Shown piece after piece: positions 1 through 48,096 of a stretch of 48,096 bases of DNA. The stretch covers positions 1 through 48,096 of the forward strand of contig JARHYC010000031.1 in assembly GCA_029264955.1 (NCBI GenBank). Direction: 5' to 3'. The number at the start of each line of letters is the position of its first letter. Positions within the stretch are counted from its first letter, which is position 1. The notes beneath the pieces were generated by a model. It did not search any database, was not told the origin of the DNA, and was given only the letters and a program-made list of their open reading frames with translations. This DNA is from Faecalibacterium sp. GTDB lineage: Bacteria > Bacillota > Clostridia > Oscillospirales > Ruminococcaceae. The position numbers and the translations under genes are program-made.

Positions 1-257
1 TCACGTTCGTCACTGGTGCCAACACCAATCGCCAAGGCTGTGAAAAGATTTTTGCGTGGTACATAAGCAACACCGTTAGCGATAAATGTGCCATCATCCC
101 GCCAGTACCAAGCATCACCATCAGATAAATCTGGGAATTGTGAAGGCCGGCTTCGCAGAGAGAGAAAACCACTCCCGATAATAGTGCCAATTATAATGAT
201 AAGAACTAAAATCAAGCATGAAAAGAATAGTCCAATGCCTTTAACAAATTTTTTCAT
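1..257 (-). CDS. Membrane-anchored protein, N-terminal part, possibly LCP (LytR-CpsA-Psr) family
   Basis: An open frame starts with ATG at 257 and runs off the left window edge, giving 85 residues. It begins with a short basic stretch and a strong hydrophobic segment (about residues 8-33), so it is a type II or signal-anchored membrane protein. The later part (NGVAYVPRKNLFTALAIGVG) resembles the region where LCP-family proteins begin their catalytic domain in Clostridia, but the catalytic Asp/Arg region lies outside the window. The start overlaps the end of the sortase gene by 17 nt in another frame, so the two are translationally coupled and probably one operon. LCP proteins attach glycopolymers to peptidoglycan, which would suit a sortase neighbour. 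The gene itself is well supported; the family call is tentative. Confidence 0.6.
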   Translation of the reverse strand, partial: MKKFVKGIGLFFSCLILVLIIIIGTIIGSGFLSLRSRPSQFPDLSDGDAWYWRDDGTFIANGVAYVPRKNLFTALAIGVGTSDER

Positions 258-1032
258 CCGTCATAACTCCTACTACAAGATAGCGCAGGTGACTTCGCCC
301 ACCTGTGGCACAAGTACTTAAAACAATCAGCCGGCTGTCATCAGCAATAAAGAGAGAATCGTCAAAGTTTCCATTTGCTGTGCGTAACGATTCAATAAAG
401 TCCTCTTTTTGCACAGGATCGGAGAAATCATATAACGCAGGAAGCAGCGCATCTTGATAGTTGGTGGCTGCTATAATGGAATAGGTACGAATAGCATTTG
501 GTGTATAAACAGTAATTGTACGGTTTTTCGGGTCTGCAAAAAAATCGGGGTTTTCATAATCATGTAATGAACCAAACATGCTGTCATCTTTCATGTTATG
601 GCCATACAGAACTGTACATGGTGCAGAAAAATCTTGTGGGGTGTCATTTCGTGTGTAAATAGCACCGCAGCGAGCAGATGACCTATCAAATGAATGACTC
701 AAGTAGTAGTCGGTTTCCTCAGCATTTTGCAGAATAGGATAGTCCACTAAAGTTCCTGGTATTTGAATCCAAGCATATGCGTCATCGTTACTTTCCTGCA
801 GGGCATCAAAGTCGATGGGAATATCCAAAATGACAGGTTCAGGAGAAGCGATTGCTTGTGTAGGCGCTGGTGTAGCTGTAACGGCCCCTTTCAACTTGTT
901 GTACTTATGCTGATGCCAGAGTGAAATTCCACAATAGATACCGATTCCAATCAGACTTAAAGAAAATATACAACAAAAAATCCTGTGGACTTTGCTACTC
1001 TTTTTGATGTGTTTATTGGGTCCTTTTGCCAT
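241..1032 (-). CDS. srtB: Class B sortase
   Basis: The 263-residue protein has a cytoplasmic basic N terminus, one membrane segment (about residues 17-39), a linker rich in Thr/Ala/Pro, and a sortase domain from about residue 75. The catalytic triad is visible: His145 in LYGHNMKDDSMFGSL, Cys241 in VLSTC and Arg250 in HLRYLVVG. The GHNMKDDSMF form and the long insertion before the TLSTC-like motif are typical of class B sortases of Firmicutes. It is a membrane-bound transpeptidase that cleaves a sorting signal and links a surface protein to the cell wall or assembles it. No substrate with a recognisable sorting signal is in the window. GAGGT lies 7 nt before the ATG. It is followed by a coupled LCP-like gene. 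Confidence 0.93.
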   Translation of the reverse strand: MAKGPNKHIKKSSKVHRIFCCIFSLSLIGIGIYCGISLWHQHKYNKLKGAVTATPAPTQAIASPEPVILDIPIDFDALQESNDDAYAWIQIPGTLVDYPILQNAEETDYYLSHSFDRSSARCGAIYTRNDTPQDFSAPCTVLYGHNMKDDSMFGSLHDYENPDFFADPKNRTITVYTPNAIRTYSIIAATNYQDALLPALYDFSDPVQKEDFIESLRTANGNFDDSLFIADDSRLIVLSTCATGGRSHLRYLVVGVMTDEKIC

Positions 1033-1481
1033 ATAAATACCTCAACAGAAGTTGCTTGTGAGAGACTGGGAGAAATGCAAATGTCCTTTTTAATCAACTC
1101 TAAAAATAGAAATGAATAATCGTTAACAAAAGGTTTTGCAAAGAAGGACTATATGATTTCTAGTAACACGTGTTGGGCAGTTATCTTTTGTATAAATAAA
1201 AGATAACTTGGGAAAAATTTGAGAAAAGATGAATTTCTTATCTAATAAGAGCACTCTGATAATGGTTTATCAATATAAAAAATGGTATATTATACTAATC
1301 ATTTTCACTTTTGTGAAAGATTGATGAAATTGTGAAAGTCTGAACGAAATGATTGTGATAGAAGGCAAGAAAAATTGTAAAGAGAATGACTTTGTTAACA
1401 GTTAATTCATACTAATGTGGTATGCTTTTAGTTGCTTAGAAAAGAGAGTCTAAGTAGAAAAGTATTATGTTGGAGGTTCCC
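1033..1481. promoter_or_regulatory. Divergent intergenic region between srtB and the lipoprotein gene
   Basis: This AT-rich 449-bp region holds no convincing gene. For the rightward gene an extended -10 (TGGTATGCT, 1419-1427) lies about 55 bp before the start. A second -10-like TATACT at 1291-1296 is followed by an inverted repeat TTTCAC-tttt-GTGAAA at 1303-1318. The motif TTGTGAAAG occurs at 1311-1319 and again at 1330-1338. A clear leftward promoter for srtB was not found. The promoter and operator readings are by eye only. Confidence 0.35.
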
Positions 1482-1922
1482 ATGAAAAAGAAAATGTTTG
1501 TAGCAGTGGCTGCTGTATTGGCAATTAGTATGTTGGCTGGTTGTGGTGCTTCTTCTAAGAGTAACACAAACTCTGAAAATAGCTCTTCTATTGCACAAAC
1601 TGGTGAACAGACTGCCACTTACAATGTGGTTAACACTACCGGTGAGACCGTTACCGAGCTGTATCTGTACAAGGCAGGCTCTGAGGATAAGGGCGAGAAC
1701 CGTGCAAACGCCGGCTTGGCAGCAGACGCTTCTGTTGTTCTGACGGATACTGCAGCAGCAGACGAAGTAGAAGGCATCACTTACGTTCTGGAGTTCACCA
1801 CCGAGAGTGGTGCAACCCAGAAGTTTGAGACTCTGAACTTCGAAGAGGTTAATATCGAGTTACTGAGTGTTGACGCAGCTGCTGGTGCAACCCCCATCGT
1901 ATTTGGTGCACTGCAGAAGTAA
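1482..1922 (+). CDS. Small secreted lipoprotein of unknown function
   Basis: The 146-residue protein starts at the second ATG of the frame (1482), because GGAGG at 1472-1476 sits 5 nt before it; the ATG at 1467 would precede this site. It has a lipoprotein signal: KKK, a hydrophobic stretch and the lipobox LAGC with Cys21. A Ser/Asn/Thr-rich linker to about residue 45 follows, then an acidic, probably beta-rich domain of about 100 residues with no Cys or obvious catalytic residues (YNVVNTTGETVTELYLYKAG). I do not recognise a named family. It is expected to be anchored outside the membrane. It stands alone, with a strong terminator behind it. Confidence 0.85.
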   Translation: MKKKMFVAVAAVLAISMLAGCGASSKSNTNSENSSSIAQTGEQTATYNVVNTTGETVTELYLYKAGSEDKGENRANAGLAADASVVLTDTAAADEVEGITYVLEFTTESGATQKFETLNFEEVNIELLSVDAAAGATPIVFGALQK

Positions 1923-1948
1923 TCCCTGGCATTTCTTACTCATTATCA

Positions 1949-1982
1949 GCCCCCCGCAAACTTGATCAAGTTTGCGGGGGGC
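1949..1982 (+). terminator. Terminator of the lipoprotein gene
   Basis: A perfect 34-nt palindrome (two 17-nt arms, GC-rich outer part) lies 27 nt after the stop codon. The following run is TTCTTGATT, which is only moderately T-rich, but the hairpin is very stable. Confidence 0.8.
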
Positions 1983-1999
1983 TTCTTGATTCAGAATAT

Positions 2000-2037
2000 A
2001 AAAAAGCGTACCGCCTTTGCAGACGATACGCTTTTTT
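2000..2037 (-). terminator. Terminator of the M18 aminopeptidase operon
   Basis: Arms AAAAAAGCGTA (2000-2010) and TACGCTTTTTT (2027-2037) form a hairpin with A/T tails on both sides, just downstream of the minus-strand stop at 2058. It could work in both directions. Confidence 0.8.
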
Positions 2038-2057
2038 TGACAAAATGCAGTTTAAGA

Positions 2058-3458
2058 TTACGCCTTTGCGTTGTTGAAAGCAGACAGAGTCTTGTATAGC
2101 ATCAGAATGTCGATCTTGTGGGTCAGCTCGAAGGGAGAGTGCATAGACAACACAGGTACACCAATGTCCAGGGTGTCAATGCCGCGGTTTGCAACATACA
2201 TAGCGATGGTGCCGCCGCCGCCCAGGTCGATACGGCCCATTTCGCCGATCTGCCATGCGATGTCAGCTTCGTCACACAGACCGGTTACATAAGCAACCAG
2301 CTCTGCACAAGCGTCGCTGGTGCCGCCCTTGCCGCGAGAACCAGTGTACTTAGCGAAAGCAACGCCGCGACCTGCATAAGTAGCATTGGCAGCTTCGAAA
2401 GCACTGTTCCAGGTGGGGTCGTAAGCTGCGGTAACGTCTGCAGACAGGCACTTACTTGCCTGGCAAGCGCGGATGTAATCAGCACCCTGCATACGGCACA
2501 GTTGCTGCAGGAAGTGGAAAGCGTAATCGCTCTGCATACCGGTGACGCCTTCGCTGCCGATCTCTTCCTTATCTGTCAGAACGCAGACAGTGGTGAAGGT
2601 GGGGTTCTTGCAAGCAATTTCAGCCATCAGTGCGGGGTAAGCTTCAACGCGGTCATCCTGACCGTATGCGCCGATCAGAGCGCGGTCAAAGCCAACATCG
2701 CGAGCCTTACCAGCAGGAACGATTTCGATTTCAGCGCGGTTGAAATCACGCTCAACGATGCCGTACTTCTGGTTCAGCAGAATCATGGTGTTCAGTTTGA
2801 CACCTTCCTTAACGGATTCGTCGGTGACGCACTCGCTGCCAATGACAACGTTCAGTTCTTCGCCCTTGATGCCCTCGGACAGCTTACGCTCGTTCTGCTC
2901 AGCGCCCAAGTGAGGCAGCAGATCGGTGATGCAGAATACGGGGTCGCTCTCGTCCTCGCCGATGCAGACCTTAATGGTCTCACCGTTGGGCTTGCAGAAC
3001 ACGCCATGGATAGCCAGAGGCATGGTACCCCACTGATACTTGCGGATGCCGCCGTAGTAGTGAGTCTTCAGCAGGCTGAAGTGATCCTGCTCATACAGGG
3101 GATTCGGCTTCAGATCCAAGCGGGGGACATCGATATGAGCAATATTCAGGCGGAAGCCTTTCTCCATGCTCTCAGAACCGATAGTAGCAGCAACAACGCA
3201 CTTAGCGCGGTTGATGAAGTAAATCTTGTCACCGGGCTTGTAGGTTGCAGCATCATCGAACAGCTGGTAGCCTGCCTCAATTAGCATCTTTTCGCTGATT
3301 TCAGCAACTTCACGTTCGGTTTTGCCGTTGTCCAGGAACTTCTTGTAACCTTCACAGAAAGCGTTTGCTTCTTCCAACAGAGCCTTGTTCTTGTCAGTGG
3401 GATATTCCGGCTTGAACAGCAACTCTTTGGAAAGGGTTTCCATGTTTTTTTCAGACAT
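2058..3458 (-). CDS. apeA: M18 family aminopeptidase
   Basis: The 466-residue protein matches the aspartyl-aminopeptidase (M18) family, cytosolic di-zinc enzymes that remove N-terminal residues from peptides. Predicted metal ligands and catalytic residues are visible: His108 (IAHIDVPR), Asp268/269 (GQDDRVEAYP), Glu298/299 (TDKEEIGSEG), Asp341 (SADVTAAYDP) and His440 (SMHSPFELTHKIDI). The length fits the bacterial branch of the family. GGAAGGAG lies 7 nt before the ATG and is inside the end of the upstream transglycosylase gene, whose stop is 3 nt away. It is the last gene of a minus-strand operon. It is most likely a housekeeping peptidase; substrate preference cannot be read from the sequence. 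Confidence 0.93.
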   Translation of the reverse strand: MSEKNMETLSKELLFKPEYPTDKNKALLEEANAFCEGYKKFLDNGKTEREVAEISEKMLIEAGYQLFDDAATYKPGDKIYFINRAKCVVAATIGSESMEKGFRLNIAHIDVPRLDLKPNPLYEQDHFSLLKTHYYGGIRKYQWGTMPLAIHGVFCKPNGETIKVCIGEDESDPVFCITDLLPHLGAEQNERKLSEGIKGEELNVVIGSECVTDESVKEGVKLNTMILLNQKYGIVERDFNRAEIEIVPAGKARDVGFDRALIGAYGQDDRVEAYPALMAEIACKNPTFTTVCVLTDKEEIGSEGVTGMQSDYAFHFLQQLCRMQGADYIRACQASKCLSADVTAAYDPTWNSAFEAANATYAGRGVAFAKYTGSRGKGGTSDACAELVAYVTGLCDEADIAWQIGEMGRIDLGGGGTIAMYVANRGIDTLDIGVPVLSMHSPFELTHKIDILMLYKTLSAFNNAKA

Positions 3459-3461
3459 AAG

Positions 3462-4037
3462 TTATTCTCCTTCCGGGCGATAAATCTCTTGATATTTCGC
3501 ATAAGCGCGAGAGATTTTGGCCACATAATGATTCATTTGTGTATATGGAAAAACGTCGAGCGTCTTGCCATCCTTGGAATAGGCTTCGTCAGCCAAAAGT
3601 TTATCTACCGTTCCCCAGCCACTGTGATAAGAAGCGGCTGCCGTAGCAATATCGCCATTATAACGGTCGAGGCTTCGGCTGAGATAATAAGTGCCGAACT
3701 GAATACAGGTTTCAGGATCATACAAATCTTCAAAGACCACCGATTCTTCGGCACCAACACGAGGTTTGAGCCAGTCAAAGGTAATTTCTGTAATTTGCAT
3801 GAGCCCGCGCGCATCTACATTGGATTGCGCCTGTGGGTCAAAGCTACTTTCAGTTTTGATGAAAGAATATACCAAAAGCGGATCTAAGTTATACTGAGCG
3901 GCATATTCCGTTACAATATCTTTGTAAGGGGTGGGGTAGAGTTGTTCCAAGATGCGCTGTTTAATTGTCGGGGCATATGCCATACCGAGAAATACAAGTA
4001 GCGCAATGAGAAACAAAGCAATCAGTTTTTTTCGCAT
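3462..4037 (-). CDS. Lytic transglycosylase, SLT domain
   Basis: The 191-residue protein has an N-terminal membrane anchor or signal (residues 4-21) and a soluble lytic transglycosylase domain from about residue 38. The catalytic glutamate is Glu63 in FIKTESSFDP, followed by the family motifs ARGLMQIT (about 77-83) and YHSGWGTV near 136-143. It should cleave glycan strands of peptidoglycan outside the membrane. YHSGWG replaces the more usual YNxGxG, which is a mild variant. It sits 10 nt after coaE and 3 nt before the aminopeptidase gene, so it belongs to the operon. Confidence 0.9.
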   Translation of the reverse strand: MRKKLIALFLIALLVFLGMAYAPTIKQRILEQLYPTPYKDIVTEYAAQYNLDPLLVYSFIKTESSFDPQAQSNVDARGLMQITEITFDWLKPRVGAEESVVFEDLYDPETCIQFGTYYLSRSLDRYNGDIATAAASYHSGWGTVDKLLADEAYSKDGKTLDVFPYTQMNHYVAKISRAYAKYQEIYRPEGE

Positions 4038-4047
4038 CGGACTCCTT

Positions 4048-4635
4048 TCACAGCAGGGGCAGAAGGTTCTGTACCTGCTGAATCAGATCTTCAGGGGTAT
4101 GGTTGTTTTCTAAAATGTAGGATGCTTTTGCCCGCAATGTTGCTTCGGGTGTCTGCGCATTTAAGCGGCGCTGTGCCATTTCCGGACTGATTCCGTCCCG
4201 GCGGCAGATGCGCTCCACGGATGTTTGAAACGGTGCGGTGACCAGAATCAGTGTATCACAGTAGGCTTCAAATATACTGCCGACCAGTACAGCACCATCC
4301 ATGAAAAATAAGGAAGCGCCTTTTTGCGCAGCTGTGTCCCGCATCGCGAGGGTGCGCTGCAAAATTTCTGGGTGGGTGATGCTGGTCAGCAGCTTTGTAC
4401 CCTCTGGGGTAGCAAAAGCGCGATTCGCCAGCAGATGCCGCTGCAAGGTGCCGTCTGGATTCAAAATGTCGGCGCCAAAGGCATCCGCCAGTTGCTGCAG
4501 ACAAGGAGATCCCGGAGCCATGATTTCCCTCGCGATTTGATCCGTGTCAGCCAAAGGATAGCCAAGCTGTGTCAGGTAGGCGGAAACCGTAGATTTTCCG
4601 CAGCCGGAGCGTCCGGTAATACCGATGGTTCTCAT
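4048..4635 (-). CDS. coaE: Dephospho-CoA kinase
   Basis: The 195-residue cytosolic enzyme performs the last step of coenzyme A synthesis, phosphorylating the 3'-OH of dephospho-CoA with ATP. The P-loop GRSGCGKST is at residues 8-16, and the family motif DTDQIAREI follows near residue 30. The middle part (HPEIL, then FFMDGAVLVGS in place of the usual DVPLL segment) and the C-terminal LNAQ segment fit CoaE. Its ATG overlaps the stop of the upstream tsaC gene by 4 nt, a typical coupling. CoaE is a little variable around the lid, but the call is secure. Confidence 0.93.
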   Translation of the reverse strand: MRTIGITGRSGCGKSTVSAYLTQLGYPLADTDQIAREIMAPGSPCLQQLADAFGADILNPDGTLQRHLLANRAFATPEGTKLLTSITHPEILQRTLAMRDTAAQKGASLFFMDGAVLVGSIFEAYCDTLILVTAPFQTSVERICRRDGISPEMAQRRLNAQTPEATLRAKASYILENNHTPEDLIQQVQNLLPLL

Positions 4636-5651
4636 AACTCAATAACCCGGAAAGCTGCTGCGCGGATAAGACGATTATACACCGCCATCGAAGCACCGTC
4701 TACTGCTGGGCAGCGTGCATATACAACACCGTCGCCCTGCTCATCCAAAGCGCGCAGGCAGCGGAACAGATGGAACGCCTGATCGTTACCATCTCCCTCT
4801 TTTCCGTAGCAGATACAAGGGAAGTCCAGCTTTTCATCCTCACCGGTGAAGCACAGGCAGGCGGGATTTTCGTCACGGTGCGCTTCCACATAGGCTTTAT
4901 ACTGGTCGAAGCTGCCTTTCAGAATGGTAATGTCGGCTTTCGGTGCGTAGTGCTTATATTTCATTCCGGGGCTGCGTGCAACCTCGCCGTCCTTCAGCTT
5001 TTCCAGAATGGCGCCGGAAATAATGACTTCTTCGCCCAGTGCAGCTTCCAGCTGCTCCAGCGTAATATGACCCGGGCGTAGCAGAACAGGGTGCTCGCCG
5101 ATAATGGAAATAACAGTGGATTCCACGCCAACCTGACAATCACCGCCATCGACAATCATGGGCAGTCGACCATCCATGTCGGCTAGAACATCACGCGCTG
5201 TGGTGGGGCTAGGGCTGCCGGACAGATTTGCAGAAGGTGCAGCCAAAGCACAGCCGCTTGCCTGAATGACTGCGCGCACCACCGGGTGGCTGGGCATACG
5301 AATGCCGACAGAATCCAAACCGGCACAGCATTCCGCGGCAACTTCTTTACCGCGAGGCATAATGATAGTAAGCGGACCGGGCCAGAAGGCGGCGGCCAGC
5401 AGTTGCGCACGCTCAGGTACTTTGCTGACCAGACCGTCCAGCATGGACATATCTGCGATATGTACAATCAAGGGATTATCCTGCGGGCGCCCTTTTGCCA
5501 CAAAAATTTTCGATACAGCTTCTCCATTGCGTGCGTCTGCCGCAATGCCGTAAACGGTTTCGGTGGGCAGACCGACAATTTCACCTTGCCGCAAAAGTTG
5601 GGCTGCCTGTTCGATGTTGGCCGTATCTGCATTACAAAAAATGGTGTTCAT
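4632..5651 (-). CDS. tsaC: L-threonylcarbamoyladenylate synthase (Sua5/YrdC family, two-domain form)
   Basis: The 339-residue protein has an N-terminal YrdC domain (residues 1-200) with LPTETVYGI at 28-36, KGRPQDNPL near 53 and SANLSGSPSPT, and a C-terminal Sua5 domain (about 225-339) after the conserved linker SPGMKYKHYAP. It makes threonylcarbamoyl-AMP from threonine, bicarbonate and ATP, the first step of the t6A37 modification of ANN-decoding tRNAs. It follows prfA by 21 nt, an arrangement common in Firmicutes, although the prmC gene often found between them is missing here. It overlaps coaE by 4 nt. Confidence 0.94.
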   Translation of the reverse strand: MNTIFCNADTANIEQAAQLLRQGEIVGLPTETVYGIAADARNGEAVSKIFVAKGRPQDNPLIVHIADMSMLDGLVSKVPERAQLLAAAFWPGPLTIIMPRGKEVAAECCAGLDSVGIRMPSHPVVRAVIQASGCALAAPSANLSGSPSPTTARDVLADMDGRLPMIVDGGDCQVGVESTVISIIGEHPVLLRPGHITLEQLEAALGEEVIISGAILEKLKDGEVARSPGMKYKHYAPKADITILKGSFDQYKAYVEAHRDENPACLCFTGEDEKLDFPCICYGKEGDGNDQAFHLFRCLRALDEQGDGVVYARCPAVDGASMAVYNRLIRAAAFRVIEL

Positions 5652-5672
5652 AGTTTGCGTTACTCCTGTGTT

Positions 5673-6761
5673 TTATACCAGCGAGGAGTTGACTTGCCCA
5701 GACTGCTTTAGCTTTTCTTGCTGTTCCCGGGTAGCCAGCTGATCGATAATGGGGTCTAATCTTCCGTCTAATACACTTTCCAAATTATGCAGCGTCAGAC
5801 CAATCCGATGGTCGGTCATGCGATCTTGCGGGAAATTGTAGGTACGGATTTTTTCACTGCGGTCGCCGGAGCCTACTTGGCTGGAGCGCGTCGCATTGAT
5901 TTGGTTTTGCTGCTCTGCCTGCTTTTGTGACAGAAGACGGCTGCGCAGGATTTCCAGAGCCTTGTCTTTATTCTGAAACTGACTGCGCTCGTTTTGGCAC
6001 TCTACCACGGTACCGGTAGGCAGGTGTGTGACACGAATAGCACTGGATGTTTTATTGACTTTCTGACCACCAGCACCAGAAGAACGGAACACATCAATGC
6101 GCAAATCCTTCGGGTCCAGATCAAAGTCTACTTCATCCGCCTGCGGCATCACGGAAACTGTTGCAGTCGAAGTATGCACACGACCCTGTGTTTCGGTTTC
6201 CGGTACACGTTGCACACGATGTACACCGCTCTCGAATTTCAGGCGGTTGTATACATTTTCGCCGTCAATGCTGCACACAGCTTCTTTGGTGCCGCCCAGC
6301 TCGGTTTCGTTGATGGAGAGAATCTCCAGATTCCAGTTGTGGTCCTGCGCGTACATAGTGTACATACGCAGCAAACTGTGAGCGAACAGTGCAGCTTCTT
6401 CACCGCCGGCTCCCGAACGAATCTCCAAAATGACGTTTTTTCCATCGCCGGCATCTTTGGGCAATAGAAGAAGTTTTAATTCTTGTTCCCAATGTGCCGT
6501 GCTTTGACGGTTTTCGCAGATTTCCTGCTGTATGATGGATTTGAAATCCGGGTCAGAAGTCTCAGCCAACAAGGCAAGAGCCTGCTCCAGATGGTCTTGT
6601 GCGGTAGCATACGCCCGGTATGCTTCCACCAGCGGCGTTAAATCGCGGTATTCTTTCATCAAGCGGCAAAACAGACGGGAGTCCGCAATGGTCTCCGGCT
6701 GGGAAAGCCGAATGGAAAGTTCATCGTAACGGTTGCTGATTGCGTGCATTTGCTCAAACAT
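5673..6761 (-). CDS. prfA: Peptide chain release factor 1
   Basis: The 362-residue protein has the RF1 architecture. The tripeptide recognising UAA/UAG is PET at residues 187-189 (RVPETETQGR), a variant of the PAT motif, and the peptidyl-tRNA hydrolysis motif GGQ is at 231-233 (SSGAGGQKVNKT). An acidic N-terminal domain of about 100 residues precedes them. AAGGAG lies 7 nt before the ATG. It is second in a minus-strand operon after a DUF951 gene. No prmC, the methyltransferase for the GGQ glutamine, is adjacent. Confidence 0.96.
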   Translation of the reverse strand: MFEQMHAISNRYDELSIRLSQPETIADSRLFCRLMKEYRDLTPLVEAYRAYATAQDHLEQALALLAETSDPDFKSIIQQEICENRQSTAHWEQELKLLLLPKDAGDGKNVILEIRSGAGGEEAALFAHSLLRMYTMYAQDHNWNLEILSINETELGGTKEAVCSIDGENVYNRLKFESGVHRVQRVPETETQGRVHTSTATVSVMPQADEVDFDLDPKDLRIDVFRSSGAGGQKVNKTSSAIRVTHLPTGTVVECQNERSQFQNKDKALEILRSRLLSQKQAEQQNQINATRSSQVGSGDRSEKIRTYNFPQDRMTDHRIGLTLHNLESVLDGRLDPIIDQLATREQQEKLKQSGQVNSSLV

Positions 6762-6805
6762 AACGATTCTCCTTGTTTTGTGATAAAGGCAAACAGAGAA
6801 AAGCG

Positions 6806-7003
6806 CTATTTCAGTTCGGCATTTTCGGAGGGAATCACTTTTTTGATGTTCTTTTCGATTTTAGCGCGAGGCAGCATGATTTCATGGCCGCATCCGTTGC
6901 AGCGGATACGAAAGTCCATGCCGACACGCAGGACGGAGAAGCTGTTAGCCCCGCAAGGGTGGCTTTTCTTGGTTTGAATGGTATCGCCAACGTGGATATC
7001 CAT
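6806..7003 (-). CDS. DUF951 family small zinc-ribbon-like protein
   Basis: The 65-residue protein (DIHVGDTIQTKKSHPCG...) matches the DUF951 family of Firmicutes, whose role is unknown. Cys17 of HPCG and Cys35, Cys38, His40 of CNGCGH could bind one metal ion. The ATG at 7003 is preferred because AAAGGA lies 9 nt upstream; a GTG at 7024 in frame has no proper site. It is the first gene of the prfA-tsaC-coaE operon, with an extended -10 promoter about 65 bp upstream. Confidence 0.9.
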   Translation of the reverse strand: MDIHVGDTIQTKKSHPCGANSFSVLRVGMDFRIRCNGCGHEIMLPRAKIEKNIKKVIPSENAELK

Positions 7004-7067
7004 GGTTCGCAATCCTTTCTGCACAATACAAATTTATATGCGCTAACAATGAAACGCATACAATAGA

Positions 7068-7077
7068 ATTATAGCAC
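7068..7077 (-). promoter_or_regulatory. Extended -10 promoter of the DUF951-prfA operon
   Basis: On the minus strand TGCTATAAT is a perfect extended -10 (7076-7068). The -35 region is poor. The start codon follows after about 65 bp. Confidence 0.55.
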
Positions 7078-7231
7078 AGACCGGGAGCGGTTAAAAGAGA
7101 AAAACGGCTTTTTACCTCAGGCGCAGAAGAAAAAACAAAGGCAAAGCAATAGAACCGGATGAAAGCACATATATATGCAGTATACCGTGCCGTATCAGCG
7201 GTCGGGAAAAAGCAGGAAGAGAGGAACAATC

Positions 7232-8155
7232 ATGCAGGAATTTCGTATGGAAGACAGTTATCGCAGCGCGGAGCATTTTAGTCTGGAGCAAATTAAAGCG
7301 GCAATCCTTTCGGGAGAAATCGTACAGGCTACAGCGCTGGCCTTTGATGCCCAGCGCCAACTTCGCTTCCGAATTGGAAATTATCAGGGTGTAATGCCTT
7401 TTGCTCAGTGTGCAGAAGGTGCAGACACCGGCAGCGTGCGGGATATTGCGGTTCTGACGCGCGTGGGCCGCGCAACTTGTTTTGTGATCTTGGGTTTCCA
7501 ACAGGGGGCGAAAGGTGAACAGCAGCTGTTACTTTCCCGTGCAGATGCACAGCGCAGATGCCGTGAGGTTTATTTGAATCACCTGCGCCCTGGTGATGTG
7601 GTAGAAGCCGTGGTGACCCATGTGGAGCCGTTTGGCGCATTTTGTGATGTAGGCTGTGGCATCAATGCTCTGCTGCCCATTGACTGCCTGTCGGTAAGCC
7701 GCATTTCCTCGCCGTTGGACCGTGTAGCGGTAGGGCAGCATATCTATTGTGTGATTAAGAGTCGGGATGCACAGGATCGATTTGTCTTAACTCTGCGGGA
7801 ACTGCTTGGTACTTGGGCAGAAAATGCCGCGAACTTCTCAATTGGTGAAACGGTAGTGGGGATCGTGCGCAGTGTGGAAAGCTATGGTACGTTTATCGAG
7901 CTTGCGCCCAATCTGGCAGGCCTTGCGGAATCCTGCCCGGCATTGCAGCCCGGTCAGCCTGTGAGCGTATACATCAAGAACATTTTGCCGGAAAAGATGA
8001 AAATTAAACTGGTGATTGTGAATCGAAATCTGGAAAAGAAGATTCGCTTCGATTTGCGCTATACCCAGACTGACGGACAAATTGATCAGTGGGTCTACTC
8101 CACGCCGGAAAGCGGCAAAAAGATTGAGACAGACTTCTCTGCCGTAGTCTTGTAA
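7232..8155 (+). CDS. S1 RNA-binding domain protein (RpsA-like, three S1 repeats)
   Basis: The 307-residue protein appears to hold three S1-type OB folds: a divergent one at about 26-105, a clear one at 118-190 (LRPGDVVEAVVTHVEPFGAF) and another at 203-265 (IGETVVGIVRSVESYGTFIEL). Bacterial S1-domain proteins bind mRNA at the ribosome or act in RNA decay. The short form seen here is common in Clostridia and often annotated as 30S protein S1. The ATG at 7232 is chosen because GAGGA lies 6 nt upstream; an upstream in-frame start at 7175 has no such site. A promoter for the next gene overlaps its stop codon. Confidence 0.85.
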   Translation: MQEFRMEDSYRSAEHFSLEQIKAAILSGEIVQATALAFDAQRQLRFRIGNYQGVMPFAQCAEGADTGSVRDIAVLTRVGRATCFVILGFQQGAKGEQQLLLSRADAQRRCREVYLNHLRPGDVVEAVVTHVEPFGAFCDVGCGINALLPIDCLSVSRISSPLDRVAVGQHIYCVIKSRDAQDRFVLTLRELLGTWAENAANFSIGETVVGIVRSVESYGTFIELAPNLAGLAESCPALQPGQPVSVYIKNILPEKMKIKLVIVNRNLEKKIRFDLRYTQTDGQIDQWVYSTPESGKKIETDFSAVVL

Positions 8156-8178
8156 CTTTGGTAAGAACCCTTTATAAT
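8150..8178 (+). promoter_or_regulatory. Promoter of the DUF4364 gene
   Basis: TTGTAA (8150-8155), a 17-bp spacer and TATAAT (8173-8178) form a near-consensus SigA promoter. The -35 overlaps the stop codon of the S1-domain gene. Confidence 0.75.
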
Positions 8179-8221
8179 AGAAGAGTAAATACCGGATCCA
8201 GTTGTAAAGGGGGAAGGAACG

Positions 8222-8779
8222 ATGGCAGAAAGCAACGTTTTTACCGCTGGTGTCAAACCCGGCGGACTAACGAGCAGCACACAGATTCGTTTATTGCTGT
8301 GCTATTTGATAAAAAATGCCGGACCATTGACTCGGCAGGAAATAGAAACCGCGCTGTTGGAAGAGCAGTTGGTCAATTACTTTGAGTTTTGTGATGGCTT
8401 ATCCGACGTAGTCGAGCGTAAATTGGTGAAAAAGCAGGGCGAAGCGTACAGCATTACAGCAACGGGTGCAAAAGTTGCTTTAGAGCTGGAAGATGACCTT
8501 CCGCGCAGCGTGCGGATTGCAGCAATCAAAGCGGCAATCCGTGCTCAGGTCTGGAACCAGAAGTCGGCAGAGTACCATGCAGAGGTGCAAGAAACTCCGG
8601 CGGGGTGGTCGATTCGCTGCTCCATTGCTGGTGTCCGCAAGCAGGATTTTAGTCTGGAGCTGATGATGCCGGACCGATTGACGGCGGAAATGGTAAAAAA
8701 GCGTTTCGTTCTGCGCGGCAGCGAAATCTATCAGTTGCTGCTGGATGCCTTGACTGCACCCAGCGAGGATGATGACTGA
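8222..8779 (+). CDS. DUF4364 family protein with a winged-helix-like N terminus
   Basis: The 185-residue cytosolic protein resembles DUF4364 proteins of Clostridia. Residues 15-90 look like a winged-helix region (STQIRLLLCYLIKN, then a Leu-rich recognition-like helix and YSITATGAKVALEL), suggesting DNA or protein binding. The C-terminal part (about 95-180) is a mixed alpha/beta domain with no catalytic motif. A strong SD (GGGGAAGG) is 4-5 nt before the ATG. It has its own promoter and a terminator, so it is probably expressed alone. A regulator role is only an inference from fold. Confidence 0.83.
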   Translation: MAESNVFTAGVKPGGLTSSTQIRLLLCYLIKNAGPLTRQEIETALLEEQLVNYFEFCDGLSDVVERKLVKKQGEAYSITATGAKVALELEDDLPRSVRIAAIKAAIRAQVWNQKSAEYHAEVQETPAGWSIRCSIAGVRKQDFSLELMMPDRLTAEMVKKRFVLRGSEIYQLLLDALTAPSEDDD

Positions 8780-8822
8780 AATGAAAAAAACTGCCTTCCA
8801 GGTCGGCACTTATAAAATGATG

Positions 8823-8865
8823 ATCGACAGCATCCTTTTAGAGGGGTGCTGTCGATTTTTATTTT
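8823..8865 (+). terminator. Terminator of the DUF4364 gene
   Basis: The stem ATCGACAGCATCC (8823-8835) pairs with 8844-8856 and is followed by TTTTATTTT. It lies about 45 nt after the stop codon. Confidence 0.85.
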
Positions 8866-8885
8866 ATATTTTGCTTCAATTTGTA

Positions 8886-8914
8886 TTGACAAGTAAACTT
8901 GGTATTATTATAAT
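8886..8914 (+). promoter_or_regulatory. Consensus promoter of the DUF6442-like/XRE pair
   Basis: TTGACA (8886-8891), a 17-bp spacer and TATAAT (8909-8914) form a perfect SigA promoter. Such a strong promoter on a small regulatory pair suggests repression, which fits the repeats that flank it. Confidence 0.85.
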
Positions 8915-8939
8915 AAAAATGCAAAGCAAACTTGGCAAT
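8890..8939. repeat. Direct repeats flanking the -10, probable operators
   Basis: AAGTAAACTTGGTA (8891-8904) is repeated as AAGCAAACTTGGCA (8924-8937), 33 bp apart, close to three helical turns. The first copy sits within the inverted repeat CAAGT-AA-ACTTG (8890-8901) overlapping the -35. The second lies just after the -10. The XRE protein encoded at 9293 is the natural candidate to bind them. Confidence 0.55.
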
Positions 8940-8957
8940 AGAGAGGAGCGATTCTAT

Positions 8958-9275
8958 ATGACAAAAGACGAAATCTTGAAAAAAGCCCAAAAGCGAAACG
9001 CGAGCCAGTTGGATGAAATGGAGCTGGATATCTTGCAAAAAAGCAACAGTATCGGAATGCTGGTTGGTGTGTTTGTCTGTCTGGGCTTAATGGTCGTAAA
9101 AAGTATATGTGACCAGCCATATCAGGATGTGTACGCGGTATATTGTGCTATCATGTGCGGTCAGTATATGTATAAATGGATTCGACAGAGAGAAAAACAC
9201 CTGTTATTCGTTGGACTGCTTTGGGGAACTTGTGCGGTAGTACTGCTGATCGCATATTTAACTAAAATCTTGTAA
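8958..9275 (+). CDS. Small two-TM membrane protein, DUF6442-like
   Basis: The 105-residue protein has a charged N-terminal 30 residues (KDEILKKAQKRN...DEMELDILQKSN), a hydrophobic segment at about 32-50, a second near 55-72 and a third at about 80-103. It resembles the DUF6442 proteins that are encoded next to small XRE regulators in Firmicutes; their function is unknown. The ATG at 8958 has GAGGAG 9 nt upstream; an in-frame upstream start at 8769 would cross a terminator and a promoter. The XRE gene follows after 17 nt. Confidence 0.82.
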   Translation: MTKDEILKKAQKRNASQLDEMELDILQKSNSIGMLVGVFVCLGLMVVKSICDQPYQDVYAVYCAIMCGQYMYKWIRQREKHLLFVGLLWGTCAVVLLIAYLTKIL

Positions 9276-9292
9276 AAGGCTGCTTGCAAATT

Positions 9293-9499
9293 ATGGATGA
9301 AAAATTAGTTCTAAAAAACAACTTAAAAGAAGCCCGAAGCGAAAAGAAGCTATCGCAAAGCCAATTAGCGCAAATGGTAGGCGTTTCGAGAAATACCATC
9401 AGTTCTATTGAAACGGGGCAATTCAACCCCACAGCAAAATTAGCCCTAATATTATGTATTGCGTTGGATAAAAAGTTTGAGGATTTATTCTATTTTTGA
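9293..9499 (+). CDS. XRE-family transcriptional regulator (single HTH domain)
   Basis: The 68-residue protein is almost entirely a Cro/CI-type helix-turn-helix: NLKEARSEKKLSQSQLAQMV, then GVSRNTISSIETGQFNPT and a C-terminal LFYF. It is a DNA-binding repressor of the YozG/YgzD size class. The ATG at 9293 is used; a TTG at 9284 (with AAAAGG a few bases upstream) is an alternative start. It is coupled to the small membrane protein gene before it and probably controls the shared promoter. Confidence 0.92.
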   Translation: MDEKLVLKNNLKEARSEKKLSQSQLAQMVGVSRNTISSIETGQFNPTAKLALILCIALDKKFEDLFYF

Positions 9500-9508
9500 G
9501 CATAACAT

Positions 9509-9550
9509 AAAAAGAGCAGGCAGAGATTTTACACTCTGCCTGCTCTTTTT
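9509..9550. terminator. Bidirectional terminator between the XRE gene and the nucleoid-associated protein gene
   Basis: Arms of 17 nt (9509-9525 and 9534-9550) with an A-run on the left and a T-run on the right make a strong hairpin that can end both convergent transcripts. Confidence 0.9.
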
Positions 9551-9571
9551 GGTTTTGTATATAGGATAAGT

Positions 9572-10558
9572 TTACAGAATCACGTCTTTGATCAGCATGG
9601 ATAAGCTGCCGTCGTCGCCATGAATAAATTCGACTGCGCTGTCAGCAGCAATCAGTTCCGCCGGGATTTTGATTTCGATACCGCTGGCAGTTTTCAAACA
9701 GCGGCTTTCCAAACGGCGAATGCGTGCAGGGGTTACTTTGACCGGTTCGGCAATATCCACCTGCGCTTCTTCCACAGCGGTTTCAAAGGGAATCGCTGCG
9801 AGGGGATACATCTCCTCGATTTGCTCTTTCACAGCCTGTACGGAAATCACATTGTCCTGTACGGCTGCCTGATTAGACAAAATTACAGCGACCTGTTCGG
9901 CAGCGTGGGGTTCTTCGGTGTAAGCATCCTGTACAGCCTGTGTGGCAGCTTTCTGAATGACTTCCAGCTTTTTCTTTTCGGTCAGTTCCTGCGTGCATTC
10001 AAAGATGACAGGAGACAAGTAGAAATCCTTTTTGCCGTCCAGATCATACTTTTTTTCTACTAGACGTACAGCGCCATCACGATAACGAATCAAGGCGCCT
10101 TCCTCGATTTTCACCGTGGGGGAAGGTAGGCAGACACGCTGATGCATAATGCTATGCTGCAACGGTCCATCCTGTACCTGCTCGGTAATGTGCGTGTAGC
10201 CGCTCTTATAGTTCAGCTTCAAAACGGCCAGATAGCCTTCGCCCTCGCAGTCATAGTCCACGACAGCCAAATCGGCAGAGGGGATGCTGGGGTGTGCATG
10301 CATGAAATCAAACATCACACCGGCAATGCGGCGGGACAAGTCAATGAAATCCTTGTTCTGCTCTAGTTCCATGCGGAAAGCGGAATTTTCGGTCAGGCGG
10401 CAGACACGGGCTTCGTCGGTTGCCAGCATCCGTTCAATGCAGGTTTGCAGATACGCTGCCTTGTCCGGGCTAAGCTCCATAGGGCATTCGGAAAAGTCGG
10501 GCTGGTCGGTAGTGGAGTCCAGAATATGTAGAATCGCCTGGCGAATGATAATTTCCAT
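9572..10558 (-). CDS. Nucleoid-associated protein, NdpA/YejK-like (37-kDa family)
   Basis: The 328-residue protein resembles the bacterial 37-kDa nucleoid-associated protein family (YejK/NdpA). It begins MEIIIRQAILHILD, as these proteins do, and carries ADLAVVDYDCEGEGYLAVLKLNYK near residues 98-120, typical of the family, with no membrane segment. The family is described as nucleoid-bound, sometimes recruited in mobile elements. The ATG at 10558 is chosen from GGGAG 7 nt upstream; an upstream start at 10639 falls within the promoter. It is monocistronic between two terminators. Confidence 0.82.
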   Translation of the reverse strand: MEIIIRQAILHILDSTTDQPDFSECPMELSPDKAAYLQTCIERMLATDEARVCRLTENSAFRMELEQNKDFIDLSRRIAGVMFDFMHAHPSIPSADLAVVDYDCEGEGYLAVLKLNYKSGYTHITEQVQDGPLQHSIMHQRVCLPSPTVKIEEGALIRYRDGAVRLVEKKYDLDGKKDFYLSPVIFECTQELTEKKKLEVIQKAATQAVQDAYTEEPHAAEQVAVILSNQAAVQDNVISVQAVKEQIEEMYPLAAIPFETAVEEAQVDIAEPVKVTPARIRRLESRCLKTASGIEIKIPAELIAADSAVEFIHGDDGSLSMLIKDVIL

Positions 10559-10610
10559 AGTGTTTCTCCCATCGTAAAGCGGCTGAGCCACAGTATAGCG
10601 TGTAACAAGC

Positions 10611-10639
10611 ATTTTACACCCGATTTTGTATTCTGACAA
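10611..10639 (-). promoter_or_regulatory. Promoter of the nucleoid-associated protein gene
   Basis: On the minus strand TTGTCA (10639-10634), a 17-bp spacer and TAAAAT (10616-10611) make a good SigA promoter about 53 bp before the start codon. Confidence 0.65.
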
Positions 10640-10690
10640 GGGCAGCGCTTATACCAGATAAACAAAGGCTTGGCAGAAAACAGCTGAGAG

Positions 10691-10728
10691 ATAATAAAAA
10701 GTGACACCCAGCAAAAGCTGGACGTCAC
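10691..10728 (-). terminator. Terminator of the activase/dehydratase operon
   Basis: The stem 10701-10712 / 10717-10728 (GTGAC and CCAGC arms with a TTTT loop on the minus strand) is followed by TTTTTATTAT. It lies 16 nt after the stop at 10744. Confidence 0.85.
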
Positions 10729-10743
10729 CAATGCAATGTAAAA

Positions 10744-12036
10744 TCAATCTGCCGAGGAGTTATCTTTCTGCTGTGTCAGGCGTGCATTTGCCAGCATTAG
10801 CTTGATGCGATTTTGCTGGTTTACAGCAGAAGAACTGGAGTCATAATCCACAGCAACAATATTTGCCTGCGGGTTTTTCTCTTTAATGGTGCGCATGACG
10901 CCTTTGCCAGCAATATGATTGGGCAGGCAGCCAAACGGCTGGGTGCAGATGATGTTATTGACGTGTGCGTGCTGAATCAATTCAACCATTTCAGCGGTCA
11001 ACAGCCAACCTTCACCCATTTTTACGCCATGACCGATATAGCCGTCTGCAGAGGCCATAGTCACCTCAAAGGGGCAAGGAGGCGTAAAGCTGCTGTTTTC
11101 CTGAATCAGCTGAATCATTTGGCGCTTCTTCTGCATCAAAAACTGCAGAACGGGCTTGATGCAGAATGCTTTTAGGCGCCCCATACCATAATACTGGCGG
11201 TCATACTGGGTGTTGACCAGACAGTACAGTAGGAAGTCCATCAAGCCAGGAGAAACCACTTCACAGCCTTCCTGCAAGAGGAACTCTTCCAGATTGTTGT
11301 TGCCCAGCGGCGAATACTTGACGTAGATTTCGCCAACGATGCCTACCTTGATTTTTTCTTCTTTGCGGCGTTCGATGTGGTCGAAACGCTGAATGATCTC
11401 TTTCATCAAGCGAGAAACCTGACCCCAAGTGAGCAGCTTATGATGCATGAACAGCTCGTCCGCAATGCGAATCGAATCCTCGACGGCCTTTTGTGAAGCA
11501 CCTGCTTCCACCTCATAGGGGAGGCACTGGTTATGCAACAGCATAATTAAATCGCCGCAGAATACGCCGTACAAAGCTTGCAGCAGCATGGATTTCGGCA
11601 GAGAAAAGCCGGGGCACATATCGTTTTTCAAAAAGCTGCCTGCGATAACAGGAATATTTTCATAACCGCTTTTATCCAGTGCTTTTCGCAGCAGATAGAG
11701 ATAGTTGGATGCACGGCAACCACCACCTGTCTGTGTGATGAACAAAGCGACTTTATCCAGATCCAAATCTTTGTTATGTTCCAGTGCATCAATCATCTGA
11801 CCGATAACCAACTGGGCAGGGTAGCAGGTATCATTATGTACGTTTTTCAGACCTTCGCGGATGACTTGATTGCCGGTATTTGCCAGAACTTTTACTTTGT
11901 AACCGTAGGTTTCAAGAACGTCGCCCAGAATCTGAAAGTGAATCGGAAGCATAGTCGGCACAAGAATTGTATGCGTCTTCCGCATTTCCTTCGTGAACAG
12001 AGGCTTCGCCTGTAGATTATTTGTTTGCGGATTCAT
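10744..12036 (-). CDS. 2-hydroxyacyl-CoA dehydratase-type subunit (HgdB/DUF2229-like C-terminal partner)
   Basis: The 430-residue protein matches the C-terminal third of the roughly 1,400-residue activase/dehydratase fusion proteins of Clostridia. Cysteine motifs typical of HgdB/BadD-like iron-sulfur subunits are seen: NDTCYPAQLVIGQMIDAL near residue 67, GGGCRASNYLYLLRKAL near 103, NDMCPGFSLPKS and TQPFGCLPNHI near 370. The family holds a [4Fe-4S] or double-cubane cluster that accepts an ATP-driven electron. The ATG at 12036 has AGAGGTGG upstream and overlaps the stop of the preceding gene by 20 nt. The in-frame start at 12069 is unlikely. The substrate is unknown. Confidence 0.85.
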   Translation of the reverse strand: MNPQTNNLQAKPLFTKEMRKTHTILVPTMLPIHFQILGDVLETYGYKVKVLANTGNQVIREGLKNVHNDTCYPAQLVIGQMIDALEHNKDLDLDKVALFITQTGGGCRASNYLYLLRKALDKSGYENIPVIAGSFLKNDMCPGFSLPKSMLLQALYGVFCGDLIMLLHNQCLPYEVEAGASQKAVEDSIRIADELFMHHKLLTWGQVSRLMKEIIQRFDHIERRKEEKIKVGIVGEIYVKYSPLGNNNLEEFLLQEGCEVVSPGLMDFLLYCLVNTQYDRQYYGMGRLKAFCIKPVLQFLMQKKRQMIQLIQENSSFTPPCPFEVTMASADGYIGHGVKMGEGWLLTAEMVELIQHAHVNNIICTQPFGCLPNHIAGKGVMRTIKEKNPQANIVAVDYDSSSSAVNQQNRIKLMLANARLTQQKDNSSAD

Positions 12037-14968
12037 AAGACTGTTCCACCTCTCTTTCTCGAACGGCACCGATCAGACTGCGCAATCGGATTTTTACAGC
12101 GCCTAGATTGTTGATTTCGTCGATTTTCAGCTCCGTGTACAGCTTGCCGCCATTGGATAAAATACTGGAAACCTCGTCAGTTGTAATGGCGTCAATACCA
12201 CAGCCAAAGGATACCAACTGTACCAGCTCCATATCTTTGTTCTGCGTCACAAATTTGGCGGCATTGTACAGGCGGGAATGATAAGTCCATTGGTTCAATA
12301 CGTTGACCTTTGCAGGCTCTACCAAATCTGCCACGCAGTCCTCGGAAATAACAGCCCAGCCCAAAGAAGTAATCAGGCTGTTGACACCGTGGTTGATTTC
12401 CGGGTCAATATGGTAGGGACGACCAGCCAGCACAATGATGCCAACGCCCATTTCCCGTGCTTTTTCAATCGCTTGACGACCCATGCGCTTGTTGTCTTCT
12501 TTTTGCAGCTCGTAGTTGTGGTAAGCTGCTTTGGCGGCTTCCCGCACTTCTTTTTTTGTAATGGTGGAGTCTTTCTGGCTTAAAAATTCGTAAGCCTGCT
12601 TTGTAAACCATTTCGGGTCGTTCATGCTCACATACGGATACCAGAACTGAACCTGATGCAATGCGGAAACATTGCCCGCCAGCAGTTCGGGATAATAAGC
12701 AACGACCGGGCAGTTATAGCAGTTGTCACCCTTTTTTTCATTGAAGTTGTAGGACTGGCAGGGATAGAAAATGGTAGGCACACCCTTTTCCAGCAGATTT
12801 TCGATATGACCATGCATCAGCTTTGCTGGGTAGCAGGCAGTATCAGACGGGATAGTATGCTGACCCTTGCGGTACAAATTGCGGGAGGACAAGTCCGACA
12901 AAACCACTTCGTAACCCAGAGAAGTAAAGAATGTGTGCCAGAAATGAATGTTTTCGTACATATTTAAGCCCAGCGGCAAACCGATTTTACCACGTTTGCC
13001 GGGGACACCTTGAAGCGCAAGTATCTTGTTCAGCTTGTACTGGTACATATCCGGCAGGGCCTGGCGGGCCAAACCCAATGGCTTTTCACAGCGATTGCCG
13101 GAAATAAAACGCTTGCCGTCTGAGAAGGTGTTGATGGTCAGATTACAGTGATTGGTGCAGCCTTTGCACACTACAGGGCGGGATTCATGTACAAAATGTT
13201 TCAGCTGTTCGGCAGATAGCATTGCGCTTTGGGCAAGACCTAGGCGCTTGCCGTAAATGGCAGCGCCGTACGCACCCATCAAACCTGCAATTTGAGGGCG
13301 AATTACAGGATGCCCCAGTTCGCGCTCAAAGCTGCGCAGAACGGCATCATTCAGGAAAGTGCCGCCCTGCACCACAATGTTTTCGCCCAAATCGCTGGCG
13401 CTGCGGGTTCGGATGACTTTGTACAATACGTTTTTTACAACGCTGATCGAAAGCCCGGCGGAAATATCTTCCACGCTGGCACCATCCTTTTGTGCCTGCT
13501 TTACCGAGGAATTCATAAACACCGTGCAGCGGGAACCCAAATCAACCGGATGCTTGGAGAAAAGACCCAGATGGGCAAATTCCTCTGCGGTGTAGCCCAT
13601 GGACTTTGCGAAAGTTTCAATAAAGGAACCGCAGCCGGAAGAGCAGGCTTCGTTCAGCATAATGCTATCGATAGCGTTATCTTTGATTTTGAAGCACTTA
13701 ATATCCTGGCCTCCAATGTCCAGAATGAAATCCACATTGGGCGCAAAGTGGCGGGCGGCAGTAAAATGCGCCATGGTTTCCACGATGCCCTCATCTAAAT
13801 GGAAAGCATTCTTGATCAAATCCTCGCCGTATCCAGTGGAAACTGCGCTGCAGATATGGACGCGGTCGCCGCAAAGCTCGTAAATCTTTTGGAGCTGCTG
13901 ACGAACGATCTCTACTGGGTTACCACGGTTGGAGCTGTAATAGTGATACAGCACTGCACAGTCCGCATCGATCAGCGTTAGCTTGGTTGTGGTACTGCCG
14001 CAGTCGATACCCAGATAAGCATCGCCAGTATAATCACGAATGTCCCGCCAAGGGGTAGAAGCCTTTTTATGACGATTGACGAAAGCCTCATATTCGGTGT
14101 TGTCTTTAAACAGCGGTTCCAAATAGTTGGTCGTTTTGATTTGGCGGCTGGTGTCAGACAAACGCTGTTCCAGCTCGGCAAACGTAACGGTTTTACCGCT
14201 TGCCGGCGCATACAGTGCCGCACCAATAGCTACGGAAAAACGACCATATTCCGGGAAAATGGCATGCTGCTCATCCAGATGCAGCGTCTCAGCAAAACGC
14301 CTTTGCAGACCCTTGTAGTAGTGCAAGGGACCGCCAAGGAAAAGAACCTTTCCTTTGATTTCACGCCCCTGAGAAAGACCGGTGATGGTTTGATCTACCA
14401 CCGCCTGGAAAATGCTGGCGGCAATGTCAGCCTTGTTTGCACCCTGGTTCAAAAGGGGCTGAATGTCAGTTTTGGCAAAGACGCCGCAGCGAGATGCAAT
14501 CGGATAGATTTTTTGGCATTGCAGACTGAGTGCATCCAGTTCATCACCTGTGACGTCCAAAAGGGAAGCCATTTGATCAATGAAAGCACCTGTACCACCA
14601 GCACAGCTGCCATTCATGCGCTCTTCCAGACCGCCACTGAGGAAAATGATTTTTGCGTCCTCGCCGCCCAATTCGACTACAACATCGGCGTCAGGCTCTA
14701 ACTTGCGCACTGTTTCGTAGGTGGCAAAAACCTCCTGTACGAAGTCAATATCGGCGCATTCTGCTACACCAAGTCCGGCAGAACCGGAAATGGCAACATA
14801 GAAAGGCTCATCTTTCAAAAACTCCCGCGCATCCGATAAAGCCTCCAGTGCAGCTTTTCGAACCTGTGCCATGTGGCGGCGGTAAGTTTGATATAAAATT
14901 TGGTCTCCGTCTAATACGACCACCTTGACGGTTGTGGAACCAATGTCGATTCCTACTTGCATACTCAT
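12017..14968 (-). CDS. Tandem acyl-CoA dehydratase activase (HgdC-like) fused to a DUF2229-type domain
   Basis: The 983-residue protein has two ASKHA ATPase (BcrAD/BadFG) domains, at about 4-255 (VGIDIGSTTVKVVVLDG) and 318-575 (LGIDCGSTTTKLTLID). Each keeps the cluster-binding cysteine pair: Cys122 (GSCAGGTGAF) and Cys161 (SRCGVF), then Cys446 (SGCGSF) and Cys481 (SRCTVF). A single chain could thus build the bridged [4Fe-4S] cluster that needs a dimer in HgdC. From about 595 comes CKGCTNHC, GNRC (Cys627) and a DUF2229-type region (DTACYPAKLMHGH, Cys737, Cys750, Cys753). Known activases couple ATP hydrolysis to low-potential electron transfer. GGAG is 6 nt before the ATG. The partner gene overlaps by 20 nt. 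Confidence 0.9.
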   Translation of the reverse strand: MSMQVGIDIGSTTVKVVVLDGDQILYQTYRRHMAQVRKAALEALSDAREFLKDEPFYVAISGSAGLGVAECADIDFVQEVFATYETVRKLEPDADVVVELGGEDAKIIFLSGGLEERMNGSCAGGTGAFIDQMASLLDVTGDELDALSLQCQKIYPIASRCGVFAKTDIQPLLNQGANKADIAASIFQAVVDQTITGLSQGREIKGKVLFLGGPLHYYKGLQRRFAETLHLDEQHAIFPEYGRFSVAIGAALYAPASGKTVTFAELEQRLSDTSRQIKTTNYLEPLFKDNTEYEAFVNRHKKASTPWRDIRDYTGDAYLGIDCGSTTTKLTLIDADCAVLYHYYSSNRGNPVEIVRQQLQKIYELCGDRVHICSAVSTGYGEDLIKNAFHLDEGIVETMAHFTAARHFAPNVDFILDIGGQDIKCFKIKDNAIDSIMLNEACSSGCGSFIETFAKSMGYTAEEFAHLGLFSKHPVDLGSRCTVFMNSSVKQAQKDGASVEDISAGLSISVVKNVLYKVIRTRSASDLGENIVVQGGTFLNDAVLRSFERELGHPVIRPQIAGLMGAYGAAIYGKRLGLAQSAMLSAEQLKHFVHESRPVVCKGCTNHCNLTINTFSDGKRFISGNRCEKPLGLARQALPDMYQYKLNKILALQGVPGKRGKIGLPLGLNMYENIHFWHTFFTSLGYEVVLSDLSSRNLYRKGQHTIPSDTACYPAKLMHGHIENLLEKGVPTIFYPCQSYNFNEKKGDNCYNCPVVAYYPELLAGNVSALHQVQFWYPYVSMNDPKWFTKQAYEFLSQKDSTITKKEVREAAKAAYHNYELQKEDNKRMGRQAIEKAREMGVGIIVLAGRPYHIDPEINHGVNSLITSLGWAVISEDCVADLVEPAKVNVLNQWTYHSRLYNAAKFVTQNKDMELVQLVSFGCGIDAITTDEVSSILSNGGKLYTELKIDEINNLGAVKIRLRSLIGAVREREVEQSYESANK

Positions 14969-15487
14969 AGAACTCTCCAGTTTCGCGTATATTACATGAT
15001 AAGTGATTTATAGGCAGACGATACATATGATGAGAATCAATAACCAGAAGCTGAGATTCCCAATGGCACTTCATACATGGAAATCAAGCATATATGTAGA
15101 ATTGCAGTGCATAGTAAATGGTGAAAATGCAGGGTAGTAGCGTCTGTCAACCCCGCAATATATCCATTATATTCCTTTTTTTTATATAGTAAATAAACAA
15201 AATTTAGGTTTTGATGAAAAACAAGATCTTTTTTTCGTGAAAATAGGGTGGCGTCATGGAATAAATTCCATAGCATACAAAGTTTGAAAGATACAGAAAT
15301 AGTTTTTGCACAAGTTTCGTAATACAGAGATTAATTTATCTTGTATAATCGAATGGTGGTGAGCAATTCTTTTGTTCGGTGGGGAAGAAAGAAGGGAGAA
15401 TGATTGTTTTTTAGAAAATATATGAAAAATCCTATTGACAGCGTATAGGTAAAATGATATTATACTGTACAGTTGCAAAACAATTAT
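14969..15487. other. Intergenic region between the activase operon and tRNA-Ala
   Basis: This 519-bp AT-rich stretch has no convincing gene. The tRNA promoter lies at its right end (15435-15463). For the leftward activase operon a minus-strand TTGACA at 15150-15145 is present but its -10 (TTTTCA at 17 bp) is poor. Long frames crossing it in either direction have no family features and run into the tRNA. Confidence 0.5.
15435..15463 (+). promoter_or_regulatory. Promoter of tRNA-Ala
   Basis: TTGACA (15435-15440), a 17-bp spacer and TATTAT (15458-15463) form a strong SigA promoter about 25 bp before the tRNA. Confidence 0.8.
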
Positions 15488-15563
15488 GGGGGTATAGCTC
15501 AGCTGGGAGAGCGCCTGCATGGCATGCAGGAGGTCAGCGGTTCGATCCCGCTTATCTCCACCA
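15488..15563 (+). tRNA. tRNA-Ala (anticodon GGC)
   Basis: The 76-nt gene folds into a full cloverleaf. The acceptor stem 15488-15494 pairs with 15553-15559 (two G-U pairs), the D stem is GCTC/GAGC, the anticodon stem is CCTGC/GCAGG with loop ATGGCAT (anticodon GGC at 15521-15523), and the T arm carries TTCGATC. The CCA end is encoded (15561-15563). It is transcribed alone and followed by a terminator. Confidence 0.97.
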
Positions 15564-15566
15564 AGC

Positions 15567-15605
15567 AAGAACAGTTTACGGTTATGTAAACTGTTCTTTT
15601 TTTTT
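15567..15605 (+). terminator. Terminator of tRNA-Ala
   Basis: Arms AAGAACAGTTTAC (15567-15579) and 15586-15598 form a 13-bp stem followed by an uninterrupted T-run to 15605. Confidence 0.92.
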
Positions 15606-15703
15606 GATGCACGCTGAAGACAAGTGCTGTGGATGGATGTCCAATTCTTCGTTTGTGTCATTTAAGCTCATATATTTCTAGAAGTGTGAATACTTCAATA
15701 AAC

Positions 15704-15734
15704 AAAAAGGCGGAACTGAATGTTCCGCCTTTTT
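15704..15734. terminator. Bidirectional terminator downstream of the symporter gene
   Basis: AAAAAGGCGGAAC (15704-15716) pairs with 15722-15734 around a 5-nt loop, with A- and T-runs on the outside. It lies 20 nt after the minus-strand stop at 15754. Confidence 0.9.
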
Positions 15735-15753
15735 GCTGAAAAATACGATTGGA

Positions 15754-17199
15754 CTATTTCTTTTTACAAAGACCTGCCTTCGCTAAAAAGGCATCTGCCT
15801 TTTCTGTTTCAGGCGGTGTAAGGAAACTTACCACCACATAAACAATCAAAGAGAGCGTTACCCCTAAAATGACCTGCTGTGCAGATTGGGGTTCCCAAAA
15901 AGAAGGAAGGGGCAAACCAAAGCCGATGGCAAGGTTGTAAACGCAATAAACAAAACCAGTTACAATGGAGGCTAGCGCACCATGACGATTGCCACGCCGC
16001 CAGAAAAATCCCAGAACCAAGGGTACAAACACACCAGTTGTGATAATATCCGATGCCATCCAGGAAATCTGTAAAATGGAACGCACACCTAAAGCAATCA
16101 CCAAAGCGACTACGGTTACAGCGAGGGTCGTTTTACGGGAGCGTGCCAGCTGCTTATCTTCGTCTGGTTCATTGGGCAACAGATCCAGTACCAATGTCAT
16201 GGATGCGGTGTTCAGCAGGGAATCCATGGTGGACATGATTGCAGCAGAAATGCCGATAAATACAATAGCACCCAAAAGCGGTGTCATATAATCCATGACC
16301 AGCGCAATAACAATACCACCCTGGGGCAGTTCGGGGTACAGCACAATACCTGCCATGCCGGTGAGTACAACAATCAAGTACAGTGGAATATAAGCAAAAA
16401 AACTCATGATTGTCATTTTGCGTGCATCACTGTCAGAGCGTGCTGCAGAGATGCGCTGCCATACATTTGCCTGAATCATCCATGCGCAGCCAAAGGTGAT
16501 AACATACATACTGTATTTCGATGCGCCGGCAGAAAAACTTAAAAAGTCCGGTTTTCCAGCTGCCTGCGCCGCAGCGCGGATGCCTTCCAGACCGCCTGCA
16601 TGACTGAAACCAACACCGAAAACCACCAGTGCCGATAACAAGAGCAGAACGAACTGAATAATGTCGGTAAGAACGACGCCGCGGAATCCACCGAACATGG
16701 AATAAATTAGTACAATGCCGGTACCTACCAAAACGGCAACTTCATACGGAAGCCCTAAATAAGAACCAAAGAAGTCACCGACACCGACCATTTGTGCGGC
16801 AGCATTAAATACCATGAAAATCAAAACCAACAGGGACAAAAAGCGAGCTACGGTTTTGGAGTAACGGGCTTCCATCATATGTCCTTGCGTTAGGTAACCG
16901 ACACGACGAATACCAGCGGCGCAAAGCATCATCAAAAAGGTTGAAAGCAAAACAGGTACGCCGTAATACCAGAAAGCGCCCAAACCATCGGTAAAGGCTA
17001 AATCTGCAGTCGAGATAGCCGAGCCTGCACCCCACCAGGATGCAATAAAAGTGATTGAAAGCGCCCAAAATGGTAGAGAGCGACCGGCGAAGAAATAGTC
17101 CAAAACGGTATGGTTCTTTTTTTCTTTTGTAACTGCCCACAAAAGCAGTGCAAAATAGAGTAATAATCCAATCAGGGAAAATACTTTTAGTGAAGTCAT
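15754..17199 (-). CDS. Sodium:solute symporter (SSS family)
   Basis: The 481-residue protein has about 13 hydrophobic segments. SSS-family features include YFFAGRSLPFWALSITFIASWWGAGSA (about residues 35-60), MFGGFRGVVLTDIIQF (about 165-180) and AAIMSTMDSLLNTASM (about 320-335), which lies in the sodium-site region. It couples sodium influx to uptake of an organic solute such as an amino acid, pantothenate, sugar or sialic acid; the substrate cannot be told. AAAGG lies before the ATG. It is monocistronic and its leader holds an 18-bp perfect palindrome that may be a repressor site. Confidence 0.9.
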   Translation of the reverse strand: MTSLKVFSLIGLLLYFALLLWAVTKEKKNHTVLDYFFAGRSLPFWALSITFIASWWGAGSAISTADLAFTDGLGAFWYYGVPVLLSTFLMMLCAAGIRRVGYLTQGHMMEARYSKTVARFLSLLVLIFMVFNAAAQMVGVGDFFGSYLGLPYEVAVLVGTGIVLIYSMFGGFRGVVLTDIIQFVLLLLSALVVFGVGFSHAGGLEGIRAAAQAAGKPDFLSFSAGASKYSMYVITFGCAWMIQANVWQRISAARSDSDARKMTIMSFFAYIPLYLIVVLTGMAGIVLYPELPQGGIVIALVMDYMTPLLGAIVFIGISAAIMSTMDSLLNTASMTLVLDLLPNEPDEDKQLARSRKTTLAVTVVALVIALGVRSILQISWMASDIITTGVFVPLVLGFFWRRGNRHGALASIVTGFVYCVYNLAIGFGLPLPSFWEPQSAQQVILGVTLSLIVYVVVSFLTPPETEKADAFLAKAGLCKKK

Positions 17200-17233
17200 A
17201 AGATGCCTTTCTATATCTTTCTATTGCATGAAA

Positions 17234-17251
17234 GCTGTTTGTACAAACAGC
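17234..17251. promoter_or_regulatory. 18-bp perfect palindrome in the symporter leader
   Basis: GCTGTTTGTACAAACAGC is perfectly symmetric and lies 35 bp before the symporter start codon, downstream of its -10. The size and symmetry suit a dimeric repressor site. No cognate regulator is next to it. Confidence 0.5.
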
Positions 17252-17316
17252 AGGCTTATTTATGCTGCTTCCGTTTCCTGTAAAGAAAAGCGTGCGTTGC
17301 TAAAAAGTCTAACTGT

Positions 17317-17325
17317 ATTATAACA
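17317..17325 (-). promoter_or_regulatory. Extended -10 promoter of the symporter gene
   Basis: On the minus strand TGTTATAAT is a perfect extended -10 element (17325-17317). The -35 is weak. It predicts a leader of about 110 nt that includes the 18-bp palindrome. Confidence 0.45.
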
Positions 17326-17652
17326 CAAGATTTTTTCTGATACGATAATTTCATATAAAATAGATATGATATATTTTGCGCATAATGTGGGATTTGCAGT
17401 GTTACACCATCGTGAGTTCTTTGCAAGAAAAAGTATTTACAAAGGTGCGTTCCGCATACAAAAATTCTTTGGAAGAATGTAGTTACCACACAACAAACTG
17501 CCGTGAAATATGATCTGCATCAACAAGCAGCAAGTGCGGCATTATGTATGAAAAGATTACGCAGACAGACTGAACGGTGATTTGCAGAAAAGAGTCATCG
17601 GGAGTTGATTCCTAAAAAAATTTGTGAAGCAAAAGGATGAAACAACAGTAAA

Positions 17653-17697
17653 AAAAGAACCGACCGTTCAAGAAGGGCTTGATTGGTTGGTTCTTTT
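17653..17697 (-). terminator. Terminator of the araC-rlmD transcript
   Basis: AAAAGAACC (17653-17661) pairs with GGTTCTTTT (17689-17697), and the inner parts ACC/GGT and TCAAG/CTTGA extend the stem. On the minus strand it is followed by TTTAC. It lies about 145 nt after the rlmD stop. Confidence 0.75.
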
Positions 17698-17842
17698 GTA
17701 TGGATATGATTAAGAGGTGGATTGTATTTAGTAATCACATTCGACGGCATTTGGATTCTTCTAAAAACGAAGAAAATAACAATACAAAGTGAAAAAATAA
17801 TCCGAAACCAATGAACGAAACTTGGTAGAGACGTAGAATGCC

Positions 17843-19210
17843 TTATCGTTTGGTCAGGGCGATTACCGTCTCAACATGTTTTGTGCGAGGGAAGAGATCT
17901 ACGGGATGAACTTCACCGGGGATATAGCCGCGTTCTGCCAGGTAGCGCGTATCACGTGCAGCTGTAGCGGGGTTGCAACTGATCATAACAATTGTGCGCG
18001 GAGCCATATCACAAATTGCGTCTAACGTATTCTGATCGCAGCCTTTGCGGGGAGGATCGACCAGAATGATATCCGGGTGCAACCCCTCTTCCGAAAGCTG
18101 CTGCGCAGCATGACCAGCATCGGCACAAAGGAAACGGCAACGTTGTGCAATTTCGGTACCCATGCGGGCAGCGTTTTCGTTTGCTGCGGAAATGGCTTCC
18201 GGAACAATTTCTACACCAACCAATTTCTTACATTGCTCTACCATAGAAAGACCGATGGTACCCATACCACAATACAAATCCAGCACCAAATCAGTCGGTT
18301 TGAGCTGAGCCATTTGTGCGGCGGTCTGATAGAGCATTTCTGCAGCCGGGGTGTTTACCTGATAGAAAGACATGGGACCCAACTGAATAGGGACATTGCA
18401 CAGCGTATCTTCAATATAACCGGGACCGTACAGGATTTTATTTTCCTGACCCAGGATCACGTTGGTGTTTTTGGTATTGATATTCCACAGAATTGTCTTG
18501 ATTTCCGGGAATTTTGCAAGCAGTTCCTCCATCAACGGCTTCAGGTTCGGCGCTTTCTTGCTGGCACCAACCAGGCATAGGAGAATCTGTCCGCTGTGTG
18601 CACCCTGACGCAGGAAAATATGACGAATCAAACCGGTGTGTGTAGTTTCATCGTAAGGCGGGATAGAAAAACGATCAAATGCTTCGCACAGGAAAGCGGC
18701 AATCTGGTTAAAAACAGTCGGCTGGAGTTTGCAATCGTCACAGGAAACGATGCGGTGTGTACGGTTTGCGTAAAAGCCGGTGCAGCATTTCCCATCTTTA
18801 TCTTTTCCAACCGGGAACTGTGCCTTATTGCGATAGCGTTCTACCTGCGGAGAGGGAAGTGTATCGGAAATCGGAAGTGACAGACCGCCCAGCCGTGAAA
18901 AAGCACTTTCTACAAAATCTTTTTTTGCAGCCAGTTCGGCCTCGTAAGACAGATGCCGGAAACAGCATCCACCGCAGGGGGCTGCGACAGGGCAATCTAC
19001 GTCAATACGGTCTGCCGCAGGCTTGTTCAGACTTTCTACAATGCCAAAAGCATAGCTTTTGCAGTCTTTCACAATGCGTGCATGAATTTCATCGCCGGGG
19101 ACTGTAGCGGGAACAAAAATTGCCTGATTTTCATAACGACCCACGCCGTTTCCGTCGCTGGAAAGACCGTGAATTGTTAATGGGATAATATCGTTCTTTT
19201 TTACTGACAT
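17843..19210 (-). CDS. rlmD: 23S rRNA (uracil-C5)-methyltransferase, RlmD/RumA type
   Basis: The 455-residue cytosolic enzyme has an N-terminal TRAM domain (about 5-65), a [4Fe-4S] cysteine set (CPVAAPCGGCCFRHL near 78-92 and DDC near 165), the SAM-binding motif LDLYCGMGTIGLS, DPPRKG and the catalytic cysteine in SCNPAT. It methylates a uracil in 23S rRNA; Firmicutes enzymes of this type may be RlmCD and modify two positions. The ATG at 19210 has TAGGAG upstream; an in-frame start at 19360 lies inside the preceding gene. The upstream sugar-binding-like gene ends 16 nt away, so co-transcription is likely. Confidence 0.92.
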   Translation of the reverse strand: MSVKKNDIIPLTIHGLSSDGNGVGRYENQAIFVPATVPGDEIHARIVKDCKSYAFGIVESLNKPAADRIDVDCPVAAPCGGCCFRHLSYEAELAAKKDFVESAFSRLGGLSLPISDTLPSPQVERYRNKAQFPVGKDKDGKCCTGFYANRTHRIVSCDDCKLQPTVFNQIAAFLCEAFDRFSIPPYDETTHTGLIRHIFLRQGAHSGQILLCLVGASKKAPNLKPLMEELLAKFPEIKTILWNINTKNTNVILGQENKILYGPGYIEDTLCNVPIQLGPMSFYQVNTPAAEMLYQTAAQMAQLKPTDLVLDLYCGMGTIGLSMVEQCKKLVGVEIVPEAISAANENAARMGTEIAQRCRFLCADAGHAAQQLSEEGLHPDIILVDPPRKGCDQNTLDAICDMAPRTIVMISCNPATAARDTRYLAERGYIPGEVHPVDLFPRTKHVETVIALTKR

Positions 19211-19226
19211 GATTTCTCCTATATGA

Positions 19227-20279
19227 TTATGCAGCGTTCGTATCTGCAAGGTCTGTTGAAGTGGAACTTTCAGATGATTCAGCAGATGCGTCGGAAATAT
19301 GCTGGGCATCGGTGCGTAACTGATACGGAATCCAAAAAGCTCCTGTTTCGTCTGATGCAAAGTGCAGGGTATCTATGATAGATTGATGCTGCATTAGCGC
19401 TTGCGTCAACTGCGCAACGGTATCACTGATATACTTGGTATCGTAATATACCATGATGCTGCAGCCCATATCGGCAGCTTTTTCCACTTCCTCAATATGG
19501 TTCATAAAAGCAGCGTAAGATACATCCTGCCACTTGTGTTCATTCACCCAAGTAACCGCTTTTTCCAAATCATGAAAATTACCGCACAAAATCATTTCCG
19601 GTGCAGTGGTGCAGTCGGTCCAACTGGCAGAGGTGTCAGGCGGAATCATATCGGTTTCGTCAGGCTCCGGCTTGAGTATAGGCGGAAAACAATTCTGCAC
19701 ATATACACCATGATGCTCGCATTCTTCTAAAGTGTCAGAAAAAAGCTGGTGTTCGGGCAAATCGAAAGCAATCAAATAGTCTAACAGCAGGTTTTCGTTA
19801 CGGTCCACGATTTTCTGATTCTTGAATACGCGCGCCATTGCCTCACCAGCCAACTCGCTGGCATATTCCAAACGGGAACCAACAAAATATGCTTTATCAT
19901 AGCTTGCCAGATAATCTTCACCGGGATAATGGCCCACAAAGATTACCGAAGCCTGATGCTGTTCGGCACAAGTAAGTAAATCGTTGTTTTCTGGCGCAGT
20001 GTCTGTGCCCAAAATTACGAAAGATGCACCATTTGTAATCGCTTGGATCGCTTCGTTTTGCCAATCTTCAACGGTAGTTGCATGAGCTGAAATGCCCTGC
20101 TCGGTCAACTCCTGCGCAACGTCATCATAGTTCAGCGCATAGGATGCGATATCTGTATAGAGAAGAGCAACTTGTGCAGTATTGTCTGCGTTAGAAAGCG
20201 ACAACCATTGCCGCAAAATCCAAAACGCCAGTAATAACAAACACAATGAAAAGAGAATGCGTTGGATTGCCTTTTTCAT
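19227..20279 (-). CDS. Membrane-anchored periplasmic-binding-protein-like (type 1 fold) protein
   Basis: The 350-residue protein has an N-terminal membrane anchor (about residues 8-25) with no lipobox, then a domain resembling type 1 periplasmic binding proteins of the galactose/ribose class: VALLYTDIASYALNYDDVAQEL at 37-58, a FVILGTD segment near 88-95 and a second lobe with EMILCGNFHDLEKAVTWVNE. The sequence is very divergent. An acidic Ser/Thr-rich tail ends it. Its ATG overlaps the end of the araC gene by 4 nt, and no ABC permease or ATPase is nearby. It may be an extracellular sensor rather than a transport protein. Fold call moderate, role inferred. Confidence 0.68.
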   Translation of the reverse strand: MKKAIQRILFSLCLLLLAFWILRQWLSLSNADNTAQVALLYTDIASYALNYDDVAQELTEQGISAHATTVEDWQNEAIQAITNGASFVILGTDTAPENNDLLTCAEQHQASVIFVGHYPGEDYLASYDKAYFVGSRLEYASELAGEAMARVFKNQKIVDRNENLLLDYLIAFDLPEHQLFSDTLEECEHHGVYVQNCFPPILKPEPDETDMIPPDTSASWTDCTTAPEMILCGNFHDLEKAVTWVNEHKWQDVSYAAFMNHIEEVEKAADMGCSIMVYYDTKYISDTVAQLTQALMQHQSIIDTLHFASDETGAFWIPYQLRTDAQHISDASAESSESSTSTDLADTNAA

Positions 20280-21157
20280 TTTTGCTCATCCTCCGGCGGA
20301 GAGGTCGGATCATTTTCGGCATCTGCGTGTGCAAAGGTTGCTACATATTTACTCGGAGGCATACCGACAGCTTTTTTGAACACACGGGAGAAATAGAATT
20401 GATCGAAGAAACCAACAGATACGGCAACTTCCGCAATGGAAAGCGTCGAGTTGCGCAGCAAATTGCAGGCTTCATTGATGCGGTATTCGGTCAGATAGTC
20501 AATGGGGCTTTTGCCAACATTGCTCATAAATACACGGTACAGATGGCTACGGGATACGCCGACGCTCTTGGCAACATCGTTAATGGAAATATCGTGGGAA
20601 TAATGAAACTGAATGTACTTGATTGCGTTGAGCACGTACTGGCTTGCAGAACTGGTGGCGTGGGGCTCGCTGTCACGGGTTTCCTTCATCAGTTCAGCAA
20701 TGAATAGATACAGATAACCTACCATAGCAGCTTCATCCTGTGGTTCCAATCCACGAGCCTTGTAAATGTTCAGAATTGCTTCTTTCAAGGCAGAACCATT
20801 CTTGGCGTGGTGAATAGGCGCTAAATCTGTAAACGGAAGCTGTGTAGTCAGTTTGTTGGCGCAGGCACCATTAAAGCCAACCCAGCAGTATTCCCAGGGG
20901 TCTTCTGCATCTGCAGTGTATACAATCAACTGGCTGGGTTTGATTAAAAACAGATCACCCGCCTGCAAGTTCCATTGCTCACCATTTACCTTGAAGGTGC
21001 CTTTACCGGATAGGACCAGGTGAATCAGATAGTGGTCGCGGATACCGGGACCCCAGGTATGTGCGGAAACGCACTTTTCCACACCACAATTAAAAATAGA
21101 CAACTCAACATTATCCGTGTAATTTTGCTTAAACGCTTGTTTGTAAACTTCAGCCAT
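20276..21157 (-). CDS. AraC-family transcriptional regulator
   Basis: The 293-residue protein has an N-terminal cupin-type sensory domain (about 15-150: HLVLSGKGTFKVNGEQWNLQAGDLFLIKP) and a C-terminal pair of helix-turn-helix motifs (about 190-285: ISINDVAKSVGVSRSHLYRVF and SIAEVAVSVGFFDQFYFSRVFKK). It fits the sugar-responsive AraC/MelR-like activators. It is divergent from galK with 182 bp between them, so control of galK is plausible. It is coupled to the sugar-binding-like gene by a 4-nt overlap. Confidence 0.93.
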   Translation of the reverse strand: MAEVYKQAFKQNYTDNVELSIFNCGVEKCVSAHTWGPGIRDHYLIHLVLSGKGTFKVNGEQWNLQAGDLFLIKPSQLIVYTADAEDPWEYCWVGFNGACANKLTTQLPFTDLAPIHHAKNGSALKEAILNIYKARGLEPQDEAAMVGYLYLFIAELMKETRDSEPHATSSASQYVLNAIKYIQFHYSHDISINDVAKSVGVSRSHLYRVFMSNVGKSPIDYLTEYRINEACNLLRNSTLSIAEVAVSVGFFDQFYFSRVFKKAVGMPPSKYVATFAHADAENDPTSPPEDEQK

Positions 21158-21339
21158 GATATAACATCCTCTCCCAATCAGGTTACTAGATTAGTATATC
21201 AGTAAATTCAACAAAAGTACATATAAAATTAAAGATGATTGCATTTAACTCCAAAATGTTATACTATAAGCCTATATCCATATAAAAAGCAGTCGACAAA
21301 AACACAGAAATGGTATTGTAAAGGCGGAGGGCGATTCAA
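21158..21339. promoter_or_regulatory. Divergent control region between araC and galK
   Basis: Leftward, TGATATACT (21201-21193 on the minus strand) is an extended -10 about 35 bp before the araC start. It overlaps a short inverted repeat TACTA-gat-TAGTA (21184-21196). Rightward, TATACT at 21260-21265 is a possible galK -10 with a weak TTGCAT -35 at 21239 (15-bp spacer), as expected for an activator-dependent promoter. galK has a good SD (GGCGGAGGG). Confidence 0.45.
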
Positions 21340-22617
21340 ATGGCTTCCAGTAAAGATCTTTTACAAAGTATCCAGCAAGGTGGTTTAGACAAAACACTTG
21401 TACATTTATATGGGCAATCGGCACTGCAGCGGCAAAAGCGGCGATATGCCGCTGCGTTGCATCAGTTTGACCGTTATTTTGGTGCTGCACAGGATGTACG
21501 GATTTATTCGGTTCCGGGGCGAACGGAACTATGCGGCAACCATACCGATCATCAAATGGGAATCGGTTTGGCTGCGGCGGTAGAACGCGATATTATCGCA
21601 GTGGCGGCGGCACGAGACAATGATGTGGTTCGCGTAAAATCGTATGGCTTTGATAAGTTGGACATTGTGGATTTGCGATTGAAAGATCGACAAAGTGCAG
21701 AACACACCCATTCTGCCAGTTTGATTCGCGGAATTGGTTGTGCAATAAGGCAGCAAGGCGGAAAAATCGGCGGGTTTGATGCTTATACCACCAGCGATGT
21801 GCTGCGTGGATCGGGGCTGTCTAGTTCGGCTGCGTTTGAAACAATGATGGGAACAATCTGGAACGATTTGTACAATGAAATGCGATTTTCACCTTTGCAG
21901 ATTGCGCAGATCGGTCAGTATGCGGAAAATACGTATTTCGGAAAGCCGAGCGGCGTATTAGACCCGCTGACCTGTGCCACAGGTGGTATCATTTGTGTAG
22001 ATATGGAACGGGAAGGCAAACCGACTATCTCTAAAATCAAGTGTCCGGAGCTTACACAGGACATAGTATTATGTATTACAGATACTGGTGGCAGCCATAG
22101 CGAACTGACAGAAGAATTCTCGCTGGTTCGCGAAGAGATGGAGTCTGTAGCAAAGGTGCTGGGCTGCAAAAAGCTACGGCAAGCCAGCGAAAAGGAGCTA
22201 TGGGCGAAACTGCCGCATATTCGAAAAGTTTGCGGTGATCGAGCTGCCTTGCGTGCACTCCATTTTTATCAGGAGTGCCGTCGATCCGAACAGGCGTATC
22301 GGGATTTGTCTGTCGGAGATGTGTCGTCCTTTTTACAGCGTATTCAGGAAAGTGAGCATTCGATTTGTCAATATAATCAAAATACATTCTGCCACACAGC
22401 AGAACAGCCTATTTCGCTGGCGTTGGCAGTATCACAAAGTGTATTGCAAGGGCATGGAGCTTACCGGATGCAGGGAAGTGGATTTGCTGGGACAATTCAG
22501 GCATTTGTACCGAAGGCTCTTTTACCGAAATATATCCACCGCATGGAAGCTGTATTTGTTTCCGGTTGCTGCGATGTAATGCAAGTGCGAGAAGATGGTG
22601 CGATACGTTTAGCATGA
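21340..22617 (+). CDS. galK: Galactokinase
   Basis: The 425-residue GHMP kinase phosphorylates galactose to galactose-1-phosphate, entering the Leloir pathway. The galactokinase signature GRTELCGNHTDH is at 60-71, the ATP-binding GHMP motif LRGSGLSSSAA at 155-165 and the third motif GSGFAGTIQAF near 380. It is somewhat longer than the usual 390 residues because of its N-terminal extension. No galT, galE or galactose transporter is adjacent. It lies opposite an AraC regulator and has its own strong SD. Confidence 0.93.
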   Translation: MASSKDLLQSIQQGGLDKTLVHLYGQSALQRQKRRYAAALHQFDRYFGAAQDVRIYSVPGRTELCGNHTDHQMGIGLAAAVERDIIAVAAARDNDVVRVKSYGFDKLDIVDLRLKDRQSAEHTHSASLIRGIGCAIRQQGGKIGGFDAYTTSDVLRGSGLSSSAAFETMMGTIWNDLYNEMRFSPLQIAQIGQYAENTYFGKPSGVLDPLTCATGGIICVDMEREGKPTISKIKCPELTQDIVLCITDTGGSHSELTEEFSLVREEMESVAKVLGCKKLRQASEKELWAKLPHIRKVCGDRAALRALHFYQECRRSEQAYRDLSVGDVSSFLQRIQESEHSICQYNQNTFCHTAEQPISLALAVSQSVLQGHGAYRMQGSGFAGTIQAFVPKALLPKYIHRMEAVFVSGCCDVMQVREDGAIRLA

Positions 22618-22654
22618 GAATGCTATATGAGCGTGGATGACAAAGCAATCAAGC

Positions 22655-22691
22655 AGAAAAAAGCCTGACTCAAATTTATCGAGTCAGGCTT
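22655..22691. terminator. Terminator between galK and the purF-like gene
   Basis: AAGCCTGACTC (22661-22671) pairs with GAGTCAGGCTT (22681-22691). On the minus strand it is followed by TTTTTTC, so it best ends the purF-like transcript. In the galK direction the T-run is weak. Confidence 0.85.
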
Positions 22692-22709
22692 CGATGTTTC
22701 TGTTAGAAC

Positions 22710-24116
22710 TTACTCTTTGCCGTTCCAGCAGTAGGTGCAGAGCTTGCAAGGCTCCAGACCAACGGATTCGATCAGATCATCCAGACGGTGATAGCGCAGC
22801 GTGGTAAAGCCCAGCTGGCTGCGGATACCTTCCAACATAGCGTCGTAGTTCTTGCTGTCAGGGTTTGCATAATCAAATAACACTTCTTGGCTGGGGTCTT
22901 TGCCCTCGCGCTCCAAAATGACACGACGGGAAATCAAATCCAGCGGAGAAGTAGAACGGGAGAAATTCAAATACTTGCAGCCAAACATAATCGGCGGGCA
23001 AGCAGGGCGTGCATGAACTTCCTTTGCGTTGCTCTGATATAGGAAATCAGCGGTTTCACGCAGCTGTGTACCGCGTACAATAGAATCGTCAATCAGCAAC
23101 AGACGCTTATTATCAATCAACTGAGAAACAGGAATCAACTTCATGCGGGCAATCATGTTGCGTTGATCCTGGCTGGTCGGCATAAAGGAGCGAGGCCAAG
23201 TAGGCGTATACTTGATGAACGGACGAGTGAAGGGAATGTGTTTTTCATTTGAATAGCCAATTGCGTGCGGTACGCCGGAATCGGGCACACCAGCAACGCT
23301 GTCAACGGTGACATCATCACGCTTAGCTAGCAGACGACCGCAGTTATAGCGCATCTGCTCAACGTTCACGCCCTCATATGTAGAAGTGGGATAACCATAG
23401 TAAGACCACAGGAAGGTGCAAATCTTCATTTCCTTGCGGGCGGGAGAAACGACTTCGTACTTGTCCGGTGTCATGAAGATAATTTCAGCAGGGCCAAGTT
23501 CCTTGCACTGGGTATATCCCAGATTCAGGAATGCGAAGCTTTCGAAAGAAACGCAGTAAGCACCCTCTTTTTTACCCATAATAATAGGGGTGCGCCCCAG
23601 ACGGTCGCGTGCTGCGTAAATACCTTTTTCTGTCAGCAACAGAATCGACATGGAGCCCTGGATTTTTTCCTGTGCATACAGTAGTCCTTCGACAAAGCTG
23701 TCTTTCTGGTCAATCAGAGCTGCAACGATTTCAGTGGGATTGATTTGCTTGCCGCTCATTTCCAGAAAATGAGCATGGCCTTCCTGGAAAAACTTGTTGA
23801 CGAGTTCGTCTGAGTTGGTGATACGACCAACCGTAGTGATCGCATAGCTGCCCAAACGAGAATTAACCAGAAGGGGCTGCGGTTCAAAGTCAGAGATGCA
23901 GCCGATACCCAGATGACCATGCAGGTCTTCTACATCGCGCTCAAACTTTGTACGGAAAGGTGAGTTTTGAATATTGTGAATTGCGCGGTGAAAACCGTCC
24001 TCATCATAAACAGCCAGGCCGCCGCGCTTTGTGCCTAAATGAGAGTGATAGTCTGTTCCGAAGAACAAATCCATCACACAATCGTTTTGAGATGCAACAC
24101 CATAAAATCCGCCCAT
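22710..24116 (-). CDS. PurF-like amidophosphoribosyltransferase homologue lacking the glutaminase nucleophile
   Basis: The 468-residue protein aligns with PurF along its length. The phosphoribosyltransferase half is intact: PRPP loop LLLIDDSIVRGTQ at 339-351, and Cys233, Cys380, Cys460 and Cys463 sit where the [4Fe-4S] ligands of the Bacillus-type enzyme lie. The N-terminal Ntn glutaminase half is degenerate: the start is MGGFYGV, with no Cys where active PurF has CGVFGI, and the usual HNGNL segment reads TVGRIT (95-100). AAGGAGG lies 5 nt before the ATG at 24116, so the N terminus is reliable. It could use free ammonia, lean on another glutaminase, or be a regulator. No other pur gene is nearby. 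Confidence 0.85.
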   Translation of the reverse strand: MGGFYGVASQNDCVMDLFFGTDYHSHLGTKRGGLAVYDEDGFHRAIHNIQNSPFRTKFERDVEDLHGHLGIGCISDFEPQPLLVNSRLGSYAITTVGRITNSDELVNKFFQEGHAHFLEMSGKQINPTEIVAALIDQKDSFVEGLLYAQEKIQGSMSILLLTEKGIYAARDRLGRTPIIMGKKEGAYCVSFESFAFLNLGYTQCKELGPAEIIFMTPDKYEVVSPARKEMKICTFLWSYYGYPTSTYEGVNVEQMRYNCGRLLAKRDDVTVDSVAGVPDSGVPHAIGYSNEKHIPFTRPFIKYTPTWPRSFMPTSQDQRNMIARMKLIPVSQLIDNKRLLLIDDSIVRGTQLRETADFLYQSNAKEVHARPACPPIMFGCKYLNFSRSTSPLDLISRRVILEREGKDPSQEVLFDYANPDSKNYDAMLEGIRSQLGFTTLRYHRLDDLIESVGLEPCKLCTYCWNGKE

Positions 24117-24581
24117 AAAAACCTCCTTGTCGGAGCGTTGAATCATACAAGCTCATGATAGTCGCTGACAATGCATTCGTCAATCGTTCTGAAAAAAGAC
24201 AGACTTTTGTTTCGGGTAAAGTAACAAAATATAGACGCCGAAATGTATAAAAATGGGCTTTTTGTCGGTGAGAAAATGAAAATGTAAGGAAATGAAAATG
24301 GGAAAATGTTGAAAAGGCGGCGAGAGGGCACAAAAAGCAAAAGTGCATGATGGGGCAAGAAGATCGACAGGATGCAATAGGCTGTACAGGGAAAAGCAGA
24401 TAGCTTGACATTGCCGAAGAAACCGTGTTTACTTAATAAAATTATACTGGATTTTTTATGAGATTTAAGACGGAAAAGTTGGATTGAAATCTCTATACTG
24501 AGGACAGCGGATGTCATTTCTAAAAAGTAAGATCCTGTCCTTGGATTGTATAAAACGACAGATTTAGAAGGTGGAGGGAAT
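24117..24581. other. Divergent intergenic region between the purF-like gene and the GT-C-like operon
   Basis: This 465-bp region has no convincing gene. It holds a good leftward promoter (24155-24183), imperfect GAAAATG repeats at about 24272-24312, and a possible rightward promoter TTGACA (24405-24410), 17 bp, TTTACT (24428-24433). No riboswitch fold was recognised. Confidence 0.45.
24155..24183 (-). promoter_or_regulatory. Promoter of the purF-like gene
   Basis: On the minus strand TTGACG (24183-24178), a 17-bp spacer and TATCAT (24160-24155) precede a leader of about 30 nt. No PurR-type site was recognised. Confidence 0.6.
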
Positions 24582-26549
24582 ATGGTTGCTTTAATACCTG
24601 TTGCGATTTTGAGCTGCGCCAGTATTGCAATGGCAGATTATATGAAAAAGAGTGGTGCGGTCACATATTTGGTTTTGCTGATGGCGTCATTGAATATTTT
24701 GTATCTTGCTGCGTTGGCAGATGCGATACGACCTGCGGCGGCGGTTTTATTTTTCTTGTTGATCGGCTTTAGTGTGTTCTATCTGGTGAAAAAAGGCAAA
24801 AGAGGAACGCTTGCAGCAGTCAAGGAGCAGGTGGATATCTATATGGGATTGAACTGGATTTCCAGTGCGCTGTTTGCTGTTATTTTTACACTTCAACAAC
24901 CTCGATTGTACTATTGGGATGAATTGGTCTTTTGGGGGCCATCAGCAAAGTATTTGAAACTGACCCATCATTTGCATACAGTGGGACTCAATCCGTATCA
25001 AAAATATGACAGCTATCCCGCGGGGAATGCGGTTATCAATTATTTTTTCAGTTTCTTTACCCATGAATTTGCAGAGCATATCTTGCTGCTTTCCTATGCG
25101 TTGCTGTACTTTGCAGTATTTAGTATGATCGCGCGCGTGATTTATGAAAAAACAAAGAATCATGTGGTAGCGGTCGCAAGTTATTTTGTTCTTTTTCTCA
25201 CACCGTTTATGTCGAGGACTCATGCACCAATGCCGGATTATAGCAGTCTGTCATATGCATACGGAACTTCGATGGCGGATTTTAATATTGCGATACTTTT
25301 TGCTGCCGTGATTGGCTTGTATTTGGCGGACAGCAAAAAGCCATGGTGGTTACTGCCGTTGGTATATTTGGCAACCATCAAACGTGTAGGTGTCTTTTTC
25401 GTTTTGCTGGCAGTATGTGTCGTTGTATGCTTTCCGCTTTTCTCCATGAAAAAGGTGGCGAAAAATCTTAAGAAGGCATGTGTTGCATGCTTGGCGTTGC
25501 TACTAATTCCGTTGGTGGGTGTTGGAATCTTTGGCATTTCGCTGCGGAAAGAAGCAACTGTACCAACACAGGAAAAAGTCGTTGCAGAAAATGTGCAAGG
25601 AACGGAAATGCTGGAAGAAACAGAGGTTGCTGATGAGGCAGAAATAAAGGAAAAGAGCGCGCTGATCAGTATTCTGTTCCCGCATATGGGTAATGACTTG
25701 TACCACAAAACATTGTGGAATATGACAGATCACTTCCAAAATAACCACGAAACTATTTTTGGCAGAGATGTAGTTTTGATTGTAGGTTTATTCCTACTCG
25801 GTCTGTTGGCGGCAAAAGGTGCAAAAGAAGAGGACAGACTAGGTCTGTTGGCTGTCAATATTGGCCTGACAGCAGGATGCTTTGTTTACAGCCGCATCGT
25901 GGCATATCAGATTCACCTGTGGAGCGGCGAAATGGTAGAATATCCGCGCTATATGCAAAGTTATTACTTTGCGTGGATGATTGCTATTTTTGTCTTAGCG
26001 ATGGCAGCACCGCTTACAAAGACATTGGTCAAGCAACTTGTTTTGAGTGGGATTCTGTTGGTGACGATGGGCAGCATTGCAAAAATGGGATTGGATTATA
26101 CCATTTTGGATGCACCGCAAAATGCATATGCAGATGAAATGCGTGTAGAGCAGACACTGGAACCGGTGAAAGAAATACTCGATGCGGATGATAGAATTTA
26201 CCTGGTTTATAAGGATTTGGATGAGCAGGCATATATGCGTTATCAGTACAGTTTCCTGCCCAATAATGCAGGGATCGATACCGCACAGGTTGGTATGGAT
26301 TTCTCTATTAATTTCCGCGAGGATTTCGATGAAAATAGGCCATATTACAATATAGCATCACCGGATTACTTCATGCAGCTGATGAGAGCGTGCTTTGATT
26401 ATGTTTATGTGATTGATGCGGACAAGGAGTTTAGAGAATCGTATGGGTCGCTTTTCTCTGATGGGATGACCAACGGAAAATTGTACAAAGTAGCAAGCTG
26501 CTATGACGATGTTCCTTTGCAGGAGGTAACAGAATGCGTGAAAAAGTAA
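24582..26549 (+). CDS. Large polytopic membrane protein, probable GT-C-type glycosyltransferase
   Basis: The 655-residue protein has about 11-13 hydrophobic segments and an extracytoplasmic C-terminal domain of about 130 residues. YYWDELVFWGPSAKYLK at 110-126, with Asp113-Glu114 right after a membrane segment, resembles the acidic catalytic motif in the first outer loop of GT-C glycosyltransferases that use lipid-linked sugars. A charged Glu/Val-rich loop lies near 330-360. GGTGGAGGG directly before the ATG at 24582 fixes the start. The last 16 nt overlap the next gene. The exact family and the glycan are not identified. Confidence 0.72.
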   Translation: MVALIPVAILSCASIAMADYMKKSGAVTYLVLLMASLNILYLAALADAIRPAAAVLFFLLIGFSVFYLVKKGKRGTLAAVKEQVDIYMGLNWISSALFAVIFTLQQPRLYYWDELVFWGPSAKYLKLTHHLHTVGLNPYQKYDSYPAGNAVINYFFSFFTHEFAEHILLLSYALLYFAVFSMIARVIYEKTKNHVVAVASYFVLFLTPFMSRTHAPMPDYSSLSYAYGTSMADFNIAILFAAVIGLYLADSKKPWWLLPLVYLATIKRVGVFFVLLAVCVVVCFPLFSMKKVAKNLKKACVACLALLLIPLVGVGIFGISLRKEATVPTQEKVVAENVQGTEMLEETEVADEAEIKEKSALISILFPHMGNDLYHKTLWNMTDHFQNNHETIFGRDVVLIVGLFLLGLLAAKGAKEEDRLGLLAVNIGLTAGCFVYSRIVAYQIHLWSGEMVEYPRYMQSYYFAWMIAIFVLAMAAPLTKTLVKQLVLSGILLVTMGSIAKMGLDYTILDAPQNAYADEMRVEQTLEPVKEILDADDRIYLVYKDLDEQAYMRYQYSFLPNNAGIDTAQVGMDFSINFREDFDENRPYYNIASPDYFMQLMRACFDYVYVIDADKEFRESYGSLFSDGMTNGKLYKVASCYDDVPLQEVTECVKK

Positions 26550-27172
26550 AGTCATTTTGGAATCTTTGGCAGAAAAAACCAGAAAAAATGCTGGTTCGGT
26601 TCTACCTTCTGACATTGGCAGTGACGGTTCTGTTACATCTTTTGATGGGTGCAGGTCAGTTTATCGCATATCAGGTAGGTTTGTACGAAAAGCGTGCGTT
26701 GCAGATTCGGGATTTTGAGCCGGTAGGCGTTGAAATTGTGGATGATGAAACTGTAATTACACAGACAGATGATTCTCAGCTGATTTTCAATGGAAATGTA
26801 AAGACCATTAAAATTAAATGCGAATTCCTACAGAATCCCGGTGAGTTTGTGTCGTTTTATAACAAAACCGCAGATGGCGCATTTGGTATACAAAAAATGA
26901 TGTATGCCAAAATCAAAAACGGATATTATGTGTTTGATTATCCGTTTGGAACGCGTCAGGTTCGTATTGACTTGGGCGTTGTGCCGTCTGTAATGATAAA
27001 AGTTTCGGATATCCAGTTAAATGATCAGAGTGCAGCTCAGATGATGGGCTATTCGAATGGAGAACTGTTTTATCTGTTTACGGTCCCGCTGGTATTGTTT
27101 TTGACTTTGGATACGCTGGGAAAAGTGTATTGTGAAGCAACTCAAAAACGTAAAACGAAAAAGCAAGAGTAA
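26534..27172 (+). CDS. Membrane protein of unknown function, partner of the GT-C-like protein
   Basis: The 212-residue protein has a membrane segment at about 21-45, a predicted outer domain of about 120 residues (46-170), a second membrane segment near 177-197 and a Lys-rich tail (QKRKTKKQE). This two-anchor layout resembles small accessory subunits of envelope polysaccharide machinery, but no family motif was found. It begins inside the end of the GT-C-like gene (16-nt overlap), so the two are coupled. It is followed by a strong terminator. Confidence 0.75.
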   Translation: MREKVKSFWNLWQKKPEKMLVRFYLLTLAVTVLLHLLMGAGQFIAYQVGLYEKRALQIRDFEPVGVEIVDDETVITQTDDSQLIFNGNVKTIKIKCEFLQNPGEFVSFYNKTADGAFGIQKMMYAKIKNGYYVFDYPFGTRQVRIDLGVVPSVMIKVSDIQLNDQSAAQMMGYSNGELFYLFTVPLVLFLTLDTLGKVYCEATQKRKTKKQE

Positions 27173-27189
27173 AGAGAACGTATGAATTG

Positions 27190-27221
27190 AAAAGCCGAGC
27201 TGAATTTTCAGCTCGGCTTTT
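27190..27221 (+). terminator. Terminator of the GT-C-like operon
   Basis: AAAAGCCGAGCTGA (27190-27203) pairs with TCAGCTCGGCTTTT (27208-27221), an almost perfect 14-bp stem, 18 nt after the stop codon. Confidence 0.9.
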
Positions 27222-27303
27222 GCTTTGAGAATTTTGAAAATATCTGGACAATGCAATGGGTTGCCGAAAAGAACTGCAATGCTATGCGGGTTTATATACA
27301 ACA

Positions 27304-27336
27304 AAAAGACCGGAACACAAAATGTTCCGGTCTTTT
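27304..27336 (-). terminator. Terminator of tRNA-Thr
   Basis: AAAAGACCGGAACA (27304-27317) pairs with 27323-27336. On the minus strand the hairpin starts right at the tRNA CCA end and is followed by a T-run, so it ends the tRNA transcript. Confidence 0.9.
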
Positions 27337-27411
27337 GGAGCTACTGATCCGATTTGAACGGACGACCTGCTCATTACGAGTGAGCTGCTCTACCAGCTGA
27401 GCCACAGTAGC
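27336..27411 (-). tRNA. tRNA-Thr (anticodon CGT)
   Basis: The 76-nt gene on the minus strand begins GCTACTG and ends with an encoded CCA at 27336. The acceptor stem GCTACTG/CAGTAGC pairs fully, the D stem is GCTC/GAGC, and the anticodon stem GCTCA/TGAGC holds loop CTCGTAA with anticodon CGT, reading ACG. The T loop is TTCAAAT. It is a single-gene transcript with its own consensus promoter. Confidence 0.97.
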
Positions 27412-27429
27412 ACTTCAACAGCAGTTGTA

Positions 27430-27458
27430 ATTATAGCGGGTTTGGAATCATTTGTCAA
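27430..27458 (-). promoter_or_regulatory. Promoter of tRNA-Thr
   Basis: On the minus strand TTGACA (27458-27453), a 17-bp spacer and TATAAT (27435-27430) form a perfect SigA promoter about 20 bp before the tRNA. Confidence 0.9.
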
Positions 27459-27484
27459 TGACTAAAATGCAGATCACAAAAATA

Positions 27485-27718
27485 TTAGTCTAGAGAAAAA
27501 TCTTCCGCAGAAAAAGTGGGCAGTTTCGGCTGCCGTTTGGGGATACGTGCCAGTGGGTCGTATTGGTACCGTCGGCACTGATAAGTGGGGGAAACAACGC
27601 CGTTTTTTTCGCAAAGAATCATGCGATGATCGGCGGTGTACTGACCATATGTACAATATGCACAGGCAGGAGAAATTGTTGTGCCGGGTTTGCCGGATTT
27701 TCTTCCAAACAGAGCCAT
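27485..27718 (-). CDS. Small cysteine-containing protein of unknown function
   Basis: The 77-residue basic protein has Cys19 and Cys22 (CAYC), Cys36 and Cys48, which could form one metal site. No family was recognised. AAAGGAG lies 7 nt before the ATG, a strong site that supports translation. It follows ylbJ by 27 nt, in the same direction, so it may be made in the mother cell. The tRNA-Thr promoter begins 26 nt after its stop. Confidence 0.72.
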   Translation of the reverse strand: MALFGRKSGKPGTTISPACAYCTYGQYTADHRMILCEKNGVVSPTYQCRRYQYDPLARIPKRQPKLPTFSAEDFSLD

Positions 27719-27745
27719 ACGCTACTCCTTTCTCAGTGTTTACTA

Positions 27746-28819
27746 TTATACCATAGAATGTTGTTTTTTCAAATCGGGCAGCTTAGACAGCAACGCTGCA
27801 AGCCGACACAGCAGAAAAAACAGCAGGATGGCATAGAACGGGGATACCCGATTTCGTAATAAAATGTCAGGTGCAAGACTGTTGTATACATCCGTGACAG
27901 GCAGATAGCGCAGCATGAATCGCGTGAAAAGCATAGACAAAACCATGTGAAGCGGACGCAGCAGCAAAAAAGGCTTCAGAGAAATTTCCTTGGGCAGCAA
28001 AGCGCGAAGCTGAATCCATGCGGAAAGACCCAGTAGGCTGATGATGCAGCAGCAAAGATAAATCCCATTCGGTGCAATTTGCGCAGCGTATAAACAGCCG
28101 GAACTGATCTCCATACAGAAAGATACTAGATTACAAAATGGTTGTGGCAGATAGTGAGAAAGACAGGCGGAAAGAAAGCCAAAAAACAGAATGCATCCAC
28201 AAAGCTTCACATAAGCCATCGTTGCATTGGAAATTGCATCGGGAAAAGAGGGTGCTGTGGCATTGGTAACAGATGATGAGGAAACAGTAGATTCTGTTCG
28301 GTCGATATGATGGAAGAAGTGATAGAGCAATCCACAGCCCAGGCAGGCGAAAATCTGAGAAAAATATAGAATCCATCCTAGCTGGCGATTGTGGAAGAAA
28401 CCGCCTACTGTAACAACTACAAAGGCAGGACCGGGGCAAAGGCAGATGGGAAGCAAAGCGGTACATTCCTGCGCAGACAATGCGTGGCTGGTGTATAGGT
28501 TTCGGAGTGTTACTGCGGCGGGTGCAAAACCGCCGGTATAACCCATTAAAAGCGGACTGCCGGCGCCGGGGTTATGGATTCCAACCAGCTTTGCAGGTAA
28601 ACAGAAAAAACGACCCAAATATTGATGCGTGTTACAAACAAGCAACAGATTCGACAAAATCAAAAAGGGAAATAGGGAAGTGAGCAGTGGTCCGGTGCAG
28701 AGCGTCAGGCTTTTTTGAATGGCATCTTTGACCAGTGTAGGTTCATGAAACAGAAAGAATACAGATAATAAAAATAAAAATGCAATACCGATGCGGGGAA
28801 GATCACGCCGAGAAATCAT
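27746..28819 (-). CDS. ylbJ: Sporulation integral membrane protein YlbJ (nucleoside-recognition/Gate domain)
   Basis: The 357-residue protein has about 8 membrane segments and the family features PFLILSNLLLVCN near 53-65, GYTGGFAPAAVTLRNLY near 93-109 and CLCPGPAFVVVTVGGFF near 126-142. In Bacillus subtilis YlbJ is a SigE-dependent membrane protein needed for proper spore formation. The ATG at 28819 is used because AGGAGG lies 8 nt upstream; a GTG at 28828 is too close to that site. It is divergent from yqfC, another SigE-type gene. The rest of the call is inference from homology. Confidence 0.88.
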   Translation of the reverse strand: MISRRDLPRIGIAFLFLLSVFFLFHEPTLVKDAIQKSLTLCTGPLLTSLFPFLILSNLLLVCNTHQYLGRFFCLPAKLVGIHNPGAGSPLLMGYTGGFAPAAVTLRNLYTSHALSAQECTALLPICLCPGPAFVVVTVGGFFHNRQLGWILYFSQIFACLGCGLLYHFFHHIDRTESTVSSSSVTNATAPSFPDAISNATMAYVKLCGCILFFGFLSACLSHYLPQPFCNLVSFCMEISSGCLYAAQIAPNGIYLCCCIISLLGLSAWIQLRALLPKEISLKPFLLLRPLHMVLSMLFTRFMLRYLPVTDVYNSLAPDILLRNRVSPFYAILLFFLLCRLAALLSKLPDLKKQHSMV

Positions 28820-28897
28820 AACAGACACCTCCTGTCAAATATATATAGGAGAGAAGCGCAGTTATGCCTTTTACAGAATAGCGAAGGGGGCAAGGTC

Positions 28898-29176
28898 GTG
28901 GCGAAAGAGAAAAAGAAGCGAGTTTCTAAAAGCTGGCTCTTGCAGATACCGCACGGTTTCTATCAAAAAGAGGCAATGTACTGGAGCGGGACTTCGATGG
29001 AGCTGGAAAACTTCAGACGCGTGGTTCTGCTGGAAGAAGACAAGCTGTGCGTAGAAACAAGCAATGGATATGTAACTGTAGTGGGTGAGAGTTTAACCGT
29101 AACAGCACTGGAAAAGAGCCGGGTATTGGTGAAGGGCAAGTTTCATCAGGTCTCTTTTTCTTATTTTGAAAGGTGA
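28898..29176 (+). CDS. yqfC: Sporulation protein YqfC
   Basis: The 92-residue protein carries the YqfC/YabP-type pattern: a basic N terminus, then IPHGFYQ, an acidic ELENFRRVVLLEEDKLCVETSNGYVTVVGESL block and VKGKFHQVSFSY. In Bacillus it is made in the mother cell under SigE. It begins with GTG at 28898 (SD GAAGGGGG), because an upstream ATG runs into a stop. It is the first gene of the yqfC-yqfD unit. Confidence 0.9.
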   Translation: MAKEKKKRVSKSWLLQIPHGFYQKEAMYWSGTSMELENFRRVVLLEEDKLCVETSNGYVTVVGESLTVTALEKSRVLVKGKFHQVSFSYFER

Positions 29177-29190
29177 CAAAGGCAGACAAT

Positions 29191-30318
29191 ATGATGAAAT
29201 GGGCATGGGTGAAGTGCAGTGTTAAAAACGTAGATGTGCAAGATTTTTTACGGGAATTGATGCAGGCAAATGTGGACCCGCGTGGGCTGCAACGGGAAAA
29301 TAAAGGAATTCAATTCACTTGTCGGGCCGGCCAGTATCGAATGGTTGCACAGGCGGCAAGAAAATATGGTGGAATCAGCAAGATTTTGCAACGGAATGGA
29401 ATCTATTTTTTTCTGAAGAAGGGATTGCAGCGAAAGGGAATTTGGCTGGGCATCGCGTGTTTCGAAGTTTGTCTGCTGATCAGCCAACAATACATTTGGC
29501 ACGTTCAGTTTCCGAATATGGATTCCGTACAGAAAAAGCGGGCAGAAACTGTTTTGCGCCAAGTAGGAATCTATGAAGGGGTGCGCTCAACAGAAGATTT
29601 ACTGTCTTTAGGGGAAACGGAATTGGTTCGAAAGCAGATTGGCTTCGGATGGGCAAGCTTGAACTTTGAAAAAGGTCGGTTATCGGTTGAGACTGCTCCG
29701 GCGGAACCAATACCGTCTATTTTTACAGCACAGGGCACAGATATTATTGCAAAAACAGCAGGAGAAATTGTATCGGTATCTGTTGAATCCGGAACCGCAA
29801 TGATAAAACCCGGTGATGTGGTTATACCGGGTCAGGTTCTCATTGCGACAGATAAACCGGATCGGGATGGGAACCCGGTTCCCGGTCAGGCGGCAGGTCG
29901 TGTGGTGGCGAGCTTTGTGTGGGAAACGGAATGTGACCAACCACTGCAATATGATATCCAGCGTCCCCGCATGAAAATGCAGACCAGCCATAGCCTGCAA
30001 ATCGGAAATCGGCATTTTGGGGAAAATGAGCAGGAGCAATCGACTATGGGAATACTACGACATTATCCGCTTATGCTGGGTGAATTGCCATTGCCGGGGA
30101 CATGGACAGAAGAAAATATGCTGTTGATGGAGGACAGCTCTGGCATATTTACTGAAACTTTGGCGAAAGCGAAAGCAAAAAAGCAATGTCTGGACGAAAT
30201 GTATAAACAATGGAGCGACACAAAAATCATAGAAGAGCAAGAATCTTTTTCGATGGAAAATGAAATTTTACACTATAAATACCGTGCAAAAATCGAAGCT
30301 GATATATGCATGAAATAG
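29191..30318 (+). CDS. yqfD: Sporulation protein YqfD
   Basis: The 375-residue protein matches YqfD: an N-terminal cytosolic part with KCSVKNVDVQDFLRELMQANV, one membrane segment near 85-103 (GIWLGIACFEVCLLIS), and a C-terminal domain with the motif SVESGTAMIKPGDVVIPGQVLI that is shared with stage IV sporulation-type proteins. The ATG at 29191 is preferred because AAAGG is 8-9 nt upstream; a GTG at 29173 overlapping the yqfC stop is the alternative. The natural partner yqfC is directly upstream. Confidence 0.9.
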   Translation: MMKWAWVKCSVKNVDVQDFLRELMQANVDPRGLQRENKGIQFTCRAGQYRMVAQAARKYGGISKILQRNGIYFFLKKGLQRKGIWLGIACFEVCLLISQQYIWHVQFPNMDSVQKKRAETVLRQVGIYEGVRSTEDLLSLGETELVRKQIGFGWASLNFEKGRLSVETAPAEPIPSIFTAQGTDIIAKTAGEIVSVSVESGTAMIKPGDVVIPGQVLIATDKPDRDGNPVPGQAAGRVVASFVWETECDQPLQYDIQRPRMKMQTSHSLQIGNRHFGENEQEQSTMGILRHYPLMLGELPLPGTWTEENMLLMEDSSGIFTETLAKAKAKKQCLDEMYKQWSDTKIIEEQESFSMENEILHYKYRAKIEADICMK

Positions 30319-30380
30319 TTGCCGACAACAAATAATTGATTTTGTGTAAAATAAACAGTTTCTTTTGCGAAAATTTGTGA

Positions 30381-30386
30381 TACAAT
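30381..30386 (+). promoter_or_regulatory. Extended -10 promoter of phoH
   Basis: TGATACAAT (30378-30386) is an extended -10 about 29 bp before the phoH start. No good -35 is present at 17 bp. It suggests the phoH-ybeY-era-recO group has a vegetative promoter of its own. Confidence 0.4.
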
Positions 30387-30414
30387 AAGATAGAGCAATC
30401 AATGGAGGAAAGCT

Positions 30415-31425
30415 ATGGCAGAACGTAAAATTGAACTGAACAGCTTGGAGATTGCGGCGTCTGTTTTTGGAAGAGCGGATCGGAATATTCGTTTGCTGGA
30501 GAAGGAATTTGACGTTACAGCAGTTTGCCGTGGCACAGTGCTGAAACTTTCCGGCGAACCGGAAAATGTTTCGTATGCGGCCCGTGCAATTGATGGCATG
30601 ATTCTTCTTTTGGAGAATCATACACCGCTAGAGGAGCAAACTGTCAGTTACTGTATTGGGCTGGCGCGCGAAGGTGCTGAAAAACGTGTACGGGAGTTGA
30701 CCGAAGATTTTGTTGCAGTCACCGCAAAGGGGCGACCGATTCGTCCCAAAACACTGGGGCAGAAAGCCTACTTGCAGGCAATCAGCAAAAACGCGGTTAC
30801 GTTTGGCGTAGGCCCGGCGGGTACCGGCAAAACCTATTTGGCGGTAGCAATGGCAGTAAAGGCACTGAAAAGCAAGGATGTGGAGCGGATCATCCTGACG
30901 CGACCGGCTGTGGAAGCGGGCGAAAAGTTGGGCTTTCTGCCCGGAGATCTGCAGCAGAAGGTGGACCCCTATCTACGCCCGTTGTATGATGGGCTGTTTG
31001 ATATGCTGGGGGCAGAAGTGTTTGAGCGTCTGGTCGAAAAACAGGTGATTGAAGTGGCACCGCTGGCTTATATGCGCGGTCGTACGCTGGATGATTCCTT
31101 TATTATTTTGGACGAGGCACAAAACACCACACCCGAACAGATGAAAATGTTCCTAACGCGTATGGGTAACGGCTCTCGTGTGGTAGTAACCGGCGATGTG
31201 ACCCAGATCGATTTGCCGCATAAGATGCGCAGCGGTCTGGTAGATGCACTGGAAGTCTTACAGGATGTGGAAGGCATCGCACAGATTCGTTTCTCTGAAA
31301 AGGATGTTGTAAGGCACCGCTTGGTGCAGGAAATCGTTAAGGCTTATGAGCGCGCAGAAGAGAACCGCGATGAACAGAAAAATGAGGTAAAAAAAGATGT
31401 CGAACAAGGTTATGATCACCAATGA
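30415..31425 (+). CDS. phoH: PhoH family ATPase (YbeZ)
   Basis: The 336-residue cytosolic protein has an N-terminal KH-like part and a P-loop ATPase domain: Walker A GPAGTGKT at 133-140 and Walker B FIILDEAQN near 231-239. In many bacteria it works beside YbeY in RNA and ribosome maturation. Here it overlaps ybeY by 29 nt. The last 20 residues are highly charged (ERAEENRDEQKNEVKKDVEQ). SD GGAGG is upstream of the ATG. Confidence 0.95.
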   Translation: MAERKIELNSLEIAASVFGRADRNIRLLEKEFDVTAVCRGTVLKLSGEPENVSYAARAIDGMILLLENHTPLEEQTVSYCIGLAREGAEKRVRELTEDFVAVTAKGRPIRPKTLGQKAYLQAISKNAVTFGVGPAGTGKTYLAVAMAVKALKSKDVERIILTRPAVEAGEKLGFLPGDLQQKVDPYLRPLYDGLFDMLGAEVFERLVEKQVIEVAPLAYMRGRTLDDSFIILDEAQNTTPEQMKMFLTRMGNGSRVVVTGDVTQIDLPHKMRSGLVDALEVLQDVEGIAQIRFSEKDVVRHRLVQEIVKAYERAEENRDEQKNEVKKDVEQGYDHQ

Positions 31426-31894
31426 TCAGAAAACAGTAAAAGTGCCGGCGGGCCTGCGAATTTTGATTCGCCGTGCCTGCAATGCCGTTTTGGAGCATGA
31501 AAAGTTTGAAGATCCCGCTGAAATCAGCGTTACGTTTGTGGATAACGCAAAGATTGCAGAGCTGAACAATGAATATCGTAATAAGCCGATGCCCACTGAT
31601 GTGCTGAGCTTTCCTCTGGGCGAAAACGGCGTCTATGATGTGGATGAAAGTAACGGCTGCAAGATGCTGGGTGATATTGTCATCAGCATGGAGCGCGCAA
31701 TGGAGCAGGCAGAACTGTATGGTCATCCGCTGCAGCGTGAGGTTGCGTTCCTGACGGTGCATTCTATGCTGCACCTGCTGGGCTACGATCACGAAAACGG
31801 CGGCATAGAGGCTGTGCGTATGCGTGAAAAGGAAGAAGCAGTTCTGACGCAGTTGGGTTTGTCCCGCACGATCAGCTACGGCGCGGAAGAATAA
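31397..31894 (+). CDS. ybeY: Endoribonuclease YbeY
   Basis: The 165-residue protein is the single-strand endoribonuclease involved in 16S rRNA 3'-end maturation and ribosome quality control. The zinc-binding motif HSMLHLLGYDH has His122, His126 and His132. The middle motif NKPMPTDVLSFPL is also typical. It starts within phoH (29-nt overlap) with GAGG upstream and precedes era by 15 nt. The yqfF, dgkA and cdd genes often found around it in Bacillus are missing. Confidence 0.96.
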   Translation: MSNKVMITNDQKTVKVPAGLRILIRRACNAVLEHEKFEDPAEISVTFVDNAKIAELNNEYRNKPMPTDVLSFPLGENGVYDVDESNGCKMLGDIVISMERAMEQAELYGHPLQREVAFLTVHSMLHLLGYDHENGGIEAVRMREKEEAVLTQLGLSRTISYGAEE

Positions 31895-31909
31895 AGGCAG
31901 AGGTATATT

Positions 31910-32833
31910 GTGGAAAAGAACAATCTGAATCAGTATGATACGTCCTCGGTTTTTGTTGCTGTGGTAGGTCGACCCAACGTGGGTAAATCCAGCCTGACTA
32001 ATTTGCTGGTGGGTGAAAAAGTGGCAATCGTCACTTCCAAGCCGCAGACAACCCGTACCCGTATTACAGGTGTCATCACCAAAGGTCCGATTCAGTATGT
32101 GCTGATGGATACTCCCGGTGTACACCGGGCCCGCACGAAACTGGGTAAGCGCATGGATAAAACTTCCACGGATGCTGTGTCTGATGTGGATGTAACCATG
32201 ATGTTGTTCGAGCCATACGGCGCACTGAACGAGGCAGAACAGGAGCTGATTTCTGCAATTCGTGGTCCTGCGATTGCGGTTATCAATAAGCTGGATCTGG
32301 TGAAGAATCCGGAAGATCTGGAAGCACGCCGTCAGGAGCTAAAGGCACTGGGTCGCTTTAAGAACGTCTATGCCATCAGTGTGCGCGAAAATAAGGATTG
32401 CGAAGAGCTGTTCCAGGTTTTGGGAGAATATGCACAGAAGGGCCCCCACTATTTCGATGAGGACTCCTACACAGATATGCCGGAAAAAGAGCTGGTAGCA
32501 GAGATGATTCGCGAAAAGGCTCTGCTGTTCATGCGTGATGAAATCCCGCACGGTCTGGCTGTTGTGGTCGAGCGTTTTAAGGAGCGCCCGAATCAGGATA
32601 TTATTGATATTGACGTAAACATTTACTGTGAGCGTGAAAGCCACAAGGGTATGGTCATTGGCAAGGGCGGCAGTATGCTGAAGAAGATTGCCAGCGCAGC
32701 ACGCCTGGACTGTGAGGACTTCTTGGGCTGCCGTGTCAATCTGCAGTGCTGGGTCAAGGTCAAAGCGGACTGGCGTGACAATGAGTATCTGTTGAATAGC
32801 TTTGGATTTAAGCAGGACAAGAAAAAAAGCTGA
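31910..32833 (+). CDS. era: GTPase Era
   Basis: The 307-residue GTPase has G1 GRPNVGKS at 20-27, G2 in PQTTRTR, G3 DTPG at 67-70, G4 NKLD near 125 and a C-terminal KH domain with VIGKGGSMLKKI. It binds the 3' end of 16S rRNA and assists 30S assembly. It starts with GTG at 31910, with AGAGGT 6 nt upstream. It lies between ybeY and recO with short gaps, indicating one operon. Confidence 0.97.
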   Translation: MEKNNLNQYDTSSVFVAVVGRPNVGKSSLTNLLVGEKVAIVTSKPQTTRTRITGVITKGPIQYVLMDTPGVHRARTKLGKRMDKTSTDAVSDVDVTMMLFEPYGALNEAEQELISAIRGPAIAVINKLDLVKNPEDLEARRQELKALGRFKNVYAISVRENKDCEELFQVLGEYAQKGPHYFDEDSYTDMPEKELVAEMIREKALLFMRDEIPHGLAVVVERFKERPNQDIIDIDVNIYCERESHKGMVIGKGGSMLKKIASAARLDCEDFLGCRVNLQCWVKVKADWRDNEYLLNSFGFKQDKKKS

Positions 32834-32847
32834 TTAGGAAGGGTAGT

Positions 32848-33597
32848 ATGATTGATCCAGTGGTTACCTCCGGGCTTGTTCTGCGGGAAGTAAAGTACAA
32901 AGAAGCGGATCGCATATTGACGATACTAACGCCGAGATATGGTGTGATTTCTGCCATCGCAAAGGGAAGCCTGCGGCTGAAAAATAAACTTTTCAGTGCC
33001 TGCGGGCTTTTTTGCTATTCCGAGTTTACCCTATATCCTGGTAAAAATATGTACACCGTAGACGAAGCACAAATCAAAACAGTGTTCCACGAGTTATCCC
33101 GTTCAGTGGAGGCAATGAGCCTTGCCATGTATATGAGCGAAATTGCAATCATGCTGATGCCCACGCAGGAAGAGGCAGATACTGTGTTGCGGCTTTTGCT
33201 GAATAGTCTGTATATGGCAGAAAAGGGCTCGATTCCGCTCAAGCAGGTTAAATCGGTATATGAAATGCGTGTGTGCAGCGTATGCGGTTATCTGCCGCAG
33301 CTTTTGATGTGCAAAGGATGCGGTTTGTATGACGGAAAGGATTTTTTCCTTGACCCACTGGATGGAAAATTACTTTGTCGTGATTGTGCCGCAAGAGAAG
33401 GACATAAGCCCAATCTGGACCCTGGGGCATTGTATGCTATGCGACATATTTGTCTGGCAGACGATAAAAAAATTTTTGCATTCCGTTTGGCAGAGCACAG
33501 CAGCAAACTGCTAGACGCAACAGCAGAACGATATGTGCTGACCCATCTGGAAAGCGTACCAAAGAGTTATTCATTTTTGAAATCGGTTTTAGAATAA
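32848..33597 (+). CDS. recO: DNA repair protein RecO
   Basis: The 249-residue protein has an N-terminal OB fold (about 5-80) and a zinc-binding region with Cys143, Cys146, Cys155, Cys158, Cys177 and Cys180. RecO helps load RecA at gaps in the RecFOR pathway. Six cysteines exceed the four needed for one zinc site. It lies 14 nt after era and 16 nt before mutS2. Confidence 0.93.
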   Translation: MIDPVVTSGLVLREVKYKEADRILTILTPRYGVISAIAKGSLRLKNKLFSACGLFCYSEFTLYPGKNMYTVDEAQIKTVFHELSRSVEAMSLAMYMSEIAIMLMPTQEEADTVLRLLLNSLYMAEKGSIPLKQVKSVYEMRVCSVCGYLPQLLMCKGCGLYDGKDFFLDPLDGKLLCRDCAAREGHKPNLDPGALYAMRHICLADDKKIFAFRLAEHSSKLLDATAERYVLTHLESVPKSYSFLKSVLE

Positions 33598-33613
33598 AAA
33601 GGGAAAATAAACT

Positions 33614-36028
33614 ATGCAGAGTGCTTGTCTGAAAACATTAGAGTTGGATAAGATTATTGCAAAGGCAGCAGATTACTGTGTCTGCCGTGAGGCAGCACGC
33701 ACCATGCGGGAACTGACTCCACAGGTGGACGTGGACGAGGTTCGCTATGCATTGGAAATGACAAACGCGATCAATACTTTGCTGATCCAACAGGGTTCGC
33801 CCCGATTTGGCGGTGTAGAAGGCGTTGACACAATCGCATCCCGTGCCGTAAAGGGCGGTGTGCTGTCGATGGGGGAGTTGTTGGAGGTAGCAGGCGCACT
33901 GCGCAACTTCCAGAATTTGAGCAACTGGTACCATACCAGCGATCATGAAATGCTGCCGACAGATGATTTGTTCTATTCGCTCAGCCCACAGCCGGGTTTG
34001 GAAAAGCAAATTTCGGATTCCATTCTGGCACCAGACCAGATGGCGGATACTGCCAGCAAGACCTTGCTGGATATTCGCAAGGAAATTCGCAAGACGGAAA
34101 ACGGCATCCGCGATAAGCTGGAAAACTTTATACACAACACCACTTCAGTGAAATATTTGCAGGAAACTGTGGTTTCCATGAGAAATGGTCGTTTTGTTGT
34201 GCCTGTTAAGAGCGAATATCGCGGCGAAGTGCAGGGTGTTATTCACGATGTGTCTTCTACGGGTGCAACGGTGTTTGTAGAACCGCAGGCAGTTGTCGAA
34301 GCGAATGCCCGCATCTTGCAGTACCGTGCGAAGGAAACACAGGAAATCGAACGCATCTTGACTGCATTGTCCAGTCAGGTAGCACAGATCGAACCTCAAT
34401 TTCGGTACAGCTATGCGGCAATGCTGGATATTGATGTGCTGCTGGCAAAGGCAAAACTGGCATTGGAGCAGGGATCCTTTATGCCGCAGGTTTCGGCGAA
34501 ATACAGCTTCCATTTGGAACGTGCCCGCCATCCGCTGATTGATAAGAGCAAGTGTGTTCCTGTGGACATTTCTCTGGGTGAGGAATACGATACCCTAATC
34601 GTTACTGGCCCGAATACCGGCGGTAAAACGGTAAGCATGAAAACCGCAGGTCTGTTGTGTGCAATGGCACAGTGCGGATTTTTGATTCCGGCATCGGAGA
34701 ATAGTCAGGTTTGTGTATTTCAGGATTTCCTGGTGGATATCGGCGATGAACAAAGCATCGAGCAGAGCCTTTCTACTTTCTCTGGTCACATGACCAAGGT
34801 TGCGGAAATTCTGCGTCTGGCAGGTCGTGGTCGTCTGGTATTGCTGGACGAGTTGGGCGCCGGTACCGACCCAGGCGAAGGTGCAGCACTGGCAATAGCG
34901 ATTATTGAAAGCCTGCGCCGCAGCGGTGCATTGATTTTGGCGACGACGCACTATGCGGAACTGAAGGTGTTTGCACTGGAAACGCCGGGTGTGGTAAATG
35001 CTAGCTGTGAATTTAACGTGGAAACCCTGCGTCCCACCTATAAACTGAGTGTGGGTGTGCCGGGTAAATCGAACGCATTCCTGATTAGCGAAAAACTGGG
35101 TATCCCAGCGGATATTATTGATCTGGCACGCAAGCATATGTCTACAGATGATAAGCGTTTGGATGCGGTACTGAGCCAGTTGGATGACTTGAAACTACAG
35201 CTGAAGGAAAGTCAGGCAGAAATTGAATCTCTAAAATATGAAGCTGCCCACCAGCTGGAAAGTGCAGAAAAGAAGCGCGATGCACTGATTGAACAGGGCG
35301 AACTGGAACTGGAGGTTGCGCGCGAAAAAGCACGCAATCTGATTCAGAACGTAGAGCGTCAGGCATACGACTTAACAGATGAACTGCGTCAGCTGCAAAA
35401 AAATGAAAAACTGTCTGCCCAGCAGCGTGCAGTACGTGCCCGCGAAATCGCAAAGAAAGAAACCGAAAAACTCATGGCTGGTGCACAGCCCAAGGCAAAG
35501 AAAGTTGCTGCGTTTGTACCCCTGAAAGAGGTTCGCATCGGTCAGGAAGTCTGCATTGCAGATATGGATCAGCTGGCAATCGTTATGGCGCTTCCAGATA
35601 AAAACGGCGAAGTGCTGGTGCGTGCTGGTATCATGAAAACTAAGGTTCCTCTAAGTAATCTGAAACAGCCGGAAAAGCTGGCAAAGAATGCGCCGAAAGC
35701 GATGACCAAGGCGCAGAAGCGATATTCCCGTAATACCGGTGATGCGCGCGGCAATGGCGGTCGTGTAGAACGTGTGAAGCGATCCGCCAAGATGGAGCTG
35801 AATCTGCTGGGCTACACGGTAGATGAAGCTCTGCATGAAGCGGATATGTTTATTGATCAGGCACTGATGAATGGACAGTCTATGGTCTATCTGATTCACG
35901 GCAACGGAACCGGTGCTTTGCGCACAGCAATTCATAAGTACCTGCGTGGACACCGGCAGGTCAAGAGTTTCCGTCTGGGTCAGTATGGCGAGGGCGAAAG
36001 CGGCGTAACAGTTGTAGAATTTAAGTAA
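33614..36028 (+). CDS. mutS2: Endonuclease MutS2
   Basis: The 804-residue protein has a MutS-type core and ATPase domain with Walker A TGPNTGGKT at 331-339 and Walker B LVLLDELGAGTDPGEG near 409-424, then a coiled-coil segment (about 520-620, KLQLKESQAEIESLKYEAAH) and a C-terminal Smr nuclease domain (about 728-804: LNLLGYTVDEAL, IHGNGTGALRTAI). It lacks the mismatch-recognition domain of MutS, as expected. MutS2 restrains recombination and rescues collided ribosomes in Bacillus. It is followed by a strong terminator. Confidence 0.96.
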   Translation: MQSACLKTLELDKIIAKAADYCVCREAARTMRELTPQVDVDEVRYALEMTNAINTLLIQQGSPRFGGVEGVDTIASRAVKGGVLSMGELLEVAGALRNFQNLSNWYHTSDHEMLPTDDLFYSLSPQPGLEKQISDSILAPDQMADTASKTLLDIRKEIRKTENGIRDKLENFIHNTTSVKYLQETVVSMRNGRFVVPVKSEYRGEVQGVIHDVSSTGATVFVEPQAVVEANARILQYRAKETQEIERILTALSSQVAQIEPQFRYSYAAMLDIDVLLAKAKLALEQGSFMPQVSAKYSFHLERARHPLIDKSKCVPVDISLGEEYDTLIVTGPNTGGKTVSMKTAGLLCAMAQCGFLIPASENSQVCVFQDFLVDIGDEQSIEQSLSTFSGHMTKVAEILRLAGRGRLVLLDELGAGTDPGEGAALAIAIIESLRRSGALILATTHYAELKVFALETPGVVNASCEFNVETLRPTYKLSVGVPGKSNAFLISEKLGIPADIIDLARKHMSTDDKRLDAVLSQLDDLKLQLKESQAEIESLKYEAAHQLESAEKKRDALIEQGELELEVAREKARNLIQNVERQAYDLTDELRQLQKNEKLSAQQRAVRAREIAKKETEKLMAGAQPKAKKVAAFVPLKEVRIGQEVCIADMDQLAIVMALPDKNGEVLVRAGIMKTKVPLSNLKQPEKLAKNAPKAMTKAQKRYSRNTGDARGNGGRVERVKRSAKMELNLLGYTVDEALHEADMFIDQALMNGQSMVYLIHGNGTGALRTAIHKYLRGHRQVKSFRLGQYGEGESGVTVVEFK

Positions 36029-36040
36029 ATAAAAACGAAG

Positions 36041-36080
36041 AAAGCCACTGGTTGTAACATTTACAGTCAGTGGCTTTTTT
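36041..36080 (+). terminator. Terminator of the phoH-mutS2 operon
   Basis: AAAGCCACTG (36041-36050) pairs with CAGTGGCTTT (36068-36077), with an inner TGTAA/TTACA extension, followed by a T-run. The TTGACA of the next promoter begins inside the T-run (36079). Confidence 0.93.
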
Positions 36081-36111
36081 GACATATTTTCACAGGGGAT
36101 TTGCGTATGAT
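36079..36111 (+). promoter_or_regulatory. spoIIG-type promoter with 21-bp spacer
   Basis: A perfect TTGACA (36079-36084) and TATGAT (36106-36111) are separated by 21 bp. The wide spacing is the known hallmark of Spo0A-activated spoIIG promoters (22 bp in Bacillus). TTTGACA also matches a reverse 0A box in 6 of 7 positions. The predicted transcript start is near 36118. Confidence 0.6.
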
Positions 36112-36130
36112 AAAAGAGGGGGGTGGCGCG

Positions 36131-37030
36131 GTGCACACCGTAATTTATCTGGATGTGCTGCTATTGACCAACGGTTGGATTGCGGTGGTGTTGTTAGCAG
36201 CCTGCGCAATTCTCTGCGGACAGAGCGTAAAATGGGGGCGGCTGGTTCTGGCAGGGGCTGCAGCTGCGGGGGCTAGCTTGATAATACTGCTGCCACCGTT
36301 TCCTTTTTTGCTGCAGATTTTGTACCAGATCGGGAGCGCAGCGCTGATTGTCGGAATTGCATTTCCCTGGAAGGGTATTCGGGCGTTTACACGGCAGGGC
36401 ATTTGGTACGTGTTGATGAATTTGTTGTTGGCGGGCGGGGTTTCCTCTGCTTGTGTACGGGGTGTTTCATGGGCAGAAAGCAATAATCTGTGCTGCTATT
36501 TCCAGATTTCGCCGATGGTTTTACTGGGATCGTCGCTTGGGTTGTATCTTTTGTTTTCTGTGATTCGCTATCTGTTGGGCGGATTCAAAACCTTTTGCAC
36601 ATTGGATCTGGCGGGAGCAGGCTGGCAGCTGCAGGTATCTGCCTACTGCGATACCGGTTTGACCGTTGTTGATCCGCTGACCGGTAAAGATGTGATTTTA
36701 CTCTATTATCCAGCTGTTAAAAATAGGTTGCCAATGGCAATACAGCAAGGAGTAGATGCAATGTTTGCCTCAGAAATTCCGCAAGTGTCACAGTATCATT
36801 TTCGTTTACTGGCGTGTAGTACAATCGGAGGACAGGTGATGCTTCCGGCACTGCCTGCCTATGTGAAAATCGCAAAAGAGAGACAGCCGATTTTACTTGC
36901 ATTTACCATGCAGGATTCTGCGGATAAACGATGTGAGGCACTTTTTGGTGCGGATTTGGAGCAGAGACTGCAAAATAAAAAACGATTTCATAAACAGAAT
37001 AAGGAGGAACAACATGAAACTGTGGGATAA
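36131..37030 (+). CDS. spoIIGA: Sigma-E processing peptidase SpoIIGA
   Basis: The 299-residue protein has an N-terminal membrane half (five segments to about residue 145) and a C-terminal aspartic-protease half with [15 protein letters not shown] at 172-186 and catalytic Asp174. It cleaves the pro-sequence from SigE at the septum. The start is taken as GTG at 36131, because the family begins xxVIYLDVL, GAGGGGGGTGG lies just before it, and a candidate promoter -10 covers an ATG at 36107, which is the alternative start. It overlaps sigE by 17 nt. Confidence 0.92.
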
Positions 37031-37724
37031 ACTAAAGCATCTGAAACAATTTTTGCGGAATGTGGTGTTCGGCCGAGAAGTCAATTACATATCAGGTACT
37101 CAGACTCTTCCGCCGCCGCTGTCGGTTGCAGACGAATTAGAGTGCTGCGAAAAGCTGGCACAAGGCGATGAAGATGCACGGAATCGCTTGGTGGTGCATA
37201 ATCTGCGTTTAGTGGTATATATCGCAAAAAAATTTGAATCTAGCGGAGTAGCCATGGATGATATTATTTCTATTGGCACTATTGGACTGATTAAAGCCGT
37301 GAATACGTTTTCGCTGGAAAAGAAAATCAAACTGGCAACCTATGCCAGCAGATGCATCGAAAACGAGATTTTGATGTATCTGCGGAAAGCGTCCAATCGG
37401 AGACAGGATGCAAGTATTGATGAGCCTTTGAACGTAGACAGCGATGGAAACGAACTGCTTTTATCTGACATTCTGGGTAGTGACCCGGATATGGTGGGGC
37501 AACAACTGGAACAGGCGGTAGAACATCAGGCACTGCGGCAGGCAATTTCACGGCTGAACCCCAGGGAACAGCAGATCATGGAAATGCGATATGGTTTGCT
37601 GGATGGACATGAGCGCACACAAAAAGAAGTAGCAGATGAAATCGGGATTTCACAGAGCTATATTTCCCGATTAGAGAAGAAAATTATTTTGCTGCTCCGT
37701 CGCCAGTTGGAAGCGGAGCTGTAA
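37014..37724 (+). CDS. sigE: RNA polymerase sporulation sigma factor SigE
   Basis: The 236-residue protein has the pro-sequence (residues 1-27, [16 protein letters not shown]...), then mature SigE with region 2 ([33 protein letters not shown]) and region 4 (EKTQ-like [21 protein letters not shown]). It directs early mother-cell transcription. AAGGAGG precedes the ATG at 37014, which lies within spoIIGA. The sigG gene follows after a promoter of its own. Confidence 0.97.
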
Positions 37725-37753
37725 AAAAGGAGAGATTTCCCAGTAGTTCTTTT

Positions 37754-37783
37754 GCATAATACTTAGCACAAGTAGGTCATACT
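37754..37783 (+). promoter_or_regulatory. Candidate SigF/SigG-type promoter of sigG
   Basis: GCATA (37754-37758), a 16-bp gap and GGTCATACT (37775-37783) resemble forespore sigma-factor promoters (about GYATA and GGNNANANT; CATAMT for SigG). They lie 32 bp before the sigG ATG. Confidence 0.5.
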
Positions 37784-37814
37784 CCGGATAAAGAAAGGAA
37801 TCTGGAGTGTGAAA

Positions 37815-38585
37815 ATGTATAATAAAGTTGAAATCTGTGGCGTAGATACGTCAAAACTTCCGATTTTATCTGAAATTGAAAAACGCAAACTTCTGCTTGC
37901 TGTACAAAAGGGTGACCAGACGGCACGCAAACAGATGGTAGAAGGGAATCTGCGGCTTGTGCTAAGCGTGGTGCAACGCTTTGCGGATCGGGGAGAAAAC
38001 GTAGATGATTTATTTCAAGTGGGTTGCATCGGGCTTATTAAAGCAATCGACAACTTTGATCCGTCTATGAACGTGCGTTTTTCGACCTATGGTGTCCCTA
38101 TGATTATTGGGGAAATCAAACGCTTTTTACGAGATAATAACACCATTCGGGTTAGTCGCTCTATGCGGGATGTAGCCTGTCGTGCTATGCAGGCAAAAGA
38201 ACAGCTGGAAAAATCACTTGGCCGAGAGCCGAGCATTACCGAAATCAGTGAGATGCTGGGTTTGCCGCGGCGCACTGTAACATTAGCGCTGGAATCCGCA
38301 GCAGAACCAATTAGTCTATATGAGCCTACCTACGGAGAGGGGGGAGATGCTTTGTATGTAATGGATCAGGTTGGAGACAATGACGGCGAAGAAAACTGGA
38401 TCGACACGATGCTGTTTCGAGAAGCGGTTGAAAAGTTGTCACCGCGAGAAAAGCGAATCATTGAGCTTCGCTACTTGAACGGAAAGACCCAGACCGAAGT
38501 TGCTGATGAAGTTGGCATCAGCCAGGCACAGGTCAGCAGGTTGGAAAAAGCAGCGATGCAGCAGATACACCAACAGGCGTTTTAA
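37815..38585 (+). CDS. sigG: RNA polymerase sporulation sigma factor SigG
   Basis: The 256-residue protein opens with NKVEICGVDTSKLP, the near-invariant SigG N terminus, followed by regions 2 (VDDLFQVGCIGLIKAIDNFD), 3 and 4 (KTQTEVADEVGISQAQVSRLEKAA). It drives late forespore transcription. The ATG at 37815 matches the family start, with GGAG 8 nt upstream; a GTG at 37809 is an alternative. A forespore-type promoter lies upstream. Confidence 0.96.
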   Translation: MYNKVEICGVDTSKLPILSEIEKRKLLLAVQKGDQTARKQMVEGNLRLVLSVVQRFADRGENVDDLFQVGCIGLIKAIDNFDPSMNVRFSTYGVPMIIGEIKRFLRDNNTIRVSRSMRDVACRAMQAKEQLEKSLGREPSITEISEMLGLPRRTVTLALESAAEPISLYEPTYGEGGDALYVMDQVGDNDGEENWIDTMLFREAVEKLSPREKRIIELRYLNGKTQTEVADEVGISQAQVSRLEKAAMQQIHQQAF

Positions 38586-38590
38586 TATGA

Positions 38591-38631
38591 CAATAAAAGT
38601 GCCCCGACAATTTGTCGGGGCACTTTTATTG
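38591..38631. terminator. Bidirectional terminator between sigG and pyrI
   Basis: A perfect 19-bp stem (38591-38609 and 38613-38631) with A/T-rich outer ends and a 3-nt loop separates the convergent genes. Confidence 0.92.
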
Positions 38632-38639
38632 GAACAAAC

Positions 38640-39077
38640 TTACTTGGGCTGGAACTGCAGTTCCTGCTCGCAGTAAATACAACGGTATTTGCCGTTACTG
38701 CTCAGCTCAAAGATGTGGTCGCAGGATTCCTCTGCACTGGAGATGCAGCGGGGATTGTTGCATTTGATAATATTTACCAAACGCTTGGGGCGCTGGGGTT
38801 TTTCCTTGCGAACGACATGGCCATTCTCAATAATGGTAAAGGTGATATCAGGATCGATGTAAGCCATTACATTCAGGTTCAGCCAGCTGTAATCCCCTTC
38901 GACCTTAATGATATCCTTCTTTCCAGTTGTGCTCTTCTGGCTACGTGCGTTCTGAATCAGAGCAACCGTTACGTTATGGTTTTGGGTCAGACCCAACAGT
39001 TCCATCAAACCAATGGCAGTGCCGGGTTTAATGTGGTCAATTACAATACCATTCTGAATTTCATCAATGTTCAGCAC
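38640..39077 (-). CDS. pyrI: Aspartate carbamoyltransferase regulatory subunit
   Basis: The 145-residue protein has the nucleotide-binding domain ([20 protein letters not shown] at 11-30) and a C-terminal zinc domain with Cys106, Cys111, Cys133 and Cys136 (CNNPRC and CIYC). It gives the catalytic subunit CTP feedback inhibition. It overlaps pyrB by 7 nt, as expected for a stoichiometric complex. Confidence 0.96.
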
Positions 39078-40018
39078 AGGGAAACCTCCTTACCGGTTTT
39101 GGGGTCAGTCAGACCCAGCAGCATCATAATCAATGCCATACGGACATAAACGCCATTCTGAGCCTGCTCAAAATAAGCAGCGCGGGGATCATCGTCCACA
39201 TCCAGGGCGATTTCATTTACACGGGGCAGGGGATGCAGAACTGCCATATCGGGCCTTGCTGCTTCCATCTTTTCCTTGGTGAGGATGTAGCTGTTCTTCA
39301 GGCGAACGTAATCTTCCTCATTGAAGAAACGCTCCTTCTGCACACGCGTCATATACAGAATATCCAGCTGGGGCATAGCGTCTTCCAGGCTTGCAGTTTC
39401 TTCAAACGGAATGTTGTTTGCAACCAGCACGTCCTTGATGATGTAGTCCGGTACCCGCAGCTCATCGGGGCTGATCAGGATGAACTTGATGTTTTTGCGG
39501 CGAGCCATGGTCTTAATCAGAGAGTGCACGGTACGACCAAACTTCAAGTCGCCGCATAGACCGATGGTCAGGTTGTCTAGACGGCCATGACGGGTCAGGA
39601 TGGTCAGCAGGTCGGTGAAGGTCTGGGTGGGATGCTGGTGACCGCCGTCACCTGCATTGATGACAGGAATACGAGAGTACTGGCTTGCACGCAGCGGTGC
39701 GCCTTCCTTGGGGTGACGCATGGCAGCAATATCGGCATAGCAGGATACCACGCGAATGGTGTCCGCTACACTTTCACCCTTAGACGCGCTGGACACATTA
39801 TCACTGGGAAAGCCAAGGACATGACCGCCCAAATTCAGCATAGCAGCCTCGAAGGAAAGGCGAGTGCGGGTGCTGGGCTCATAGAATAAGGTAGCCAGCT
39901 TTTTGTGAGCAGCAACCTCCTGATAAGCTGCCGGATCCTCACGGATACGGGATGCCAGCTCCAGCAGATCTTGCATTTCGGACTCGTTCAAGTCCAAGGG
40001 ATCGATTAGATGACGCAT
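39071..40018 (-). CDS. pyrB: Aspartate carbamoyltransferase catalytic subunit
   Basis: The 315-residue enzyme makes N-carbamoyl-aspartate from carbamoyl phosphate and aspartate, the committed step of pyrimidine synthesis. The phosphate-binding motif [12 protein letters not shown] is at 46-57, and [14 protein letters not shown] near 130-143 is the second binding site. GGGAGG is 8-9 nt before the ATG. It follows a GntR regulator gene by 23 nt and precedes pyrI. No PyrR attenuator leader was seen. Confidence 0.96.
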
Positions 40019-40041
40019 AAAAAAGGTACCTCCCAGTTTTC

Positions 40042-40797
40042 TTACAGCATCTTGCGAAGAATCGAAAAATCAAAAAAGTTTGTATAATAACTAAAGGAAC
40101 GCATAATCGGCTTACAGAGCCGATTATAACATACCTCGTCCAACAAAAGTAAAGCATCATCTGGTGCCAGACGCATGGAAGAACGAATGGATTCATCGCC
40201 ATAGCTGGCACGGATATGCGCAACAGTACTGGCAGGCTGCTGACCACATTCTTTTTCCAGAACTTCAAAGACAGAGGGGGTCAAATCGATCCGACTGATG
40301 TCTCGATTGCCGAACAGAGATTTCGGCAAATAGTTGATAGAGTAAATCACAGGTTTTGTGTCCGCAAGCACGCGTTTTTTGATACACAGCAGCGGGGCGC
40401 CCACAGGAATATTCAGAAGCTCTGCGGTATCGGCATCGGCGACATCCGAGAAAAACTGAAAGCTATCGGCGTGTGGGTAGCTGCCAAAGCTGCGGATCAG
40501 GGGATAATATTCCAGTTTCTGGTCCAAACGGCTTCGCAGACGAAGCACCTCACGATTTACCACTGTGCCGATACCGCGCACGCGCTCGATGTAGCCTTCA
40601 CGCTCCAGCTCGCTCAAAGCGTCACGGATTACGGTTCGGCTGACACCCATGGATTCTGCCAAATCCACTTCAGCAGGCAGACGCTCCACCTGTGACAGCT
40701 CACCGCTGCGCATGGATTCTAGTATATCAGCCACAATGCGGTCACTGATTACGGCACCGCCCAGACGGCAGGTCGGTTCGATAATATTATTTTTCAA
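40042..40797 (-). CDS. GntR-family regulator with UTRA domain
   Basis: The 251-residue protein has an N-terminal winged helix-turn-helix (about 15-82: [36 protein letters not shown]) and a C-terminal UTRA ligand-binding domain (about 95-245, ending in [13 protein letters not shown]-like residues). HutC/UTRA regulators sense small metabolites. The start is TTG at 40797, with GGAGG 8 nt upstream; earlier starts lie upstream of the promoter. It is directly upstream of pyrBI in one operon, so it may control pyrimidine synthesis or itself. Confidence 0.88.
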
Positions 40798-40833
40798 TCT
40801 TTTTTCCTCCGAACATGGAATAGAACTGCATAT

Positions 40834-40868
40834 AGTATAGCATGATTTGACTTTTTTTGATATGCTAT
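40834..40868 (-). promoter_or_regulatory. Promoter region and candidate operator between the GntR and GNAT genes
   Basis: On the minus strand TATACT (40839-40834) is a probable -10 for the gntR-pyrBI operon. The arms ATAGCAT (40837-40843) and ATGCTAT (40862-40868), 18 bp apart, form an inverted repeat that overlaps it and could be a GntR autoregulatory site. The -35 is poor. Confidence 0.45.
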
Positions 40869-40911
40869 CTGAAGAATAAAATCTCAAAAAATGTAGAAAA
40901 GAGAGGCTTTT

Positions 40912-41664
40912 ATGGAGTGGATTTTGACAAAGAAAGATGGTCAGCCCATCGAAGTTACTGCATCGGTTCGAAAAGCAGTTCCAGAAGAACTGGAAGAACT
41001 ATTTGCATTGCAGGATCGTGTTTGTAAGAGCATGGCAGACCCGGACCAGTTTATCCCAAACGGAAAAGAAGAAATGCTGGATAACATCACAAATCATCTG
41101 ACAATTGCTGTGTGGGTAGATGATATGCCGATTGCGTTGGCGATTGTGCATTATGATGGGGTTGGCAGCAAGAACTATGCCAATTATCTGGGTGTACCGG
41201 AAAGCGACAAGGCGCTTTGGGCAAATGCTGATACCGTGATTGTAGATCCGATTTGGCGAGGAAACGGTTTGCAGCAGCGTCTGGTTAAAGTGTTCTGCCA
41301 GTGGCGCAAACCGGAAATTATCGGAATGGGATGCACGGTCAGCCCTAAAAATCAGTACAGCCTAAAAAATATGCAGGATTGCGGATTCCAAATCAGCGGT
41401 CGTCGTACCATGTATGGGACCCATGACCGATATTTACTCAGCTGCACAATGCTGCCGCTGCCGGGACTGTATCGTCATTTTAAGGGGAACGAATATCGTG
41501 TTCTGGGCCATGCAAAGAACAGCGAAACAGAAGAAATGATGGTGATTTATCAGCCACAGTATGGCGAACGGGCAATTTGGGTTCGTCCGGCTTCGATGTG
41601 GTTTGAACATGTAGATCGAGAGAACTACCATGGACCTCGCTTTATATACATAAGTGAATCATAA
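40912..41664 (+). CDS. GNAT acetyltransferase fused to a DUF1653 domain
   Basis: The 250-residue protein has an N-terminal GNAT-like domain (about 15-165) with VIVDPIWRGNGLQQRLV near 119-135, the acetyl-CoA-binding stretch (RGNGLQ). The C-terminal 60 residues (about 183-243, LYRHFKGNEYRVLGHA...) match DUF1653, normally a free-standing small protein. The fusion is unusual. An SD (GAGAGG) is upstream of the ATG. Substrate unknown. It is divergent from the gntR-pyrBI operon. Confidence 0.83.
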   Translation: MEWILTKKDGQPIEVTASVRKAVPEELEELFALQDRVCKSMADPDQFIPNGKEEMLDNITNHLTIAVWVDDMPIALAIVHYDGVGSKNYANYLGVPESDKALWANADTVIVDPIWRGNGLQQRLVKVFCQWRKPEIIGMGCTVSPKNQYSLKNMQDCGFQISGRRTMYGTHDRYLLSCTMLPLPGLYRHFKGNEYRVLGHAKNSETEEMMVIYQPQYGERAIWVRPASMWFEHVDRENYHGPRFIYISES

Positions 41665-41705
41665 AACAAATGCCGGAGAAGATGCACTTCTCCGGCATTC
41701 GTTTT
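41663..41705. terminator. Bidirectional terminator between the GNAT and MATE genes
   Basis: A 19-bp stem (41663-41681 and 41687-41705) with one mismatch lies between the convergent genes. Its right arm touches the MATE stop codon. Confidence 0.88.
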
Positions 41706-43050
41706 ATGCGATCTTTTCGATTTTGCGGCGATAGTAAATGAAATAGATAACGTTAGCAAGCAGAGTGACGCCCCAGGTGATGGGGTAGCACAGGTACAGG
41801 GTGGAGGGAGTGGGATTCATCTGGAAAATAGTAGCCACATAAATCAAACGCAGCACACAGCTGCCCAGCAGGCTGATGATCATAGGCATAACAGAGGAGC
41901 CCATACCACGCAGAGAGCCAACCATCGTATCCATGCAGCCACAGGTTGCGTAGGTTACGCCAACAATAGCCAACCGCGCCAAACCTGCTTCAATAACAGC
42001 AGGGTCAGCGGAGTAAAATCCCAACAGCTGATGTCCAAATACATACGACATGGTACCCATGATGGCACCAATCATCAGGACCAGACCTTCGCAAGTGAGC
42101 ATAATATGTGTGATGTTCTTAAAGCGGCGTGCACCAACGTTCTGGCTGGTGAAGGTAACACAAGCTTGATGGCAAGAGTTCATAGCTACATAAATGAAGC
42201 CTTCGATGTTGCTTGCGGCGCCATTACCAGCCATCACAATGGGACCAAAGCCGTTGATGGCAGACTGGATAACGACGTTAGAAACGCTGAACACCATGCC
42301 CTGTAGGCCGGCCGGCAGACCAACGGCTGCAATCTGACGAAAAACGGGAAAATGCATACGCAGCTTGTGCAGATCCAAGTGCAGGGGGCCCTGATCCTTC
42401 ATCAAAATGAGAAGAACCATTACAGCAGACACTGCCTGACTGATAATCGTTGCCAGTGCAACACCTGCAACGCTCATATGGAATTTGATAACGAACAGCA
42501 GGTTCAGTACCACGTTTAAAATACCGGAAATTGCCAGACAAATCAAGGGACGTTTGGTGTCGCCGATGCTGCGCAGCAGTGCGGAGCCAAAGTTGTACAG
42601 AGACATTACCGGCATACCTACAAAATAAATTTTCAGATAAAGCGTTGCCAAGTCAATGACTTCCGGGGGGCAGGCCATTAGCTTCAGCATGGGGTTTGCA
42701 GCAAAAAAGCCGAATACGCCCATGATAACACCGCCAACTAAGCTAATGAAAATAGAAGTGTGGACGGTTTGCGAGGTGCCAAGGTCGTCATTTGCACCCA
42801 AAAAGCGTGCAGACACCACATTACAACCGATAGACAGACCCATGAAAACATTGACCAACAGGGTAACTAAGCTGCTGGTAGAGCTAACAGCGGCCAATGC
42901 AAAATCACCTGCATATCGGCCAACAACGATAATGTCAGCAGCGTTGAACAACAACTGCAAAACGCTGGCAGCTGCCAAGGGGACAGCGAAAAAAATGATT
43001 TTTCGCAGGAAGGGACCGTCAATCATATTTACGCGTTTTTCTTGTTCCAT
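41704..43050 (-). CDS. MATE family efflux transporter
   Basis: The 448-residue protein has 12 predicted membrane segments and the MATE pattern in both halves (FFAVPLAAASVLQLLFNAADIIVVGRYAG near 17-45, and SNVVIQSAINGFGPIVMAGNGAASNIEGF near 255-285). It is a sodium- or proton-coupled exporter of drugs or other cations. The DinF/NorM-type substrate cannot be told. GGAGA is 6 nt before the ATG. Confidence 0.93.
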   Translation of the reverse strand: MEQEKRVNMIDGPFLRKIIFFAVPLAAASVLQLLFNAADIIVVGRYAGDFALAAVSSTSSLVTLLVNVFMGLSIGCNVVSARFLGANDDLGTSQTVHTSIFISLVGGVIMGVFGFFAANPMLKLMACPPEVIDLATLYLKIYFVGMPVMSLYNFGSALLRSIGDTKRPLICLAISGILNVVLNLLFVIKFHMSVAGVALATIISQAVSAVMVLLILMKDQGPLHLDLHKLRMHFPVFRQIAAVGLPAGLQGMVFSVSNVVIQSAINGFGPIVMAGNGAASNIEGFIYVAMNSCHQACVTFTSQNVGARRFKNITHIMLTCEGLVLMIGAIMGTMSYVFGHQLLGFYSADPAVIEAGLARLAIVGVTYATCGCMDTMVGSLRGMGSSVMPMIISLLGSCVLRLIYVATIFQMNPTPSTLYLCYPITWGVTLLANVIYFIYYRRKIEKIA

Positions 43051-43119
43051 AAAGTTCTCCGTTCATTTCATACAATTCTCAAAACATAAAATAAAAATGC
43101 AAAATACATACAAGGGATA

Positions 43120-43147
43120 ATTTTATCACTTTGTAAAGAAAAATCAA
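43120..43147 (-). promoter_or_regulatory. Promoter of the MATE gene
   Basis: On the minus strand TTGATT (43147-43142), a 16-bp spacer and TAAAAT (43125-43120) lie about 70 bp before the start codon. Confidence 0.5.
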
Positions 43148-43171
43148 GAGAAAAGTTGCAATTTATACAAA

Positions 43172-43205
43172 AAAGGGACACATCCTTTTGTGGATGTGTC
43201 CCTTT
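43172..43205 (-). terminator. Terminator of the nfnAB operon
   Basis: AAAGGGACACATCC (43172-43185) pairs with 43192-43205. On the minus strand it is followed by TTTTTT-like run. It lies 17 nt after the nfnB stop. Confidence 0.88.
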
Positions 43206-43221
43206 ATGAAACAAAACGAGA

Positions 43222-44616
43222 TTACTTGCTGCGAATATACTCGTCGATTGCCTTTGCAGCAGCCTTACCGGCGCCCATAGCCAGAATAACGGTGGCCGCA
43301 CCGGTAACTGCGTCGCCGCCTGCGTATACACCTTCGCGGCTGGTCAAACCATCGTCACCGTTGGTTACAATGCAGCCCCAGCGGTTGGTTTCCAAACCAG
43401 GAGTGGTCGAGCGAATCAACGGATTGGGGCTGGTGCCCAGAGACATGATAACGGTTTCTACATCCAGTACGAAGTCGCTGCCTTCTTTGACGATGGGGCG
43501 ACGGCGACCGGATTCATCCGGCTCACCAAGTTCCATCTCAACGCAGTTCATACCCTTTACCCAACCATTTTCGTCACCGACAATAGCGGTAGGGTTGCAC
43601 AGTGTCTTAAAGATAATCCCTTCTTCTTCGGCGTGTTCGACTTCTTCATGACGTGCCGGCAGCTCAGCCATGCCGCGGCGATATACGATGTAAACATTCT
43701 CTGCGCCCAGACGCTTTGCGCTGCGAGCAGCATCCATAGCGACGTTGCCGCCGCCAACGATGGCAACACTCTTGCCAACGGCGATAGGGGTCTTACTGTC
43801 AGTGCGATAAGCCTTCATCAAGTTAGAACGAGTCAGAAACTCATTTGCGGAGTAGACGCCGTTCAAGCTCTCGCCGGGAATATTCATGAAGCGGGGCAGA
43901 CCGGCACCGGAACCTACGAATACGGCCTCAAAGCCATATTCGCCCATCAGTTCGTCAATGGTCAGGACCTTGCCGATGACCATGTTGCACTCGAAGTCAA
44001 CGCCCATCTTCTTCAGACCATTGATTTCATTCTGTACGATAGCCTTGGGCAGACGGAACTCAGGGATGCCATACATCAAAACACCGCCAGCAACGTGCAG
44101 TGCTTCGAAAACGGTAACCTTGTAGCCCAACTTGGACAGATCACCAGCAGCGGTCAAGCCAGCAGGGCCTGCACCGATGATGGCAACCTTGTGGCCGTTG
44201 AAAGCGGGAACTACCGGGGGAACATTGTTGTGCTCACGATGCCAGTCAGCGACGAAACGCTCCAGACGACCGATCGCAACCGGCTCGTTCTTAATGCCGC
44301 GGGTGCATTTGCCTTCACACTGGCTCTCCTGGGGGCAAACACGACCGCAGACAGCTGGCAGAGCAGAAGACTGCGCAATGATCTGGTAAGCAGCTTCAAA
44401 ATCGCCCTCTGCTACCTGAGCGATGAAGTCAGGGATATTAATGCCGACCGGGCAGCCGGAAACGCAGGGCTTATTCTTGCAGTGAATGCAGCGTTTTGCC
44501 TCATTGATTGCCATTTCTTCGGTATAACCCAAAGCGACCTCGTCAAAGTTTTTGTTGCGAATATTGGGGTCTTGGGTGGGCATGGGGCATTTCTTCGGAT
44601 CCATATTGAATGCCAT
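43222..44616 (-). CDS. nfnB: NADH-dependent reduced ferredoxin:NADP+ oxidoreductase subunit B (NfnB)
   Basis: The 464-residue protein has an N-terminal pair of [4Fe-4S] motifs (CIHCKNKPCVSGCP and CGRVCPQESQCEGKC), FAD site GAGPAGLTAAG and NADPH site GGGNVAMDAARSAKRLGA. The same fold serves the glutamate synthase small subunit (GltD), but the partner here is NfnA, not a large GltB. NfnAB is an electron-bifurcating transhydrogenase linking NADH, ferredoxin and NADPH. The ATG at 44616 follows the nfnA stop after 1 nt, with GAGGGAG upstream. Confidence 0.93.
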   Translation of the reverse strand: MAFNMDPKKCPMPTQDPNIRNKNFDEVALGYTEEMAINEAKRCIHCKNKPCVSGCPVGINIPDFIAQVAEGDFEAAYQIIAQSSALPAVCGRVCPQESQCEGKCTRGIKNEPVAIGRLERFVADWHREHNNVPPVVPAFNGHKVAIIGAGPAGLTAAGDLSKLGYKVTVFEALHVAGGVLMYGIPEFRLPKAIVQNEINGLKKMGVDFECNMVIGKVLTIDELMGEYGFEAVFVGSGAGLPRFMNIPGESLNGVYSANEFLTRSNLMKAYRTDSKTPIAVGKSVAIVGGGNVAMDAARSAKRLGAENVYIVYRRGMAELPARHEEVEHAEEEGIIFKTLCNPTAIVGDENGWVKGMNCVEMELGEPDESGRRRPIVKEGSDFVLDVETVIMSLGTSPNPLIRSTTPGLETNRWGCIVTNGDDGLTSREGVYAGGDAVTGAATVILAMGAGKAAAKAIDEYIRSK

Positions 44617-44617
44617 G

Positions 44618-45460
44618 TTATACTCCCTCTTTCTTAAACAAGTTACAGCTTGCTTTGCGTGCGTGTGCCTCAAAATCATGATACATGCTGCCACGCTTCA
44701 TTGCTTCGTCAAAATCAACCAGGTCACCATCAAAATCAGGACCGTCAACGCAGGCAAACTTGGTTTCTCCGCCAACAGTCAGGCGGCAGCCGCCGCACAT
44801 ACCGGTGCCATCAATCATGATAGGGTTCATGGAAACAATGCTCTTCAAACCGTATTTCTGGCAGGTCTTAACAACGAACTTCATCATGATCAGAGGTCCA
44901 ATAGTAATGACGCGGTCGTAGGTGTTACCAGCCTGTACCAACTCTTCCAAAGCGTTGGTTACCAGACCCTTAGTGCCATAGCTGCCGTCATCTGTCATAA
45001 CGCGCAGTTCATCGCTGCAAGCCTTAAACTCGTCTTCCAGAATCAGCAGATCCTTGTTGCGGAAACCAATGATGCTATGGACCTCGCAGCCTTCCTCGTG
45101 CAGTTTCTGAGCGACTGGCAGTGCGATTGCACAGCCAACGCCGCCGCCAACGATGCAGACCTTTTTCATGCCTTCAGTTTCGGTGGCGCGGCCCAGAGGA
45201 CCAACGAAATCATGCACATACTCGCCGGCATCCAAGCGATCCAGCTCCATAGTGGTGCCGCCAACAATCTGGAAAATGATAGTGACAGTACCTGCTTCAC
45301 GGTCATAGCCTGCGACGGTCAGGGGAATACGTTCGCTGTCTTCAAACGGACGCACAATGATAAATTGACCCGGCAGTGCTTTCTTGGCAATCAATGGGGC
45401 TTCGATCACCATTTTCGTCACCGTGGGGTTTAATGCGGTTTTCTCCACGATTTTAAACAT
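44618..45460 (-). CDS. nfnA: NADH-dependent reduced ferredoxin:NADP+ oxidoreductase subunit A (NfnA)
   Basis: The 280-residue flavoprotein has an FAD-binding barrel (about 1-95), an NAD-binding half (GGGVGCAIALPVAQ near 105-118) and a [2Fe-2S] cysteine set (GTGMCGGCRLTVGGETKFAC near 219-238). It pairs with NfnB to form the bifurcating complex. AAGGAG is about 10 nt before the ATG. It has its own promoter upstream. Confidence 0.93.
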   Translation of the reverse strand: MFKIVEKTALNPTVTKMVIEAPLIAKKALPGQFIIVRPFEDSERIPLTVAGYDREAGTVTIIFQIVGGTTMELDRLDAGEYVHDFVGPLGRATETEGMKKVCIVGGGVGCAIALPVAQKLHEEGCEVHSIIGFRNKDLLILEDEFKACSDELRVMTDDGSYGTKGLVTNALEELVQAGNTYDRVITIGPLIMMKFVVKTCQKYGLKSIVSMNPIMIDGTGMCGGCRLTVGGETKFACVDGPDFDGDLVDFDEAMKRGSMYHDFEAHARKASCNLFKKEGV

Positions 45461-45500
45461 ACTGGCAACTCTCCTTTTTTGTGTAACTCACGATAGTTCT

Positions 45501-45529
45501 ATTATATATCACAAAATCTGCAAAATCAA
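45501..45529 (-). promoter_or_regulatory. Promoter of nfnAB
   Basis: On the minus strand TTGATT (45529-45524), a 17-bp spacer and TATAAT (45506-45501) lie about 40 bp before the nfnA start. Confidence 0.7.
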
Positions 45530-45607
45530 TCGGCGTTCTTTTCGCTTTTTAACTAAAAAAGTCGGCACTTTCGTAAAGTTGATTAAAAATTCACAATTTG
45601 TCGAAAT

Positions 45608-45645
45608 AAAAACCTGCTGCCCGATTTACAAGACAGCAGGTTTTT
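45608..45645. terminator. Terminator downstream of thiT
   Basis: AAAAACCTGCTG (45608-45619) pairs with CAGCAGGTTTTT (45634-45645), 7 nt after the thiT stop, with A/T tails on both sides. Confidence 0.88.
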
Positions 45646-45652
45646 TCAAAAT

Positions 45653-46288
45653 TTATTTTTCGACCTTGTCCAAATTGAAGATTTTGGGAGCGGTGCGGTA
45701 CAAAATCAGAGCAACGGCTACGGTCAGGATAGTTTCCGGCAGCATATAGAAAGCGTTGTAAGCGAAGCTGTAGAACCAGCACAGAGCGTTTTCGCCCAGA
45801 GTCTGGGTTGCCCATGCGCCCCAGCTGAAGTTGTTCAGCCATTCAAAAGCATAGCTGTAATCCTTCCAAACGATATAGCCGGACAGGAAGCTGCACACAA
45901 AGCGCAACAGGCAAGCGCCAACGGTGCCAACTGCGATTTTTGCATAGCCGGAGCGGAACTTGCTGCCCAGTGCATTGGCAAGACCCAGAGCAGTGAATGC
46001 CAGAATGTAGTCCAGCAGGATGCAGCCAATCTGTGCAATCAAAGTCTGGCAATATGCGACGTTATCCAGACCTTGCATCAGCTGCAGCAGGCTGTGTACA
46101 AAAGCAGTAAACAGACCCCAGCGAGTACCATTGCGGTAGCTCATGATAATCAGGGGCAGCATACTCACCAGCGTGATTCCGCCGCCATGGGGCAGATTGA
46201 AAATGGTGATGTAGCTCAGAATGGTAGACAGTGCGATCATCAGTGCACCTTCGACCAGACTGCGGGTTGTGGAGTTGCGAGTTTTCAT
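45653..46288 (-). CDS. thiT: Energy-coupled thiamine transporter, substrate-binding ThiT
   Basis: The 211-residue protein has six predicted membrane segments and the ThiT stretch LPHGGGITLVSMLPLIIMSYRNGTRWG (about residues 32-58). It is an S-component that binds thiamine and needs the shared ECF energising module, which is not in this window. The ATG at 46288 has AAAGGA upstream. Its leader carries a TPP riboswitch, which supports thiamine as ligand. Confidence 0.95.
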   Translation of the reverse strand: MKTRNSTTRSLVEGALMIALSTILSYITIFNLPHGGGITLVSMLPLIIMSYRNGTRWGLFTAFVHSLLQLMQGLDNVAYCQTLIAQIGCILLDYILAFTALGLANALGSKFRSGYAKIAVGTVGACLLRFVCSFLSGYIVWKDYSYAFEWLNNFSWGAWATQTLGENALCWFYSFAYNAFYMLPETILTVAVALILYRTAPKIFNLDKVEK

Positions 46289-46320
46289 AGAATAACTTCC
46301 TTTCTTTTTTGACACAAAAC

Positions 46321-46360
46321 CAAGAAAAATGCGCCTGCATCCAAAGGACACAGGCGCATA
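46321..46360 (-). terminator. Riboswitch-controlled terminator of thiT
   Basis: ATGCGCCTG (46329-46337) pairs with CAGGCGCAT (46351-46359). On the minus strand the stem is followed by TTTTTCTTG. It lies between the TPP aptamer and thiT, so TPP binding should stop transcription here. Confidence 0.82.
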
Positions 46361-46387
46361 AAAGTTTGTATGTACAAATCAAATACA

Positions 46388-46468
46388 GCAAACTTCCTAC
46401 GCCGGCATTACCCGGATCAGGTTAAAGGGTACTCTGCAAGCAGATCTCAGCCTCTCGGCGCCCCTGTT
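46388..46468 (-). ncRNA. TPP riboswitch (THI element)
   Basis: On the minus strand the aptamer shows the conserved THI-box parts: GGGGCGCCGAGAGGCTGAGA at its start, then CTGCTTGCAGAG, and ACCCTTTAACCTGATC with CCGGGTAATGCCGGCGTAGG at its end. It lies between the promoter and a terminator hairpin ahead of thiT. The call is strong. Confidence 0.95.
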
Positions 46469-46483
46469 TTTATGTCTTGTTTT

Positions 46484-46511
46484 ATTATAGGCAGGATTTC
46501 AGTAAAGTCAA
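46484..46511 (-). promoter_or_regulatory. Promoter of the TPP riboswitch and thiT
   Basis: On the minus strand TTGACT (46511-46506), a 16-bp spacer and TATAAT (46489-46484) lie just upstream of the aptamer. Confidence 0.8.
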
Positions 46512-46538
46512 GGGAAAGCATAGGAATCTTTCCGTCAT

Positions 46539-47261
46539 TCAAATAAAATGGACACATGAAACCGAAGATTCATCTGGTTTGTTTTTGACGGGAACAGCTG
46601 TCTTACCGGTTTTGCAAATATCAGCCAGACAGCAGTTTGCACAATCCGGGCGACGTGCAACACAGACGGCGCGACCATGCAGGACAAAACGATGGCATAA
46701 ATCATTGCCTTCTTCTGGGGGAATGATTTTCCAAAGCGCCCGCTCTACCCGTGCAGGTTCTTTGATATTATCCACCAAACCAATCAGATTGCATAGGCGA
46801 ATACAGTGGGTGTCAGTCACGATGGCGGGTTTTCCGAATACATCGCCCATAATCAGGTTGGCGCTCTTGCGGCCTACACCGGGTAATGCCAGTAGTTCGT
46901 CGAACGTATCGGGAACGTGGCAGTCATATTGGTCACGCAACACCCGCATACAAGCGGAAATATCGCGCGCCTTGGAATGTCCCAGGCCACAGGGCTTTAC
47001 AATAGCTTCGATGTCTTCCGGCTCGGCGGCAGCCAGCGCAGCAACGCTGGGGTACTTGGCGAACAAATCCTCTACGACGACGTTGACGCGCGCATCGGTA
47101 CATTGTGCCGCCAGCCGAACGCTGACCAGCAGCTGCCAGGCGTGGGAATAATCTAATGTGCAGGTGGCTTCCGGGTAGGCATCTTTCAAACGCTGAATTA
47201 CTTCCAACGCTAGTTTTTTCTTTACAGGTGAAACACGGGTGGTCTTTTTTGCTGTTGTCAT
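46539..47261 (-). CDS. nth: Endonuclease III
   Basis: The 240-residue bifunctional DNA glycosylase/AP lyase removes oxidised pyrimidines. The helix-hairpin-helix LPGVGRKSAN holds catalytic Lys132, and Asp150 (VTDTH) is the second catalytic residue. The [4Fe-4S] ligands Cys200, Cys207, Cys210 and Cys216 follow the C-x6-C-x2-C-x5-C pattern. A tail of 24 residues after the cluster is longer than usual. GGAGGG is just before the ATG. Confidence 0.95.
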   Translation of the reverse strand: MTTAKKTTRVSPVKKKLALEVIQRLKDAYPEATCTLDYSHAWQLLVSVRLAAQCTDARVNVVVEDLFAKYPSVAALAAAEPEDIEAIVKPCGLGHSKARDISACMRVLRDQYDCHVPDTFDELLALPGVGRKSANLIMGDVFGKPAIVTDTHCIRLCNLIGLVDNIKEPARVERALWKIIPPEEGNDLCHRFVLHGRAVCVARRPDCANCCLADICKTGKTAVPVKNKPDESSVSCVHFI

Positions 47262-47272
47262 ACAGTCCCTCC

Positions 47273-47301
47273 GCTATAATGAGAATTTTTCTCATTATAG
47301 C
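47273..47301. promoter_or_regulatory. 29-bp perfect palindrome in the nth promoter
   Basis: Arms of 13 nt (47273-47285 and 47289-47301) surround TTT. Its core TGAGAATTTTTCTCA matches the Fur-type 7-1-7 pattern TGAGAAT-N-ATTCTCA in nearly all positions. It overlaps the nth -10 and lies 12 bp before the nth start. Confidence 0.6.
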
Positions 47302-47322
47302 AAATTCAGTAGAAAAGAACAA
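47294..47322 (-). promoter_or_regulatory. Promoter of nth
   Basis: On the minus strand TTGTTC (47322-47317), a 17-bp spacer and TATAAT (47299-47294) precede the nth start by about 35 bp. Confidence 0.7.
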
Positions 47323-47335
47323 TGGATTTCTCACC

Positions 47336-47364
47336 TTGTTTCATAAACAGAAAGGTATTATAAT
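47336..47364 (+). promoter_or_regulatory. Promoter of rarA
   Basis: TTGTTT (47336-47341), a 17-bp spacer and TATAAT (47359-47364) lie 32 bp before the rarA start. Confidence 0.65.
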
Positions 47365-47396
47365 AGTACAGTATTTATAAGAAAGGGGTAGAGAAT

Positions 47397-48096
47397 ATGA
47401 GAGATCCCTTGGCAAACCGGCTTCGCCCACGGACCTTATCAGATGTGTGCGGGCAGCAGCATCTTCTGGCTCCGGGTAAGGTGTTTCGTCAGACGGTGGA
47501 AGGCGGGACGGTCCCTAATATGATTTTCTATGGTCCGTCCGGTGTGGGTAAGACCACTGTGGCGCGCATCATTGCAGAGAACAGTGGTATGACACTGCAT
47601 AAACTAAATGGTACTTCCTGCGGAACCGGCGATATCAAAGCTGTTTTGAATGATATCGGAACACTGTCTGGTTCAGAAGGTATTCTGCTGTATCTGGACG
47701 AGATTCAGTATTTGAATAAAAAACAGCAGCAGAGCCTCTTGGAGTGCATTGAAAATGGCAGTGTAACACTGATTGCATCAACAACAGAAAATCCATACTT
47801 TTACATTTATAGTGCGCTGCTGTCCCGCTGCACGGTTTTTGAATTCAAGAGCCTGCGGGCAGCAGACATTGCGCAGGGATTACGAATTGCCATCGCAAAG
47901 ATGGAAAAAGACGATGGCATTTCCATTCAGATAGAAGAAGAAGCCCTGCAATATCTGGCACAGAGTGCTGGTGGTGATATGCGCAAGGCGTTGGGTGGAT
48001 TGGAATTTGCAGTGACAGCGGCGGCAATCCAAGATAATGTCAAATATGTCACGCTGGATATGATTCAGCAGGTAACACGTCGTACGGCGATGCGTT
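47397..48096 (+). CDS. rarA: Replication-associated recombination protein A (RarA/MgsA), N-terminal part
   Basis: The open frame runs off the right edge after 233 residues. It is a clamp-loader-like AAA+ ATPase with Walker A GPSGVGKT at 46-53, Walker B LYLDEIQ at 99-104 and a sensor motif STTENPYF near 128. The opening PLANRLRPRTLSDVCGQQHL is typical of RarA rather than RuvB. It acts at stalled replication forks. GAAAGGGG is about 8 nt before the ATG. Confidence 0.95.
   Translation, partial: MRDPLANRLRPRTLSDVCGQQHLLAPGKVFRQTVEGGTVPNMIFYGPSGVGKTTVARIIAENSGMTLHKLNGTSCGTGDIKAVLNDIGTLSGSEGILLYLDEIQYLNKKQQQSLLECIENGSVTLIASTTENPYFYIYSALLSRCTVFEFKSLRAADIAQGLRIAIAKMEKDDGISIQIEEEALQYLAQSAGGDMRKALGGLEFAVTAAAIQDNVKYVTLDMIQQVTRRTAMR

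Follow-up and report, generated by a model that had tools for sequence, protein, structure and literature searches.

The window, that is, the whole stretch of 48,096 nucleotides of a Faecalibacterium sp. contig (JARHYC010000031.1) that was analysed, carries on its minus strand, at positions 22710..24116, a coding sequence for a 468-residue PurF homologue (MGGFYGV...CTYCWNGKE) that lacks the N-terminal cysteine, an assignment based on the open reading frame, a match to the TIGR01134 profile and a Foldseek comparison of its AlphaFold2 model with 1ao0_A. From reading of the sequence, the start was placed at ATG 24116, which AAGGAGG-TTTTT immediately precedes, the Shine-Dalgarno motif AAGGAGG (24122..24128, minus strand) lying 5 nt 5' of the ATG. 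The sole in-frame upstream start, ATG 24146, would add the extension MIQRSDKEVF ahead of MGGF and provides no N-terminal cysteine; a cysteine codon just 5' of ATG 24146 is preceded by no start codon, with a stop further up. An upstream start yielding an N-terminal cysteine, which an earlier note on this DNA had named as one finding that would overturn its reading of the gene, was looked for and rejected, since every available start codon of the window gene gives a protein without it. An M-G/S-G-x-F start is present among the first start codons of the relatives. Just 3' of the stop, a terminator scan identified a terminator-like hairpin of 14 pairs followed by a T run (22660..22692, minus strand); by count, the three terminator-like sites of the window (mean of 2.2 in shuffles) are not above chance, and its five promoter-like matches (mean of 2.5 in shuffles) are near it. 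An Rfam element at the PurF-homologue gene was also considered and rejected, the Rfam matches in the window being two tRNAs and a TPP riboswitch, all located elsewhere, the latter scoring 71 bits at 46377-46475 (minus strand). The adjoining gene (21340-22617, plus strand) encodes a galactokinase-like protein that remains below family cut-offs (best 150 vs 499 bits).

The TIGR01134 (purF, NCBIfam) profile matches the window protein with 181.4 bits, short of the family cut-off of 350 bits, and with an E value of 3.8e-53, so that homology to PurF is not attributable to chance. With Pfam, GATase_7 is above threshold while Pribosyltran and GATase_6 are below theirs. The AlphaFold2 model (pLDDT 84.1) matches 1ao0_A in Foldseek as a full-length PurF fold, with TM scores of 0.82/0.84 and an rmsd of 3.3, and from this match both halves are predicted to retain the PurF fold. 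The alignment divides the protein into an Ntn, or former glutaminase, half (residues 1-230; 23427..24116, minus strand) and a phosphoribosyltransferase (PRTase) and Fe-S half (residues 231-468; 22713..23426, minus strand), the boundary at residue 230 being a choice made in this analysis. In the latter, the PRPP loop DDSIVRGT (residues 343-350; 23067..23090, minus strand) is conserved in both Cys-less and canonical groups and, across 106 Cys-less rows, reaches 99-100% at each position except I346 (97%). The four [4Fe-4S] positions are likewise kept, as had been proposed for them and for the PRPP loop from the sequence of this gene alone: Cys233 (23418..23420) and Cys380 (22977..22979), the first and second, are cysteine in 106/106 rows, and Cys460 and Cys463 (CxxC; 22728..22739), the third and fourth, in 105/106 with one row gapped, all on the minus strand and all aligned to conserved cysteine columns that correspond to the B. 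subtilis-type ligand positions. The flexible loop reads KYTPTWPRSF in the Cys-less group versus KN-R/K-Y-I/V-GRTF in canonical PurF.

The glutaminase half has undergone extensive replacement of residues. In a profile of 55 sequences set against B. subtilis PurF, position 3 falls on chain residue 2, which means that Gly2 of the window protein (codon 24111..24113, minus strand, aligned to 1ao0/1gph) occupies the position that Cys1, the Ntn nucleophile, has there. This residue is glycine in 103 and serine in 3 of the 106 Cys-less rows, the serine being found in L027, L046 and L050 (a Massilimicrobiota MAG, an Erysipelotrichaceae MAG and Thomasclavelia cocleata). At the places of Arg26, Arg73, Asn101, Gly102 and Asp127, which we take to be the glutamine-binding residues by their E. 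coli numbers and roles, the window protein has leucine, a gap, valine, glycine and proline, Gly102 alone being retained; the GHVRYxTxG segment is partly deleted, and TVG replaces HNG within TVGRIT (residues 95-100). The same replacements extend to the whole group, with leucine at the Arg26 place, a gap at the Arg73 and Tyr74 places, valine, isoleucine or threonine at the Asn101 place and Gly102 retained, each in 106/106 rows. The His71 place, whose equivalent is missing in the window protein, is occupied by cysteine in 100 rows and by serine, alanine or isoleucine in six, and an aspartate at the Asp127 place survives in 1/106 (a Lachnoanaerobaculum row). The segments aligned to the former glutamine pocket have at the same time acquired residues conserved group-wide, namely DYHSHLGT, IHNI, NSPFR and CISD. 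The description given in the earlier note, of a PurF homologue whose MGGFYGV start follows a Shine-Dalgarno sequence and offers no cysteine nucleophile, whose HNGNL-type segment reads TVGRIT, and whose glutaminase half is dead beside an intact PRTase and cluster half, is borne out by these alignments, which show the glutamine site to be lost in sequence, with the gene on the minus strand.

The alignment comprised 106 Cys-less rows, the window protein included, and 70 canonical rows, not all of them independent. The canonical rows were chosen by a pattern that demands cysteine, so that its presence in 70/70 is by construction, and the Cys-less pattern cut rows at a methionine followed by G, S, A or C, which makes their common start partly by construction as well. 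Three canonical ORFs (L191, L117, L128) were left out, as were six Cys-less ORFs with no M-start matching the pattern, of which L131, L212 and L196 read LGG and L141 IGG at the Cys1 place, without cysteine, and L060 and L178 are truncated so that this place is not seen. The Cys-less rows form one clade, with a FastTree support of 0.84 and a stem of 1.35 substitutions per site under midpoint rooting; judged from these sequences, the window protein is no lone oddity and belongs to a clade of 106 rows with the same losses. The Ntn half of this clade is not decaying and is conserved about as much as that of canonical PurF. In four bins matched for PRTase identity, Ntn identity divided by PRTase identity was 0.96, 0.928, 0.895 and 0.89 for Cys-less proteins and 0.905, 0.88, 0.884 and 0.896 for canonical ones. 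Moreover, the window gene differs from L003 at codon positions 1/2/3 by 46/28/128 in the 230 Ntn codons and by 75/64/134 in the 238 PRTase codons, and from L004 by 45/28/130 and 76/62/144, respectively, with fewer differences at positions 1 and 2 in the Ntn half in both comparisons. The proposal that selection acts on the PRTase and cluster half is thus correct insofar as that half is intact, but selection is not confined to it, as both comparisons of the Ntn half show.

Such constraint, together with the presence of cysteine at position 13 in 97/106 rows and at position 73 in 100/106, could be taken to mean that the Ntn half still acts as an amidase but employs another nucleophile or donor, for instance Cys13 if processing exposes it, or Cys73 within the rebuilt pocket. 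This is very improbable, given that residues 1-16 contain no cysteine in 7/106 rows, six of which come from genomes where no PurF but the Cys-less form was found, that position 73 is alanine in L197 and isoleucine in L119, both from such genomes, and that Cys13 sits 13 residues N-terminal (5'-ward) of the conserved histidine, compared with a usual spacing that we take to be 24 residues (E. coli). Cys13 as a universal nucleophile was rejected on the 97/106 count.

The genome to which the window belongs is a draft of 1.88 Mb in 39 contigs, 99.59% complete, and the TIGR01134 profile search found in it one match, the window gene. A second, Cys-bearing purF in the same genome, which the earlier note had suggested looking for, was not found by this search. 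Most of the purine pathway is nevertheless kept: in a search covering purine genes other than PurB, PurM, PurL (which has a PurQ-like stretch), PurD and PurN were above their cut-offs, PurE was also present, and AICARFT_IMPCHas, IMP_cyclohyd, SAICAR_synt and AIRC were above Pfam thresholds, the SAICAR synthetase and the IMP cyclohydrolase-like protein being below NCBIfam cut-offs. The PurC of this genome (G000:C18:31241-31873; L218:5194-5904, minus strand), recognized by Pfam SAICAR_synt, is of a divergent type. The window gene stands alone, away from the purine cluster; on contig C24, purE abuts purM with 85 nt between the profile ends and no purF. A genome of the same genus, G226, has the order purE (20896-21360), canonical purF (C14:19484-20839), purM, and a search at E 1e-36 gave no Cys-less copy in it. 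Of the two genomes of this genus that were searched, one is canonical-only and the other Cys-less-only by these searches.

A wider survey was made in a class sample of 147 genomes and a family sample of 100, all drafts, with G000 (the genome of the window) and G126 in both; in the class sample, Cys-less-only genomes were picked from the genome rows among the matches listed, and each was then checked. The two samples contain 22 Cys-less-only genomes (G000, G156, G176, G206, G222, G225, G229, G053, G099, G141, G111, G085, G132, G042, G140, G014, G015, G020, G045, G046, G070 and G115), G071 having been excluded because of canonical-like fragments at two contig ends. They were compared with genomes having no PurF match at E 1e-36, in which weaker matches (to 1e-34) were assumed, without individual checks, to be GlmS-like. 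PurD was above its cut-off in 21/22 Cys-less-only genomes (the exception being G115) versus 2/27 without PurF (Fisher p 1.3e-10), these two being G180 and G189, 70% and 89% complete. PurE was found in 22/22 versus 1/7 of the no-PurF genomes searched, a PurC-type protein at E 1e-20 in 21/22 (not in G222) versus 0/7, and PurM above its cut-off in 16/16 Cys-less-only genomes searched, out of the 22. In 16 of these genomes, that of the window included, PurC is divergent, with a score of 108-130 bits that does not reach the TIGR00081 cut-off of 189.9, and it is above the cut-off in G206, G156, G176, G229 and G085. In 11/22, again including that of the window, purE adjoins purM, the profile ends being 50-129 nt apart, and in 8/22 (G206, G156, G222, G225, G070, G046, G014 and G115) the Cys-less gene lies directly 5' of purM.

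Within the family sample, 19/26 carriers of the Cys-less gene also have canonical PurF; among genomes at least 90% complete, canonical PurF is absent from 6/24 carriers versus 0/44 others (p 0.0012), the 44 being assumed to have PurD, which was searched in part of them. That a canonical purF is present in the species and was missed in the draft assembly, as the 39 contigs and the tendency of drafts to lose genes at contig ends would allow, is extremely improbable in the face of this difference, of a genome that is 99.59% complete, and of a purE-purM junction that is intact inside one contig, as is the case for ten further Cys-less-only genomes; on the intact junctions and the completeness statistics, an assembly gap was rejected as the cause of the missing purF. 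Outside the two samples, 26 of the 80 genomes that carry the nearest loci were searched: 20 have canonical PurF above the cut-off, one (G258) has it split, and five are Cys-less only, namely G251 (Lachnoanaerobaculum sp. ICM7), G261, G262, G263 (a Treponema merdequi MAG) and G269, for which completeness was unstated. PurD is above its cut-off in all six of the latter genomes, G258 included. In G258 the canonical purF is divided over two overlapping frames (G258:C1:606936-608277), by a real break or a sequencing error, and the genome carries an intact Cys-less gene as well. A control genome, Bacteroides ihuae, gave a PurF match at E 1e-3 and none at 1e-36, together with PurD and PurE matches; as a lead only, Bacteroides may also be without canonical PurF.

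Canonical PurF or one of the purine genes searched for, from references without PurE and PurB, lies on the same strand within ~6 kb in seven of the 80 nearest loci, the flanks being full in 40/80, and in five of the 80 a canonical PurF adjoins the Cys-less gene. Tandems of Cys-less and canonical purF were recorded in 11 loci or genomes (G151, G081, G148, G237, G239, G228, L012, L023, L035, L045 and L063), those of G148, G237, G239 and G228 being called by coordinates. Among the 25 largest clusters of other neighbours in 79 loci, whose first residues were inspected, none is common to more than 11 loci and no conserved glutaminase partner was seen, a carB-like gene occurring in three; a conserved partner gene next door was rejected on this clustering of the nearest loci. 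These data bear on the idea that phosphoribosylamine is made with ammonia supplied in trans by the glutaminase of another protein instead of free ammonia. The 11 tandems are compatible with it, since canonical PurF could donate ammonia in a mixed complex, and cells contain other glutaminase domains, such as the PurQ-like stretch of PurL in the window genome; it is nonetheless unlikely, with a canonical PurF adjoining in only five of 80 loci, no conserved glutaminase partner among the clusters inspected and no canonical PurF match at all in the 22 sampled genomes. The tandem arrangement in some genomes, an Ntn half that is remodelled yet conserved, and the crenarchaeal PurF', which is likewise described near purF (PMC3261824), would also suit a role without catalysis, as a regulator or as a modulating subunit of canonical PurF. 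Against such a role, which must be considered highly doubtful, the protein is the sole PurF found in 22 sampled genomes, with PurD in 21 of them and PurE in 22, it retains the PRTase and Fe-S residues, and its gene lies directly 5' of purM in eight of the 22. Regulation of purine synthesis had been among the roles put forward for this gene at the outset; as a role on its own it is unlikely, because no other PurF was found in the genome of the window, where most of the pathway is kept.

A possible connection with nitrogen metabolism in general was observed for GlmS, another Ntn glutamine amidotransferase, which was not found above its cut-off in the genome of the window. It is absent from 7/22 Cys-less-only versus 1/19 canonical genomes (41 searched in a hand-picked set; p ~0.05). 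NagB, which can aminate fructose-6-phosphate with ammonia, is above its cut-off in 8/8 genomes without GlmS (G000, G176, G206, G053, G099, G042, G046 and G166) and in 3/15 GlmS-bearing genomes searched, G226 among them; in the window genome the NagB match spans one TAA, perhaps its own end. In G020, a Cys-less-only genome, glmS and the Cys-less purF are neighbours on one strand (G020:C105:2401-5583). The missing GlmS has possibly been replaced by an ammonia-using NagB, a pattern that would fit, circumstantially, life on ammonia, the GlmS link itself being weak.

PurF, the enzyme of the committed step in purine synthesis, is usually regarded as glutamine-dependent. Given a lost glutamine site, an intact PRTase half and a genome in which no further PurF was found, formation of phosphoribosylamine from PRPP and ammonia is the simplest reading, and it is fairly likely that the window protein is a working, glutamine-independent PRPP amidotransferase of the de novo purine pathway, fed by free ammonia. 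The genomic evidence supports well a working glutamine-independent enzyme; ammonia is the donor that we infer, its free use being probable because no normal PurF was found in the genome, and the suggestion in the earlier note that the protein may use ammonia is adopted here as the best reading at that strength. Several observations count against this reading: the window gene lies alone outside the purine cluster, few of its nearest loci have purine genes close by, most carriers of the Cys-less gene have canonical PurF as well, the genomes are drafts, and the flexible loop departs from the canonical sequence. In the proposed mechanism, the PRTase half, with its PRPP loop, flexible loop and Fe-S cluster, would convert PRPP and free ammonia to phosphoribosylamine, ammonia presumably being plentiful for a cell in an ammonia-rich, gut-like habitat. 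The Ntn half would persist as a folded, strongly constrained domain with a rebuilt glutamine pocket, which probably serves structure, or gating or regulation of the PRTase site. It is possible, though only as a tentative extension, that there is a clade-wide ammonia-fed PurF in which the glutaminase half was rebuilt into a new conserved ligand site controlling the committed purine step, and which replaced normal PurF on several occasions, at least in genomes of Clostridia type and of Treponema; such a site may sense nucleotides or ammonium/nitrogen, for instance, or accept another nitrogen donor.

Compared with canonical PurF (TIGR01134; B. subtilis 1ao0, 1gph), the window protein shares the two-half architecture and fold, the PRPP loop and the four Fe-S cysteines, and in some Cys-less genomes the position before purM; it differs by the absence of the Ntn cysteine and of equivalents of Arg26, His71, Arg73, Asn101 and Asp127, by the changed flexible loop of its group and by its score of 181 against the 350-bit cut-off. 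In E. coli PurF, according to PMC3261824, changing Cys1 to Ala or Ser abolishes the use of glutamine while ammonia still serves, which is the behaviour proposed here, except that those are laboratory point mutants whereas several pocket residues are replaced clade-wide in the present case. No bacterial Cys-less clade was pointed to in open-licence papers at the level of titles and abstract beginnings, and the closest published idea found there is the crenarchaeal PurF', a homologue without the N-terminal cysteine whose gene lies near other purine genes and close to normal purF, and for which an ammonia-dependent PRPP aminotransferase was offered as one possible role to be tested (PMC3261824). 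The missing N-terminal cysteine is common to both, a likeness drawn by description and not by sequence; however, each crenarchaeon studied there also has a Cys-bearing PurF, whereas in the window genome and 21 other sampled genomes no PurF but the Cys-less form was found.

The main new result is genomic, namely that in a genome retaining most of the purine pathway no PurF other than a Cys-less form was found. With it, the proposal made for crenarchaeal PurF' can be put to the test in bacteria, among them one represented by an isolate genome, Lachnoanaerobaculum sp. ICM7. If the ammonia-fed reading is true, it would offer a case in nature for testing how the channel of an amidotransferase is lost and the protein turns into an ammonia-using enzyme, and metabolic models of this gut clade would change with respect to nitrogen need and the response to glutamine analogues.
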